Below, in pieces: positions 1-64,000 of a stretch of 64,000 bases of DNA. A program made the position numbers and the translations under genes. The stretch comes from an uncultured Roseicyclus sp. (GTDB lineage Bacteria; Pseudomonadota; Alphaproteobacteria; Rhodobacterales; Rhodobacteraceae): NCBI GenBank assembly GCA_947491935.1, contig CANLLF010000002.1, positions 186,001-250,000 on the forward strand, given 5' to 3'. The notes under the pieces were generated by a model. The model searched no databases and had not been told where the DNA came from. It was given only the letters and a program-made list of their open reading frames with translations. How positions within the stretch are numbered: the first letter of the stretch is position 1; the number at the start of each line of letters is the position of its first letter.

Positions 1-63
1 ACTGGATAGAGCAGCCGACTTCTAATCGGCAGGTTGAGGGTTCGAGTCCTTCTGGGCCCGCCA
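1..63 (+). tRNA. tRNA-Arg (anticodon TCT), 5' end cut by window edge
   Basis: Anticodon arm gccga-cttctaa-tcggc with TCT, T-arm ggttcgagtcc, acceptor 3' strand tgggcccg and encoded CCA. Confidence 0.9.
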
Positions 64-277
64 CGCCGCCCCGAATCGGAGGTGTGTGCAGGGCCCGATT
101 GCAGCGGGCCGAAGGTGCATGATCTTGCATCCGGGGCGAAATCCCGCTTGGAAACAGGCATTTGGCGGCTCAGATGGCGCGAAAAAGTCGGCTTTGGAGT
201 GTTCACAGCTTCGCGATATGCCTATACTGAGGAACAGTGGGCACGAAGGTGCCGAGCCAGATCCTGGGGGATGATCG

Positions 278-559
278 ATGATACGCTCCGAGCTGATCCA
301 AAAGCTTTCAGACGAAAACCCGCATCTTTATCAGCGTGACGTCGAGCGGATCGTAAACGCGATTTTCGAAGAGATTATTGACGCGCTTGCGACCGGAAAC
401 CGCGTCGAATTGCGCGGCTTTGGTGCGTTTTCTGTGAAACAACGGGATGCGCGTGTTGGCCGCAATCCGCGGACCGGCGAAAGCGTGGCGGTGGAAGAGA
501 AGCACGTGCCTTTCTTCAAGGCCGGGAAGCTGCTACGCGACAGGCTGAACGGCCAGTAG
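278..559 (+). CDS. ihfB: Integration host factor subunit beta
   Basis: 93 aa HU/IHF protein; [26 protein letters not shown]...[22 protein letters not shown]...[11 protein letters not shown]. Confidence 0.93.
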
Positions 560-609
560 GGCGGAGCCTCGCGGTCCTCTGGGGGGCCGATATGGCCTAG
601 GAGGATGCG

Positions 610-978
610 ATGAAAATTCTGCGCTTGTTGAAGATCCTGTTCCTCGTCGTGGTTGCGCTGGCGCTGGTCCTGCTGTTTTTCGCGAACAACGAGCCCGTCA
701 CCCTGAACCTGCTTCCCGATGCGATGGGAGAGGCGCTGGGGATTCAGAACGCGTTCACCACCTCGCTCTTTATCGTTGTGGTTGCGGCGCTTCTGGTGGG
801 CATCGTGGTAGGCTTCGTCTGGGAATGGCTGCGCGAGCATCGCCATCGGGCCGAGGCCAAGACCCAGCGCCGCGAGGCCAACCGGTTGAGCCAGGAAGTT
901 GCGACGATGAAAAACCGGTCGTCCGACACGCAGGACGATATCCTGGCCATCATCGACGACGCCAACGCGGCCCGCTGA
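610..978 (+). CDS. LapA domain-containing membrane protein
   Basis: Two N-terminal TM segments with FFANNEPVTLNLLP pattern and coiled C-terminus; directly downstream of ihfB. Confidence 0.75.
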   Translation: MKILRLLKILFLVVVALALVLLFFANNEPVTLNLLPDAMGEALGIQNAFTTSLFIVVVAALLVGIVVGFVWEWLREHRHRAEAKTQRREANRLSQEVATMKNRSSDTQDDILAIIDDANAAR

Positions 979-981
979 GCC

Positions 982-1623
982 TTGCCGGACATTGCGATCA
1001 AATTCTGCGGCTTAAGCCGCCCCGAAGACGTGGTGGCCGCCGCCGAGGCAGGCGCGCGTTACGTTGGCTTTGTTTTCTTTGCGAAATCACCCCGCAATGT
1101 GTCGGTGGAGCAGGCCCGTGCCCTCGCGCTGGAGGTGCCGATGGGCATCGCCAAGGTCGCGCTGGTCGTCAACGCTGACAACGCAACGCTCGACGCGATC
1201 ACGGCGCATGTGCCCCTTGATATGCTGCAACTTCATGGCTCGGAAACGCCGGACCGGGTGGCCGAGATCCGGGCGCGCTACGGCCTGCCGGTGATGAAGG
1301 CCGTGGGCGTGGCGGATGCTGCGGATCTGGCGGCGATCGATGCCTATTCCGAAGTTGCCGATCAGCTTTTGATCGATGCCAAACCACCCAAGGAGGCCGA
1401 TCTGCCGGGCGGCAACGGGCTGGCATTTGATTGGCAGCTTCTGGCGGGCCGGAAATACTGGACGGTGCCGTGGATGCTGGCCGGTGGCCTGACGCCGGAC
1501 AACGTGGCCGAGGCCGTGCGGCTGACCGGCGCGACACAAGTGGATGTGAGTTCCGGCGTGGAAGCGTCGCCCGGGGTGAAGGATGCGGATCGTATTGCCG
1601 CCTTCGCGGCGGCCCTGTCGTGA
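982..1623 (+). CDS. trpF: Phosphoribosylanthranilate isomerase (TTG start)
   Basis: [36 protein letters not shown]...LQLHGSE...[15 protein letters not shown]...VDVSSGVE. Confidence 0.95.
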
Positions 1624-2093
1624 GTCCGGGCGTTTCGTTTCGCCCGGCCGTCGCCTTGGACGTGCCCGCCATTATTGCCATGCTCCGCGAAGATCGCCTG
1701 GGCGCAGCGCGTGAGACCGCCCCGATTGAGACCTATGCCGCGGCCTTCACCAATCTGACGACCCAGCCGCAAACCCGCATGATCGTGGGCGAAAATGAGG
1801 GGAACGTGATCGCTTTCTACCAGCTCACGATTCTTGATGGCCTGTCCCACCGGGCCATGCGGCGCGGCAATATCGAGGATGTTCGCGTGGCGGAGCGGCT
1901 GCGCGGGCAGGGCATCGGGCACGCCATGATGAACGACGCCGCCACCCGCGCCCGCGCGTTGGGCTGCGGCATGTTGCAGCTTGTGGCCCATGAAACGCGA
2001 CAGGCGACGCATCGGTTCTATCTGTCTGCTGGCTTTACGGCGAGCCATGTGGGTTTTAAACGCTCTCTGTCCGACCCGGAGGAAACGCAATGA
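1620..2093 (+). CDS. GNAT family N-acetyltransferase (GTG start)
   Basis: GTGA overlap with trpF stop; [15 protein letters not shown]...[55 protein letters not shown] is a GNAT motif. Confidence 0.88.
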
Positions 2094-3316
2094 ACGAGCT
2101 TTTCAACAGCTTCATGACTGGCCCCGATGAAAAGGGCCGTTTTGGTGATTTTGGCGGGCGGTTCGTGTCCGAAACGCTGATGCCGCTGATCCTTGAGCTG
2201 GAGACGCAATACGAGCACGCGAAAACCGACGACAGTTTCTGGGCCGAGATGCATGATCTATGGACGCATTATGTGGGCCGCCCCTCACCGCTCTACTATG
2301 CGGAGCGTCTGACAGAACGGCTGGGCGGGGCGAAAATCTACCTCAAGCGCGATGAGCTGAACCATACCGGCGCGCACAAGATCAACAACGTGCTGGGGCA
2401 GATCATCCTTGCCCGGCGCATGGGCAAGACGCGGATCATCGCGGAAACCGGTGCGGGCCAGCACGGGGTTGCGACCGCGACGGTCTGCGCAAAGTTCGGC
2501 TTGAAGTGCATCGTCTATATGGGCGCGACGGATGTGGAGCGGCAGGCGCCGAACGTGTTCCGCATGAAGCTGCTGGGCGCGGAAGTTGTCCCGGTGACGT
2601 CCGGGCGCGGCACCCTGAAGGACGCGATGAACGACGCGCTGCGCGATTGGGTCACCAATGTACGCGACACGTTCTATTGCATCGGCACGGTTGCGGGACC
2701 GCATCCGTACCCGGCGATGGTCCGCGATTTTCAGGCGATCATCGGCAAGGAAGCCAAGGAGCAGATGATGGCGGCAGAGGGCCGTCTGCCCGATACCCTG
2801 ATCGCCGCCATCGGTGGTGGCTCCAACGCGATGGGCCTGTTTTACCCGTTCCTTGATGACAAGGACGTGGCGATCATCGGCGTTGAGGCCGGGGGCCATG
2901 GCGTGAACGAGAAGATGGAGCATTGTGCCAGCCTGACGGGCGGGCGGCCGGGCGTGTTGCACGGGAACCGGACCTATCTTCTACAAGATAGCGATGGTCA
3001 GATCCTGGAAGGCCATTCGATCAGCGCGGGGCTCGATTACCCCGGCATCGGCCCGGAACATGCCTGGCTCCACGAGATCGGGCGGGCGCAATATGTCTCC
3101 ATCACCGATACCGAGGCGCTGGAGGCGTTCCAGCTCAGCTGCGAGACCGAGGGTATCATTCCCGCGCTGGAGCCATCCCACGCGCTGGCCCATGTGGCCA
3201 AGATCGCGCCGGACCTGCCGAAAGACCACCTGATCTGCATGAACATGTGTGGACGCGGTGACAAGGATATCTTCACCGTCGCCCGTGCCCTGGGCTGGGA
3301 GATGGTGGGCGCCTGA
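2090..3316 (+). CDS. trpB: Tryptophan synthase beta chain
   Basis: 408 aa; [23 protein letters not shown]-lysine motif, [25 protein letters not shown] overlap with upstream GNAT stop. Confidence 0.97.
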
Positions 3317-3351
3317 CGTCCCGGGCCGAAACCGCATAAACCAACGAAACA

Positions 3352-3385
3352 AGGCGCCTAAACCGAAAGTCTAGGCGCCTTTTTC
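3352..3385 (+). terminator. Rho-independent terminator after trpB
   Basis: aggcgccta-aaccgaaagtc-taggcgcct followed by tttttctc. Confidence 0.88.
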
Positions 3386-3500
3386 TCGGGTTTATGGTGG
3401 CCATGCTAAACCCCGTGCCAATATCCCGGTGTCCGCCAGCCGACCATCCTTGTGTCAGGCGGCGCCAATGGGGCCCGCCGGACATACGGGAGACAGACCC

Positions 3501-3938
3501 ATGACCAAGACCGCAAACCTGATGACCGCCTCCGCCGCTGCTCTGATCGCCGGTGCCTCCGCGTCCTTCGCCGTCCCGCAATCCGTGATCGACGCCATCG
3601 TGTCCGACCTCGCCGATCAGGGTTTCGCGCGGATCGAAATCGAGATCGAACGCGATGAGATCGACGTTGAGGCCTTCGGCGCCGGGATCGAGGGTGATTT
3701 CACCTATTCGCTCGCGGGCCTGCTGCTGGAAAGCGATGTCGATGACGACGATGATGGCTATGACGACGACGATGGCGATGATCGCTATGATGATGACCAC
3801 GAGCACGATGATGACCGCGACGATGATGATCGCGACGACGACGATGATGACGACGGTGACGATGATGAAGACGACGACGGTGACGATGGCGATGACGACG
3901 ACGGTGACAACGACGATGACGACAGCGATGACGATTGA
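3501..3938 (+). CDS. Secreted Asp-rich PepSY-like protein
   Basis: ATG at 3501; signal peptide MTKTANLMTASAAALIAGASASFA; short PepSY-like domain VIDAIVSDLADQGFARIEIEIERDEIDVEAF; Asp/Gly C-terminal tail. Confidence 0.75.
   Translation: MTKTANLMTASAAALIAGASASFAVPQSVIDAIVSDLADQGFARIEIEIERDEIDVEAFGAGIEGDFTYSLAGLLLESDVDDDDDGYDDDDGDDRYDDDHEHDDDRDDDDRDDDDDDDGDDDEDDDGDDGDDDDGDNDDDDSDDD
3741..3938 (+). repeat. Low-complexity GAY (Asp codon) tract
   Basis: About 200 bp dominated by gatgac/gacgac triplets, read directly. Confidence 0.9.
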
Positions 3939-3979
3939 TGACGCCTAGCCGCGTCGCATCGCCGGACGCGCGAGCGATC

Positions 3980-4009
3980 GGCCCCCGCCTGATCTGTCGG
4001 GCGGGGGCC
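3980..4009 (+). terminator. Hairpin between the two Asp-rich genes (attenuator or terminator candidate)
   Basis: ggcccccgcc-N10-ggcgggggcc, perfect 10-bp stem; no long T tract downstream. Confidence 0.5.
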
Positions 4010-4026
4010 TCTTGGGGACCAGGAAC

Positions 4027-4422
4027 ATGAAGACGAACAGGCGTTTCTTTTTGCTGGCCGGGCTGGCCACCATGGCCAGCGGCCCGGCCTGGGCTCAGCA
4101 GGAGTCCATCATCGACAATGTGCTGGCCCAGATCCGGCAGCAGGGGTTCGAGATCATCGAAGTCCGGCGCACGCTGTTGGGCCGCATTCGGGTGCTTGCC
4201 CGGCGTGGCAATCAGACCCGAGAGGTGGTGTTCGATCCGCGCAACGGCGTGATCCTGCGCGATTTCACCAGGGGTTCAGCGGGATCGGACGACGATGGTG
4301 ACGGTGGCGGCACATCCGGGCCCGGATCCGGCGAACGCGGCGATGACGATGATGATGATGACGACGACGATGACGGCGGGGGCGATGATGGGGGCGGAGA
4401 TGATGACGGCGATGACGATTGA
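4027..4422 (+). CDS. Secreted PepSY-like protein with Asp/Gly-rich tail
   Basis: MKTNRRFFLLAGLATMASGPAWA signal; IIDNVLAQIRQQGFEIIEVRRTLLGRIRVLARRGNQTREVVFDPRNGVILRD resembles PepSY; Asp/Gly tail. Confidence 0.75.
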   Translation: MKTNRRFFLLAGLATMASGPAWAQQESIIDNVLAQIRQQGFEIIEVRRTLLGRIRVLARRGNQTREVVFDPRNGVILRDFTRGSAGSDDDGDGGGTSGPGSGERGDDDDDDDDDDDGGGDDGGGDDDGDDD

Positions 4423-4446
4423 TCGCGCCACATCCCGGTTTTCCCG

Positions 4447-4956
4447 ATGATGCGGCGCCCGTGGGTTTTCGTGCTGATCCTGCTGGTGCAGGCGCTCTGC
4501 GCGATCTTCTTCGTGGCGGAGATCCTGTTGGCGGTTCTGGGGGTTCCCATCGCGCCGATCCCGTGGCTCTACCACGAATTGATCGAGATCGGGGCCGCGC
4601 TCGGCCTGATCCTGGGCGTCGTTCTGGGGGCGCTCATGCTCAGATCCGCGTTGCGGCGCACCCGCAAGGTGGAGGTTGCGTTACAGGCGGCCTCGGGGGC
4701 GTTCATGGATCTGGTGCAGCAGCGGTTTGACGAATGGGGGCTGACGCCCGCCGAAAAGGACGTGGCACTTTTCGCGTTGAAGGGAATGTCGCTGGCGGAA
4801 ATCGCCGGGCTGCGGGAAACGTCGCAAGGCACGGTCAAGGCGCAGACCAATGCCATCTATCGCAAGGCCGGTGTCACGGGGCGCCCGCAATTGCTCAGCG
4901 TGTTCGTGGAGGATCTGATGGGTGGCCCGGTGCGCCCGTCCGCCGATGCAGCGTGA
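4447..4956 (+). CDS. LuxR-type HTH regulator with two N-terminal TM segments
   Basis: Two hydrophobic helices, then LTPAEKDVALFALKGMSLAEIAGLRETSQGTVKAQTNAIYRKAGVTGRPQLLSVFVEDL (LuxR HTH). Confidence 0.82.
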   Translation: MMRRPWVFVLILLVQALCAIFFVAEILLAVLGVPIAPIPWLYHELIEIGAALGLILGVVLGALMLRSALRRTRKVEVALQAASGAFMDLVQQRFDEWGLTPAEKDVALFALKGMSLAEIAGLRETSQGTVKAQTNAIYRKAGVTGRPQLLSVFVEDLMGGPVRPSADAA

Positions 4957-4958
4957 TC

Positions 4959-5345
4959 TCAGGTGTTGGGCACCACGGCGTGGGCTTCCAGAAGCTCCAT
5001 CGGGATCACGTCCAGCGCCCGTCTGTGGGTGGCGGCGAGGTTCACGGGCGGGGCCACGCCTTCTTCGGCGGCTTGCAGCCACCGGCTGGCGCACAGGCAC
5101 CAGGCATCGCCGGGTGTCAGACCGTTGAACTGGTATTCCGGCCGAGGCGTCGACAGATCATTGCCGACATATTTGGAGAAGGCGAGAAACTCCGCTGTCA
5201 TGATGGAACAGACCGTGTGGGAGCCGCGATCTTCGGCGCAGGTTTCGCAGGCCCCGTCGCGGAAGAAGCCTGTCAGCGGATCTGATGAACACGACTCGAG
5301 CGCCTCACCGAACACGTTGAGCGATGGAGCTTTCTTGAAACCCAT
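4959..5345 (-). CDS. DUF2237 family protein
   Basis: MGFKKAPSLNVFGEALESCSSDPLTGFFRDGACETCAEDRGSHTVCSIMTAEFLAFSKYVGNDLSTPRPEYQFNGLTPGDAWCLCASRW matches the family pattern. Confidence 0.8.
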   Translation of the reverse strand: MGFKKAPSLNVFGEALESCSSDPLTGFFRDGACETCAEDRGSHTVCSIMTAEFLAFSKYVGNDLSTPRPEYQFNGLTPGDAWCLCASRWLQAAEEGVAPPVNLAATHRRALDVIPMELLEAHAVVPNT

Positions 5346-5389
5346 GGTCTGGCACCTCCTGCGTGCAGGCAGGTCGTTCAGGGCAGTTT

Positions 5390-6457
5390 CTATCGCAAAG
5401 GTTGCGGATCGAAAAGCGCATTCAGCCAATGAATCCAACGGCCGTGAAAATCGACACGTGCAAGCATTTTCCGGCGCGGCGCGCCACCGGCCCACAGGTG
5501 GGCCATCAACCCGGCGCCCGGCGTTTCGTCATCCGTCTCCATGGCCAGATGCAGAAGCGGGGCGTCGGAACCGGCCGCGCGCCCGGCATCGTGAAGGTCA
5601 CGGTTGATCGTGTCGCGGGTTGCGAGCGGGAAGTATTGTGCGGCGATTGTCGAATACACCACATGCAGCGCGCCGGGATGCCGGTGGGACAGGCGCGCCG
5701 TGAGCCATGGCGCGGCGTCCCCCTGATCCGGCGGCCCGCCGGAGAGCGCGATGGCGGCGCGGGTGCGGTCCATGCGCTCGGGTTGATCGGGCCAGATATA
5801 GGCCAGCAGCCGCAGGGCATCCGAGGGCGCGGTGGGATCCAGGGGCGTCAGGTCCACCCCCGCGCGGTCGATGACATGGATCGGGTGAGGCGTTGGCATC
5901 GGGCCGGACCAGTCCGGGGAAAGACGCACTTCACTGGTCGGATGCACATGCAGCCCACGGCCCATCGACAGGGCAAACCGATCCAGCGACAGGTTCAGCC
6001 CGGCGCTGGCGCCCAGTTCGGACAGCACGACGGGGCGATCGCCAACCTCCCCCAAGGCCCACCAGATGCCCGCGATCACCGCCGCGGCCCGGCGCACTTC
6101 GTTGGTTTGCGGCGGGCGGTCGAGCCACGCCATGATCCGCGCTTCATGGGTGATCAACGCGGCCTGGACGGCCGACCAGAGTGCATCGTTGGGAACGTCA
6201 TTCGGCGGGTAGGCCGCGATCAGGCCCGCATCGGTGCCGTCCAAGACCAGACCATGCAGCGCCCCGGCCAAACGCAATGGCACGGATTGCCCGGCGGCGC
6301 TCACGTCGCCATCCCACGCAAGGCACCGGGCGCCGACGGCCGTTTGATCGTAGAGCCGCGTTCCGATCAACGGCATCAGCCGGGCCATGAACGGAGAGCC
6401 GAGACTTGCCGTTGTCTCGCCTTGCCGGGCAAAGGCGGCGCGCAGGCGGTCGCTCAC
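5390..6457 (-). CDS. DUF2332 family protein
   Basis: 355 aa; FARQGETTASLGSPFMARLMPLI...SELGASAGLNLSLDRFAL typical of this family. Confidence 0.75.
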   Translation of the reverse strand: MSDRLRAAFARQGETTASLGSPFMARLMPLIGTRLYDQTAVGARCLAWDGDVSAAGQSVPLRLAGALHGLVLDGTDAGLIAAYPPNDVPNDALWSAVQAALITHEARIMAWLDRPPQTNEVRRAAAVIAGIWWALGEVGDRPVVLSELGASAGLNLSLDRFALSMGRGLHVHPTSEVRLSPDWSGPMPTPHPIHVIDRAGVDLTPLDPTAPSDALRLLAYIWPDQPERMDRTRAAIALSGGPPDQGDAAPWLTARLSHRHPGALHVVYSTIAAQYFPLATRDTINRDLHDAGRAAGSDAPLLHLAMETDDETPGAGLMAHLWAGGAPRRKMLARVDFHGRWIHWLNALFDPQPLR

Positions 6458-7146
6458 CGGAACCGGTCCACCAGCTTTTGCAGGGGGTTGCGGGTATCTT
6501 CGTCCGGTTGCGTCTGCGGTTCGGCGGGCACCGTCTTAGGCTCGGCTTTGGGCTTCGGTGCCGTGGTCGACGACCGTGGAGGGGCGACCCGCAGGGCCAC
6601 GGCGTTCAGGAACTTGCCGCTGTCGCCCTTGGCCAGATGCGGCGCTCCATCGGATACGCCACGCAGAACGTCATCGAGCCAGTCCTGATCGGCCTTGGCA
6701 AAATCGCTCAGCACGTAGCCCGGCACGCGATCCTTGTGGCCGGGATGGCCGACACCCAGACGGACACGGTCATAATGGGGGCCAATATGCTGGTGGATCG
6801 AGCGGAGCCCGTTATGCCCCGCATGGCCGCCGCCTGCCTTCACGCGCACCTTGGCAGGCGCCAGATCGATCTCATCATGCCAAACCGTGACATCGGTGGA
6901 GTCGAGCTTGTAGAACCGCATCGCCTCGCCCACCGACTGGCCGGACAGGTTCATGAACGTCTCGGGCTTGAGCAGCAGCACCTTTTCGCCATCAAGATTG
7001 CCTTCGCTGATCTGGCCCTGAAACTTAGACCGCCACGGCGCGAAGCCGTGATCCTCCGCGATCCGCTCCACGGCCATCCAGCCGATATTGTGCCGGTTGC
7101 CCGCATATTTGGCCCCCGGATTTCCGAGGCCGACCCATAATTGCAT
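6454..7146 (-). CDS. pth: Aminoacyl-tRNA hydrolase
   Basis: ATG at 7146; MQLWVGLGNPGAKYAGNRHNIGW...LLKPETFMNLSGQSVGEAMRFYK...WHDEIDLAPAKVRVKAGGGHAGHNGLRSI. Confidence 0.95.
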   Translation of the reverse strand: MQLWVGLGNPGAKYAGNRHNIGWMAVERIAEDHGFAPWRSKFQGQISEGNLDGEKVLLLKPETFMNLSGQSVGEAMRFYKLDSTDVTVWHDEIDLAPAKVRVKAGGGHAGHNGLRSIHQHIGPHYDRVRLGVGHPGHKDRVPGYVLSDFAKADQDWLDDVLRGVSDGAPHLAKGDSGKFLNAVALRVAPPRSSTTAPKPKAEPKTVPAEPQTQPDEDTRNPLQKLVDRFR

Positions 7147-7255
7147 GGTTCCGCTCCTTATCGCTTGTCTGCCTGATATGGGGCCAATCGCCGTTTGCCA
7201 AGCCGCGCGGGCCCGTGGCAGGTTGCTGAGGCAAACACCCCAGGGGAGCGCAGGT

Positions 7256-8296
7256 ATGGACGAATTGCCGGAAAACATGCGGGCCCTGGTGCTGCATGAG
7301 GCGGGCAAGCCCCTGTCGTTTGAGGAGATGCCGCGCCCCCGGGTGGGGGCGGGGCAGGTGCTTGTCCGCGTGGCGGCGTCGCCGATCAACCCGTCGGATC
7401 TGGCGATGCTGCGCGGCGAATACGGGCTTGGTTGGCCCTACCCGCTGATCCCCGGCCTGGAAGGCTCGGGGCAGGTGGTGGAGGCGGGGCCGGGCCTGAT
7501 GGGGCGGTTCCTGCGCGGCAAGAACGTGGCGCTTGCGGCGGATAAGCAGGGCCTGTGGGCGGAGTATGCCGTCATTCCGGCCAGCCGCGCCCTGCCGCTG
7601 CCGCCGGATATGCCGCTGGCCGCGGGGGCCAGTTCTTTCGTCAATCCGCTGACGGCCATGGCACTGGTGGCGGAGGTGCGGCGAGCCGGGCAATGGTGCG
7701 CGATGTCCACGGCGGCCGGCGGGGCGTTGGGCGGGATGATCCGCAGGCGCGCCAAGCAAAAGGGCGTCAAGATCATCAACATCGTGCGGCGGCAGGATCA
7801 GGTGGATGCCCTGCGCGCGGATGGCGCGCGCTATGTGCTGAATGAAACCGATCCCGCTTTCGACACGGATCTGGCCGCGATGTGCAAGGACCTGCGGTGC
7901 AAGATGGCGTTTGATGCGGTTGGCGGCGCGCTGACCTTCCGGATGGCCGAGGCGCTGCGCGGACAGGGGCAGATCCTGGTTTATGGCGGGTTGTCGGGCA
8001 AAGCGATCAGCCTTCACCCCGGCACGATGATCTTCAAGGGCCTGACGGTGCGCGGCTTCTGGCTGTCGAAATGGCTGGCCGCGAAATCCGCGCCGCAGAT
8101 GCTGTTGCTGACCCGCGAGGTGACCAAGAGCCTGCAGGGCGGGTTTGCCGAGACCCAGATCGCCCGTGTGGTTCCGCTGGAACAGGGCGCGTCGGCCCCT
8201 GCCGCGTACGAAAACGCGATGAGTGCGGGGAAGATCCTGATGTCGACCGGGGCCTACAAGCTGGGCCTGCCCGAATTCCAACCGGGCAGCCCTTGA
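7256..8296 (+). CDS. Zinc-binding dehydrogenase / quinone oxidoreductase-like (MDR superfamily)
   Basis: MRALVLHEAGKPLSFEEMPRPRVGAGQVLVRVAASPINPSDLAMLRGEYG...GLEGSGQVVEAG. Confidence 0.88.
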   Translation: MDELPENMRALVLHEAGKPLSFEEMPRPRVGAGQVLVRVAASPINPSDLAMLRGEYGLGWPYPLIPGLEGSGQVVEAGPGLMGRFLRGKNVALAADKQGLWAEYAVIPASRALPLPPDMPLAAGASSFVNPLTAMALVAEVRRAGQWCAMSTAAGGALGGMIRRRAKQKGVKIINIVRRQDQVDALRADGARYVLNETDPAFDTDLAAMCKDLRCKMAFDAVGGALTFRMAEALRGQGQILVYGGLSGKAISLHPGTMIFKGLTVRGFWLSKWLAAKSAPQMLLLTREVTKSLQGGFAETQIARVVPLEQGASAPAAYENAMSAGKILMSTGAYKLGLPEFQPGSP

Positions 8297-8320
8297 GCCG
8301 CGACGCCTGACCCCTTCCTT

Positions 8321-9037
8321 GTGCGAGACCGATTGCCGATGCCCGAACCCCAAGCTGCCGATGCCGTCTATCGCCTGAACGGGATCGACCTGGCGGTGCC
8401 CTCGGGCCTTGCCAGTGACGGTATCGTGGAGAAGTTGGCCGATGGCACCTATGAGGCCGATGAGGCCCGTGCCGTGGATCGCTGCGTGCGCCCGGGCTTG
8501 CGGGTGTTGGAGCTTGGGGCCGGTCTTGGCTATGTGGGCGCGCTGGCGGCCAGGCAGACGGAACCGGCCAACGTCCTGTCGCTGGAGGCGAACCCCGACC
8601 TCCTGCCGGTGATTGCGGCCAATCACGCCCGCAACGGCGTGTCTGAGATCAGCACAATTCACGCGGCGGTTGTGGGCCATGCGGCGGACGGGGCGACGGC
8701 CAAGTTCCATATCGCGGACGGCTTCACCGGATCGCGCCTTGGGGCAAAAGGCGGCCGCCAGGTTGAAGTGCCGCTTGTCGGGTTCCACGATCTGCTGCGC
8801 GCGCATCGCCCGCATGTGGTGCTGATGGATGTGGAAGGGGCCGAAGCGGGGTATTTCGACCGGCCCTGGACATGCCCGTTGCGGTTTTGCGTCATGGAAA
8901 TCCACCCCAAGCGCTACGGCGCGGATGTGATTAAGAAGATCGTCGACCGGATGAGCGCGATGGACATGACGTACGATCCTGCCACCTCGCGCGGCAAGGT
9001 GCTTGGGTTCCGACGGGTCTGGAGCGAGGGGGCCTAG
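8321..9037 (+). CDS. FkbM family methyltransferase (GTG start; possible ATG at 8339)
   Basis: LRVLELGAGLGYVGALAARQTEPANVLSLEANPDLLPVIAANHARNGV ... VVLMDVEGAEAGYF. Confidence 0.82.
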   Translation: MRDRLPMPEPQAADAVYRLNGIDLAVPSGLASDGIVEKLADGTYEADEARAVDRCVRPGLRVLELGAGLGYVGALAARQTEPANVLSLEANPDLLPVIAANHARNGVSEISTIHAAVVGHAADGATAKFHIADGFTGSRLGAKGGRQVEVPLVGFHDLLRAHRPHVVLMDVEGAEAGYFDRPWTCPLRFCVMEIHPKRYGADVIKKIVDRMSAMDMTYDPATSRGKVLGFRRVWSEGA

Positions 9038-9501
9038 GCCCGCTCGATCAGCCCAGCATAACACCCGTGGCCCGCATTGTGCGCGTGGATGTAGCGGATC
9101 GCCGGATTGGCCAGCATCTCGCGGATAACGGGCTCCGCCGCATCACCAGCCACAACCCGGCCATCGGCGATCTTGTCGCGCGCATCGAAGCCCCTGAGCG
9201 ACAGCAGGCGGTGGGCCATCACGGCGGGGATCTCATCCACCGCATCATAGGTTCGGGTCGCCCCTTCGATCACATAGATCGCGTGGCTGGACCGGTAGGG
9301 GGAGTGTGCCGGTTGATGCATGTGGTTGAGCAACAGCAGGGTCTCGCCCACCTCCGCGTCGCGCATCTCGATCCGGTCGGGGTAACAATTGGGTTCGGTC
9401 GCGGTGACCCGCTCGGCGCCGTGCGCCGCCAGCGCGTCATCGGGCAAACCGAAGAGATGCGCGAAGGGTTCGGGCGACAGACCGCGGATTCGATAGGACA
9501 T
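9034..9501 (-). CDS. DUF1203 domain-containing protein
   Basis: 155 aa; CYPDRIEMRDAEVGETLLLLNHMHQPAHSPYRSSHAIYVIEGA...YIHAHNAGHGCYAGLIERA. Confidence 0.75.
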   Translation of the reverse strand: MSYRIRGLSPEPFAHLFGLPDDALAAHGAERVTATEPNCYPDRIEMRDAEVGETLLLLNHMHQPAHSPYRSSHAIYVIEGATRTYDAVDEIPAVMAHRLLSLRGFDARDKIADGRVVAGDAAEPVIREMLANPAIRYIHAHNAGHGCYAGLIERA

Positions 9502-9591
9502 TGAGGTGGCTCCGGTTTGGGGATGATGCCGGAAAGATGTGGCCAGACGCCGCGCAACGCGACCCGGATGCTGCGCATTTTGAGTGGCGCC

Positions 9592-11139
9592 TCATTGATC
9601 CGGCTTAGGCAGGCAGGACGCATCGACCAGCGCGGCGATGAGCCCGCGCCGCGCATACGCGCCGCCTTCGACATCCAACGGGATGTCTTCGAGCACCACA
9701 CATGCCGCAGGTTTGTAGGTGCCGACCCACACCACGGGTCCGGTGGCATTCTGCGGCGGCTGATACATCTGATCGAAGAAATGGCGGGGCGGGCCGGTTG
9801 GCCTGGCGCTGTAGACCGGAAGGGCATTATCGCGCCCGGTATACAGCAGATCGGCCACAACATCGCGATGATCCACGGCAATGGCCTCGGCCCGCGTCCG
9901 GTCCGCTGCATCGAGGATCTGGTACGACAGGTCCGCCCGGCCCAGATGGCGCGCCATCACGGGCCGGTCCCGATAGGTGATCACCTCCGGGGCCATGTAG
10001 AGCGTGACAACGCCGATCGCGGCCACACCATTGAGCGCGGTGGCGGCGATCAGAATCCAGCTCCGCCTCCATTGGCAGAGCCATCCGACGATCAGTGGCG
10101 TGGCCGCGAGAAAGGCGGGAAAGGCCCAATTTGCGAAGGCACCTGACACAAGCGCCTGCGCGCTGACCAGGGCGAGGATCGAGAGGGCAAAGGCCAGAAG
10201 GATCCGGTCATCGGGCTGCTTTGGCCGGATCGTGAGCCAGATCAGACCAGCGGCCAGAAATGGACCGATTGCCAGAACCTGGCTCACCAGAAACGTCCCG
10301 AGATTGACGAGGCTGATCCCCGCCATTGGTGCCGTTTCAGTCATCCAACCAGCGTTCTGTCCGAGATGGCGGATGGTCACCAGCTCATTGCCGAGGTTCC
10401 ACAGGAGGTTCGGGGCAAGCACGCACAGCGATGCTCCGATCATCAGCCCCGTCTTGCGCCACCCAAGGCGCGCCGCCGGCTGAACCCATGCCGCCATGGC
10501 GAGGCCCAGATAGAAGTAGAGCCCGGCATATTTCGCCATCGCGGCCATCCCGACGAGAGCACCGATCGCCACCGCGCGCGCGACGGTGATCTTTCGCCAC
10601 GACGTGACGTAGAGCGCCAGCGCCGCCGCATAGAACGGCGCCGCGACCGTGTCGGTTGAGATCATGTAGCTGCCAACGGCAACAATGGGCAGCGTCAGAT
10701 AGGCCAGCGCGGTCCAGAAGGCTGCGGCGGCGCCATAGAGCCGCGCGGCAATCTGAACGAGGATTGCCGCGGTGATACCATGCAAGATGGGCGCGGAGAC
10801 CCGGATCCAGAACGTTGTGTCCTGACCGGCCAGATCGGTGACACCGCGCAGCAGGTAGGCAATCAGCGGCGGTTTGGAAAAATACCCGAATTCAAGATCC
10901 TGTCCCCAAAGCCAGTATTGCGCCTCGTCCACGAAAAGATCGGTCTGGTCAAAAGCAAGCGTCAGGATTCGCAACGCCGTGATCAGGGCGATCACGCCAT
11001 AGGCAAGCCAAGCCCTGCCGAGGGCAGGGCGGCTCAATACGGCGAAATGTTCAAGCGCGTAAGCCAAGATCGTGTCATCTGTGCATCCCACATCGTGCCG
11101 GCCAAAGGCCGTCAGACGAGCATCGAGGGGAACGCACAT
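9592..11139 (-). CDS. ArnT-like glycosyltransferase family 39 membrane protein
   Basis: About 12 TM segments, DEAQYWLWGQDLEFGYFSKPPLIAYLLR motif. Confidence 0.85.
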   Translation of the reverse strand: MCVPLDARLTAFGRHDVGCTDDTILAYALEHFAVLSRPALGRAWLAYGVIALITALRILTLAFDQTDLFVDEAQYWLWGQDLEFGYFSKPPLIAYLLRGVTDLAGQDTTFWIRVSAPILHGITAAILVQIAARLYGAAAAFWTALAYLTLPIVAVGSYMISTDTVAAPFYAAALALYVTSWRKITVARAVAIGALVGMAAMAKYAGLYFYLGLAMAAWVQPAARLGWRKTGLMIGASLCVLAPNLLWNLGNELVTIRHLGQNAGWMTETAPMAGISLVNLGTFLVSQVLAIGPFLAAGLIWLTIRPKQPDDRILLAFALSILALVSAQALVSGAFANWAFPAFLAATPLIVGWLCQWRRSWILIAATALNGVAAIGVVTLYMAPEVITYRDRPVMARHLGRADLSYQILDAADRTRAEAIAVDHRDVVADLLYTGRDNALPVYSARPTGPPRHFFDQMYQPPQNATGPVVWVGTYKPAACVVLEDIPLDVEGGAYARRGLIAALVDASCLPKPDQ

Positions 11140-11254
11140 TTTTAATTGAAGCGTGCAATGTGCATTCCAACGAAAGCGGTGCCGCTGTCAACCAAGACGA
11201 GTGATATCAGGTGCCATGTCGCTGAAACCCGCCGCATCGTCGCCCTATGAGACG

Positions 11255-11285
11255 AAAAAATCGCGCAGGGCGGCACCCTGCGCGA
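11255..11285 (-). terminator. Rho-independent terminator downstream of rplY
   Basis: tcgcgcaggg-cggca-ccctgcgcga perfect 10-bp stem, flanked by aaaaaa (= U tract on minus strand). Confidence 0.85.
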
Positions 11286-11312
11286 TCAAAAATCAAGCGG
11301 ATGTTCTGCCGA

Positions 11313-11981
11313 TTACTCCTCGGCAGATTCCTCTTCGGCGGGGGCGTCTTCACCCTCGGTCGCCTCGGCGTCGCCGTCTGCGTCATCTGCATCGTCTTCC
11401 GCGGACAGCAGGGCCGACGGAGCCGTGAGATTGGCAATCACGAAATCGCGGTCAATCGTGGGCGTCGCGCCAGCGGGCAAATCGACAGAGCTGATGGTGA
11501 CGGTGTCGCCAATGTCCAACCCGGTCAGGTCGATCACGATGGATTCCGGAATGTCAGCCGCGGTCACGCGCAGCTCGACCTCGGGGCGGACCATCGTCAA
11601 CACGCCGCCTTTCTTGAGAGCGGGGCATGCATCTTCGCCAATCACGTCAACGGCAATGAAGAGGTTTACCTTCGAGGTCCGGCGCAGGCGCATGAAATCG
11701 ACATGCGTGGGCAGGTCTTTCACGACGTCGCGCTGCACATTGCGGCAGATCACGCGGACATCTTCTTCGCCCTCGACCTTCATGTTGAACAGCGTCGACA
11801 GGAAACGACCCGCCTTGAGATTCTTCAGAAGCACGTTGAAGGGGATCTGGATCGGCATCGGGTCAACCCCGCCGCCATATACGATACCGGGCACCTTGCC
11901 TTCACGGCGTGCTTGACGAGCGGCCCCCTTGCCTGTCCCCGTCCGTGCCTCGGCGATAAGATCAGGAATCTCACCAGCCAT
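11313..11981 (-). CDS. rplY: 50S ribosomal protein L25 / general stress protein Ctc
   Basis: [46 protein letters not shown]...HVDFMRL plus acidic C-terminal tail. Confidence 0.95.
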
Positions 11982-12113
11982 AGTTGTTCTCCTAGATTAT
12001 GAGCCGCCTCCAAGGGTGTCGGCTCCGGTTCAGAAGTCGCGCGTATAGGGCAGGGACGCCGAATTGAAAAGCCCCCACTTGCGCAGATCGTCCGCCCGTG
12101 TCAGCCGTGGGCG

Positions 12114-13268
12114 ATGAGTATCCTGTCCGCCCTGTCCGTTTCCCGCCGCCCGGTGATGGCCTTCATGATCGTTGGCCTGTTCTGGGGCAGTTTTGCCGCG
12201 CAGGTGCCGGTGCTCAAGGCGGGCATCGGGGCGGATGATACACTTTTTGGTGTGATTTTGCTGGGCACATCTATCGGTCTGGCCACCACGATGTGGCTTG
12301 CTCCGATCTTTGATCGCAGGTTCGGGCGGCTGGCGATGCCGATTGCGGGGCTGATCTTTGCGGCCGCCGCGATGGGCCCGGCGCTGGCATCTTCACCGCT
12401 GATGTTCTTCTTCGCGATGGTCATGGCGGGCTATTGCTCGGGCATGTTGGATGTTGTGATGAACGCGCGCGTGTCCGAGTTGGAGGCGCGCCAGGGCCGG
12501 TCCCTGATGAACGCCAACCACGCCATGTTCTCCGTCGCCTACGCCATCAGCGCTCTGATGACCGGCTTCGCGCGGGAGGCCGGGTGGGACCCGGTGCAGA
12601 TCTTTGCGGCCATCGCGGTTGTTATCGTCGGCCTGGCGCTGTGCCTCCGGATGGAGGTGGAGCCGATCGATGAAGAGGCGCGCCGGACGAACCGGTTCCC
12701 ATGGGCGACGGTCCTTTTGTGTGGCGCCATTGTCCTGATCGCGTTCTTCGTGGAGGCCACGGTGGAAGCATGGTCGGCGCTCCATATCGAACGGACGCTT
12801 GGCGGGCGCGCGGCAGAGGGCGCGTTGGGCCCGGCCATCCTGGGCCTGACCATGGCGGTTGGCCGGTTCTCGGGCCAGGCCCTGACGGAGCGGTTTTCGG
12901 AAACCGCGATCATCGTGATCGGGACGGGCATGTCGTGCTGCGGCGCGCTGATTGCGGCCACCGCGCCGTCACCGCTCATTGCCTATCTGGGCTTTGGCGC
13001 CATGGGATTGGGGATCGCGGCGGTGGGCCCGGTGGGGCTTGCCATCGTCGGCCGGATGGTGCGGCCTGAGCACCGCACGGCGGCCGTTGCGCGGGCGGCG
13101 GTGATCGGCTTCATGGGCTTCGTGCTGGCGCCGTCCCTGATGGGGTTCGTGTCCGGCGCGTTCGGGCTGCGGATCGCGTTTGCAACCGTTGCACTGGTTG
13201 CGGTGATCGCACCGTTACTGGCGCTCTATCTCCGCGCCAATACGGCGCGCTATTCCCATTCCGTGTGA
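12114..13268 (+). CDS. MFS transporter
   Basis: 384 aa, about 12 TM segments; FMIVGLFWGSFAAQVPVLKAGIGADDTLFGVILLGTSIG. Confidence 0.85.
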   Translation: MSILSALSVSRRPVMAFMIVGLFWGSFAAQVPVLKAGIGADDTLFGVILLGTSIGLATTMWLAPIFDRRFGRLAMPIAGLIFAAAAMGPALASSPLMFFFAMVMAGYCSGMLDVVMNARVSELEARQGRSLMNANHAMFSVAYAISALMTGFAREAGWDPVQIFAAIAVVIVGLALCLRMEVEPIDEEARRTNRFPWATVLLCGAIVLIAFFVEATVEAWSALHIERTLGGRAAEGALGPAILGLTMAVGRFSGQALTERFSETAIIVIGTGMSCCGALIAATAPSPLIAYLGFGAMGLGIAAVGPVGLAIVGRMVRPEHRTAAVARAAVIGFMGFVLAPSLMGFVSGAFGLRIAFATVALVAVIAPLLALYLRANTARYSHSV

Positions 13269-14413
13269 AAGTCTTTCGGCATCAACAGGTTGTGGCGGCC
13301 CAGATCGGCGATGTTCCGTTCGCCGCATAGGGCCATCGACGTATCCAGCTCCTTGTGGATGACCTGCAACGCCTCCGTCACGCCCTGCTGCCCCCGGGCG
13401 CCGAGACCGTAGACAAACGCGCGCCCGATCATCGTGCCCTTGGCCCCCAGCGCGATGGCCTTCAGGACATCCTGGCCCGTGCGGATCCCGCTGTCGAGAT
13501 GGACCTCCATCTTGTCGCCGACAACATCCATGATGCGCGGCAACATGCGGATCGAGCTGAGCGCGCCGTCCAGCTGACGGCCGCCATGGTTGGACACCAC
13601 AATCGCATCTGCACCCACATTCATCGCCTCGCGAGCATCGTCTTCATCGAGGATGCCTTTGAGGATAACCGGGCCATCCCACCACGACCGGAACTCCTTG
13701 ATCCGCTCCCAATTCAGGCTCGGATCGAAGGCCTCCGCCGTCCATGAGCTTAGCGAGCCGGGATCGGTAACGCCCTTGGCATGGCCGACGATATTGCCGA
13801 AGAACCGCCGCTTGGTGCCCAACATCTCAAGGCCCCACGGGATCTTCGTCATCATATTCGCGATCGAGGCGGGGGTGAGTTTGGGAGGAGCCGACAGCCC
13901 GTTTTTGATATCCTTGTGGCGTTGGCCCATGATCTGAAGGTCGACCGTAATCACCAGCGCAGAGCAATGGGCGTCCTGCGCGCGGGCGAAGAGCCGCTTC
14001 ATGAACTCGTCGTCCTTAAGGGTATAAACCTGAAACCAGAACGGCTTCTGCGTATGCTCTGCCACATCTTCGATGGAACAGATCGACATGGTCGACAGGG
14101 TGAAGGGGACACCGAACCGCTCAGCGGCGCGGGCGGCTTTGATTTCGCCGTCGGCGGCCTGCATTCCGGTCAGGCCAACGGGGGCAAGGGCCACCGGCAT
14201 CGTCACATCCTGGCCGACCATCTGGCTGGCGGTCGTGCGCCCGGCCATGTCGCGCGCAATGCGTTGGCGCAGGCGGATCAGATTGAAATCGCTGACGTTT
14301 TCGCGAAATGTCTGCTCCGTCCAACTGCCGGATTCCGCGTAATCGTAGAACATCTTCGGCACGCGCCGTTTGTAGATGCGTTTCAGGTCCTCAATCTCGG
14401 TGATGACAACCAT
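13250..14413 (-). CDS. lldD: FMN-dependent alpha-hydroxy-acid oxidase (L-lactate dehydrogenase-like)
   Basis: IEDLKRIYKRRVPKMFYDYAESGSWTEQTFRENVSDFNLIRLRQR...VSNHGGRQLDGA...HLDSGIRTGQDVLKAIALGAKGTMIGRAFVYG. Confidence 0.88.
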   Translation of the reverse strand: MVVITEIEDLKRIYKRRVPKMFYDYAESGSWTEQTFRENVSDFNLIRLRQRIARDMAGRTTASQMVGQDVTMPVALAPVGLTGMQAADGEIKAARAAERFGVPFTLSTMSICSIEDVAEHTQKPFWFQVYTLKDDEFMKRLFARAQDAHCSALVITVDLQIMGQRHKDIKNGLSAPPKLTPASIANMMTKIPWGLEMLGTKRRFFGNIVGHAKGVTDPGSLSSWTAEAFDPSLNWERIKEFRSWWDGPVILKGILDEDDAREAMNVGADAIVVSNHGGRQLDGALSSIRMLPRIMDVVGDKMEVHLDSGIRTGQDVLKAIALGAKGTMIGRAFVYGLGARGQQGVTEALQVIHKELDTSMALCGERNIADLGRHNLLMPKDFHTEWE

Positions 14414-14487
14414 TTGGGCCCCCTTCCGTCTGGTAAGATTTCCTTACCAATTCTACATCGCGGAGTCTATCTACGGATTACCGCTTG

Positions 14488-14535
14488 ATTATAATACGAT
14501 ATCGCACTAAATATACTGCGATATCGTATTATAAT
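14488..14535. promoter_or_regulatory. 48-bp dyad: perfect 19-bp inverted repeat with 10-bp spacer, likely operator/promoter
   Basis: attataatacgatatcgca-ctaaatatac-tgcgatatcgtattataat; each arm carries cgatatcg; 12 bp upstream of the 14547 start. Confidence 0.88.
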
Positions 14536-14546
14536 GGAGATCAGAC

Positions 14547-15692
14547 ATGACCCTCTCTCGCCGGAAGACACTCGCCCTCATCGGTGGCGGGTCCATCGTC
14601 GCCGCAACCGCCGCGGCGGGGTATGACATCACCCGGTTCCCCCATGCCGCCACCGCGCCATGGAGCGCGGCCGGGGGATACGACGATCCGCGGATGCGCG
14701 CGTTGAGTTGGGCGATCCTGGCCCCCAATCCCCACAACAGGCAGCCGTGGATGGTGGATTTGTCACAGGCTGACACCGCGGTCCTGTTTGTGGATACGGA
14801 TCGGCTCTTGCCGGAGACGGACCCGTTCAATCGTCAGATCACCATTGGGCTGGGGTGTTTCCTGGAAATCATGCGGCTGGCTGCGCTGCAGGACGGGCTT
14901 GCGGTTGAATTCGATCTTTTCCCGGGCGGCAGCGATCCGCGCGGGCTGGATGGGCGGCCCGTGGCGGCCTGCCGGTTTTCGCCCACGGATGCGGCCCCGG
15001 ACCCGTTATTCGCGCTGGTTCCGTTCCGCCGCTCCAACAAGGAGCCCTATGATACCAGCCGCCCCGTTCCGGTGGAGGCGCTGGAGCGGATTGCAACGGC
15101 GCCGATGTATTTCGGCATGGACTTCACCGCGGTGCCCGAGCGTGTGGCGCTGTTGCGGGATCTGTCGACGGACGCACTGCGCATCGAATTCGCCACGGAG
15201 CGGACATTACGCGAATCCGTGGATCTGTTCCGCATCGGTCATCGTGAGGTGGCCGCGAATCCCGACGGGATCGATTTTACCGGCCCCGGGTTCGAAACGC
15301 TCCGGATGACGCGGTTGTTCACCCGGGAAGCCTCCATGAACATGGATGGCTTTGTTGCCCGCTCGGCCGATGCGGCCTTCGTGGAAAACATGCAATCGGC
15401 TATGGCGCATCTGTGGCAGGTTACCCCGGACAACAGCCGTGAGGCCCAGATCCGCGCGGGCCAGGATTGGGTGCGCATCAACCTTGCCGCAACAGCCGAG
15501 GGGCTGGGGCTGCAACCGCTCAGCCAGGCCTTGCAGGAATTCGAGGAGATGCAGGCACTCTACGGCCAGGTTCACGCGGAACTGGCGCCTGGGGGCGGCA
15601 CCGTGCAAATGTGGGCCCGCGTGGGATACGGGCCTGAGGTTGGCGAAAGCCCGCGCTGGCCTTTGGAGGAAAAGATTGTCAGCGGACCCTGA
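14547..15692 (+). CDS. Acg-like nitroreductase family protein with Tat-type leader
   Basis: MTLSRRKTLALIGGGSIVAATAAAGYDITRFPHAATAPW; SWAILAPNPHNRQPWMVDL and VRINLAATAEGLGLQPLSQALQEF. Confidence 0.82.
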   Translation: MTLSRRKTLALIGGGSIVAATAAAGYDITRFPHAATAPWSAAGGYDDPRMRALSWAILAPNPHNRQPWMVDLSQADTAVLFVDTDRLLPETDPFNRQITIGLGCFLEIMRLAALQDGLAVEFDLFPGGSDPRGLDGRPVAACRFSPTDAAPDPLFALVPFRRSNKEPYDTSRPVPVEALERIATAPMYFGMDFTAVPERVALLRDLSTDALRIEFATERTLRESVDLFRIGHREVAANPDGIDFTGPGFETLRMTRLFTREASMNMDGFVARSADAAFVENMQSAMAHLWQVTPDNSREAQIRAGQDWVRINLAATAEGLGLQPLSQALQEFEEMQALYGQVHAELAPGGGTVQMWARVGYGPEVGESPRWPLEEKIVSGP

Positions 15693-16176
15693 TCTGAGGC
15701 TCTATTTCGAGCTGTTCAACGAGATCGGCATTGTCGAGCAACTCAGCCGCGCCGCGTTCGAGGCGCGGTTGCCCAAGGGCGTTCTGGTCTCGCACTTCAC
15801 CGTGTTGAACCACCTGATCCGGGTGGGGGACGGGCCCACGCCGCTGGCCCTTGCCACGGCCTTTCAGGTTCCCAAGACGACGCTCAGCCACACGTTGGCC
15901 CTTCTGGATAAACGCGGTTGGATCGAGATGCGCCCGAACCCGGCCGATGCGCGGTCAAAATGCGTCTGGATCACCGATGCCGGCCGTGCCTTTCGGGAGG
16001 AGGCGATTATCGCGATGACGCCGGATCTTGCGGATGTTGCAAGGGCGTTTTCGCCAGAGGCTGTGGCAAGCATTCTGCCGCATCTCAAGGCCCTGCGCGA
16101 ATTCCTCGACCGTCGACGTGACACGCCCGAGGCGGCCACCCGGCAGGGTGATCAGAGCGAACCGTTGGCGTCGTAG
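15676..16176 (+). CDS. MarR family transcriptional regulator (probable TTG start)
   Basis: TPLALATAFQVPKTTLSHTLALLDKRGWIEMRPNPADARSKCVWITDAGRAFREEAI winged-helix; overlaps upstream gene end. Confidence 0.85.
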   Translation: MSADPDLRLYFELFNEIGIVEQLSRAAFEARLPKGVLVSHFTVLNHLIRVGDGPTPLALATAFQVPKTTLSHTLALLDKRGWIEMRPNPADARSKCVWITDAGRAFREEAIIAMTPDLADVARAFSPEAVASILPHLKALREFLDRRRDTPEAATRQGDQSEPLAS

Positions 16177-16643
16177 ATCGTGTGCAACTCGCCGTAGGTC
16201 ATGTTGTCGCCGGTTTCGAGCGTGACGCCGTTTTCAGCGGCCAGCGCCTCGAATGCGCCGAGATCATCGATGGATTCACCGTCAGCGTAGGTCATATCAA
16301 GCGCCTGTTGGTACAGCTGATCGTAGGCCGCCTGATAATCACCGCCATTGCTCGCCAGGATCGCGGCGACGTAGGATTCGGCCTGTTCCGCCGATTGACG
16401 CGGCGAGAAGATCTCAAGATCACCCCAAGCGCCAAAGGCCGGGGCCGTGTTGGCCCCCCAGTCAAAGAGCGCGCCGGGGTCGATGCTCACCAGTTCCATC
16501 TGGATTTCGCCGGAGAGATCTTCAATGCCACCGGAAACAACCGCCATGGCCGCGAGGCCCAGGCCGACGGCAGCGGCGGTCAGCACGACCCAATCCACCA
16601 CCACCGCGCCATCTTCAGATTGCAAGAAGTGTTGGAAGGGCAT
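16152..16643 (-). CDS. Orphan Flp-pilin-like membrane protein
   Basis: FLQSEDGAVVVDWVVLTAAAVGLGLAAMAVVSGGI resembles Flp/Fap prepilin N-terminus; longer acidic C-terminal domain. Confidence 0.6.
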   Translation of the reverse strand: MPFQHFLQSEDGAVVVDWVVLTAAAVGLGLAAMAVVSGGIEDLSGEIQMELVSIDPGALFDWGANTAPAFGAWGDLEIFSPRQSAEQAESYVAAILASNGGDYQAAYDQLYQQALDMTYADGESIDDLGAFEALAAENGVTLETGDNMTYGELHTIYDANGSL

Positions 16644-16836
16644 CGAGAAAACTCCGCACTGGTCAATCACATTTGACAGAAACTTTGCGGATCAGGTCGG
16701 CATGACAATGGCGTAATGCCGGTTTCACCGCGGCTGAAATGGGCCGAATCCGGGCGGGAATCTCGTCAGAAATGTGATGGCCGGGGTGTGCCAGGAACCG
16801 GGAACGCTCGGGATTTCCACTACAATGCCGGACCGA

Positions 16837-17628
16837 TCAGGCGCGGTGGGCCCCGTCGGCGAGGGATTTCACAAAGCTCAGCACCTCATCAACGGACTTG
16901 CCCGCCGCAATCTCGGAGACGATAGCGGAACCGACAACACAGCCATCCGCCACGTAGGCGATGGCCTCGGAGGCCTCGGGCGTCTTGATGCCGAAGCCGA
17001 CGATGACCGGCAGATCGGTCTGCGACTTGATCCGCGCGACCTCGGGGGCGACATCTTTGGCCTGAGCCTCCGCCGCGCCGGTGATGCCGGTGATGGAGAC
17101 GTAGTAGACGAAGCCGGACGTGTTGGTCAGCACCTTGGGCAGGCGGGCATCGTCGGTTGTGGGGGTGGCAAGGCGGATGAAGTTCAGGCCCGCATTTTGT
17201 GCGGGGATGCAGAGCTCGTCATCTTCTTCGGGCGGCAGATCAACGACGATGAGGCCATCGATCCCCGCCTCTTTCGCGTCGCCCAGAAAGGCCTCGACTC
17301 CGCGCGAATAGATCGGGTTGTAATAGCCCATGAGCACGATGGGGGTCGTGTCGTCCCCCTCCCGGAACGTGCGCACCATCTGGAGAGTCTTTTCCAGCGT
17401 CATGCCACCGTCGAGGGCGCGCTGACCGGCCAGCTGGATCGTCGGGCCGTCGGCCATGGGGTCGGTGAAGGGCAGGCCCAGTTCGATGATATCAACGCCC
17501 GCCTCTGGCAGGCCCTGCATCACGGCAAGCGCGGTATCGTAATCCGGATCACCGGCCATGATATAGGAAACAAAGGCTTTCTTCCCCTCGGCCCGCAGCC
17601 GGGTGAATGTGTCGTCGATACGGGTCAT
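16837..17628 (-). CDS. trpA: Tryptophan synthase alpha chain
   Basis: [50 protein letters not shown]. Confidence 0.97.
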
Positions 17629-17773
17629 GGTCGGGGCCTCTGATAGAATTCGTCCGGGGATCGTTTGCGGCAGGATGCGGCGGAAATCAATGGGCAGGCC
17701 GATCGCGGGGAAAGCGGGGGCGGGTTTCCCTGTGGGTCTGGAACCTTTTGGGGGGCGTGCCCATTTACTTGCT

Positions 17774-17959
17774 ATGAATTATATTCTCGCCCTGCTGCTC
17801 CCGCCGCTTTCCATCTTTCTGGCCGGCCGCCCGATCCTCGGGCTTCTGATTGCGCCGGTTTGGGTGCTCGCCCTGTTCTTCTCGGGCGGGCTGACCCATC
17901 CGATGTTCATCCTGCTGGCCTGGTTCGTGATCTTTGAACGACGCGAGCGGCGCAGCTAG
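17774..17959 (+). CDS. Small hydrophobic protein, 61 aa
   Basis: [61 protein letters not shown]; two predicted TM segments. Confidence 0.55.
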
Positions 17960-19281
17960 GCTGTCATCCGCCAGAACCGCCAGGGCAAGGCAATCGCGGC
18001 CACGAAAATCCCCAGCGTGTAGCCAAGCCAGAGGCCCTGCGCCCCGAGATCGAAGATGAAGCCCAGAACATACGCCACCGGAAGCGCAAGGATCCAATAG
18101 GCGACCAGCGTGATCACGGTGGGCATGTTCATATCCGACATGCCCCGAAGCGCGCCAAGGGCTGTGCCCTGCACGCCATCGGCAATCTGCAACAGCGCCA
18201 TGATGATGAAGAGCGTCACCGCCAGCTCGATCACGGCGGGGTCGGCCGACATCGTTTCAGCCATCGGACGGCCGCCAAAGACGAAGGCCATGGCCGCAAT
18301 GGCTTGCCACAGGATCACCATCACGAACGATGCTTTCAGGATCGGGCGCAGACGCCGCGTGCTGGTGGCGCCCACGGCCCGCCCGATGCGGATCGACACC
18401 GCGCCGGCCATGCCAAGGGGGATCACATAGGCCATGCCCGCCAGCGCGTTGACGATCTGATGTGCCGCCAGGGCCTCTGCCCCTAACCAGCCCATCATCA
18501 GCCCCACAAACGCATAGGCCGCGCCTTCGCCCGCATAGCCGATGCACAGCGGAATGGCATCCTTGGTTTGCGCCCAGACATCCGACCAGGCGACGCTTAC
18601 CTTCTGACGGAATGCGGCCAGGCCCGGCGCGCGGCTGAGCACGATCCATGCGGCCAGGAGCGACACGCATTGCGACAGGATGGAGGCGAGCCCGGCCCCA
18701 AGAATGCCCAGGCCAAGGATATGGATGAAGGTGTAATTGGCGGGAATGTTGAAGAGCACCCCGAGATAGGAGAGGCCCACGGCCGTCCAGGGCCGGTCCA
18801 CCGCGTCGAACAGGGCTTTCAGCCCGAAGAACAGCGTGAAGGGCACGATCCAGATCGCCATCGAGACCCAATAGGGCAGGAGGATGGCCAGAACCTCCTC
18901 GGGCTGACCAAGGGGGCCGAGAAACGGGTAGACGGCGAGCATCAAAAGCGTGGACGCGCCGCCCCCCAGAAGGCACAGCAACAGCCCCGAGCGCAGCGCG
19001 ACGGCGACGCGAGCGGGGTCTTTCGCGCCCTCCGCCTGGCTGATCTGAACGGAGATCACGGTGATCACGCCCCAAAGTGCGGAGATCAGGATGATGAGAA
19101 CCGCCGTCGTCACGCCCGCAGCGGCCAAGGGCACGGTGCCGAGGGGTGAGATCATCGCGGTATCCACCACGCCGATCATCAGCGCGGCCATCAGGCCAAC
19201 CATCAGCGGTACGGCCAGCCGGATCAGGGGCCAGATCTCAGCGCGCGTGGACGCCGGTTGGGGAAGAGTTTGGTCTGTCAT
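17956..19281 (-). CDS. MATE family efflux transporter
   Basis: 441 aa, 12 TM; IRLAVPLMVGLMAALMIGVVDTAMISPLGTVPLAAAGV, AVGATSTRR. Confidence 0.9.
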   Translation of the reverse strand: MTDQTLPQPASTRAEIWPLIRLAVPLMVGLMAALMIGVVDTAMISPLGTVPLAAAGVTTAVLIILISALWGVITVISVQISQAEGAKDPARVAVALRSGLLLCLLGGGASTLLMLAVYPFLGPLGQPEEVLAILLPYWVSMAIWIVPFTLFFGLKALFDAVDRPWTAVGLSYLGVLFNIPANYTFIHILGLGILGAGLASILSQCVSLLAAWIVLSRAPGLAAFRQKVSVAWSDVWAQTKDAIPLCIGYAGEGAAYAFVGLMMGWLGAEALAAHQIVNALAGMAYVIPLGMAGAVSIRIGRAVGATSTRRLRPILKASFVMVILWQAIAAMAFVFGGRPMAETMSADPAVIELAVTLFIIMALLQIADGVQGTALGALRGMSDMNMPTVITLVAYWILALPVAYVLGFIFDLGAQGLWLGYTLGIFVAAIALPWRFWRMTA

Positions 19282-19581
19282 GGATCACCGTCCGGGCGGG
19301 CCCGGCATCGAAAGTCGCGTGGCGGAGCGGTGGGCTCCGCAGGTTCAGGAGGCGTTCAGCCTCGCGACGGCCGATCCATGGGTCAGATCCTTTCGTGGAC
19401 GGATAACATGCTCTGCATATGAGATATGTATCCGCAAGTCGAGAGGTACCCGTGACTTGAGGACGCCGCGCCCATCCGGTTCTGCGCGGCCCGGGCAAGC
19501 TGTCGCGGCGCAACTACTGGTTGCCTTGCCACCGTTCCTGCACCGCCTTAGAAGGCGGCGAGTTTGTATAGGAGCGCGCGC

Positions 19582-20679
19582 ATGGGGTTCAAGATGGGTA
19601 TCGTAGGGTTGCCGAATGTCGGCAAGTCGACCCTGTTCAACGCGCTGACAAAGACGGCGGCGGCGCAGGCCGCGAACTTTCCGTTCTGCACGATTGAGCC
19701 AAATGTGGGCGACGTCGCGGTTCCCGATGCGCGGCTCGACAAGCTGGCGGCGATTGCGTCGTCCAAGCAGGTGGTCCCGACACGCATGACCTTTGTGGAC
19801 ATTGCGGGCCTTGTGAAAGGCGCGTCGAAAGGGGAGGGGCTTGGCAACCAGTTTCTGGCCAATATCCGCGAAACCGATGCCATCGCCCACGTGCTGCGCT
19901 GTTTTGAAGATGGCGATGTGACCCATGTGGATGGCCGCGTGGACCCGATTGCCGATGCGGAGACGATCGAGACCGAGCTGATGCTGGCCGATCTGGAAAG
20001 CATCGAGAAGCGATTGCAGAATATCGTGCGCAAGGTGCGCGGTGGCGACAAGGAGGCGGTGCAGAGCCAGCGCCTGATGGAGGCTGCGAAGGCCGCGCTG
20101 GAGCACGGGCGCCCGGCACGAACGGTCGAGGTGGATGCCGAGGACGCGAAGGCGTGGGGCATGTTGCAGCTGCTGACGGCCAAACCGGTTCTGTATGTCT
20201 GCAATGTCGAGGAAGAGAGTGCGGGGACGGGCAATTCCCAGTCGGCGCGTGTGGCGGACATGGCGGCGGCGCAGGGCAACAGCCACGTCGTGATCTCGGC
20301 CAAGATCGAAGAAGAAATCGCGCAATTGTCCGCGGAAGATGCGGAGATGTTCCTTGAGGAGTTGGGGTTGGAAGAGGCTGGCCTCGACCGCCTGATCCGC
20401 GCGGGCTATGCGCTGCTGAACCTGCAGACCTATTTCACCGTCGGTCCGAAAGAGGCGCGCGCCTGGACCATCAGGGAGGGCACGCTGGCCCCTGCGGCGG
20501 CCGGTGTGATCCACGGGGATTTCGAGGCGAAGTTCATCCGCGCAGAAACGATTGCCTATGATGATTTCGTGGCTCTTGGTGGCGAAAACGCGGCCAAGGA
20601 GGCGGGCAAGATGCGGGCCGAGGGCAAGGGGTATGTCGTCAAGGACGGAGACGTCCTGCATATTCTGCATTCCGGTTGA
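19582..20679 (+). CDS. ychF: Redox-regulated ATPase YchF / Obg-like GTPase
   Basis: MGFKMGIVGLPNVGKSTLFNALTKTAAAQAANFPFCTIEPNVGDVAVPD...YFTVGPKEARAWTIREG. Confidence 0.96.
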   Translation: MGFKMGIVGLPNVGKSTLFNALTKTAAAQAANFPFCTIEPNVGDVAVPDARLDKLAAIASSKQVVPTRMTFVDIAGLVKGASKGEGLGNQFLANIRETDAIAHVLRCFEDGDVTHVDGRVDPIADAETIETELMLADLESIEKRLQNIVRKVRGGDKEAVQSQRLMEAAKAALEHGRPARTVEVDAEDAKAWGMLQLLTAKPVLYVCNVEEESAGTGNSQSARVADMAAAQGNSHVVISAKIEEEIAQLSAEDAEMFLEELGLEEAGLDRLIRAGYALLNLQTYFTVGPKEARAWTIREGTLAPAAAGVIHGDFEAKFIRAETIAYDDFVALGGENAAKEAGKMRAEGKGYVVKDGDVLHILHSG

Positions 20680-20695
20680 GACCGGCGCGCCACAT

Positions 20696-20745
20696 GGGGG
20701 CTAGCCCCCGTCGCCAGAGGCGACTCCCCCAGAGTTTTTCGGCCA
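20696..20745 (+). terminator. Compound hairpin with TTTTT tail downstream of ychF (repeat-family terminator candidate)
   Basis: ggggg-ctag-ccccc, gtcgcc-aga-ggcgac, ctccccc then agagtttttcggccagg. Confidence 0.6.
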
Positions 20746-20787
20746 GGATGAAAGAGCGCGACCCGCATTGAGAACAGGGAAACTCCC

Positions 20788-21261
20788 ATGGACCATCTCG
20801 ATCCTTTCCGACCCCGTCCGGTGCGGGCCTTGCAGCCGGTAGAGCGGCAGGGCTGGCGTTTGAAGCAATATGCGATTGTGTCGGACGAGCGGGCTTTTGA
20901 CGCCATCGTCGCGGAGGCGGCATGTGCCGAGGCGTTGCAACGGTTGCCCGTGGCGGGCGCCTTGAGCGATGACTTGGGCAATCACGGGGTGGGTTTTCAG
21001 ATCGTGCATTTTGCGCAGGTCGCGGTGGTGTCACCGGTGTTCTATTGGCAATGGGGCAGCGTCTTGGCGAACCTGCCGCAACTGCGCGCGCAATGGGACA
21101 GGCCCGATGTGTTCAAGACCGGCGTCGCGGAGGTTGTCGGATGCGTCTGGGAGATGCAGGTCGTCGCGTTCGAGGTGGATCTGTGGAAGCGGACGATGCT
21201 TACGGCGGCGGGCGCCCCGGAAGAGCGGCTGGCGCAGTACCTGGACGAAATGCTGGCGTAA
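20788..21261 (+). CDS. Hypothetical protein, 157 aa
   Basis: Intact ORF with sensible codon pattern; YWQWGSVLANLPQLRAQWDRPDVFKTGVAEVVGCVWEMQVVAFE; family not identified. Confidence 0.65.
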   Translation: MDHLDPFRPRPVRALQPVERQGWRLKQYAIVSDERAFDAIVAEAACAEALQRLPVAGALSDDLGNHGVGFQIVHFAQVAVVSPVFYWQWGSVLANLPQLRAQWDRPDVFKTGVAEVVGCVWEMQVVAFEVDLWKRTMLTAAGAPEERLAQYLDEMLA

Positions 21262-21316
21262 CAGCCCCGCGTTCAATGACGCGGCCCCGCGCCTGATAGC
21301 GCGAGGCCTGTTCGGT

Positions 21317-21697
21317 TCACCGACCGTGGGCCGTCACCAGCGCCTGGGGGCCGGGGTTGACGATGGTCTGGTAGCGGAACCGGATCTCGTCGATATTGCG
21401 GACCGGGCCGCGCAGGTTGAACCAGCCGGTGCAATTGCCGGGCGTCACGATGCGGCGCACGTTGAGGTCCTGGCTGCCGCCAAGCGCGAAGCTCACATCG
21501 ACGTCGCCGAAATGCACGGTGCGGTTCGCGACACAGAAGCGGACCTCGCGGAACAGCGCCGGGCCGGGGACGCTGATCACATCGACATCGCTGGTATCGG
21601 CGGCCACACGGGCGCCGAGGAAGGTGCTGGCGGAGGCAGGCAGTGCGGCGGAGGCGGTGAGGGCAACAAGGGCGAGGGTTTTGATAGTCAGTTTCAT
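21317..21697 (-). CDS. Small secreted beta-rich protein (DUF2541-like, tentative)
   Basis: Signal peptide MKLTIKTLALVALTASAALPASA; VSFALGGSQDLNVRRIVTPGNCTGWFNLRGPVRNIDEIRFRYQ. Confidence 0.6.
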   Translation of the reverse strand: MKLTIKTLALVALTASAALPASASTFLGARVAADTSDVDVISVPGPALFREVRFCVANRTVHFGDVDVSFALGGSQDLNVRRIVTPGNCTGWFNLRGPVRNIDEIRFRYQTIVNPGPQALVTAHGR

Positions 21698-21993
21698 GGA
21701 TCAATTCCTTTGGTTTTAAAAATGTGTGTCGAAAAATGATGTCGACAGGGAGTGATACGCGAAGCGACGAAAATTCCGTCGCAGTGAGCGGGCATTTTTT
21801 CCCGGCGAAGCGTGGAAACTCGCCCAAGATACTGACACGAAGCGGGTTTTTTCTTGAAGCCCGATATCGTCTGTCACCGCGTGCCGACCGGTTTCAGCTG
21901 TCGTGATTTGATGGATCACATTTGTTGATTTGCCATTTGGCGGCAGGTGCGGTCGGTTGCAACGTCCAGCTTCGGGCAAGAAGGAACGCCCGC

Positions 21994-22917
21994 ATGAGGA
22001 CGCCACAGGCCGATGACACCGCCGCGGGCTTTGCGTATGCCATATCGGCGTATCTTCTGTGGGGTGCGGTCCTGCCGCTCTACCTGAAGGCCGTCTCCCA
22101 CATCCCTGCGGGCGAGATCGTGGCGCACCGGATCATCTGGTCTGTGCCGATCATCGGCGCACTGATCCTTGTGACCCGGCGCACAGCAGATCTTCGCGCG
22201 GCATTGCGAAGCCTGAAGATGATCGCGATGGCGGCGCTGATGGCGTTCTTCGTCTCGATCAATTGGGGCGTTTATGTCTGGGCGATCTCGAACAACCAGG
22301 CTTTGGACGGGGCCCTTGGATATTACATCAACCCGCTTTTCTCGGTCTTCCTCGGGGCCGTGTTGCTCCGCGAGCGGCTGTCCCGGTTGCAATGGGCCGC
22401 CGTCGCATTGGCAGGGTTGGCGGTGGTTGTGTTGACCGTCGAAGAGGGGCGCATGCCGTGGGTCGCGCTGGCATTGACCTTCAGTTGGGGCGCTTACGCG
22501 TTTTGCAAACGCAAATTGCCCGTGGGGCCGAACCAGGGCTTCTTTCTGGAAGTGACGATCCTGAGCATACCCGCGATCATCTGGATAGGCTGGCTTGGCG
22601 CCACCGGTGAGGGCAGGTTCCTCACCGGTGTGCCGCTCGACACCTGGCTCTTGGTCGGGTGCGGCGTGGTGACAGCCGTGCCTCTAATCCTTTATGCCAA
22701 CGGCGCGAAGCTCCTGCGCCTGAGCACCATCGGTATCCTGCAATACATTGCACCGACCTTGATTTTCCTCGTTGCCGTGTTCTTGTTCAAAGAGCCTTTC
22801 GGCTCCGCCCGCATGATTGCCTTCCCGACGATCTGGGCGGCTTTGGGGCTCTATTCGGTTGCGTTGTTCCGCCAGGCAAAGGTAGCCAGCGGACCCGCGA
22901 ATGCGGCAGCCAATTGA
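21994..22917 (+). CDS. rarD: EamA family transporter RarD
   Basis: GFAYAISAYLLWGAVLPLYLKAVSHIPAGEIVAHRIIWSVPI ... NWGVYVWAISNNQALDGALGYYINPLFSVFLG. Confidence 0.9.
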   Translation: MRTPQADDTAAGFAYAISAYLLWGAVLPLYLKAVSHIPAGEIVAHRIIWSVPIIGALILVTRRTADLRAALRSLKMIAMAALMAFFVSINWGVYVWAISNNQALDGALGYYINPLFSVFLGAVLLRERLSRLQWAAVALAGLAVVVLTVEEGRMPWVALALTFSWGAYAFCKRKLPVGPNQGFFLEVTILSIPAIIWIGWLGATGEGRFLTGVPLDTWLLVGCGVVTAVPLILYANGAKLLRLSTIGILQYIAPTLIFLVAVFLFKEPFGSARMIAFPTIWAALGLYSVALFRQAKVASGPANAAAN

Positions 22918-22956
22918 ACCTTGTTTTCCCCGGTCACCGATTATAGACGGGTCAGC

Positions 22957-23046
22957 GGAGACGTGGCCGAGTGGTCGAAGGCGCTCCCCTGCTAAGGGAG
23001 TAGGCGGGAAACCGTCTCGAGGGTTCGAATCCCTTCGTCTCCGCCA
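22957..23046 (+). tRNA. tRNA-Ser (anticodon GCT)
   Basis: ggagacgtggccgagtgg...ctcccctgctaagggag...ggttcgaatcccttcgtctccgcca; long variable arm; CCA encoded. Confidence 0.96.
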
Positions 23047-23188
23047 TTTTCCTCAAGATCTCCATCTCATAACCTCATGATAGTAGGGCGAAATTCGGCG
23101 CTTTCGCGATTACGGCGTCTCTCGGTCCGCTTGAGTTGCTGCACATTTTGCTACACAATTTGCTGCACAAACATGGGATTTCTCCGTC

Positions 23189-23452
23189 ATGAGCATCGCG
23201 AAAAGAGGTCGTCTCTACCACCTCCGCCGCCGCGTGCCGCGCCGGTATCGAGGGGTTGAGCTGCGAGAAACCGTCTGGATCAGCCTACATACCGATTCTG
23301 AGACGGTAGCGCACAGCAAGGCGGATCGGGCCTGGTCTCAGATGATCGAGGCTTGGGAAGCGCGCTTGTGTGCAGAAGAGGTCCAATTCGGCCCGCTTAA
23401 CCGACGCCAACTTCGAGCCCAGATTAACCGATACCGCAGTGTTCACAAATGA
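23189..23452 (+). pseudogene. Truncated phage-type integrase N-terminus (DUF6538-like)
   Basis: MSIAKRGRLYHLRRRVPRRYRGVELRETVWISLHTDSETVAHSKADRAWSQMIEAWEARL resembles the integrase N-terminal domain; no catalytic domain follows; 143 bp from tRNA-Ser. Confidence 0.72.
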
Positions 23453-23585
23453 CAGCTTTCACAGCTTTACCTTCCCCACAGGCGGTTCAGTGTCGGCGCC
23501 ATACGAATCGATGGAACATGCGGGTGATCCAGATGGGGTTTGTTGAAATCTGCGGACCTTTCGTGAGGATTGAGGCGGAATATAA

Positions 23586-24035
23586 GGGGGAATTGCCCTG
23601 CAAAGAGGGCGCTCCGATAGGCCATCGGCACGCTTCAATCGCCGTGGCGAAGACGCACTCTACGTGAGTCCAGATACAGAAAGCGCTTCTGTTGCGATCG
23701 GTGGTGATGTCGTTGACAGGGAGCCGGCACGTGTATTGGTCCGGTACGATGTCGAGCGTTGTCGACTCGTGGATCTCAGGAGTCGAGGGTCGGCTGACCT
23801 GTATGAGTTGGCGCGACAGCTATGGCGCTCTGTGCTCGAAGCCCGCGATGTTCCACCATCATGGTCCGCCGCGGACGTGGTAAGGGCGTCGAGCGAAGTT
23901 GGCCTTGTAGATCCGTCACGGCGGCTGCCCGGTTTTTGGCATGGGACGGTGTTTCGATGGAATGAGCCAGGTGCTCCAACCGTCAGCTTTGAAGCGACAC
24001 CGGAGCCCATCAGGGCAGCGGCAGGATATCGGTAG
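23586..24035 (+). pseudogene. RES-domain protein remnant, N-terminally truncated
   Basis: Frame reads ARFNRRGEDALYVSPDTESASVAIGGDVVDREPARVLVRYDVERCRLVDLRS...LPGFWHGTVFRWNEPG; stop TAA at 23583 and no ATG/GTG/TTG before the conserved start. Confidence 0.6.
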
Positions 24036-24275
24036 CCACCTTTTCACTTCTCCGTTGGCAAGCCTTAAGAGATGACGCTCGGGTCTGCGGATGAGATGCC
24101 GACTTCGTCCCGCGGAGCGTGAGTTTGAGCTGCCTTAGACTTCACGAACGCAGCGAATGTTCGATAAGTGGGATACGCCCACGGCATTCGGAGATCGTGC
24201 TCAACGTCCGCTTTGAGCCGGTAAAGTTGGATAGGTAATAACGTTCCCATTCAAAAACCCACCATAGCCTTTCAC

Positions 24276-24971
24276 CTATTCGTCAAAGTAGGCTTTGTGG
24301 GTCGTGTAAATGGCCGCAATTGTCGGGGTAAGACGGTCCAGATGCGTTCGAAGGACGTCATCAGCCGTTTGCACGTCACCACTGAAGAGGGCAGTCAAAA
24401 GCGATTGATGGTCCAAGTACAAAACGTCCATCGCGTCCTTGCTGGTCAACGCCAACATGCAAAGGCGATCCACCTGTGCCTTGTTCTCGGCGATGATGTC
24501 GAAGGCGAATGCCTGTTTCGCGGATGCACAGAGCAGTTTGTGAAACTCGTAGTCCAGTTCATGGAAGTGTTTCACATCTTCCGCCGCAATTGCGCCTGCC
24601 TGTTCACGCAGATTAGCCTTCAGATCCGTATCTACCGACATATCTCTGTCCATGGTCGCCGCCCGGACAACCTCCAATTCAACTGCTGCGCGCACAAAGC
24701 GGGCATTTGATATCAGCTGCCGCGAGAACGGTCGCACGACCGTTGCACGTTGCGGACGGACAAGAAGAAGGTTGAGGTTTGCAAGGCGGGTAAATGCCTC
24801 CCGCACGGGCTGGCGAGAGAACCCAAAAGACTTCGCGACCTCTGACTCTGAAATCTTGGTGCCAGGGAGCAGGTCCAGTCGCGTGATCCGTTCATAGAGT
24901 TCGTCAAACACCACATCACTGCTTGTCGTGCGTTCAAGGGCTCCGAGTGCTGTCATTTCCTGCATGTCCAA
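24276..24971 (-). CDS. GntR (FCD/FadR subfamily) transcriptional regulator
   Basis: VFDELYERITRLDLLPGTKISESEVAKSFGFSRQPVREAFTRLANLNLLLVRPQRATVVRPFS + FCD domain. Confidence 0.9.
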   Translation of the reverse strand: MDMQEMTALGALERTTSSDVVFDELYERITRLDLLPGTKISESEVAKSFGFSRQPVREAFTRLANLNLLLVRPQRATVVRPFSRQLISNARFVRAAVELEVVRAATMDRDMSVDTDLKANLREQAGAIAAEDVKHFHELDYEFHKLLCASAKQAFAFDIIAENKAQVDRLCMLALTSKDAMDVLYLDHQSLLTALFSGDVQTADDVLRTHLDRLTPTIAAIYTTHKAYFDE

Positions 24972-25024
24972 CGGTTGTTTCCCTCAGTCTGGCAGGGTTT
25001 TGCAAAAAAGAACAGGGCAAACTT

Positions 25025-25128
25025 GGATACTAGACAGAGGCAAAGCCTTTGATTTGAGGCGGAAATTGCATTCTTCAGGCGTTACAACATATATTTCATG
25101 TTGACTAGTATCCCAGTTTACATGTTGA
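25025..25128. promoter_or_regulatory. Candidate GntR operators upstream of TRAP operon
   Basis: ggatactag (25025-25033) and its inverse ctagtatcc (25105-25113); caacat-N7-atgttg (25085-25103); catgttga repeated at 25097 and 25121. Confidence 0.5.
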
Positions 25129-25298
25129 GTGGCGCCATGAACGACGGCGGGGCGGCGATGCGTGCCAGGGTAGGCGGGGAGAACTCAACTTAGGGTTTTC
25201 CATGATCCGGCACCCAAGCCCGCAGAGTTTCGGACACGAGACCCGGTCATCTTCTGGCGGGAAAAGATAACGAATTGAATCGCATCTGGGAGGAACGA

Positions 25299-26282
25299 AT
25301 GTTCAATTATTCAACGAAAGCGATGGCCGTAACCGCCATCCTGCTGAGTGGTGTTTCAACTGCGCAGGCCGACATCACGCTGCGTGGTGCAAGTATGTTC
25401 GACGAGGACCATGCATTCACTCAGACCTTGCGCGAGTTCGAGCGCCAGGTCGCCGAGAACTACGATGGCGATGTCAGCTTTGATCTGCGTCTGAACGGCG
25501 AACTTGGCGTCGAGTCTGACTATGTCACATATCTCAACCAAGGGGTTGCGGTGGATTACACAATCCTCGCGCCGTCCAACATGGCAGTCTTCTCAGAATC
25601 CATTCCGCTGATGGATATGCCATTCCTGTTCCGCGATCTGGAGCATTGGGACGCCGTGCTATCCTCCGACGTTCTGGCTCCGCTTGAAGAGGACCTCCGC
25701 GAGGCCGCTGGCATCGTGATCGTCGGCTACCATGGTGGCGGTGTGCGCAATCTTGCCTCGGCTGAGCCAATCACCAGCATGGAGGAATTGGCCGGACACC
25801 GTATGCGAGTGATGGGGGCGCCGATTCAGGCGCAGACCTTCGATGCTGTCGGGGCCGCACCGTCAGCCATCGCCTATAACGAGGTCTATAACGCGATCCA
25901 GACGGGCGTGATTGCCGGGTTTGAAAACGAAGCCGCCTCGATCCAGAACCTGAACTTTTACGAAGTGGCCCCCCATATCTCGCTGACGCAGCACACAATC
26001 ACCGTGCGTCCGATTGTGATGTCGGCGGCAACTTTCGACAATCTGCCCGAGGATCTGCAGGCGGCCGTCATGCAGGCTGGTGCTGAAGCGGGTGCCTTCG
26101 GTCGCGCGTTGGAAAGCGGCGCCGACGGCGAGATCCTTCAGGAAATGCTCGATGCAGGCCAGATCGAAGTGCACGAATTCGAAGGACGCGAGCAGATGCT
26201 CGAACTGGTTCAGCCTGTGCAGGACGCTTATGCAGCGGAGCTTGGCGCGACCGAGCTGCTCGAAAGCATTCGCGGAATGTGA
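25299..26282 (+). CDS. TRAP transporter substrate-binding protein (DctP family)
   Basis: ATG after ggaggaacga; signal peptide; DYTILAPSNMAVFSESIPLMDMPFLFRDLEHWDAVLSSD...YNEVYNAIQTGVIAGFENE. Confidence 0.92.
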   Translation: MFNYSTKAMAVTAILLSGVSTAQADITLRGASMFDEDHAFTQTLREFERQVAENYDGDVSFDLRLNGELGVESDYVTYLNQGVAVDYTILAPSNMAVFSESIPLMDMPFLFRDLEHWDAVLSSDVLAPLEEDLREAAGIVIVGYHGGGVRNLASAEPITSMEELAGHRMRVMGAPIQAQTFDAVGAAPSAIAYNEVYNAIQTGVIAGFENEAASIQNLNFYEVAPHISLTQHTITVRPIVMSAATFDNLPEDLQAAVMQAGAEAGAFGRALESGADGEILQEMLDAGQIEVHEFEGREQMLELVQPVQDAYAAELGATELLESIRGM

Positions 26283-26378
26283 TGACCTTCTGATCGACGG
26301 GCGGTGCAGGCTGACTGCGCCGCCCGTCTGCTCACCGGTTAACGACGCGCGGTCAGAGACCTTCGATAAGGACACAAC

Positions 26379-26873
26379 ATGTTTGGAACACTCATTGACC
26401 GCCTGTGCGCCGGCCTTCGGATCGCGCTTGGCGTGTTGATGGGCGCGCTGGCCGTGCCGGTCGCGATGCAGGTTCTATCGCGTTATACCGGGATCATCCC
26501 CACGTATCTCTGGACGGAAGAACTGGCGACGTTCCTCTTCGTCTGGATCGTGATGATCGGATCAATCGTGGCCGTCTGGGACGGTACACATTTCGATGTG
26601 CGGATCACCCGAGACGCCAAACGCCCTTTCTTTCGCCTTCTGCAGAACGGCATCGTGCACTTCGCCATCATGGTGTTTGGCGCGCTGTTCCTGATCTACG
26701 GCATCGAATACACCGAATTTGGCGGCAATCAGCGTTCCGTCATGATGCGCGCCAACCTTGCCATGACCCACGTCTCCGTGCCGATTGCCGGTGGCCTTTG
26801 GATGCTGCTAGCAGGCTATCGCCTGATGGAAGATGTGGTGCAATTCCTCAACAGAGAAAACGTGCAGACATGA
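26379..26873 (+). CDS. TRAP transporter small permease (DctQ family)
   Basis: Four TM segments; RYTGIIPTYLWTEELATFLFVWIVMIGSIVAVWDGTHFDV. Confidence 0.92.
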   Translation: MFGTLIDRLCAGLRIALGVLMGALAVPVAMQVLSRYTGIIPTYLWTEELATFLFVWIVMIGSIVAVWDGTHFDVRITRDAKRPFFRLLQNGIVHFAIMVFGALFLIYGIEYTEFGGNQRSVMMRANLAMTHVSVPIAGGLWMLLAGYRLMEDVVQFLNRENVQT

Positions 26874-28183
26874 TCCTGGATACCGCCACCGCGGCCACGA
26901 TGCTGATTGCTACGTTCCTGGCGCTGATCTTCATCCGCATCCCCGTGGCCTTTGCCCTGGGCCTTGCGACGATACCAGTGGTTTTGCTTGAGCTGCGGTT
27001 GACACCCTTCATCGTACTTGACCGGATGTTCCAATCCTACAATTCGTTCATCTTGCTGGCGGTGCCGTTCTTTCTTTTGGCCGCCAACCTGATGAATTCC
27101 GGTAAGGTCACCGACCGTCTGATCGAATTGGCGCGCGTTCTGACCGGGTGGATGCCCGGCGGCCTTGGCCATGTGAATGTCGCTGTGTCGATGTTGTTTG
27201 CGGGCATCTCGGGCTCGTCCACTGCCGATGCGGCGGGTATCGGCAAGATCCTGATCCCCGCGATGCAGAGGGAAGGCTATGACACCCGCTTTGCCGTGGC
27301 GATCACGGCGTGCTCGTCGGTCATGGGGGTCATCATCCCGCCGTCGATCCTCATGATCGTCTGGGGCGGTGTCATGCAGGTCTCGGTCGGAGCCCTGTTT
27401 CTGGGCGGCGCGATCCCGGGTCTGATGATCGGTCTTGCCTTGATGGGTACGGTCTATGCCTTTGCCAAGGCGCGCAACTACCCGGTCATCGCCACGCCGA
27501 ATTGGTCGGAATTCTGGGCAGCCTGGCGCGGCGCGGCGCTCGCGCTGCTGACCCCGGTTTTCGTGATTGGCGGGATCGTTGGTGGCCTCGTCACCCCCAC
27601 GGAAAGCGCCATCATCGCGGCTGGATACGCCCTGATCCTCGGCATGTTCGTGTATCGGACGGTCACACCAGCGGACCTTGGCCATATCCTCTACGATACC
27701 GCTCGCTTTGCCGCCATTTCGCTCTTCGCGATTGGAACGGCGTCTGCGTTTGGGTGGCTGCTGTCGTTTTACAACGCGCCGCGTCTGATGGTCAGCGTCC
27801 TGACAGCATGGGAATTCGGGCCGTTTGGAACGGCTCTGCTGATCGCGCTTCTGTTCCTGCTGTTCGGGCTTTTCATCGATGCCATTCCGACGATCATCAT
27901 CCTCGGCACGGTCCTGATGCCCGTCGCGCAGGCCGGTGGTGTCGATCCGATTGCCTTCGCGATCATCGGGATCGTGTCGCTCGCCTTCGGGCTGGTCACG
28001 CCGCCCTACGGATTGTGTTTGTTGATCTCCGCGGCGATTGGCGGCCTCAACGTCATTCAGGTCCTCCGTGAGGTTGTGTTCATCCTGGCCCCGATGCTGC
28101 TCATCCTGATCCTGCTGGCGGCGTTTCCCGAAATCATCCTGTGGCTGCCCAAAGCCCTGATGCCCGGCGCGTTCCCGGACTGA
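26870..28183 (+). CDS. TRAP transporter large permease (DctM family)
   Basis: ATGA overlap with DctQ; GMSGSS-like GISGSSTADAAGIGKILIPAMQREGYDTRFAVAITACSSVMGVIIPPSILMIVWG. Confidence 0.93.
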   Translation: MILDTATAATMLIATFLALIFIRIPVAFALGLATIPVVLLELRLTPFIVLDRMFQSYNSFILLAVPFFLLAANLMNSGKVTDRLIELARVLTGWMPGGLGHVNVAVSMLFAGISGSSTADAAGIGKILIPAMQREGYDTRFAVAITACSSVMGVIIPPSILMIVWGGVMQVSVGALFLGGAIPGLMIGLALMGTVYAFAKARNYPVIATPNWSEFWAAWRGAALALLTPVFVIGGIVGGLVTPTESAIIAAGYALILGMFVYRTVTPADLGHILYDTARFAAISLFAIGTASAFGWLLSFYNAPRLMVSVLTAWEFGPFGTALLIALLFLLFGLFIDAIPTIIILGTVLMPVAQAGGVDPIAFAIIGIVSLAFGLVTPPYGLCLLISAAIGGLNVIQVLREVVFILAPMLLILILLAAFPEIILWLPKALMPGAFPD

Positions 28184-28245
28184 TCCTGCGCTTCCCCAGT
28201 CTCTCACACACGCGAAACCTGCATTTCGCAAAAGGAAGGACCGAC

Positions 28246-28989
28246 ATGAAACTTGAAGGTAGAACCGCCATCGTGACCGGAGGGGGGCGTGACATTGGCC
28301 GCGCCGTTGCCGTCAAGCTTGCCTCGGAGGGCGCGCAGGTCGCAGTAAATTACTACTCCAGTTCGACGGGGGCGGAGGAGACGGTTGCCGTGATCGAGGC
28401 TGCCGGCGGCAAGGCGTTTGCCATGCAGGGCGACCTGAACAAGAAGGCGGATGTCGATGCGCTGGTCTTGCTCACGGTTGAGACCTTTGGTGGCGTCGAC
28501 ATTCTGGTGAACAACGCCGGTGGCCTCATCGCCCGCAAAACGATTTCCGAGATGCCGCCGGAGCATTGGGAGGCGGTCATGAGCCTGAACCTCACCAGTA
28601 CTTTCCTGATGACGCAGGCATGCCTGGCCAAGATGACGTCCGGCGCCATCGTCAATCTCGCAAGCCAGGCCGGTCGTGACGGCGGCGGGCCAGGCGCCGT
28701 TGCCTACGCCACTGCAAAAGGCGCCGTCATGACGATGACGCGCGGCCTGGCGAAGGAGGTCGGCCCGAGAATCCGCGTCAACGCGCTGTGCCCCGGCATG
28801 ATCGACACGGATTTTCACAATGTGCACACGCCCGATGCCGGCCGCCGTGGGTTTGAAGCAAACGCGCCATTGAAACGACAGGGCCACGTGGAGGATGCCG
28901 CAAACCTGGTGCTCTTTCTGGCCAGCGACGACAGTGCGTTCATTACGGGGGCCAACATCGACATCAATGGCGGCATGCTGTTTTCATAG
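28246..28989 (+). CDS. SDR family oxidoreductase
   Basis: RTAIVTGGGRDIGRAVAVKLASEGAQVAVNYY; AYATAKGAVMTMTRGLAKEVGPRIRVNALCPG. Confidence 0.9.
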   Translation: MKLEGRTAIVTGGGRDIGRAVAVKLASEGAQVAVNYYSSSTGAEETVAVIEAAGGKAFAMQGDLNKKADVDALVLLTVETFGGVDILVNNAGGLIARKTISEMPPEHWEAVMSLNLTSTFLMTQACLAKMTSGAIVNLASQAGRDGGGPGAVAYATAKGAVMTMTRGLAKEVGPRIRVNALCPGMIDTDFHNVHTPDAGRRGFEANAPLKRQGHVEDAANLVLFLASDDSAFITGANIDINGGMLFS

Positions 28990-29006
28990 AACGAAGGAGT
29001 TCGTCT

Positions 29007-29318
29007 ATGTCCGATTTCCCCATCGTCTCGACTGCGCAACATGTCACGCGGCAAGTTCTGTCAGACCATCCGGACCTTATGGTTGTCGCGTTCAGGTTTG
29101 ATGCGCCCGGCGCCTTAGGGGCCTTGCACGATCACCCGCATGTGCAATCGACCTATGTTGAAAGCGGGCGGTTTCGGTTCACGTTGGGCGACCACGAACA
29201 GGAGGTCGGTCCGGGAGACAGTTTCGTCGTTCCGTCCGGTCAGACCCACGGCTGCGTCTGCTTGGAGCCTGGAACACTGGTGGATTGCTTCACGCCGCGC
29301 CGCGCCGATTTCCGCTGA
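29007..29318 (+). CDS. Cupin protein, KdgF-like
   Basis: LHDHPHVQSTYVESGRFRFTLGDHEQEVGPGDSFVVPSGQTHGCVCLEPGTLVDCFTPRRADF, the KdgF-type pattern. Confidence 0.8.
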   Translation: MSDFPIVSTAQHVTRQVLSDHPDLMVVAFRFDAPGALGALHDHPHVQSTYVESGRFRFTLGDHEQEVGPGDSFVVPSGQTHGCVCLEPGTLVDCFTPRRADFR

Positions 29319-29804
29319 GTGCGATGCGATTTCTGGCGATCAGCGGCTGCATTGCGGAATCCGCGCCATCTGATCGAGCCGGCGCATTCACGATTGGCTT
29401 CGAAAGGGATAGGTTCAACACGACCTGGTATCCGGCCCAAATCGGATCGTCCTTCGATGAGGAGGCCGGGTGGCTCGGCGATGCCAGCCCGGACGGGACA
29501 CTCGATCGCGATCCACAAATGGGGTCGGCCGCGTTGTTGTTAAGAACGGAGAGCATAGCGTTGGGTATCAGGACAGGGTCGTCCGCCGCCGAAGGTCGCG
29601 ACGCCGCGGCCGCAGGCGACGGTTCCAATGTGGGCGTTCTGGCGGGAATTGCGGAGGAACCGTATTTGACAACAGGAATTGCGTGCGGCTGCCGTGTGGC
29701 ACGCCATGTCGTCCAACGACAAGGGCCCTTAGTCTCCGTTGCGCGGGATTTGGTGCAATGAGACTCTCACCTATGTGTCAGGCAACCCAAGCGGGCGGGC
29801 GAAT

Positions 29805-31001
29805 ATGAAACAAACCTGGCGATGGTTCGGTCCCACCGATCCTGTTTCCATTCCTGATGTCCGACAGACCGGCGCTTCGGGCATCGTTTCGGCCCTCCAC
29901 CATGTGCCCAATGGGCAGGTCTGGACGCACGCGGAGATCAGGAAACGCCAACGGGAAATCGAAATGCCCGAAGGTGATCCGTCTGGTCTGACGTGGGATG
30001 TTGTCGAAAGCCTTCCGGTCTCGGAGGCGATCAAGTCGCAAAAGGGCCCTGTAAAGGAACATATTGAGGCGTACAGGCAAAGCCTTTCGAACCTGGCGGA
30101 ATGCGGCGTGCGCACGGTCTGCTACAACTTCATGCCGGTATTGGACTGGACACGAACGGATTTGCACCACCCGTTGCCCCATGGCGGCCATGCCATGCGG
30201 TTTGATCTTGTGGATTTCATCGCGTTTGACTGCTTTATCCTCGAAAGGCCCGGTGCGGTGCACGACTATTCGGCCGAGATCGTTGAGACAGCCCAGGCGC
30301 AGTTTTCGGATCTTGGCGGCAAGGGCTGTCGAAGGCTTATGGATAACATCGTTGCGGGCTTGCCGGGCGCCAACAATGCCTGGAGCCTTGATGATGTAAG
30401 GGAGTGCCTTGAGGCCTACCGTGGCACAACCCACGAAAGGCTTCGATCCAATCTCATCGATTTCCTGTCGGACGTTGTTCCAACAGCCGAACGGCTCGGC
30501 ATCCGACTTTGCTGCCATCCGGACGATCCGCCCTTTCCTCTGCTGGGTTTACCTCGGGTTCTGTCGACCGAACAGGACTACGCAGCCGTCCTGGGGGCCG
30601 TGGACAGCCCCTCAAACGGCGCCACGTTTTGCACCGGGTCACTGGGTGTTGCAGAAAAGTTCGACCCTGTGGCGTTCATCGCCCGGCTTGGCCATCGCAT
30701 TCATTTTGTTCATTTGCGCAATACGGCGCGCTCCGGTGCCTGCGATGGTCAGCGTCACAGCTTCACGGAGGCCGAACACCTAGGCGGCGACACGGATATG
30801 GTCGTGACCATTCGAGCGCTTCTGGCGGAAGAAGGTCGGCGCCGTGAAACCGGTCGGGCCGATTGCGAGATTCCCATGCGACCCGACCACGGCCACGCAT
30901 TGCTGAGTGATCTCGAGCGTCCCGGGCAACCGGGCTATCCACTCATTGGACGGATGCGCGGGCTTGCTGAGCTTCGTGGCGTCATGCTTGGCTGCTCCTA
31001 G
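29805..31001 (+). CDS. uxuA: Mannonate dehydratase
   Basis: MKQTWRWFGPTDPVSIPDVRQTGASGIVSALHHVPNGQVWTHAEIRKRQREIE ... CYNFMPVLDWTRTDL ... RLCCHPDDPPFPLLGLPRV. Confidence 0.94.
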   Translation: MKQTWRWFGPTDPVSIPDVRQTGASGIVSALHHVPNGQVWTHAEIRKRQREIEMPEGDPSGLTWDVVESLPVSEAIKSQKGPVKEHIEAYRQSLSNLAECGVRTVCYNFMPVLDWTRTDLHHPLPHGGHAMRFDLVDFIAFDCFILERPGAVHDYSAEIVETAQAQFSDLGGKGCRRLMDNIVAGLPGANNAWSLDDVRECLEAYRGTTHERLRSNLIDFLSDVVPTAERLGIRLCCHPDDPPFPLLGLPRVLSTEQDYAAVLGAVDSPSNGATFCTGSLGVAEKFDPVAFIARLGHRIHFVHLRNTARSGACDGQRHSFTEAEHLGGDTDMVVTIRALLAEEGRRRETGRADCEIPMRPDHGHALLSDLERPGQPGYPLIGRMRGLAELRGVMLGCS

Positions 31002-31346
31002 AGCACGGTAAGCGGAGCGCCCAAGCGTGATCGGTCTACCTTCGTCTGATGGTCGATCCATAGGCGGCGCCCAAGCGTCGGCTTGGGGCTGGTCTTTCGA
31101 GCAAGAAAAGTCGCAGTAAGAATGTTGCCAGACCACAAGGCCTGCCGCGTAAGCCCTTACCCGCAAAAGCATAGAGAGCTTCGGCTTCGCGACATACGTC
31201 ACCTATCAGAATAGCCCAGAAGCATTTGGGTGAACCAACGTCCATTTCGGTAGGCAACGTCGCCGCATATTGGACCAGCGCAACAACAGCAGGCCACACA
31301 ACTTTAACGGTCATTGGGTGGCTTCTTTCCTGGCAGTCGACGACAA

Positions 31347-31379
31347 CTGCACCTTAACTGCACCTTAACTGCGCCTTGG
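31347..31379 (+). repeat. Short tandem repeat, 3 x 11 bp (third copy diverged)
   Basis: ctgcaccttaa-ctgcaccttaa-ctgcgccttgg. Confidence 0.75.
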
Positions 31380-31462
31380 CACGTTCGATGCCGGTGGGGC
31401 AGGAGCCATTCCCCTCATCCGCTAGTGGCCGCTCTGACACACGGGGAGTATTCCGAAACCAC

Positions 31463-32575
31463 TCAACGCAATATTGTCTCTGCGATGGGTTGCGCGATGG
31501 GGATGAGGTGATTGTCAAAAGACCTTGGGTGGCTCCGCAGGAGTAGGGCTTGCGCAATGGCGCTCCAGCATCCAACGTCGCCGTCACCATTGGTAAAATA
31601 GAATCCAGATCCGAATTGACTGCTTAAACCACAGACATCAGGGGCAGCAATTGAGTGCACGAAAGCCCCGCTGGTCGTATTGAAAACCTGAACCACTCCA
31701 CCTCTTGGCGAGCTGATGCCGACCAGTTGGGTGTCGTTTGAAAAGGCGATACTGCCTGCATATCCCCTGAGCTCCAAATGATCTGCGTTGTCTGCTGCCA
31801 AGGGGGTGATGGGACCGCCGCTCTGATGCAGCCCAAGCAGCGCAGGGGCATCAAGTGGATCACCTTGCCACTGCATGGCCACGGCCACCGTCCCATCGGG
31901 TGCGACATCAAGATGGCGGATCGAGTTCATGCGGTAATCGGCGCCCAACTCCAACTGCTCCAACACTGCCCCGTCCGGAGACACGTAGCTGAGATTGGGG
32001 CGCATCGTCGGAAGGTTCAGCTTGGCCCTTCCGCTATCGGGGTGGGTTTCGATCCCGCCATTGGCAACGACGAGAGTGTCCGTGCCGGGGAGTCGAAGGA
32101 TGTCGTGGGGACCGATGCCACCCGATGCGATCTCACCAACACGGGTGTAGCCACGTTCGGCGTCCCAAATCCCGATAACACCGCGGGCGGCGTCAAAGTC
32201 ATTCTCGGTCGTGTAAAGCCTCGATCCGTCGGCGGAGAAGGTGCCGTGCCCGTAGAAGTGGCGCCCTTCCGGTGCAGTGATGCGGGCAATCTCCGCTCCC
32301 GTGCTGCAATCGATCGCCAGGGCGAACGTTCCGGGTCTGCGGGCGAAGGCGATGACCTGGGGGCGGATCGGATGGGCCGCGGCGGCGTGGCCCCGGGCGG
32401 GAAGGTCGACCTCGAATGTGATCTGCCCGGCCGTGCCGAGGCCACACAATGTGTAGACCCCATCGGGGCGGAGGGCGGCGGTGACGTAGGCCGGGTTTCC
32501 CGCATCGGCCCAGGTGGCTTTGGGCGCGAGGCCGGTGGCAAGAAGGCCAGCCAGGACGGCACGACGGGCAACCAT
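31463..32575 (-). CDS. DUF1513 domain-containing protein (beta-propeller-like, Tat-type leader)
   Basis: MVARRAVLAGLLATGLAPKATWA; FYGHGTFSADGSRLYTTENDFDAARGVIGIWDAERGY; IGPHDILRLPGTDTLVVANGGIETHPDSGRAKLN. Confidence 0.85.
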   Translation of the reverse strand: MVARRAVLAGLLATGLAPKATWADAGNPAYVTAALRPDGVYTLCGLGTAGQITFEVDLPARGHAAAAHPIRPQVIAFARRPGTFALAIDCSTGAEIARITAPEGRHFYGHGTFSADGSRLYTTENDFDAARGVIGIWDAERGYTRVGEIASGGIGPHDILRLPGTDTLVVANGGIETHPDSGRAKLNLPTMRPNLSYVSPDGAVLEQLELGADYRMNSIRHLDVAPDGTVAVAMQWQGDPLDAPALLGLHQSGGPITPLAADNADHLELRGYAGSIAFSNDTQLVGISSPRGGVVQVFNTTSGAFVHSIAAPDVCGLSSQFGSGFYFTNGDGDVGCWSAIAQALLLRSHPRSFDNHLIPIAQPIAETILR

Positions 32576-33567
32576 CAGTCACCATCCAGTGAGTTGAAGC
32601 CAGCCGAGACTCCAAGGCTTGGGCCCATCTGAGTCAGGATAAGCTGGCGCAACTCGTTGATCCGCTGCTGGATCACTTCGACACGGAACCGGCCTTGGGG
32701 GTCTGCCACGCTGGCCAAGGTCGGATCTTCCAGCCGCTCCAACCCCGAGATCACCGCGTCAAGGCCCGCGCGGACGTCAGCGTCAGGTGCTCCGACCATC
32801 AGAGCGTCTGCCAGTTCTGCCAAACCCTGCATAGAGACGATCAGGTTCTGGACAGACCGCTCAGACCTGCGGGCCTCCGCTCGGTTGGGACGGGGGCGGT
32901 CGAAGGTGCCAAGGGGGCGGCCAAGGCGGACATCCGCGTTGAACTCCAACCCGGTGGTCAGGGCGTTGAACAGGGCCCGCATCGCCTCTGCTTGCGATTG
33001 ATAGCGGTCGTTGCTGCCCGCCATGCGCATCAGATCGGCGTGGGTTTGGGTCCAATCCCGCTCCATTTCGGCGGTCGTCGTGGCGATGTCAGCAGCCATG
33101 ACCCGAACAAGATCACAACGGTAAATGGCGTCCCCTCTGGAGGAGATTTCGGGGTCGAACAGCAGGAATTCCATGGCGTAATACCCCCGCGCCGCGACGG
33201 AGACGCTGGCATAGTCCGAGGCGATCACAGGATCCCTGTCGTCGATCAATTGCGTCAACGCCCTGGGCGTCGCCCCTCGGCTGTCGGGCCAGAATGCCAA
33301 AGCAAAAGCCCGGTTGTCCGCCTCGAATGGTCCAAACCGCAGGTGGCTGACGTGGACCCAGGCATCGAAAGCTTCGTGGTAAGCCGCGACAAGCGCCGGG
33401 GACGTGCAATCCTCCGCCGCCAGTGCGAGGGCTTGGCTGGCTTCTGCAAGCTGCGTCACCCCTGGCAGGACATGGCTGTTGAGGGCTGCATCGATAGCGA
33501 TTTGGTGGTTCTGAGCGGTGGCTGCGGACGGCAGGGCGGCGATCAGGGCGAAGGTTGCAAATCGCAT
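32575..33567 (-). CDS. Imelysin-family (M75-like) protein, second copy
   Basis: Signal peptide; AYHEAFDAWVHVSHLRFGPFE...FWPDSRG...GYYAMEFLLFD; next to imelysin/DHOR genes. Confidence 0.82.
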   Translation of the reverse strand: MRFATFALIAALPSAATAQNHQIAIDAALNSHVLPGVTQLAEASQALALAAEDCTSPALVAAYHEAFDAWVHVSHLRFGPFEADNRAFALAFWPDSRGATPRALTQLIDDRDPVIASDYASVSVAARGYYAMEFLLFDPEISSRGDAIYRCDLVRVMAADIATTTAEMERDWTQTHADLMRMAGSNDRYQSQAEAMRALFNALTTGLEFNADVRLGRPLGTFDRPRPNRAEARRSERSVQNLIVSMQGLAELADALMVGAPDADVRAGLDAVISGLERLEDPTLASVADPQGRFRVEVIQQRINELRQLILTQMGPSLGVSAGFNSLDGD

Positions 33568-33568
33568 G

Positions 33569-35128
33569 TCAGAGGCTTTCGAGGAAGGTGATCAGGGCGG
33601 CGCGATCAGCGGGCGGCATGGCAATCACGGCCTCGCGGGAGGCCTCGGCCTCTCCACCGTGCCAGAGAATGGCTTCCAATAGGTTGCGCGCGCGGCCATC
33701 GTGCAGGAAGTAGGTATGGCCGCTCACGGTTTCCGTCATGCCGATCCCCCAAAGCGGAGCGGTGCGCCATTCGCGACCCGTGGCGCGGCCCTCGGGGCGA
33801 TTGTCGGCCAAGCCTTCGCCCATGTCGTGCAAGAGAAGGTCGGTGTAGGGCCAGATCAACTGGAAGCTGGTGGCCGGATCGCCTTCCTGCCTGTGGGTCA
33901 CGAAAGCGGGGGTGTGGCAGGCGGCGCATTGGACGGTGTGGAAGATTTCACGCCCCCGCAGGACGGTCGGGTCATCGACATCGCGGCGAGCGGGTACGCC
34001 GAGGTGCTGGCTGTAGAACGTCACCAGGTCGAGGCCGATATCATCGATCTCAAGCCCCTCCTGTTCGGGGTCGCCGCCATGCGCAGCACCCACACAATCA
34101 ATCTGCGCGGCGGTGCATTCACCCCAGCCGTTTGGATGCAGCGGATTGGAGATGCCGATATCACCGGCAAAGGCCCCGGCACTTTGTTCACGGATCGTGG
34201 GGTTGCCTGCCTTGTGGCCGAAGCGTCCCAACATCGGTTGGTCGTATTCGAGCGACCAGACGATCTGCGGCCGCCCTGAAATCCCGTCCCCGTCCAGGTC
34301 ATCCGGATCGGCATTGGCGAGGATGTCTTCAACGGGGATCGCTTCCAACAGGCCAAGGCCAATCATCTGGTTGGCGATACGGGGGCTGAGCATGGCGTCG
34401 GGGTGGAGGGGGCCGTAGCCGAGGGTCCCAGCAGTGTAGGTGGGGCGGCGGAGCGTTGCCATTTCGCCGCCGGACAGGGCAACCTCGACCTCTTCATATT
34501 CGATTTCGAGCGTGTATTCCGAGGCAAAGCCGGGAAGGCTGAAATCCTGCAACTGGGTGCCGTAATTCGGATCGCCCTGGGTGGCGATGTAGTCCGCGAT
34601 CTCGGACAAGGGGCCTGCGGTGATGGTCGGGGCCGGGATCGAAATCCGCAGGAACATCGACACGGAACCATCGTCTGGCCCTTCCGGCGGATGGCCCCGC
34701 CCGTCCTTGAGGTGGCATCGCTGGCAGGACCGTGCATTGTAGAGCGGGCCGAGGCCGTCACTCGCCAGGGTCGAGGCCGGGGCTGTCACCCAGAGCCTGC
34801 GGAACAGCCCGTTGCCCACGCGGAAGTTCAACTCATCCTCGAAGCTGAGGTTGTCCATGGGTTGAGAGAAGGCGTCCGCATTTTGACGGGGTCTGACCGT
34901 TCCCGCCCCGCCGGCATTTTCCTCAAACGGCAAGGCGACCGTAAAATCCACAGGCGGAGCTGTCACCGCCGCGATCCGGGCTCGTTCTTCATCGGTCCGT
35001 GGGATGACATCCAGATGCACGTCGGCCAGCTCGTCCCACGCGGACACCGGAAGGGTGGTATCGCTATGGGCGGTCAGGGCAACGCCGAGGGCAATGGAGG
35101 CGGCGAGAAGGGGGGCGGCTCGGTTCAT
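33569..35128 (-). CDS. Di-heme oxidoreductase family protein (DHOR)
   Basis: Two heme c motifs CQRCH and CAACH; FRRLWVTAPAS...GPLYNARSCQRCHLKDGRGHPP; HDMGEGLADNRPEGRATGREWRTAPLWGIG. Confidence 0.9.
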   Translation of the reverse strand: MNRAAPLLAASIALGVALTAHSDTTLPVSAWDELADVHLDVIPRTDEERARIAAVTAPPVDFTVALPFEENAGGAGTVRPRQNADAFSQPMDNLSFEDELNFRVGNGLFRRLWVTAPASTLASDGLGPLYNARSCQRCHLKDGRGHPPEGPDDGSVSMFLRISIPAPTITAGPLSEIADYIATQGDPNYGTQLQDFSLPGFASEYTLEIEYEEVEVALSGGEMATLRRPTYTAGTLGYGPLHPDAMLSPRIANQMIGLGLLEAIPVEDILANADPDDLDGDGISGRPQIVWSLEYDQPMLGRFGHKAGNPTIREQSAGAFAGDIGISNPLHPNGWGECTAAQIDCVGAAHGGDPEQEGLEIDDIGLDLVTFYSQHLGVPARRDVDDPTVLRGREIFHTVQCAACHTPAFVTHRQEGDPATSFQLIWPYTDLLLHDMGEGLADNRPEGRATGREWRTAPLWGIGMTETVSGHTYFLHDGRARNLLEAILWHGGEAEASREAVIAMPPADRAALITFLESL

Positions 35129-35185
35129 CTTGGCAATCTGGTGGGGTGAAACGACAAGTTTCGCCGCTTCACCCTGCATTGAGGG

Positions 35186-36448
35186 TTACTCGAAAACGGC
35201 GGACGGATTATCGAGGCTGTCGGAGCCCTCGAACGCAATCTCGCCAAGATCGAGCGCTGCCACGATGCGTTCAATGGTCTGGGTCTGCGCAATGAAGCCG
35301 TTCACACCCCCCATGATTAGGGCTTCACCGGCCTCATTGCCGCGTTCCAGCATCTGGTCGTAGGCAAAGCCCGCTTCCGCGGCGAGGACGATCTGGCCAA
35401 GCTCGCGCATCGTCTCGGACAGGCGGCTGCGCATTTCCATGTCGAGCGCCGGATCGATGGCGGCAACCAGATCGGAGAGCGACGGCCCGCTGACCACAGT
35501 GCCGTCGGCCCGGACGTATTCGCCCAAGTAGACATTCTGCACGCCGAGGCCATCAAGGTAGTGGTCGTTGTGGGTGTTGTCGGCGAAACAGGAATGCTCC
35601 TCCTCCGGGTCATTGAGCATGACGCCCAGGCGCATCCGCTCACCCGCGACTTCCCCATAGGAGAGCGACCCCATGCCGGTCAGCATCGCGCTGATCCCGG
35701 CGTCCGGATCGGCCACCACGGCAGCGCGCGCATCGCCGCCTTCGACCCATTGGGCCGCCATCCATTCCAGATCGCTGACCAGAAGCTCGGTCGCTGCGAC
35801 AAGGTATTCCGCGCGGCGGTCGCAGTTGCCGCCGGTACAATCCTCGCCCTGTGCAAAGTCCGTCCAGGGACGGTTGCCCGCACCGGGGGCGTGGCCGTTC
35901 AGGTCCTGACCCCAGAGCAGGAACTCGATAGCGTGGTAGCCCGTGGCCACGTTGGCCTCGATCCCGTCGGCTTCGTGCAGCGTTTCTTCCAGCAGCGCTG
36001 GTGTAATCATGCTGGCGTCGATCTCTGTCCCTGACAGCGTGAAGGAGACGTTGGCGATGACGTTGAGCGCGGCGAATTCGTTTTCGTCGCTCGGGCCACC
36101 ATAGCCACCGTCCACATAGTCGATCAGGCCTTCGTCCAGCGGCCATGCGTTCACCCGGCCTTCCCAGTCATCGACGATGGCATTGCCGAAGCGATACACT
36201 TCCGTTTGCTGGTAGGGCACCCGTGCGGCCAACCACGCGGCGCGCGCAGCGGTCAGTGCCTCAGCCGAGGGGGCCGCGACCAGTTCCGCAACGGCGTCTT
36301 CCAGCGCTTCGGCCGTGATCAGGCTGTCCTCATAGCCCGCTGCCGCGATATCGGCGTAGGTGGCCAAGACGTCGGCGGCGTCTTGTGCCGTCGCCGGTGC
36401 GGCCAGCAATGTGGCCAAGGCCGTTGTCGTGAGGATGGTTCTTTTCAT
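35186..36448 (-). CDS. Imelysin family iron-regulated protein (IrpA-like)
   Basis: Signal peptide; WLAARVPYQQTEVYRFGN; GYHAIEFLLWGQDLNG motif; EDCTGGNCDRRAEYL. Confidence 0.9.
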   Translation of the reverse strand: MKRTILTTTALATLLAAPATAQDAADVLATYADIAAAGYEDSLITAEALEDAVAELVAAPSAEALTAARAAWLAARVPYQQTEVYRFGNAIVDDWEGRVNAWPLDEGLIDYVDGGYGGPSDENEFAALNVIANVSFTLSGTEIDASMITPALLEETLHEADGIEANVATGYHAIEFLLWGQDLNGHAPGAGNRPWTDFAQGEDCTGGNCDRRAEYLVAATELLVSDLEWMAAQWVEGGDARAAVVADPDAGISAMLTGMGSLSYGEVAGERMRLGVMLNDPEEEHSCFADNTHNDHYLDGLGVQNVYLGEYVRADGTVVSGPSLSDLVAAIDPALDMEMRSRLSETMRELGQIVLAAEAGFAYDQMLERGNEAGEALIMGGVNGFIAQTQTIERIVAALDLGEIAFEGSDSLDNPSAVFE

Positions 36449-36769
36449 TGCGCAGTGTCCCTTTTGGTGCGGTCGGTTGGATCGACTGGCTGACGCATAG
36501 GCACTGGCTGGGTCGAAGTGAGTGTGTCGGTCAGGAATTCGAAGGACGGCGATGCATCCGTGTCGGAGCACATGCATTCCAACAGAAGCGCGCGCCGTCT
36601 GTTGCAGCATTGGTCCGAGTCCCGGTCCGCCATCCTCGAATTCCCTACAAGCGAGAGGGCTGACTCGCCCTATGCGGGCAATCCTGACTTGTTTAGTCGG
36701 ATAATGCAAAGCGAGATTGAGGGACGCGGGCAACATGTCGCGATATGACCGAATTTGGGCGCTGGCCCG

Positions 36770-37264
36770 CTAACCGGCTTCTAGTTCCTCAAAGAGCGCC
36801 CTGAAGGCCGTTCTCGCCCGCCCACGTTGCCTGACCGCGCGGGCGGCATCGAGGTTTGACAGCTCATTGCCGACGACGATCAAGCCCGCCATCCCAACCT
36901 CGTAGTGCGGTGTGCAGACATAGCCGTAAATCCCCGGAACACTCATCTCCAGCGTCAATTCTTCATCGACACCGCCGTTCCAAGGCTCGGCCCCCTCGGG
37001 GATCATCCCGCGCCGGGACGCGGCGTTGTGGCCTGCGTCGGTGGGAAGGAATGTCACCACATCGCCGAGGGCCACGTGCAGGATGGGTGGCTCGAACACG
37101 TTGATGTTCTGGTCATCCGAGCAAGCTGCGTTCAGCATCATGATTGTGCGATGTCCGGGCGGCATGTCGGGCATGGTGTTGGCAAGGCCCAGGCCCGTGA
37201 CGCCCGCAAAAGAACCAGCGGAGATGATGAAAAGGCGGCGGCTCGGATTAGTAGGCATGGACAA
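36770..37264 (-). CDS. Secreted cupredoxin, pseudoazurin-like
   Basis: Tat-like leader MSMPTNPSRRLFIISAG; GDVVTFLPTDAGHNAASRRGMIPEGAEPWNG ... YGYVCTPHYEVGMAGLIVVG copper-site pattern. Confidence 0.87.
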   Translation of the reverse strand: MSMPTNPSRRLFIISAGSFAGVTGLGLANTMPDMPPGHRTIMMLNAACSDDQNINVFEPPILHVALGDVVTFLPTDAGHNAASRRGMIPEGAEPWNGGVDEELTLEMSVPGIYGYVCTPHYEVGMAGLIVVGNELSNLDAARAVRQRGRARTAFRALFEELEAG

Positions 37265-38015
37265 GCAAATCCCTCCGGGGGCCTTCGGTCACTTCGATTT
37301 CCACCCCATACGTACGGGCAATCGCGTCACTGCGAAGGACAGTGTCGGGCGGCCCTTCGGCCAGGATGCGCCCTTCACCCAGGAGGATCAGGTGATCGGC
37401 GAACCGGGCCGCGAGGTTGAGGTCATGGAGTGCGACTAGCCCCGTGACCTGCCGGTCCGCGATGGCATCCCGAATGCGGCCTAGAACGTCCAATTGGTGC
37501 CGCAGATCGAGGGCGGATGTCGGTTCATCAAACAGGTAAACGTCAGAGCGGCGGACGAGGGCCTGGACGACCGAGATCATCTGGGATTGGCCGCCAGACA
37601 ACTCACTCACGTAAGCTTCCGACAGGTGCCCGATGCCGCCCCGGTGCAGCGCCTCCGCCACCGCGTCGATATCCGCGCTGCTGACCTTCCACCCACGAAG
37701 CTGCTTTTGGGCCATCATCACCACGTCGAACACTGTGAGCGCCGCGTTTGCCGTGAAGAATTGCGGCATGAAGCACACCTGTTGCAGACGCTTTCGGGTG
37801 GATAATTTGGCAAGGTCCTGATCGCCAAGGTGAACCTGCCCGCCGTTTGGCTTCAAGAGCCCGGCAATCAAGCGGAACAGCGTGGACTTGCCGGACGCAT
37901 TGGGACCGATCAAGGCGGTCAATTTGCCTGTGGGCAGTGGCGCGAAGCCCACGCCTTTCAGGATGGGCCGGGACCCATAGGCGAAATCCAGACCCGTGAC
38001 ATGTAGACCGCTCAT
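37248..38015 (-). CDS. Iron-siderophore-type ABC transporter ATP-binding protein
   Basis: LIGPNASGKSTLFRLIAGLLKPNGG Walker A; SELSGGQSQMISVVQALVRRSDVYLFDEPTSALDLRHQ. Confidence 0.93.
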   Translation of the reverse strand: MSGLHVTGLDFAYGSRPILKGVGFAPLPTGKLTALIGPNASGKSTLFRLIAGLLKPNGGQVHLGDQDLAKLSTRKRLQQVCFMPQFFTANAALTVFDVVMMAQKQLRGWKVSSADIDAVAEALHRGGIGHLSEAYVSELSGGQSQMISVVQALVRRSDVYLFDEPTSALDLRHQLDVLGRIRDAIADRQVTGLVALHDLNLAARFADHLILLGEGRILAEGPPDTVLRSDAIARTYGVEIEVTEGPRRDLLVHAY

Positions 38016-39085
38016 TGCCAGTGTCTTTTGCGTTGGGTGAGGATGAGAGAGATGAAGAACGGGATGCCGATCAGCGACGTGATCATACCGATTGGATAGA
38101 CGACGCCCGGCGTGATGGACTTCGACGCGATAGAGGTGCCGGACAGGATCAGTGCCCCGCATAGCGCTGAGAGCGGCAGGAAGCCGCGTTGATCTTCGCC
38201 CACGATCATCCGGGCGATATGCGGTCCCACAAGGCCCACGAAGGCAATCGCGCCGACGAAGGACACCGCGACCGCCGAGAGCAGCGAGACCCCGGCAAGA
38301 ACAGCAAGGCGCAGCCCGCTGACATTGACGCCCAGGGCTGCAGCCTTGTCCTCCCCCATCCTGAGCGCCGTCAGGGCCCAAGATTTGTAGACAAAGTAAG
38401 GTAGCACAACTGCCAAGAGGGCGACGCAGATGCCGACCTTCTCCCACGTGGCCCGGGCAAGTGAGCCCATCTGCCAGAAGATAAGCTGAGCCAGTTGAAT
38501 CTCTGACGCACCGTATTGCAGGAACATCAACAGCGCGTTGAAGGTGAACAGCATGGCGATGCCAACAAGGATCATCGCCTCGGGCGACACCCCGCGCAGA
38601 CGGGTGAACGCGAACAGGCCGAGCGAGGTCAGCATCGCCACGACGAACGCATTCACCGTCACGAACAGACCACCCACACCGGGGATCAGCGACCAGCCCA
38701 GAACGATGGCAAGGGCGGCCCCGAAACTGGCGGCGGACGAAAGCCCAAGCGTGAACGGGTCCGCCAGCGGGTTGTTGAGGATCGTCTGCATCTCGGCCCC
38801 AGCCACGCCAAGCATGGCGCCAACGGCAACAGCCATCAGGGCGACTGGCAGGCGAAGGTCCCAGATCACGACTGCTTCGTTTGTGGTGGCGACGGTGGGT
38901 TGCAGGATCACTTGGATCACGCGCCCGATGCTCGCGTCAAACGGACCGGAGACGATATCCAGCAGAACGGTAAGGCAGAGGACCGCGATGGCTGAGCCGA
39001 CGATCAGGATGCGTTTTGTGATGGACTTTCGGTAGCCGGTCGCGATGTCGGACGCACTTGGTCCGAGCAAAGGTGTATCTGGCAT
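38012..39085 (-). CDS. FecCD-family ABC transporter permease
   Basis: IWDLRLPVALMAVAVGAMLGVAGAEMQTILNNPLADPFTLGLSSAASFGAAL ... GLVGPHIARMIVGEDQR. Confidence 0.94.
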   Translation of the reverse strand: MPDTPLLGPSASDIATGYRKSITKRILIVGSAIAVLCLTVLLDIVSGPFDASIGRVIQVILQPTVATTNEAVVIWDLRLPVALMAVAVGAMLGVAGAEMQTILNNPLADPFTLGLSSAASFGAALAIVLGWSLIPGVGGLFVTVNAFVVAMLTSLGLFAFTRLRGVSPEAMILVGIAMLFTFNALLMFLQYGASEIQLAQLIFWQMGSLARATWEKVGICVALLAVVLPYFVYKSWALTALRMGEDKAAALGVNVSGLRLAVLAGVSLLSAVAVSFVGAIAFVGLVGPHIARMIVGEDQRGFLPLSALCGALILSGTSIASKSITPGVVYPIGMITSLIGIPFFISLILTQRKRHWQ

Positions 39086-39154
39086 GGGTTTGATCCTGAT
39101 GGAGAGATTGGCGGCGACCCAAGACGCGCTCGGCCCGCCGCTATGGTCCGCTCG

Positions 39155-40309
39155 TCAGTTGGACAAGCTGACCCAGAACTGGCCTTCATGGTCATACGGC
39201 AGGAACCGATCATGAAGGCGGGCCATCGTCTCTTCCGGATCAAGATCCGGGAACTCTTCAGGGTGCAGCCATTGCGCGATCTGCTGAATGGCAACGAAGT
39301 GGAACGGAGAGTTGTAGAACTGGTGGTAGATGGAATGCATCCGGCCTTCCTCTACGGCCCGCAGTGTCTGGAAACCGGGACGCGCGGCCAGGGCCTGCAG
39401 GCGCTCCTGATTGACGGCCTCAGACCCCTCATACCCCAGAAGGGTTGCGGTGACTTCGGGACGCGCCTCCGACCAATTGGCACCGGTGCTCAGCATCACG
39501 TCCGGATCGGCAGCGATGATACCTTCGAGGGTGATCTCCACACTGTAGGCGTTCGCCAAAGTGGAGCCATAGTTCACGCCCCCGGCAAGCTCGATGAACC
39601 GGCCATAATTGTAGCTGCCGAACGTGTTGCAGCAGAAATCCGGGTTCCAACCTGCGGCGTTCTCCATCACGACAAGGGGCCGTTCTTCCGCCGGAATGCC
39701 ATCGATCACGTTGGTCACGCGGCGCATCTCGGAGATGTAGAAGTCGATGAATTCGGCCGCGTTGGCCTCTTCGCCCAACAAACGCCCGAGGATCAGCAGG
39801 GACGGGACGGTGTTCTCGGTCGCGTTTCGGCGAAAGTCGATGAAGACAACGGGCACGCCTGCTTCGTCTAGACGCTCAATAAGGCCGGTTTCCTCGGCGT
39901 TGAACAATCCGCCAAGGTCCAGCAGGACCAAGTCGGCCTCGTTTTGCAACACCGTCTCGATGCTGAAATCCCCGGAATAGGGATTGCCAAAGTTGATCAG
40001 CCGATCCGTGTCCTCGGGAAACGCGGCCTCAAACCGGCGGAAGGCGTCGGGGTCGTAAAGGATAAGGTCGTCCTTCCACCCGATGATGTTGTCGAATGGG
40101 TTGCCGTCCTCGATGGCGGCGATGGAATACATCATCCGACCCTCGCCCAGAACGATGCGGGTGGGATGATCGGGCAACGTCACTTCGCGGCCTGCAATAT
40201 CGGTGAGGGTGAAGGCTTCTGCTTGAGCATCAGGGGCGGACGCGACCACAAGGGTTGCGCTGGCTGCTATAGCACCAAGGAAGCCGCTGAAACGTGTCTG
40301 GAACGACAT
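39155..40309 (-). CDS. ABC transporter substrate-binding protein (iron-type)
   Basis: Signal peptide; FTLTDIAGREVTLPDHPTRIVLGEGRMMYSIAAIEDGNPFDNIIGWKDDL. Confidence 0.92.
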   Translation of the reverse strand: MSFQTRFSGFLGAIAASATLVVASAPDAQAEAFTLTDIAGREVTLPDHPTRIVLGEGRMMYSIAAIEDGNPFDNIIGWKDDLILYDPDAFRRFEAAFPEDTDRLINFGNPYSGDFSIETVLQNEADLVLLDLGGLFNAEETGLIERLDEAGVPVVFIDFRRNATENTVPSLLILGRLLGEEANAAEFIDFYISEMRRVTNVIDGIPAEERPLVVMENAAGWNPDFCCNTFGSYNYGRFIELAGGVNYGSTLANAYSVEITLEGIIAADPDVMLSTGANWSEARPEVTATLLGYEGSEAVNQERLQALAARPGFQTLRAVEEGRMHSIYHQFYNSPFHFVAIQQIAQWLHPEEFPDLDPEETMARLHDRFLPYDHEGQFWVSLSN

Positions 40310-40807
40310 GAGCGGTCTCCGGTTTATGGTGTGCCTGAGTGCTAGTGCTGGTCTCCCCTAATGTCGAGTCTTTTTGTCGGAATAGATGTTCGCATCCGAA
40401 AGGCACCATGGATAGCATGACCGTTTTCGAGGAATAGGATTGAGCGCCAACCAATCAATGCGAGTTGCAAACAGCTCATCTCCAGTCGTGCCCTATCAGA
40501 GAGAGACGTCTCCCGGACCTAGCTGCTCCCCAGAAGTCTGCTCTCGGGCCGGTGACAAGCCTCGGTCATCTTTGTGCGATTTAGCACGACGGTGTCTTCG
40601 CCAATATCGTCCGATAAAAGACGCATCATCTTTCGAGCGCGGTGGGGTTCTTGGCAATGAAGTAGACGACCTATGAATCCGTCATGCCATGTGACGCCTG
40701 TGGTGATCCTTCTCACGTAGGCCGCGTCGACAGTTGGCGGAGAAGCGAATTCAATTCCCGCTCTTTGGCGCGGTATTGGACAACAAAAAGCGCTGGGCAG
40801 CCGGTTG

Positions 40808-41182
40808 TCAGCGATCCGCCTCGCCATCGGGGGGATCATCGTAGATGGACCAGCCGAAGTCGCGATCGCTCGGGGGAAGCTCATCCTGGCGCGTGTTGCG
40901 GGCGAGGTAGGCCTTTGCAATGAAGTTCGCGGTGATCGGCGCCGTGAGGAACAGGAACAGAGAGATCAGGAGTTCGTGCACCGACACGTGCCCGGTATCG
41001 ACGTAGAAAAAGATGATGGAGGCCAGCAGGACGCCACCGACCCCGAGTGTTGTGGCTTTGGTCGGCGCATGCAGGCGCTGGAGCGTGTTTTTCAACTTCA
41101 CAAGCCCGTAGGAGCCGACGAAGCCGAAGATGCCGCTGATAACAAGGAAGACCGAGATGAGCAGTTCAGCCGCGAAGTCCAT
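40808..41182 (-). CDS. mrpG: Mrp/Pha cation:proton antiporter subunit G
   Basis: FGFVGSYGLVKLKNTLQRLHAPTKATTLGVGGVLLAS. Confidence 0.9.
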   Translation of the reverse strand: MDFAAELLISVFLVISGIFGFVGSYGLVKLKNTLQRLHAPTKATTLGVGGVLLASIIFFYVDTGHVSVHELLISLFLFLTAPITANFIAKAYLARNTRQDELPPSDRDFGWSIYDDPPDGEADR

Positions 41183-41191
41183 AGGTCTACC

Positions 41192-41461
41192 TCACTCGAT
41201 GATGTCGCCGCGCAAGAGAAAGCGGCAATAGGCGACGGTGGAGACGAAACCGACCATGGCGACCAGCATGGCCGCCTCGAAATAGATCGCTGTGCCGCGC
41301 CAGACGCCATAGAGCACCAGCAGCGCGATCACGTTGATCACCATCGTATCGAGCGCCAGGATCCGGTCGGCGGCATCGGGGCCCACGGCGATACGCCAGA
41401 GGTCCAGCAGGAGCGCCACGCCGTAGCAGCCAGCGGCGAACATCAGGGCGTATTCGATCAT
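41192..41461 (-). CDS. mrpF: Mrp/Pha antiporter subunit F
   Basis: LDLWRIAVGPDAADRILALDTMVINVIALLVLYG. Confidence 0.92.
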   Translation of the reverse strand: MIEYALMFAAGCYGVALLLDLWRIAVGPDAADRILALDTMVINVIALLVLYGVWRGTAIYFEAAMLVAMVGFVSTVAYCRFLLRGDIIE

Positions 41462-41949
41462 GGAAAGATCTCCTTCAGGCGGCGTTCGTAGCGCGATTTG
41501 ATTTCATCCCGTACGCTATCGGGGTCGTCGGTGTGCAGGCAATGGACAAGGATCGCGCCGCCATCAGCGGCCAGCATGGCCGAGACCGTACCCGGCGTCA
41601 TGGTGATCGTGCCCGCCAAAACCGTGATCGCCTCCGCCGATTTGAGGTCCAGCGGAATCGGGATCCAGTGGGAGCGGATATCGGGCTCGCGACGGAACAG
41701 GATGATCATCGCGACCTGAACGTTCGCGACGATGATGTCCCACAGCACAACCAGGACGTATTCGATGATCTTGAACGGCCGGGCGAGCTTGGGGCGGTTG
41801 GGCCAGTAAGCGGCGGTAACCATCGGGATGATCAGCCCGAACAGCGTTCCAAGGATGAGGTTACCCAAGGTGAACGTGTTCACCAAGCCGAGCCATACCA
41901 GAACGAGGGTCAGGCTGAGGAGGGGGTGGGGCACAAGGCGTGTCAGCAT
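41458..41949 (-). CDS. mrpE: Mrp/Pha antiporter subunit E
   Basis: LVWLGLVNTFTLGNLILGTLFGLIIP ... IPLDLKSAEAITVLAGTITMTPGTVSAML. Confidence 0.92.
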   Translation of the reverse strand: MLTRLVPHPLLSLTLVLVWLGLVNTFTLGNLILGTLFGLIIPMVTAAYWPNRPKLARPFKIIEYVLVVLWDIIVANVQVAMIILFRREPDIRSHWIPIPLDLKSAEAITVLAGTITMTPGTVSAMLAADGGAILVHCLHTDDPDSVRDEIKSRYERRLKEIFP

Positions 41950-41952
41950 GGT

Positions 41953-43509
41953 TCAGCCCTCCTCGCCGGGATCAATGACTGCGGCGACGTACCCATCGCG
42001 ATCGAAAAGCTGCTCGGAAGTGTCTCCCAGATAAGCCGAGACAGGGCCCGCGAAAGCGGCAAGCCCGGCCAGCACGGCCAAGGCCGCCATGGTGGGTGCG
42101 ATCTGCAACGCCGTTGCTTTGGGCTGAGGTGGGGGTGCTGCGTGAACGGTGATCTCGTCGGGGTTCAGAGTCGGTTCGGGCTCGGGCGTCGCGGTGGATT
42201 TCCAGAACAGCGCAGAGCCCGCGCGGGCGAACCCGACGATGGTGAGAAGTGATCCCGCCAGGATAGCGGACCAGGCCCAGGCCATTGAGCCAGGCTCCCG
42301 CAGCGCGTCTAGGACGAGGAGTTTGCCGAGAAACCCGCTGAGTGGTGGCATCCCTGCCATGCCAATAGCGGCGGCGAAAAAGAGTGCGGCGAAAAGGCCG
42401 TTCTGAACGGTCGCGGGGGCTGGCGTTAGCGTGTCTGCAGCGCGTTGTGTGACCACCAGATCGGCGATCAGGAACAGGCAGGCGGCGGCGAAGGTGGAAT
42501 GCACCATGTAGTAGAGCGCGGCGGAGGTTGCGATTGGTGAAAACGCTGCGACGGCCACCAGAAGGGTTCCCATCGAGCCCACAACCGAAAAGGCGATTAG
42601 CGGCATGAGGCGCCGTGCGGCGAGCACGCCGAAGGCGCCGATTGCGATGGTCACGATGGCGGCGGGGAAGAGCCATGTGGCGGCCAGCCCTTCTGTCCCC
42701 GGAATGCCCGGGCCAAAGGCCGTCGTATGGACGCGCAAAATGGCGTAGGCGCCGACTTTCGTCATGATCGCGAAGAGCGCCGCCACGGGCGCGGGCGCGT
42801 TGGCATAGGTGGCGGGCAACCAGAATTGCACCGGGAAGAGGGCCGCCTTCACCGCGAAGACGATCATCAGAAGGATCACAGCGACCCGGACAAGAGCGGC
42901 CTCTTCGGCGGGAATCTCGGCCACGCGCACCGCGAGATCGGCGATGTTCAGGGTGCCGGTCGAGGCATAGAGCGTGCCGAGCGCGAACAGGAACAGGGTG
43001 GAGCCAGCAAGGTTCATGACCACGTATTGCAGACCCGCGCGCATGCGTTCGCGCCCGCCGGAATGGATCATCAGACCGTAGGATGCGATCAGCAGCACCT
43101 CGAAAAACACGAACAGGTTGAAGACGTCACCGGTCAGGAACGCGCCGCAGATCCCCATCAGTTGAAACTGGAACAGCGCATGGAAATGCCGCCCGCGGGC
43201 GTCCCAGCCGGTTGCGATGGCGTGGATCAGAACAATCAGCGCAAGCGTGGCCGTCAGCAGCACCATGAGCGCCGACAGGCGGTCGAGCACCAGGACAATC
43301 CCGAAGGGGGCGGGCCAATCGCCGAGGCGATAGACGTGGGTGGTGCCATCCGCGGCAAGGGTGGTCAGCCCGATGGCAATGGCAAAAAGCGCCAGCGTGC
43401 CCGCCAGTGATGCGGTCCGCGCCAGCGGCATGTCGTAGCGCATGACAAAACCGATCAGCGGCGCAAGGATGGCCGGGAGGAAGACCGGCAGAATGATCCA
43501 ATGCATCAT
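41953..43509 (-). CDS. mrpD: Mrp/Pha antiporter subunit D
   Basis: Proton_antipo_M-type protein, 518 aa; AALFPVQFWLPATYANAPAPVAALFAIMTKVGAYAILR. Confidence 0.94.
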   Translation of the reverse strand: MMHWIILPVFLPAILAPLIGFVMRYDMPLARTASLAGTLALFAIAIGLTTLAADGTTHVYRLGDWPAPFGIVLVLDRLSALMVLLTATLALIVLIHAIATGWDARGRHFHALFQFQLMGICGAFLTGDVFNLFVFFEVLLIASYGLMIHSGGRERMRAGLQYVVMNLAGSTLFLFALGTLYASTGTLNIADLAVRVAEIPAEEAALVRVAVILLMIVFAVKAALFPVQFWLPATYANAPAPVAALFAIMTKVGAYAILRVHTTAFGPGIPGTEGLAATWLFPAAIVTIAIGAFGVLAARRLMPLIAFSVVGSMGTLLVAVAAFSPIATSAALYYMVHSTFAAACLFLIADLVVTQRAADTLTPAPATVQNGLFAALFFAAAIGMAGMPPLSGFLGKLLVLDALREPGSMAWAWSAILAGSLLTIVGFARAGSALFWKSTATPEPEPTLNPDEITVHAAPPPQPKATALQIAPTMAALAVLAGLAAFAGPVSAYLGDTSEQLFDRDGYVAAVIDPGEEG

Positions 43510-43859
43510 GCCTGCGGACCCTTCTCGTCATCTTGCTGCTCGATATCGATCTGGTCGGTCTCGGCTTCAAGAAACGCGCCAAGCCCGATCATCACCAGAA
43601 CCGCCGTCATCCCGAAGGAGATCACGATCGCCGTCAGGACAAGGGCCTGGGGCAGGGGGTCGGTGTAGGTTGCCTCGCCATAGCGCGACAGGATCGGCGA
43701 TTGGTCGATGGCCAGGCGCCCGCTCGCGAACAGAAACACGTTCACGGCGTAGGACAGGAGCGCGAGGCCGAGGATCACTGGAAACGTCCTCAGCCGCAGC
43801 AGGAGGTAGACCCCTCCGGCCGTGAGGACGGCAATCGTGCTGGCGACGATCATTTCCAT
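43506..43859 (-). CDS. mrpC: Mrp/Pha antiporter subunit C
   Basis: NuoK-like; AVNVFLFASGRLAIDQSPILSRYGEATYTDPLPQALVLTAIVISFGMTA. Confidence 0.92.
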   Translation of the reverse strand: MEMIVASTIAVLTAGGVYLLLRLRTFPVILGLALLSYAVNVFLFASGRLAIDQSPILSRYGEATYTDPLPQALVLTAIVISFGMTAVLVMIGLGAFLEAETDQIDIEQQDDEKGPQA

Positions 43860-43860
43860 C

Positions 43861-46722
43861 TCAGGTCTCCGTCTTGGCGTCAGTGACCTGTTCGCCGGGG
43901 TCGTAATCCATGGGCTCGACATTCACTGTCGCCCCCGCAAAGCGCGCGATCCGCGACAGGCTGTAAAGCATCAGCATGACCGCCCCGAGGACCGTCAGGA
44001 ACACGCCGAGATCGAAGAGCATGGCCGTGGCAAGCTCGAATTCCTCGATAGGGGGCAGGTGCACATAGGTGTAGGCGCTGGTCAGGAACGGTTGGCCCGC
44101 AAGCCATGCACCGGCCCCCGTCAGCCCCGCGATGACGACGCCGAGGCCGATCATCGTGTGGTATTCGATCTTCTTGCGTTCCTGTGTCCAGGCAAAGCCG
44201 GACGCCATGTATTGCATCAGAAGCGCGATGGCGATCACTAGGCCCGCAACGAAGCCGCCCCCGGGCTCGTTATGGCCGCGCAGGAAGATGTAGATGCCCA
44301 CGACAACGACGATCGGCATCAGCACGCGGGTCACGACGACCATCATCAGCGGGTGCCTGTCACGCGACCGGTCCTGCGAATAGTCCATGTTCCGCAGCCG
44401 CCGTGCCGCCGGTCCATCCAGAAGGGCGTGCATCAGCGCGTAGATCACGAGGCCCGCGATCCCAAGGACGATGATCTCGCCATAGGTGTCATAGCCCCGG
44501 AAATCGACGAGGATCACGTTGACCACATTGGTGCCGCCGCCACCCTCATAGCTGTTTTCGATGTGGTAATCCGAGATCGTCTCGATGTCCCGCATCAGGA
44601 AGGCATAGGCCAGCGCACCCACACCGCTGCCCGCCGTCAGCGCGATAAACCCGTCACGTAGTTTGAGGCCGATCGGGCTTTCCCTGGGCGTGATCTTCGG
44701 CATGAAATGCAGCGCCAGAAGGAGCAGCATGATCGTGACCGTCTCAACGGAGATCTGCGTCAGCGCCAGATCAGGGGCGGAGAGGTAGGCAAAGCCCGCC
44801 GAGATGGACAGGCCGATGATCCCGATCAGAACCAGCGCCCGGAACCGATGATGATGCATGATCACGACCGAAGCGGTTGCCACGATCAGCATCACCCAGA
44901 CCACGGCGATGACCGGCGGCACGGGAAGGAGCCCTCGGGTGGGGGCCGATAGCCCGCTGCCGGAATAGGCGATCCATCCCAGCACGACGGACGTTACGGT
45001 GAGAATCGCGAGGTAGCGGCTTATCGCGCCGTTATGGCTGGTCTCGGTGATCCCGCGCGCCAAGGAGGCAAGAGCCGCTACCAACCGGTCAAAGATCGCC
45101 TTCGCCTCCGGGCGCGGAGCCACGTTCCAGACACGCGCGAGCGGGCCGTGCAGCGACAACAGGACAGCGCCGCCAACCACCGCGATGATGGACATCCAGA
45201 GCGCGGGGGTAACACCGTGCCAGAGCTTCAGATGCGGGTGCAGGTCCGCCCCGGTCACAGCATTCGCGGCGGCAGTCACAAGACCCTCCGCCAGGAACGG
45301 CGCGACGCCAATCACCACGACGAGCACGACCAGAAGCGCAGGTGCGGCCCACATGCCGAACGGCGGGTCATGGGGGGCAGCGGGGTAATCGTCACGCTTG
45401 GGGCCAAAGAAGACATGAACCACGAAGCGGAAGGAATAGGCCACCGACAGGAGCGCGCCGATTGTAGCGGCAACGGGGACGGCGTAGTGGCTCCCGAGCC
45501 AGTCGGTATGGGAGGCCTCCTCCAGCATCATTTCCTTGGACAGGAACCCGTTGAGTAACGGGATGCCCGCCATCGACAAGGCCGCCAGCGTTCCGATCGC
45601 GAAGGTGATCGGCATCAGGTGCCGGAGCCCGCCGAGCCGTTTGATGTCCCTCGTGTGGGTCTCGTGATCCACGATGCCTGCAGTCATGAAGAGCGCGGCT
45701 TTGAACGTCAGGTGGTTGATGATGTGGAAAATGGCCGCCACCGCGGCGGCCGTGGTGCCAAAGCCCAGAAGCATTGTCAGAAGGCCCAGATGGCTGACCG
45801 TTGAAAAGGCCAGAAGCGCCTTCAGGTCATCCTTGAAAAGCGCGATCAGCGCACCGAGCACCATGGTTACGAGGCCGGTTGTGGTCACGATGTAGAACCA
45901 CGCATCCGTACCTGCCAGAACCGGCCACATCCGCGCCATCAGGAACACGCCCGCTTTCACCATCGTGGCCGAATGCAGATAGGCGCTGACCGGCGTCGGC
46001 GCGGCCATGGCGTGGGGCAGCCAGAAGTGAAACGGGAACTGCGCCGATTTCGTGAACGCGCCCAGAAGGATCAGGATCAGCGCGGGCAGATACCATTCGG
46101 ACGCCCGGATCGCGTCGCCCGCTTGCAAGATATCGGTCAGGTTATAGCTGCCCACGATGTTGCCGAGGATCAGCATGCCGCCGATCATCGCCAGCCCGCC
46201 GGAGCCTGTCACCGCAAGCGCCATGCGCGCGCCCTGGCGGCCCTCCGGCAAGTGCTTCCAATAGCCGATCAGCAGGAAGGAGGACAGCGACGTCAGCTCC
46301 CAGAACACCAGCAAAAGCAAGATGTTGTCGGAGATGACAATCCCAAGCATCGCACCCTGGAACATCAACAGATAGGTATAGAACTGCCCCATCGGATCCT
46401 CGCCCGAGAGGTAGAACCGGGCGTAGAGCGTGATCAGGAGGCCGACGCCGAGGATCATACCCGCGAACAAAAACCCCAGCCCGTCGAGGAAGAAAGACGC
46501 CGACAGGCCCAGTTGCGGCAGCCAGTCAACCTCTGCCTGGATCACCTCGCCGCGCAGGACTGCGGGTGCGAGTGTCATTAACAGGATAAGGGCCAGAATG
46601 GTCGGAACGGCGGTGAAGATCGCGCAGGCATTCCGCCCGGCCCGGATCATCAGCCCGGGCAAGAGCGCGCCCACAAACGGAAGCAGCGCAATATAGAAAA
46701 GCAGGTGGCCCCCGTCGGTCAT
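43861..46722 (-). CDS. mrpA: Mrp/Pha antiporter subunit A fused to subunit B
   Basis: 953 aa from MTDGGHLLFYIALLPFVGALLPGL; MrpA NuoL-like region, then C-terminal MnhB domain TRVLMPIVVVVGIYIFLRGHNEPGGGFVAGLVIAIALLMQYMASG. Confidence 0.93.
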   Translation of the reverse strand: MTDGGHLLFYIALLPFVGALLPGLMIRAGRNACAIFTAVPTILALILLMTLAPAVLRGEVIQAEVDWLPQLGLSASFFLDGLGFLFAGMILGVGLLITLYARFYLSGEDPMGQFYTYLLMFQGAMLGIVISDNILLLLVFWELTSLSSFLLIGYWKHLPEGRQGARMALAVTGSGGLAMIGGMLILGNIVGSYNLTDILQAGDAIRASEWYLPALILILLGAFTKSAQFPFHFWLPHAMAAPTPVSAYLHSATMVKAGVFLMARMWPVLAGTDAWFYIVTTTGLVTMVLGALIALFKDDLKALLAFSTVSHLGLLTMLLGFGTTAAAVAAIFHIINHLTFKAALFMTAGIVDHETHTRDIKRLGGLRHLMPITFAIGTLAALSMAGIPLLNGFLSKEMMLEEASHTDWLGSHYAVPVAATIGALLSVAYSFRFVVHVFFGPKRDDYPAAPHDPPFGMWAAPALLVVLVVVIGVAPFLAEGLVTAAANAVTGADLHPHLKLWHGVTPALWMSIIAVVGGAVLLSLHGPLARVWNVAPRPEAKAIFDRLVAALASLARGITETSHNGAISRYLAILTVTSVVLGWIAYSGSGLSAPTRGLLPVPPVIAVVWVMLIVATASVVIMHHHRFRALVLIGIIGLSISAGFAYLSAPDLALTQISVETVTIMLLLLALHFMPKITPRESPIGLKLRDGFIALTAGSGVGALAYAFLMRDIETISDYHIENSYEGGGGTNVVNVILVDFRGYDTYGEIIVLGIAGLVIYALMHALLDGPAARRLRNMDYSQDRSRDRHPLMMVVVTRVLMPIVVVVGIYIFLRGHNEPGGGFVAGLVIAIALLMQYMASGFAWTQERKKIEYHTMIGLGVVIAGLTGAGAWLAGQPFLTSAYTYVHLPPIEEFELATAMLFDLGVFLTVLGAVMLMLYSLSRIARFAGATVNVEPMDYDPGEQVTDAKTET

Positions 46723-46999
46723 TGTCCGTCCCTGTGACACGTTTGTTGCACATGGATAACGACAGGGGCGCAAGCTGTAAAACACAGCCTTGTCCGTCAT
46801 GTAGGACCGTTTGACGCGCAATGCCCCCGAATGGACGTTTCCCAGGGTGATTGCGGAGCATCGGCAGGGCTGGCGGGTGGGATCGCGCACCCGGGATACG
46901 TCGGCAAGAATTCAACAAACTCCGTGCAAAACGAAATCGACGCTTTGGCTGTTACACAACGGTGCTAGGCTCATTCGAGTCACCAGGGGAGTTCACACC

Positions 47000-48964
47000 A
47001 TGCCAATCCTTCTTGATCGCCGCGGCTTTCTTGCCGCTTCTGCGGGCGCGAGCCTGATCGCGCTGCACCCGTTCTCCGCCCGCGCGCAGGCCGGGCAGGC
47101 CCACCTGCGCATCATGGAAACGACGGATGTGCATGTGCATGTCTTCCCCTACGATTATTACGGGGATCGGCCCGTCGATACCGTGGGCCTCGCGCGGACA
47201 GCCAGCCTGATTCAGGGCGTGCGGGATGAGGCGACAAATTCGCTGCTGCTCGACAACGGCGATTTCCTACAGGGCAATCCGATGGGCGACTACATGGCCT
47301 ATGAGCGCGGTATGTCCGAGGGTGACAGCCACCCGATCATCGCCGCGATGAATACCCTGGGGTTCGATGCCTCGACCGTTGGCAATCATGAATTCAACTA
47401 CGGCCTCGATTTCCTGATGAACTCGCTCGCCGGGTCCGGGTTTCCGGTGGTCTGCGCAAACGTGGCGCGTGAGATGGGCGCGTCTCCGACCGAAGATACG
47501 ACGCTGCTGCCGCCCTACGTGATCCTCGAACGGGAGATCACCGATGGCGCGGGCGACACGCATCCGATCCGTATCGGCATCATCGGCTTTGTGCCGCCCC
47601 AGATCATGACATGGGATCGCCGCCACCTTGAGGGCAACGTGATGGCCCGCGATATCGTGGAGACGGCGCGGGCCTATGTTCCGCAGATGCGGGAGGAGGG
47701 CGCGGAGTTGATCATCGCGCTTTCGCATTCCGGCATCGGGGCCGCCGATCATGTTGACGGTATGGAAAACGCCTCCGTTCCGCTGGCGGCCCTGGACGGG
47801 ATCGATGCCATCCTGACGGGCCACCATCACCTCGTTTTCCCGGGGCCGGATTACGCCGGGACGCCCGGCGTGGATGTGGAGGCCGGGACGATCATGGGCA
47901 CGCCCGCCGTCATGGCCGGGTTCTGGGGCAGCCATATGGGCCTCGTCGACCTGATGCTGGAGCGCGACGGCAACAGTTGGCGCATCGCCAGCCATATGTC
48001 CGAGGCGCGGCCGATTGCCCGCCGCGAGGAAGATCGCTCCGTCACAGCGCTGGTCGAGAGCGCGCCGGACGTGCTGGCCTCGGTTCAGGAGGAGCACGAC
48101 GCGACGCTGGATTACGTGCGCCGCGCGGTGGGGGAGACAGATGCGCCACTCCATAGCTACTTCGCTCTGGTGGCCGATGACCCGTCGGTCCAGATCGTCT
48201 CGAACGCGCAGACTTGGTATATCGAGCAGATGATGGCCGGCACCGCGAACGAGGGCTTGCCGATCCTGTCGGCGGCGGCACCGTTCAAGGCAGGCGGCCG
48301 CGGTGGCCCGGAATACTTCACCGATGTTCCCGCGGGCGATGTGGCGATCCGCAACGTAGCCGACCTCTACCTCTATCCCAACACCGTAAGGGCCGTGCGG
48401 ATCACCGGCGCGGATGTGCGCGAATGGCTGGAGCGCAGCGCAGGCATGTTCAACCAGATCACGCCCGGTGAGGCCGATCAGGTGCTCTTGAACCCCGATT
48501 TCCCGTCTTACAATTTCGACGTGATCGACGGCGTCAGCTACCAGATCGATCTGAGTCAGCCGTCGCGTTACAACAACGATGGCGAGGTGGTGAACGCGGA
48601 CGCCCACCGGATCGTCAATCTGACTTATGGTGGCGCACCGATTGATCCGGATCAGGAATTCATCGTGGCCACCAACAATTACCGCGCAGGCGGCGGGGGC
48701 AATTTCCCCGGCGCATCCCCGGATACCGTGATTTTCGAGGGGCCCGATACCAACCGCGACGTCATCGTGCGCTACATCGTCGATCGGGGCACGATCAGTC
48801 CCTCGGCCGATGCCAACTGGACCTTCGCACCGATGGCCGACACTACCGTCCTTTTCGATACCGGACCGGCGGCCGAGGCGTTTATCGATTCCGTTGAAGG
48901 CGTCAGCATCGAGCCCGCCGGCGATGGCCCAGACGGTTTCGCCCGCTATCGCATCACGCTGTAA
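47000..48964 (+). CDS. cpdB: 2',3'-cyclic-nucleotide 2'-phosphodiesterase / 3'-nucleotidase
   Basis: Leader [73 protein letters not shown]. Confidence 0.92.
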
Positions 48965-48990
48965 GCAGGCGCGCCAATCGGAAACCATCA

Positions 48991-49017
48991 AGGGAAAGCC
49001 GGAGAACGGCTTTCCCT
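48991..49017. other. Hairpin between convergent genes (candidate terminator, no clear U tract)
   Basis: agggaaagcc-ggagaac-ggctttccct, perfect 10-bp stem. Confidence 0.55.
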
Positions 49018-49102
49018 AAAAACGGTTCGGGTGTGGATCAGATCAGGATTGCGCGGGGCCGAGGGGGCGAGCCGTCAGGACGCTCGACTACATCTCCGAC
49101 GC

Positions 49103-51538
49103 CTACGACCGCAGGAGCGTGAAACCCGGATCGTAGGGTGACGGCGGGATGACCCGTGCAGGCACCAGCGCGCCGCACAGATCCAATTGCATCGTTGAGC
49201 CAATATCAGCGGCGCCATTATCCACAAAGGCATAGGCCAGGTTCTTGCCGACGCGATGCCCCCATTCGCCCGACGTGATCGTGCCGACAACCCGCCTGTC
49301 CCGCATCAGGGAAGCGCCGCCATGGGCCGGCGCGTGGGTCGCCTCGATTTCGAGGGTGACAAGGCGTTTTCTGGGCCTGGCTTCCCGGCGCTCACGCAAG
49401 ACATCGCGGCCGATGAACGGGCCCTTGTCCAGTTTCACGAAACGGCCCAATCCGGTCTCGAACGGGTCGTATTCCGTGATCAGGTCGGCCTTCCAATGCA
49501 GGAAGCCTTTCTCCATCCGCATCGAGTCCACCGCCCGCGCCCCGAAGAGTTGCAGGTCGTGGGCGCGGCCCGCCTCGCGCAGCGCCAGATAGGCGGCATG
49601 AAGCGATGCGTTCGGGACGTGGAGTTCATAGGCCAGTTCGCCGGAGAAGCTCACGCCCATCACCGTTGCAGGTGCAAAACCGAAGAAGCATTCGCGGACC
49701 GACAGCCATGGGAATGCATCCTTTGACCAATCGCCCCGCGCGCAGGCCGACAGAACGTCGCGGGACTTCGGCCCGGCCAGCACGAGGATTGTCTGATCGT
49801 TTGTCAGGCTGCGGAATTGCACATCCTCGCCGTCCCTAAGATGCGCCGAAAGCCAGTCCATGTCGTGCAATTCGGAGGTCGCCGCAGAGCCGTACCAGAT
49901 GCGCGCCGGGCCGCGATCGGAGGCGGGCAGGTTGGCGATTGTCGCCTCGCCCTTCACCATACCTTGGTGGTTCAGCAGGTAGCCAAGGCCGACGCGCCCA
50001 TCACGCCTCGTCACCGTGCCGCAAAACATCCGGTCGAGAAACTCATGCCTGTCCGCCCCGGTGATCTCGATGCGGTTGAATCCGTTGACCTCACACAGGC
50101 CGACATTCTTCTGCACATTGCGCACCTCTGCGGCCACCAGATCGAACGTCTCGTCAAAATCGAAACCGAGTGTCGGATGAAACTCTGGTGCGGGCTTGAT
50201 GTAATCCACCCGTTCCCATCCATTCACCACGGTAAACTCCGCCCCCTCGGCGGCAAGGATCGGCGTCAGGGGTGTGGTTTTCGCGGGGCGCCCGGCGGGG
50301 CGATGTTCGTGGGGGAAATGGAAGCGGAATTCGTTCTGGTAATCTTCGATGGCCTTGAGCGCGGTCAGTTCGACATTGGCATGCCCGGTAAAGCGGCGCG
50401 GATCGAGGCACCAGGTATCATAGCAGGCCTCGCCATGGACGATCTGCTGCGCCAGAAGCCAGCCGTGGCCGCCCCCTTCGCCCACACCAGCCCGCAGGCC
50501 GATGATGCAATAGGCATTGCGCTTGCCGGGGACGGGTCCCACCAGTGGTGCGCCGTCAATCGTGTAGGTGATCGGGCCGTTGACGATCCGCTTGATGCCG
50601 GCCTCGGCCAATACCGGCATTCGCGCGAACGCGCCGTCCAGCACATCCATCACGCGGTCCAGATCGTCCGGGCAGAGATCGTTGGCGAAACTCGGGCTGA
50701 TCCCATCCAGCCCCCAGGTCTTGCAATGCTGTTCGTAGAACCCGACCAGAAGGCCATTCTTTTCCTGACGCGCGTAATAGTCCGAGATCGGGCAGCGCAG
50801 CAGTGGGATCCGATGCCCGGCCTCGGCAATGGCGGGGATGTCGTCGGTGATGAAATACTGGTGTTCCATCGAGGCAACGGGGTGGTGCACATTCATCATC
50901 GCGCCCACTTCGTTCACCCGGTAGCCGCCGGCGTTCACAACGATGTCCGCGTCGACGGAGCCCTTGTCCGTCTCCACCGTCCAGGTGTCATCGCGGTGCT
51001 GTTTCAGGGCAGTGACATTCGTGTGGCGGTAAACCTCCGCCCCGGCCTTGCGGGCGTGGAAGGCGAGCGCCTGGCACAGTTGCGCGGGATCGATATCGCC
51101 GTCCTCGCCGTCCCAAAGCCCGCCCAAAAGGTTGTCGGTCGAGATCAACGGATGCCGCCGGGCGCATTCCTCGGCGTCGAGGATCTCGAAGTCCACATCC
51201 ATCCCCCGCGCCATGGAGGCGAAGTGGCGATAGCCTTGCATCTGCGCCTCCGTGTTGGCCAGCCGGATCCCGCCATCGCCGTGGTGGTAGCCCACCGGAT
51301 AATCAGGATCATCGCGCAGCTTCTTGTAGAGGGAGATGGAATGGCTTTTCAGGCCCACCATCGTCTGATTCATGCCGAAGTTCGTCACCTGCGCGGCGGA
51401 GTGCCATGTGGTCCCCGACGTCAGCTCGTCCCGCTCGATCAGGACCACATCCGACCAGCCTTCTTCCGTCAGGTGGTAGAGGGTGGAACACCCGGCAATA
51501 CCGCCCCCAATGACGGCAACTTTCGTGCGTGATTTCAT
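49103..51538 (-). CDS. FAD-dependent dimethylglycine/sarcosine dehydrogenase-like protein with GcvT domain
   Basis: KVAVIGGGIAGCSTLYHLTEEGWSDVVLIERDELTSGTTWHSAAQ; C-terminal aminomethyltransferase (GcvT) region. Confidence 0.9.
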   Translation of the reverse strand: MKSRTKVAVIGGGIAGCSTLYHLTEEGWSDVVLIERDELTSGTTWHSAAQVTNFGMNQTMVGLKSHSISLYKKLRDDPDYPVGYHHGDGGIRLANTEAQMQGYRHFASMARGMDVDFEILDAEECARRHPLISTDNLLGGLWDGEDGDIDPAQLCQALAFHARKAGAEVYRHTNVTALKQHRDDTWTVETDKGSVDADIVVNAGGYRVNEVGAMMNVHHPVASMEHQYFITDDIPAIAEAGHRIPLLRCPISDYYARQEKNGLLVGFYEQHCKTWGLDGISPSFANDLCPDDLDRVMDVLDGAFARMPVLAEAGIKRIVNGPITYTIDGAPLVGPVPGKRNAYCIIGLRAGVGEGGGHGWLLAQQIVHGEACYDTWCLDPRRFTGHANVELTALKAIEDYQNEFRFHFPHEHRPAGRPAKTTPLTPILAAEGAEFTVVNGWERVDYIKPAPEFHPTLGFDFDETFDLVAAEVRNVQKNVGLCEVNGFNRIEITGADRHEFLDRMFCGTVTRRDGRVGLGYLLNHQGMVKGEATIANLPASDRGPARIWYGSAATSELHDMDWLSAHLRDGEDVQFRSLTNDQTILVLAGPKSRDVLSACARGDWSKDAFPWLSVRECFFGFAPATVMGVSFSGELAYELHVPNASLHAAYLALREAGRAHDLQLFGARAVDSMRMEKGFLHWKADLITEYDPFETGLGRFVKLDKGPFIGRDVLRERREARPRKRLVTLEIEATHAPAHGGASLMRDRRVVGTITSGEWGHRVGKNLAYAFVDNGAADIGSTMQLDLCGALVPARVIPPSPYDPGFTLLRS

Positions 51539-51672
51539 GTGTGTTCCAATCAACCTGGCCAGCGAGTCGATCCCGACGTTCCAAGCACATTCCAATGTCA
51601 GCGTACGAAAATCATCGCGCGTCTCGTCATTCTTCAAAGAAGGGGGAGCGGGTAACCCACGTCAAGGCCGGG

Positions 51673-52176
51673 TTAGGCCTTGGCTTCCGGCGACATCTCG
51701 AAGGTCAGGAGGGCCGGAAGCAAAAGGCGATCAATATGGGCGAGGCGGGCAGCGGAATAATAGCCGGCGCTGTCCAGCATGTTGACCGTTCCAATGAAGC
51801 TTCCCCGCAGGAACAGAGGCAGGTTAACCACGGATCCAAGGCCGAGTGACGCGATCAAGTCGTGGTCCGGAAACACATCGGAGAATCCGTCCACCGAATT
51901 GGCGACGAATATCTTGCGTTGCGAGATCACCCGGTCGGTCCAGCGGTTCGGGATGATCTCCTTCAAGCCGGATAGCGGGTAATTCTTCGGGTCATTCGTA
52001 TAGATCCGGGCGGCGACGCCGCTTTCGGCCCGATCCATCCGAAAAATCGAGCACGAGAACAACTTGTGCCCGATGCTGGCGCGGCACAGCTCCTCCAACG
52101 CGGGAAACAGACTGGTCCAGCGCGTCGTGCGGACGGTTTCCTCGAAGCTTTGTAGGGGGGCCAGGTCATCACTCAA
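51673..52176 (-). CDS. Stand-alone GAF domain protein
   Basis: FPALEELCRASIGHKLFSCSIFRMDRAESGVAARIYTNDPKNYPLSGLKEIIPNRW...VVNLPLFLRGSFIGTVNMLDSAGYY. Confidence 0.78.
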   Translation of the reverse strand: MSDDLAPLQSFEETVRTTRWTSLFPALEELCRASIGHKLFSCSIFRMDRAESGVAARIYTNDPKNYPLSGLKEIIPNRWTDRVISQRKIFVANSVDGFSDVFPDHDLIASLGLGSVVNLPLFLRGSFIGTVNMLDSAGYYSAARLAHIDRLLLPALLTFEMSPEAKA

Positions 52177-53272
52177 GGATCATCAGCTCCCTGTTGAATT
52201 GGGTCAGGCACTCATGCCCGGTGTCGGTGACAACGACGTTGTCTTCGATGCGGACGCCGATGTCGTTTTGGCTGTAAAGGCCGGGCTCCACCGTAAACAC
52301 CATCCCCGCGCGCTGGGGATCGTGATTGGTGTGGACGACAACGGGGGCCTCGTGGACCTCGCGGCCAAGGCCATGCCCTGTTTTGTGGAGGATCTTGTCG
52401 GCGAAGGGCGACGCCTTCAGCACGTCGGTCGCGGCAGCGTCGACTGCGCCGATTGGGGCGCCCGCACGGACGGCGGCGCGGCCCTTTCGGTTGGCTTCAA
52501 GAACGGTCCCATAGACGTGCGCGTGTATGTCTGTCGCGTGTCGGCAAAACACGGTGCGGGTGATGTCGGCGTGCATATCGCCAAAACTGGCCCCGAAATC
52601 GATCAGGAGCACGTCGCCCGCGCCCACGACGCGCTCGGACGCGTCGCCATGGGGGTTGGCCGCCGCACCACCGCTCAGAACAATCGGATCAAATGCGAAA
52701 CCGGTCGCACCGTGGGACAGCATGGCGGCCTTGAGGCGTGCTGCGATCTGCCGTTCGCTCTGGCCAAAAATCCCGGCATCGTAGGTTTCGCCCAAGGCCG
52801 CTTCGCTGATTTCGATGGCCCGGCGCAGATCGTCGATTTCTGAGGCATCTTTCAGCAGGCGCAATTCCGCGAGGACCGTGTCCGCATCCTGCAAGGCGTC
52901 AGCGCCGAGTAGCTTGGACAGCGTGCGATATTCGGCGGCCCGCATCCGCAGCCCTTCGACCCCGCAGGGGCCGTCGATTTCCATATGTTTGGTCAGTTCG
53001 GCAAAGGCAGCGACCGGGCCTTCGACATCGGTCCAGTAGAACGTCTGAACGTCCGGCATGCTCTCGCCCCATTTCTGCCGCTCCAGCGCAGGCATAAGAG
53101 CAAAGGCCTGCCCATCCGCACGCAGAACGTAGAAGGTCGGGCGCTCCATCAAATGCAGGTGCACGCCTGTCAGATAGGCGAAATTTGGCCCCGGCACGAA
53201 CGCGGCCGCCCCGAGCCCTGCCGCGCGCAGAAGCGCCGTGGCCCGGGCGCGCCGTTTTTCGAAGTCGCTCAT
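52169..53272 (-). CDS. M24 family (Xaa-Pro) metallopeptidase
   Basis: LLIDFGASFGDMHADITRTVF, TGHGLGREVHEAP, VFTVEPGLY, RIEDNVVVT carry the metal ligands. Confidence 0.92.
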   Translation of the reverse strand: MSDFEKRRARATALLRAAGLGAAAFVPGPNFAYLTGVHLHLMERPTFYVLRADGQAFALMPALERQKWGESMPDVQTFYWTDVEGPVAAFAELTKHMEIDGPCGVEGLRMRAAEYRTLSKLLGADALQDADTVLAELRLLKDASEIDDLRRAIEISEAALGETYDAGIFGQSERQIAARLKAAMLSHGATGFAFDPIVLSGGAAANPHGDASERVVGAGDVLLIDFGASFGDMHADITRTVFCRHATDIHAHVYGTVLEANRKGRAAVRAGAPIGAVDAAATDVLKASPFADKILHKTGHGLGREVHEAPVVVHTNHDPQRAGMVFTVEPGLYSQNDIGVRIEDNVVVTDTGHECLTQFNRELMILE

Positions 53273-54003
53273 GGATTACCCTCCGGATCCAGTGTCATGC
53301 GATGCCCAAAACGCGGCCCAAGCCCCCGTTGGATCACCTGTGTCTCGAACAGGATCGAGGCGCTTACGGCGGCGTCCCCGGCATCCGCATCCCCCGCGGC
53401 CATGGCATCAACAACGGCCCGCAGGCGGGTGACGGCTTGGTCGCGATCCTCCGCAGTCACATGGGGGAAGAAATAGAGCAGCTTCATCCGGACCGAGGCA
53501 TCCTGAGCCTCAAGGAAGTATTTCGCGAGAAACCGGTTGCGTGCGTGATCCGCGATATGACGATAGAGCCCCAACTGCGCACGTAGGGCCGCTTCAATGT
53601 CGCCGGTGTCCAGCCCGCCGGCGTAATCCTCCACAAAGGCCGAGAGTTCGCCGGGAGCGACTGGGCCGTGCCCGGCCGCTGCGCGGATCAGACCGCGTGA
53701 CAACAACATGAAGGTGTCCAGGAAGGCCGCCTGGTTGTGCAGCGACAACGGCGCGACGATGGACGTCCTGTTTTGCAGGAATTGAACGAAGCCCTCATTG
53801 GCCAGCAGCAACAGCGCTTCGCGGATCGGCGTGCGTGAGACGTCGTAGGTCGAGGCCAGGGCGACCTCGTCCAGCGCCGACCCCGGCTCAACCCGCAGCC
53901 ATTGAATATCGTCGCGGAGTTTTTCGTAAACCATCAATGCGCCGCGTTTCTTGCGCAGGGCCGGTTCTGGTTTTCGGTTTATGTCGTTGCGAATACTGTT
54001 CAT
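53269..54003 (-). CDS. GntR (FCD) transcriptional regulator
   Basis: MVYEKLRDDIQWLRVEPGSALDEVALASTYDVSRTPIREALLLLANEGFVQFLQNRTSIVAPLS. Confidence 0.9.
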   Translation of the reverse strand: MNSIRNDINRKPEPALRKKRGALMVYEKLRDDIQWLRVEPGSALDEVALASTYDVSRTPIREALLLLANEGFVQFLQNRTSIVAPLSLHNQAAFLDTFMLLSRGLIRAAAGHGPVAPGELSAFVEDYAGGLDTGDIEAALRAQLGLYRHIADHARNRFLAKYFLEAQDASVRMKLLYFFPHVTAEDRDQAVTRLRAVVDAMAAGDADAGDAAVSASILFETQVIQRGLGPRFGHRMTLDPEGNP

Positions 54004-54012
54004 GAAATTATT

Positions 54013-54040
54013 GTTGCATTAAGTTTGCATAATGTGCAAC
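54013..54040. promoter_or_regulatory. Candidate GntR operator in divergent intergenic region
   Basis: gttgcattaagtttgcataatgtgcaac; ttgca-taatg-tgcaa dyad (54025-54039) plus a further ttgca half-site at 54014. Confidence 0.65.
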
Positions 54041-54083
54041 GTCAAAGCATCACGGAACGAAGAATTATTAGGGAGGGCGACCC

Positions 54084-55070
54084 ATGGGGATGCTCAAAAA
54101 GGTGCTTCTGGCCGGAACGGCATTGGTGGGAACAGCCGGGTTTGCGGCCTCGGAAGGGACGATCGCGTATTTTGCGGCCTCCTCGCAAAACGGTTTCAAT
54201 CAGGCGACTTATGAGGGTGTTCAGGAGATGGCCGCCGCGCGCGGCTACGAGACCGAGATCCTCGATGGCCAGTTCGACGCAGCCCTGCAATACAGCCAGA
54301 TCGAGGATGCGCTGGCCTCCGGGCGATACGTGGGCATGATCGTTGCGCCGAACGATTCGGTCGGGATCGCAGGCGCGTTTGAACAGGTGGTGGCCGAAGG
54401 TATCCCGATCGGCACGGTCCTGTTTCCGGTGGGGCCCGATCTGAATTCACTGGAGCCGCAGGTCGAGGGGATCACGGTGACGGCGGCGTCGCCGCCGGTG
54501 GCGGGGGCCACGGTTCAGGCCGATGCCGTGGTCGAATATTGCGCCGAGATTGACCCGTGCAATGTGGTGATCATCATCGGCGCTCAGATCTTCCCCTTCG
54601 ACAACCTGCGCCTGGAAACCTACCAGGCGGTTCTGGGCGAACACGACAATATCGACGTGGTTGCGGTGGGCGAGGGATACTACTCTCCCGACCCGAGCTT
54701 GCAGGCGATGACGGATATCCTGCAGGCCAATCCGGAGGTGGACGTGGTTCTGTCCAATGCCGATCAGCATCTGGTGGGTGTGGAGATCGCGCTTGAGGCT
54801 GCCGGGATGAATCCCGCCGATCTGTACCTGAGCGGTGGCGGTGCCGCCGGGATTGCAATCGAGGCGATCCGGGAAGGGCGCTGGGACGCAACGCTGGCCT
54901 ATTTTCCGCGCACCATGGGCGCGCTGGCGATGGAGCAGATTGCCAATGCGCTTGAAGGCGAACCGGTGACCCAGGCGATCAACATGGACGAGGCGGGCCC
55001 GATCGAGGCGATGATCGATGCCGCCGTCCTTGAGGCCAATCCCGACTTCGCCGGTGAGTGGGAACAGTAA
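54084..55070 (+). CDS. Sugar-type ABC transporter substrate-binding protein (RbsB-like, periplasmic binding protein type 1)
   Basis: Signal peptide; TIAYFAASSQNGFNQATYEGVQEMAAARGYETEILDGQFDAALQYSQIEDALASGRYVGMIVAPND. Confidence 0.9.
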   Translation: MGMLKKVLLAGTALVGTAGFAASEGTIAYFAASSQNGFNQATYEGVQEMAAARGYETEILDGQFDAALQYSQIEDALASGRYVGMIVAPNDSVGIAGAFEQVVAEGIPIGTVLFPVGPDLNSLEPQVEGITVTAASPPVAGATVQADAVVEYCAEIDPCNVVIIIGAQIFPFDNLRLETYQAVLGEHDNIDVVAVGEGYYSPDPSLQAMTDILQANPEVDVVLSNADQHLVGVEIALEAAGMNPADLYLSGGGAAGIAIEAIREGRWDATLAYFPRTMGALAMEQIANALEGEPVTQAINMDEAGPIEAMIDAAVLEANPDFAGEWEQ

Positions 55071-55131
55071 TCTCAAATCAAGCGGCGGCGCGCCCTCCCG
55101 TGCGCCGCCCGGAACCGAGGGATTGAACATC

Positions 55132-57159
55132 GTGACAACCAGCTATCGTGTGTCCGCGGATATCGGCGGCACTTTCACAGATATTGTCTACCAGGACGTG
55201 AAAACCGGCCAATGCGGCGCGGCCAAGGTGCTCTCCACACCGGACAACCCGGCGCTGGCGGTCTTGCAGGGCATCGATCAGGTCCTGGGCGACGACGGCA
55301 AGCTGGAGTTTTTCGTCCATGGCACCACGGTGGGCCTGAACGCCTTGCTGACGCGGCGAGGCTCCAAAGTGGCCCTCGTGACCAACGAGAATTTCCGCGA
55401 CATCTACACCATTCAGGGCAACGATCGCGGTGAGATCTTTTCGATCCGCTGGAACAAGCCCGAACCCCTTGTTCCGTTGGAGCATACGTTCACGGTGGCC
55501 GGACGCATCGCGGCGGATGGCACGGAATTGGCGCCGTTGCGCCTGACGGACCTGGATGCCTTAGTCACGGCCTGCCAACAGGAGCGCTACGAGGCAATTG
55601 CGATTTCGCTTTTGTTTTCCTTCAACAATCCTGCCCACGAAATCGCCGTGCGCGACTATCTTGCCGAGCGTCTGCCGGACGTGCAGATCGTGTTATCGCA
55701 TCAGGTTTCGCCCGAGTGGCGGGAGTTTGAACGCACGTCGACCACGGTGACAGATGCGTATCTGGCCCCGGTTGTGCGCCGCTATATCTCGACCCTGCAA
55801 AATGAGATGGGGGATCGCCTGCCAGAAGGCGGTGCGCTGCATGTGATGGAATCCAATGGCGGTGTGATGACCGCCGCCGCCGCATCCGAGACACCGCTGC
55901 AGACCCTGCTCTCCGGCCCGGTTGGCGGAGCGATTGGCGGCAAAGCCCTGTCGGCCACAACGGGGCGCGGCAACCTGATCTGCATCGACATGGGCGGCAC
56001 GTCGTTTGACGCGTCTTTGGTGATCGACGGGCTGCCATCGGCGTCGAACGAGGCGATGTTAGAGGGCCTGCCGATCCAGATGTCGGTGGTTGATATCCAC
56101 GTGATCGGCGCGGGCGGTGGCTCCATCGCATGGAAAGAGGCGGGTGCGGTCCGCGTCGGGCCACAATCGGCGGGGTCGAAGCCCGGGCCGGTTTGTTACG
56201 GGCTCGGCGGAACCGAGCCAGCGGTCTCGGATGCCAACCTCGTTCTTGGCCGCCTTGATGGCGCGAATTTCTCGGGCGGGGATATGTCGCTCAATCGTGA
56301 CGCCGCGGCCCATGTGCTGGCGGATCTCGGCAAGGATTTCGGCATGAACGGCGAAGAGATGGCCCAGGGTGTCATCGATATCGTCAACGCCAAGATGGCC
56401 GACGCGATCCGCACGATCACCATTCAGCGCGGGATCGATCCGCGGGAATTCTCGCTTGTGGCCTTCGGTGGCGCCGGGCCCGCGCAGGCCGCGGCCCTGG
56501 CCGAAGAGTTGGAAATCTCCGAGGTCATAATCCCGGTCCATCCGGGCGCTTTTTCCGCCTGGGGCATGTTGCAAACGGATGTGCGCCACGACTTCAAGGA
56601 AACGCTCTACAGCTTCTGGGACCTCATCGACGCGCCGACAATCGAGACGGCATTTGCCGGGCTGGAGAAGAAGGGCCACACCTTCCTTGCCGATGAAGGC
56701 ATCACCGGGGATCGTGTGCATTTCGAGCGGGCCATCGATTTCCGCTATCACGGTCAGGAATACGTCCTGACGATCCCGCTGGCTGATGGCCCCATAGACA
56801 AGGAAAAGGTGCGGGCCGATTTCGATGCTGCCTATGAACGGCAATACGGCCATAACAGCCCGGAAAATCGCGTGGAGATGGCCAATGTCCGGCTGGCCGC
56901 CCTTGGTCAGCTTGAGCGGCCCGAAAACGCCCCGCCCGAGCGCGAGGCGCCACGACCCGCACAGGATCGTGACGTCTGGTTCGCGGGGCAGCCCCGGAAT
57001 ACCGCCATCATCGACCGCAACAGCATCCACGACGGCGATGTCGTGGAAGGGCCAGCCATCATCGAAGAGATTACCTCGACCACGCTTTTGCCGCCCGGCT
57101 GGACGGCCAAGTTGATCGAGGGCGGCCATATGAGCCTGACCAAGGAGGACGCGGCATGA
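55132..57159 (+). CDS. Hydantoinase/oxoprolinase subunit A (HyuA family, GTG start)
   Basis: YRVSADIGGTFTDIVYQDVKTGQ...FVHGTTVGLNALLTRRGSKVALVTNENFRDI...CIDMGGTSFDASLV. Confidence 0.92.
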   Translation: MTTSYRVSADIGGTFTDIVYQDVKTGQCGAAKVLSTPDNPALAVLQGIDQVLGDDGKLEFFVHGTTVGLNALLTRRGSKVALVTNENFRDIYTIQGNDRGEIFSIRWNKPEPLVPLEHTFTVAGRIAADGTELAPLRLTDLDALVTACQQERYEAIAISLLFSFNNPAHEIAVRDYLAERLPDVQIVLSHQVSPEWREFERTSTTVTDAYLAPVVRRYISTLQNEMGDRLPEGGALHVMESNGGVMTAAAASETPLQTLLSGPVGGAIGGKALSATTGRGNLICIDMGGTSFDASLVIDGLPSASNEAMLEGLPIQMSVVDIHVIGAGGGSIAWKEAGAVRVGPQSAGSKPGPVCYGLGGTEPAVSDANLVLGRLDGANFSGGDMSLNRDAAAHVLADLGKDFGMNGEEMAQGVIDIVNAKMADAIRTITIQRGIDPREFSLVAFGGAGPAQAAALAEELEISEVIIPVHPGAFSAWGMLQTDVRHDFKETLYSFWDLIDAPTIETAFAGLEKKGHTFLADEGITGDRVHFERAIDFRYHGQEYVLTIPLADGPIDKEKVRADFDAAYERQYGHNSPENRVEMANVRLAALGQLERPENAPPEREAPRPAQDRDVWFAGQPRNTAIIDRNSIHDGDVVEGPAIIEEITSTTLLPPGWTAKLIEGGHMSLTKEDAA

Positions 57160-58856
57160 GCAGCGCAGATCCGATCACCACCGAAGTCGTCCGCAATTTC
57201 GTGATTTCCTGCGCCGAGGATATGAACGCCTCGCTTTGGCGGTCCGCCCATTCGGCCATCATCTACGAGGGCAAGGACAGTGCCGTGGCGCTGATGGACG
57301 AGCATGGCAACATGCTGGGGCAATCCACCGGCGTACCGCTCTTTATCGGCGCCATCGACGTCTGCGTCCGCCACGTGAAGGACTACTACGGCGATGATAT
57401 CCACCAGGGTGACATCTTCATCATGAACGACAGCTACATGCAGGGCACGCACCTGCATGATGTCACGGCCATCGGCCCGATTTTTCACGAAGGCGAATTG
57501 GTCGGCTTCGGCGCGGCGCGCGCCCATTGGAACGATATCGGCGCGATTGATCCCGGCTCCACTATGTCGTCGACCAATATCTATCAGGAGGGCCTGCGCC
57601 TTGGGCCCACACGGATCGTCGCCCAGGGCAAGCCGATCCGCGAATGGTACGACCACCTGAAACTGAATACGCGTCTGGAGGGGGCGACGATCGGTGATCT
57701 GGGGGCACAGATCGCGGCCATCCGGACAGGTGAGCGGCGTCTGGGCCAGCTCTTGGGCAAGATCGGCACCGGCACCTACCGCGCGGCCTGTCAGAACATC
57801 TTCGAACAGGCCCGCAAGATGGACCGGGAGGCCATCGCAGCCATCAAGGACGGGACGTGGAGCCGCGAGGGGCAACTGGATAATGACGGCGTCGGCGATG
57901 AGCCGGTCAAGGTGGCCCTGACGCTAACGGTGAAAGGCGAGGAGCTTATCGTGGACCTGACCGGCACGTCCGGCCCGGTTGCGGGATCCGTCAATTGCGG
58001 GGCAAGCCAAACGGAATCGCTCTTGCGACTGGCCTACAAGACCATGATTTCCCCCGACCGCGCGATCACGGGCGGGTCGTTTGAGACGATGTCGGTCATT
58101 CTGCCGGACGAATGCATGTTCAACGCCGGCGAACCGGCGGCCTGCGAATGGTACTTTACCGGGCTTGGCCTGTTGGCGGACCTGTTCATCTCATGCCTGT
58201 CCGAAGCGATGCCGGAGCGCTCCACGGCGGCGCATTATGGGGATTCGATGGTTGTGGGCTTCTTCTCGGTCGATCCCAAGCGGGGGCAGTGGATTTCCAT
58301 CGAGCCCACGGCGGGCGGCTGGGGCGGGCGCGCCGACAGCGACGGGGAAAACGCGCTGATCAACCTCGTGAACGGTGGCTTCCGCAATATCCCGGCCGAG
58401 GTGATGGAGACGAAATTCCCGGTTCGGCTTGAGGAATTCTCGATCCGTCCCGACAGCGCGGGGCCGGGAGAACATCGGGGCGGGTGTGGTGTGGTGCGAC
58501 GGTATCGGACATTGGAGGATTGCTTCGGCGCGATCTGGTTCGAGCGCTCCAAGACGCCGGCCTGGGGCCTGAATGGGGGCGGAGAGGGGCAGGGGCCCGA
58601 AGTGACGATCAGCTTCCCCGATGGGTCGGTCGAGGACCCGCTGAAGATGCGGGCCCGCGCGCTGGTGGCCGATACAGTGGTGGAGACCAAGACGGGCGGC
58701 GGCGGTGGCAATGGCGATCCGATGAAACGCGCCTTTGCCTCGGTCGCGCGTGACGTGTCGCGTGGTCTTGTCAGCCGCGAGGCCGCCCTGCGGGACTATG
58801 GCGTTGCCATTGCCGCGGATGGCAGCGTGGATCAGTCTGCCTCCGTCGCGCGATGA
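57156..58856 (+). CDS. Hydantoinase/oxoprolinase subunit B (HyuB family)
   Basis: ITTEVVRNFVISCAEDMNASLWRSAHSAIIYEGKDSAVALMDEHGNMLGQSTG...FIMNDSYMQGTHLHDVT. Confidence 0.93.
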   Translation: MSSADPITTEVVRNFVISCAEDMNASLWRSAHSAIIYEGKDSAVALMDEHGNMLGQSTGVPLFIGAIDVCVRHVKDYYGDDIHQGDIFIMNDSYMQGTHLHDVTAIGPIFHEGELVGFGAARAHWNDIGAIDPGSTMSSTNIYQEGLRLGPTRIVAQGKPIREWYDHLKLNTRLEGATIGDLGAQIAAIRTGERRLGQLLGKIGTGTYRAACQNIFEQARKMDREAIAAIKDGTWSREGQLDNDGVGDEPVKVALTLTVKGEELIVDLTGTSGPVAGSVNCGASQTESLLRLAYKTMISPDRAITGGSFETMSVILPDECMFNAGEPAACEWYFTGLGLLADLFISCLSEAMPERSTAAHYGDSMVVGFFSVDPKRGQWISIEPTAGGWGGRADSDGENALINLVNGGFRNIPAEVMETKFPVRLEEFSIRPDSAGPGEHRGGCGVVRRYRTLEDCFGAIWFERSKTPAWGLNGGGEGQGPEVTISFPDGSVEDPLKMRARALVADTVVETKTGGGGGNGDPMKRAFASVARDVSRGLVSREAALRDYGVAIAADGSVDQSASVAR

Positions 58857-60361
58857 GCGCCGCGCCGCTTCTTTCGGTTCGCGGTATCGGCGTGCGGTTC
58901 GGTGATGTGGATGTGCTCTCCGGCATTGATCTCGATATCCGCCCCGGGGAGGTCCATGGCCTGATCGGTGAAAACGGCGCCGGGAAGTCAAGCCTGGGCA
59001 AGGTTCTCGGCGGCTATTACCGGGCCTCGAACGGCGAGATCAGCGTAGATGGACGCCCCCAAAACCGTTGGGATACGCCCGCCGCGCTCGATGCAGGCGT
59101 CGCGATCATGCACCAGGAATTGCAACTGGTACCCGCGCTGACCGTGGCGCAAAACGTGTTCCTTGGTCTGGAGGAGCACCGCCACGGGATCTTGCGCGGA
59201 ACGGAAGCCGCCCGTCTCGATGTCTTGATGGGCCAAAGCGGGTTGCGCCTCGATCCCCATGCCAAGGCCGCGAGCCTGACGATCGCCGAACAGCAGAAGA
59301 TCGAGATTCTGCGCGCCCTGGCGCGCCAGGCGCGGGTGATCGTGATGGATGAGCCCACCGCGGCCCTGTCGAAATCGGAAATCGTTCAACTGCACCGGAT
59401 CATGCGGGCGCTGCGCGATGAGGGCCGTTCGGTCATCTACGTGACCCACTTCCTCAACGACGTCCTAGATGTGGCAGACCGGATCACGGTGCTGCGCAAT
59501 GGGAAGAAGGTGCGGACCGGCGACACGGCTGATGAGACAAGGGAAACGCTTGTCTCGGCGATGTTGGGCAGCACGAAGACCGACACGCTTTATCCGCCGA
59601 AATCGCGGGATCATGGCGAGGTTGTGCTGTCGGTGCAGGATCTGACGTCGCCCACTGGCACGGCGGTTCAACGGCTCGAAATCCGCGCGGGAGAGGTGGT
59701 CGGGTTTGCCGGGCTCATGGGCGCGGGACGGTCGGAAATTGCCCGCGCCATCATCGGGGCGGACCCAGCAAGTGGCGAGGTGGCGGTGGCAGGTCGGGCT
59801 TTGACGGACCGATCCATTGCCGCCGCGACGGAGGCCGGCATCGTCATGGTGCCGGAAGATCGCCGGGGTCAGGGCCTTGTGATGTCGTCGCCGGTGCGCG
59901 CCAATATTTCGCTGCCGCATCTGGGTGCGATTTCAGCGCGCGGGATCATGGCAAATGCCCGCGAACGGGCACTGGCGCTGGGGTTGATCGATCAACTCGA
60001 TATCCGCCCCGCCATGGTCGATGGCGATGTGTCGAACTATTCCGGCGGCAACCAGCAAAAGGTGCTGTTGGGGAAATGGCTGGCGGGTAACCCCAAGGTG
60101 CTGATCCTCGATGAGCCGTCCCGCGGCGTCGATGTGGGCGCGCGGGAGACGATCCACCGGGAGATCGGGCGACTGGCCAGCGAGGGCGTCGCGATCCTGG
60201 TCATCTCCAGCGAGATCGACGAGGTCCTCGGGCTTGCAACGCGCGTGTTTCTTGTGGACCGGGGCCGCCTCGTCGACGAGATCGACCCCGATGAGGTCGG
60301 CGAGGCCGAGGTTCTGGCCGCGCTTTTCAATCACCAAAGTGTGGGAGAGACCGCCGCATGA
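58853..60361 (+). CDS. Sugar-type ABC transporter ATP-binding protein (two NBDs)
   Basis: GLIGENGAGKSSLGKVLGGYYRASNGEI; second half NYSGGNQQKVLLGKWLAGNPKVLILDEPSRGVDVGA. Confidence 0.94.
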   Translation: MSAAPLLSVRGIGVRFGDVDVLSGIDLDIRPGEVHGLIGENGAGKSSLGKVLGGYYRASNGEISVDGRPQNRWDTPAALDAGVAIMHQELQLVPALTVAQNVFLGLEEHRHGILRGTEAARLDVLMGQSGLRLDPHAKAASLTIAEQQKIEILRALARQARVIVMDEPTAALSKSEIVQLHRIMRALRDEGRSVIYVTHFLNDVLDVADRITVLRNGKKVRTGDTADETRETLVSAMLGSTKTDTLYPPKSRDHGEVVLSVQDLTSPTGTAVQRLEIRAGEVVGFAGLMGAGRSEIARAIIGADPASGEVAVAGRALTDRSIAAATEAGIVMVPEDRRGQGLVMSSPVRANISLPHLGAISARGIMANARERALALGLIDQLDIRPAMVDGDVSNYSGGNQQKVLLGKWLAGNPKVLILDEPSRGVDVGARETIHREIGRLASEGVAILVISSEIDEVLGLATRVFLVDRGRLVDEIDPDEVGEAEVLAALFNHQSVGETAA

Positions 60362-61293
60362 CCCGGGCGAAGGTGTTTTACTTCCTGCAGACCTACGCGG
60401 TCCTGATCCTGATCGCGATGCTGATGCTTGCCCTCTCGCTGTTGTCCGACAGCTTCCTGACCGGCCGCAACCTGCTCAATATCCTTAACCAGAATGCGCC
60501 CTTGGCGATCATGGCATCGGCCATGACGCTCGTGATCATCGTCGGCGGCTTCGATCTGTCGGTGGGCGCAATCTTTGCCATGGGCTCCGTGGCCTCTGCG
60601 TGGCTCGCCGTGAATGTCGACCCGTATCTTGGCCTGTTGCTTGCGCCGTTCGTCGGGTTGGCACTCGGCTTTGCCAACGGCCTCGCCATCACGACCCTGC
60701 GCGTGCACTCCTTTCTTGCCACCATCGCAACGGCCCTGATCTTCAAGGGCATCGCGGTCGCGCTCTCCGATGGGCGGCTGATTTCGGTGCGGCTCGACGA
60801 TTTCACATGGCTGGGGCGCGGGCGGTTTCTGGGTGTCTTCAACTCGGTTTGGCTGATGGTGGCCTTCGCGCTGATCCTCACCTTTCTGCTGACCCGCACC
60901 ACCTTCGGGCGCCGCGTCTTCTCGGTCGGTGGCAATGAAGAGGCCGCGATCTTGTCGGGGATCCGCACCAACCGGATCAAGATCGCCGCCTTCGCAATTG
61001 CCGGTTTTGCGGCCGGTCTGGCCTCGATCATCACCACGTCACGCGTGGCCGTGGGGCAGGCGACGGCGGGGGACGGGCTGGAACTGCAGGCCATCGCGGC
61101 CGTCATCCTCGGCGGCACAAGCATCTATGGCGGGCAGGGTGCGGTTTGGCGGTCGCTGGCGGGCGTGTTCCTTCTGGCGCTCGTCAATAACGGGTTCAAC
61201 ATCCTGAGCATCGATCCCTTCTTCCGTGACCTGACCATGGGTCTGATCATCCTCGCCGCGGTGGGTCTGTCTGCTGTGGGGCAACGGCGCTGA
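60358..61293 (+). CDS. Sugar-type ABC transporter permease (RbsC-like)
   Basis: TGRNLLNILNQNAPLAIMASAMTLVIIVGGFDLSVGAIFAMGSV ... GNEEAAILSGIRTNRIKIAAF. Confidence 0.93.
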   Translation: MTRAKVFYFLQTYAVLILIAMLMLALSLLSDSFLTGRNLLNILNQNAPLAIMASAMTLVIIVGGFDLSVGAIFAMGSVASAWLAVNVDPYLGLLLAPFVGLALGFANGLAITTLRVHSFLATIATALIFKGIAVALSDGRLISVRLDDFTWLGRGRFLGVFNSVWLMVAFALILTFLLTRTTFGRRVFSVGGNEEAAILSGIRTNRIKIAAFAIAGFAAGLASIITTSRVAVGQATAGDGLELQAIAAVILGGTSIYGGQGAVWRSLAGVFLLALVNNGFNILSIDPFFRDLTMGLIILAAVGLSAVGQRR

Positions 61294-61352
61294 CTGGCTG
61301 GCCCGACCGGGCGGCAACACGACCAGACGCCATATTCAGGGACACGACATCA

Positions 61353-62354
61353 ATGCCGACAGAAAATCGCGAATGGGTCATCACGGAATATTCCGGAATT
61401 TCCGGGCTCGATCTGAGATCATACATGCCGGCCGATGCAGGCCCGGGCGAGGTCCGCCTGAAGGTCGAGGCCTTCGCGCTCAACTGGGGGGACATGGATC
61501 TCATGCAGGGGCGCTACTCCTTCAATTTCAGCGCGCTTCCGGCACGCGTGGGATGTGAAGCGGTCGGTGTCGTCGATCAGGTCGGCGACGGCGTCACCGG
61601 GATCAAGCCGGGTGAGCGTTACTGCACGTTGCCCTATTTCTACGACATGAAGGGCGTGAGCGGGGACACCGTCATCATCGACGCGCGGTATCTCACGAAG
61701 GCGCCCGACGGTATGGACGCGGTCGAGGCGGGGTCCATCTGGATGCAATTCATGACGGCCTATTACCCGATCGCCGAACTGGCCGCTGCCGCCCCGGGTG
61801 TGAACATTCTGGTCACCGCCGCGACCAGTACGGCAGGCCGCGCCGCGCTTGAGATCGGCCGCCTTAAAGGCGCGACCATGATCGGAACCTCGCGGTTTGA
61901 CTACAACCGCGACTACCTGATGCAGGCCGGTGCCAGTCACACCTATTTCGGGGATGGGGTCGGATTGGCCGAAACGGTACGGGAGGCCACCGATGGTGTG
62001 GGCGTTCACGCGGTGTTCGATTCAGTCGGCGCCGGGATGATCGCCCATTACAGTCAGGCCCTGGCCAAAGACGCGCAGATTTTCTTCTACGGCACGTTGG
62101 ACGAAAAACTGCCGGAGCTGCCCATGATGTACCTCTATCAGGCCAATGCCACGTTCAAACCCTACTCGTTGTTTCACTACATCGAAGACGCGGATTGGAA
62201 GTGGAAAGGCCTCGATTTCGTGTACGGGGCGTTGGCCTCCGGACGGCTGCAGCCCAACATCGATCGGGTGTTCCCGATGGAGGAGCTGCAGCAGGCTTGG
62301 GAATACCTGCGCGCCCCGCGCCAGAGCCACGGGAAGGTCATGATCAAGGTTTAA
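61353..62354 (+). CDS. Zinc-binding-type alcohol dehydrogenase family protein (quinone oxidoreductase-like)
   Basis: GEVRLKVEAFALNWGDMDLMQGRYSFNFSALPARVGCEAVGVVDQVGDGV; NILVTAATSTAGRAALEIGRLKGATMIGTSR. Confidence 0.85.
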   Translation: MPTENREWVITEYSGISGLDLRSYMPADAGPGEVRLKVEAFALNWGDMDLMQGRYSFNFSALPARVGCEAVGVVDQVGDGVTGIKPGERYCTLPYFYDMKGVSGDTVIIDARYLTKAPDGMDAVEAGSIWMQFMTAYYPIAELAAAAPGVNILVTAATSTAGRAALEIGRLKGATMIGTSRFDYNRDYLMQAGASHTYFGDGVGLAETVREATDGVGVHAVFDSVGAGMIAHYSQALAKDAQIFFYGTLDEKLPELPMMYLYQANATFKPYSLFHYIEDADWKWKGLDFVYGALASGRLQPNIDRVFPMEELQQAWEYLRAPRQSHGKVMIKV

Positions 62355-62545
62355 TTGTCCATTCCAATGGTTGTGGCCAGTGGAGAGGCTTGTGAGCCAT
62401 CCCATCCGGCAAGTTGTCCTGACGCGTGCAGTGCCCGAACGGTCACAACTCTGCCCCGCTTCACACCTGCCGGGCGGTTCTGCATCCTCCACTCTTTCAA
62501 TCGCCTATCCGACGGCTAGAGTGGCTTGAATTGGGGGGCAGGCAC

Positions 62546-64000
62546 ATGAACGAATGGTGGCGCAGCGCGGTGATCTATCAGGTCTATCCGCGCTCATTTC
62601 AGGACGATAACGGCGACGGTGTCGGGGATCTGCGTGGTATAACCCGCCGCCTCGATCACATCGTTGAGCTTGGCGTGGATTGCATCTGGTTGTCTCCGAT
62701 CTTCGCCTCGCCGCAGGCGGATATGGGCTATGACGTGTCGGATTACCGGGCGGTGGACCCGCTGTTCGGGGATGACGCGGCCTTTGATGAATTGATCGAC
62801 GCCGCCCACGCGAAGGGCTTGAAGATCATCGTGGATCAGGTGCTGTCCCACACCTCGGATCAACACGAGTGGTTCAAGCAATCCCGCATCAGCCGCGACA
62901 ACGACAAGGCGGATTGGTATGTCTGGGCCGACCCGCTGCCCGATGGCGCGCCGCCGACGAATTGGCACAGCCATTTCGGCGGCCCGGCCTGGGAGTTCGA
63001 CCCCGGGCGCGGGCAATACTACCTGCACAACTTTCTCGCATCGCAGCCCGATCTCAACTTCCACAATCCCGATGTGATCGATGCGATCCTGGAGACCTGC
63101 AAATTCTGGCTGGATCGCGGGCTCGACGGCTTCCGCCTGGATACGGTGAACTACTATTTCCACGATCAGTCGTTGCGCTCCAACCCGCCGGCGCAGGCAA
63201 AGCCGCAGGTGATGGCGACCGATCTCTACGGCATGCAGGACAATATCTATAACAAGACGCGGCCCGAAAACCTTGCGTTTCTGGAGCGGCTGCGCGCCCT
63301 GACGGACCAGTATTCCGAGATCATGATGGTCGGCGAAGTGGGCGAGATGGGGCACAAATCCATCGAGATCATGGGGGACTACACCAAGGGCACGACGCGT
63401 CTGCACATGGCCTACAGCTTCGCCATGCTTGGCCCCGATTTCACGGCGGAGCATTTCCAGACCTGTATCGAGGGTTTTCAGCGCGGCGCGCCGGACGGCC
63501 ATCCATATTGGTCGTTCAGCAACCACGATGTCACGCGCCATGTCAGCCGGTGGGCCAAATACGCGGTGTCCGAGGACGCCATGGCGCGGCTGACCTGCGC
63601 GATGTTGATGGCGTTTGAGGGGACGATCGGGATCTATCAGGGCGAGGAACTGGGCCAGACCGAAACGGAGATGACGTTCGAAGAGCTCACCGATCCACCC
63701 GCCATCCGTTTCTGGCCCGCCGTGAAGGGCCGCGACGGATGCCGCACGCCCATGGTGTGGGAGAAGGACGCGCCCCATGCAGGGTTTTCCACGGCCAAGC
63801 CTTGGCTTCCTGTCAAGCCGCCGCAGGCCGCAAACGCCGTTGATCAGCAGGGGTCGGACGGCATCCTGGCCTTCTACAAGGATATGATTGCGCGGCGGAA
63901 GGGCAGCCCGGCCCTGGCCCGCGGAACGACGACATTCCTGCCGCTACCCGAACCCGTTCTCGGGTTTACACGGGCGGCGAAGGAAGAGACGCTGACCTGC
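62546..64000 (+). CDS. GH13 alpha-glucosidase / oligo-1,6-glucosidase-like, truncated by window end
   Basis: MNEWWRSAVIYQVYPRSFQDDNGDGVGDLRGITRRLDHIVELGVDCIWLSPIFASPQADMGYDVSDY; GLDGFRLDTVNYYFHD; VGEVGE; SNHDVTRHVSRW. Confidence 0.93.
   Translation, partial: MNEWWRSAVIYQVYPRSFQDDNGDGVGDLRGITRRLDHIVELGVDCIWLSPIFASPQADMGYDVSDYRAVDPLFGDDAAFDELIDAAHAKGLKIIVDQVLSHTSDQHEWFKQSRISRDNDKADWYVWADPLPDGAPPTNWHSHFGGPAWEFDPGRGQYYLHNFLASQPDLNFHNPDVIDAILETCKFWLDRGLDGFRLDTVNYYFHDQSLRSNPPAQAKPQVMATDLYGMQDNIYNKTRPENLAFLERLRALTDQYSEIMMVGEVGEMGHKSIEIMGDYTKGTTRLHMAYSFAMLGPDFTAEHFQTCIEGFQRGAPDGHPYWSFSNHDVTRHVSRWAKYAVSEDAMARLTCAMLMAFEGTIGIYQGEELGQTETEMTFEELTDPPAIRFWPAVKGRDGCRTPMVWEKDAPHAGFSTAKPWLPVKPPQAANAVDQQGSDGILAFYKDMIARRKGSPALARGTTTFLPLPEPVLGFTRAAKEETLTC

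Follow-up and report, generated by a model that had tools for sequence, protein, structure and literature searches.

A perfect inverted repeat lying just ahead of an acg-marR operon in the 64-kb window (the whole stretch of DNA analysed, 64,000 nucleotides) is, with high probability, a two-site operator by which the MarR-family protein encoded at 15676-16176 would repress its own operon, as judged from sequence comparison. The anatomy of the repeat was established by computation. It reads ATTATAATACGATATCGCA-CTAAATATAC-TGCGATATCGTATTATAAT, the right arm being the exact reverse complement of the left, and the exact 19-bp arms and 10-nt loop claimed in the earlier note were thereby confirmed. 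This is the longest perfect stem of the window (loop ≤40), and 20 dinucleotide shuffles of the whole 64 kb gave a maximum of 13 bp; when the AT-rich intergenic region alone was shuffled 1000 times, no stem exceeded 12 bp. The GC content of the dyad is 25%, versus 62% for the window, and 11 bases separate it from the acg ATG (14547). It contains two CGATATCG centres that are indeed 22 bp apart, the distance given before, and it is best read, from the pattern of its bases, as a pair of adjacent 18-bp palindromes with the consensus TARTRCGATATCGYAYTA. The features of the region are listed in Table 1.

Table 1. Coordinates in the window of the predicted operator, the putative promoter and the neighbouring genes.
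Feature	Position	Strand	Basis or remark
lldD-like gene, FMN-dependent L-lactate dehydrogenase, divergent	13250..14413	-	Profile matches
TGGT-N11-ACCA inverted motif, belonging to lldD	14431..14449	.	In 26/32 lldD loci, 0/29 without lldD
Putative -35, TTGATT	14485..14490	+	Inferred promoter; TTG conserved in 53/62 loci
Perfect 19-bp inverted repeat with 10-nt loop (predicted double operator)	14488..14535	.	Sequence and shuffles
Predicted operator site 1, TAATACGATATCGCACTA	14492..14509	.	In the -35/-10 spacer; orthologous position kept in 34/36 loci
Putative -10, TAAATA, 17-bp spacing	14508..14513	+	Register uncertain; TATAGT-like register two bases later possible in relatives
Predicted operator site 2, TACTGCGATATCGTATTA	14514..14531	.	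Over the predicted start region
Shine-Dalgarno-like GGAG of acg	14536..14539	+	Sequence; G-rich downstream columns conserved in relatives
acg, Acg-family (Rv3131-type) FMN-binding oxidoreductase with twin-arginine signal	14547..15692	+	NF047509; nearest solved structure 2YMV
marR, predicted MarR-family repressor, TTG start, overlaps the end of acg	15676..16176	+	MarR_2 profile, AF2 model, fold match

The earlier note had expected the dyad to be conserved upstream of orthologous operons, and this was found to be the case. A protein search with the window MarR returned 57 loci, in 36 of which acg stands directly 5' of marR. The double site was present in 34 of these 36 loci, all found by protein alone; it lies 10-33 bp ahead of the acg start, and its score was unmatched by any of the 200 shuffles made per locus. 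It follows acg-marR in Rhodobacteraceae, in other Alphaproteobacteria and in some Gammaproteobacteria, the carriers including Gammaproteobacteria (Marinomonas, Nitrincolaceae and an Osedax symbiont) and Falsiroseomonas. In a second species of the window's genus the double site also precedes acg, with a spacing of 20 bp, and among 62 distinct operators the centres are 20 bp apart in 53, 21 bp apart in 6 and 22 bp apart in the window only. The 22-bp spacing, previously presented as about two helical turns, is therefore true of the window and close to that value, yet it is an outlier among the relatives, in which 20 bp is conserved. In one locus (L081, 1-500) three operator copies seemingly stand in a row before acg (TAGTACGAAATCGCACTT, TGGTGCGATGTCGTACTA and CAGTTCGATATCGCACTT).

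The two acg-marR loci without the double site, L049 and L054, encode MarR proteins with the recognition helices TKGAMTNT and TKAAITNT, versus PKTT(M/L)(S/T)HT in those with the double site. L049 lacks the CGATATCG core upstream of acg; there, TAGTTTAACG was found by eye twice, 23 bp apart, so that the two-site layout has apparently been kept with a new core and a different recognition helix. A related group of MarR proteins (about 40% identity; L051-L072 and G000:C4:259631-260062) is mostly located elsewhere, without acg, and in one of its members (L060) marR comes after a nitrilase-like gene; the CGATATCG double site was sought throughout this group and none was found. No close relatives were found on plasmids.

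MarR-family proteins use palindromic sites that are read by the recognition helix and the wing. The half-sites were compared at positions 1-5 in 37 non-redundant loci (<85% MarR identity) with 5000 permutations. The two outer half-sites of a locus showed 0.73 differences, versus 1.76 expected, a value reached in 0 of the 5000 permutations, whereas the inner pair showed 1.38 versus 1.40 expected and did not covary at these positions (p=0.44), although they are variable; no covariation was found between outer and inner half-sites in the same comparison. The same result was obtained with the 33 loci of the blind scan described below, each from a different genus. The columns of the recognition helix were associated with the outer dinucleotides more strongly than random columns (p=0.002 and 0.02), but the inner dinucleotides showed no such association (p=0.20 and 0.71). 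In particular, both outer arms have A at position 2 in 19 of the 25 loci whose MarR has Thr69, and in 1 of the 12 whose MarR lacks it (Fisher p=0.0002). When relatedness was controlled by permutation within clusters, the three clusterings gave p=0.21, 0.009 and 0.03. Since this control was only partly passed, the association between helix and operator is partly confounded by relatedness and should be taken as support, not proof.

The MarR at the operon end, proposed in the earlier note as the regulator, is thus a well supported candidate for binding the two sites, given the conservation in 34/36 loci, the absence of the double site where the helix differs and the covariation of the outer half-sites with the helix. 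Most simply, the half-site pattern would mean that the -10 element constrains the inner half-sites and that the outer ones follow the repressor. A bolder reading, which we regard as possible rather than probable, is that all four half-sites act together as a cooperative unit, in which the outer ones would be specificity readers co-evolving as mirror-image pairs with the MarR helix, and the inner ones would double as the -10. If true, the family would be a natural record of repressor-operator co-evolution, and the MarR specificity code could be read from sequence alone.

Agreement between the outer arms might also arise by fold-back (quasi-palindrome) templated mutation, in which one outer arm serves as the template for the other within an otherwise ordinary operator, an origin that is compatible with the preferred explanation. 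In 25 loci the two outer arms resemble one another more closely than they do those of the nearest relative, against 6 with the opposite result, and the inner arms do so less clearly (16 loci against 8); this stronger agreement of the outer arms is what copying outward from a paired core would produce. However, matches in the flanks at positions 1-4 (0.45, 0.50, 0.39 and 0.26) differ little from the permuted values (0.37, 0.40, 0.37 and 0.29), and the outer bases track residues of the MarR recognition helix. Because the symmetry hardly extends past the 18-mers, fold-back mutation is at most a minor contributor, and we consider it unlikely.

The two-site operator appears to overlap the promoter of acg-marR. 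In 53 of 62 loci a TTG resembling a -35 stands 16-18 bp upstream of the junction between site 1 and the linker (site position 1.17); hence, site 1 would occupy the spacer of the promoter, and the start probably lies under site 2. The -10 is placed in the linker and the inner edges because these read TATATA or TATAGT in the operators; its distance from the -35 could be 17 or 19 bp, the register being ambiguous. A generic sigma-70 consensus scan of the window called no promoter at the dyad, so the putative promoter rests on conservation. The TATAAT present in each arm was considered as a pair of divergent functional -10 boxes and was dropped, as it is not conserved in the relatives.

The earlier note had also suggested that the divergent lldD gene could share control by the dyad. 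Such an operator common to lldD and acg-marR would fit the neighbourhood, as about half of the relatives, like the window, have lldD adjacent and divergent. However, 29 loci whose fetched DNA contains no lldD carry the dyad all the same, and the dyad stays beside acg in four loci where lldD is about 870-1070 bp away (L016, L075, L082 and L092); in these four, the distant lldD keeps its own motif of the TGGT-N11-ACCA type. In the window this second conserved inverted motif, near lldD, reads TGGTAAGATTTCCTTACCA; that its regulator is a GntR/LldR-type protein is a guess. Shared control was not borne out, because lldD-free loci keep the dyad and lldD has a motif of its own; it is very improbable, and lldD is probably controlled separately from acg-marR, as far as motif distribution can tell. 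In the window (12114-14413) and in several relatives (e.g. L016-L018, L025 and L046) a gene for an MFS transporter adjoins lldD, which suggests a conserved lldD-transporter neighbourhood.

The specificity of the double site for acg-marR was assessed by a blind scan over the DNA of 397 genomes of the family, using the double-site pattern with 20-bp spacing and up to 3 mismatches. The pattern matched in 33 genomes, exactly once in each, and the reversed control pattern gave zero matches over the same 397 genomes. In all 30 scan loci that were read, the double site lies directly ahead of acg. The genome of the window itself, in which a search for paired sites had been proposed at 22-bp spacing, holds a single full double site, the one at 14488-14535; the seven single 15-mer near-matches elsewhere all fall inside long open frames, and a single-site regulon elsewhere in the genome was rejected for this reason. 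With one double site per genome, ahead of acg, and the single near-matches in open frames, the regulator appears to have one such target, its own operon. Binding of the dyad by some other regulator of the genome could be imagined, as three more MarR-like proteins are encoded there (E≤0.001). Nevertheless, the occurrence of the double site parallels that of the neighbouring marR in different classes, no genome yielded more than one, and where the helix of that MarR differs the site is lost or altered, which makes this alternative slightly less probable still than shared control with lldD. The inverted repeat is least likely of all to act as a hairpin (an RNA leader, a terminator or a DNA cruciform) in place of a protein site, even though the arms could pair perfectly over 19 bp around a 10-nt loop and the symmetry of the whole dyad is kept where single palindromes are broken (29 positions with the inverted pattern versus 6 with the direct one): pairing would matter most in the inner part of the stem, where no covariation is seen at positions 1-5 of the half-sites, on which ground this reading was rejected, the left arm would be untranscribed if the promoter proposed above holds (start inside site 2), the dyad matches no Rfam family, and a terminator scan of it found none.

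According to the operator model favoured here, two MarR dimers would sit side by side, one per TARTRCGATATCGYAYTA palindrome, with site 1 between the TTGATT -35 and the linker -10 and site 2 over the -10 and the putative start of transcription. In that position MarR would block RNA polymerase (repression by occlusion) and thus keep both the exported Acg flavoprotein and MarR itself low, and a small ligand would free MarR and turn the operon on. The inner half-sites would not be able to follow changes in MarR because they also carry the -10 element, and the outer half-sites would be free to track them.

The assignment of the two operon genes was examined with profiles and structural models. The window Acg scored 233 bits against NF047509 of NCBIfam (cut-off 199) and thus belongs to that family, and an RR occurs within the first 20 amino acids in 62 of 62 Acg orthologs. 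MsAcg (2YMV) is its sole solved relative by sequence. With the classical nitroreductase profile of Pfam (PF00881) the score was 22.3 bits, just under the gathering score of 23.5, and the nitroreductase role of Acg is itself contested, as FMN is held but NAD(P)H is not used (2025 review, PMC11841060). Of the earlier description as a Tat-type nitroreductase, the twin-arginine part therefore stands, and the nitroreductase part is to be qualified, the gene product being an Acg-family flavoprotein.

The MarR domain was recognized by PF12802 (MarR_2) with 41.3 bits (cut-off 27). The AF2 model of the window MarR has a pLDDT of 89, with the recognition helix at 67-79, and the nearest fold found by Foldseek is that of E. 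coli MarR, including the MarR-DNA complex. In general, the MarR set gives no support to an OhrR-like thiol redox switch, as no Cys is conserved in it; the commonest Cys column, C96, is occupied in 11 of the 37 non-redundant members. Downstream, between marR and trpA, the opposite strand encodes a small protein (16152-16670) that looks pilin-like by eye and in which an acidic motif (SEDGAVVVDWVVLTAAAVGLG) precedes a hydrophobic N-terminal stretch. In L018, marR adjoins trpA without this small protein.

In the literature searched on MarR, nitroreductase and Acg operons in Rhodobacterales, no description of an acg-marR operon was found. The present analysis provides a predicted operator, consensus and regulator for this conserved and apparently undescribed operon, which occurs in marine Alpha- and in some Gammaproteobacteria, and thereby offers a way into the question of which signals Acg-family flavoproteins answer to. 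Its conservation in dozens of genera of marine bacteria marks the repeat as a real genetic switch, though of a fairly ordinary sort. More than 60 operators, each with its own MarR, make a compact test bed for repressor-operator co-evolution, because both partners lie in one locus and the operator is apparently the sole target.

Several known systems resemble the one predicted here. The mycobacterial Acg/Rv3131 FMN proteins (2YMV) belong to the same NF047509 family as the window Acg, but mycobacterial acg is DosR-controlled, whereas the window Acg has a twin-arginine signal and a paired MarR. MhqR-type MarR proteins, which act on quinone and nitroreductase genes, likewise link a MarR repressor to oxidoreductase genes, a nitroreductase being mentioned in the source (PMC6798810); their likeness to the window MarR may be taken as a functional analogy only. 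The DNA complexes of MftR (8YLG), SlyA (3Q5F), MepR (4LLN) and AbfR (5HLG) have the winged-helix fold in common with the window MarR, although the identity is low (about 18-29%) and the target genes are others. A further parallel is the marRAB operon of E. coli, where MarR is autoregulated through two dimer sites in marO (PMC3920692), as is predicted here, and where site I lies between -35 and -10 (PMC3920692). Of such a marO-like layout, with one site between the promoter elements and a second downstream, the two sites are certain here, the TTG is present in 53/62 loci and the register of the -10 is ambiguous. The two systems differ in the operator sequence, in the regulated gene (marA in E. 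coli, the Acg flavoprotein here) and in the placing of the second site, which in marO is near the translation start, whereas here the sites nearly abut (usually 20 bp from centre to centre) and site 2 lies over the inferred start. The window MarR is far under the cut-off of the E. coli MarR equivalog NF008565 (29.2 bits versus 240) and would thus work in a MarR/marO-like manner without being that member. The acg-marR operon is therefore well supported, on comparative grounds, as an autoregulated MarR operon of a known kind, with a two-site operator and a predicted autorepression like that at marO.
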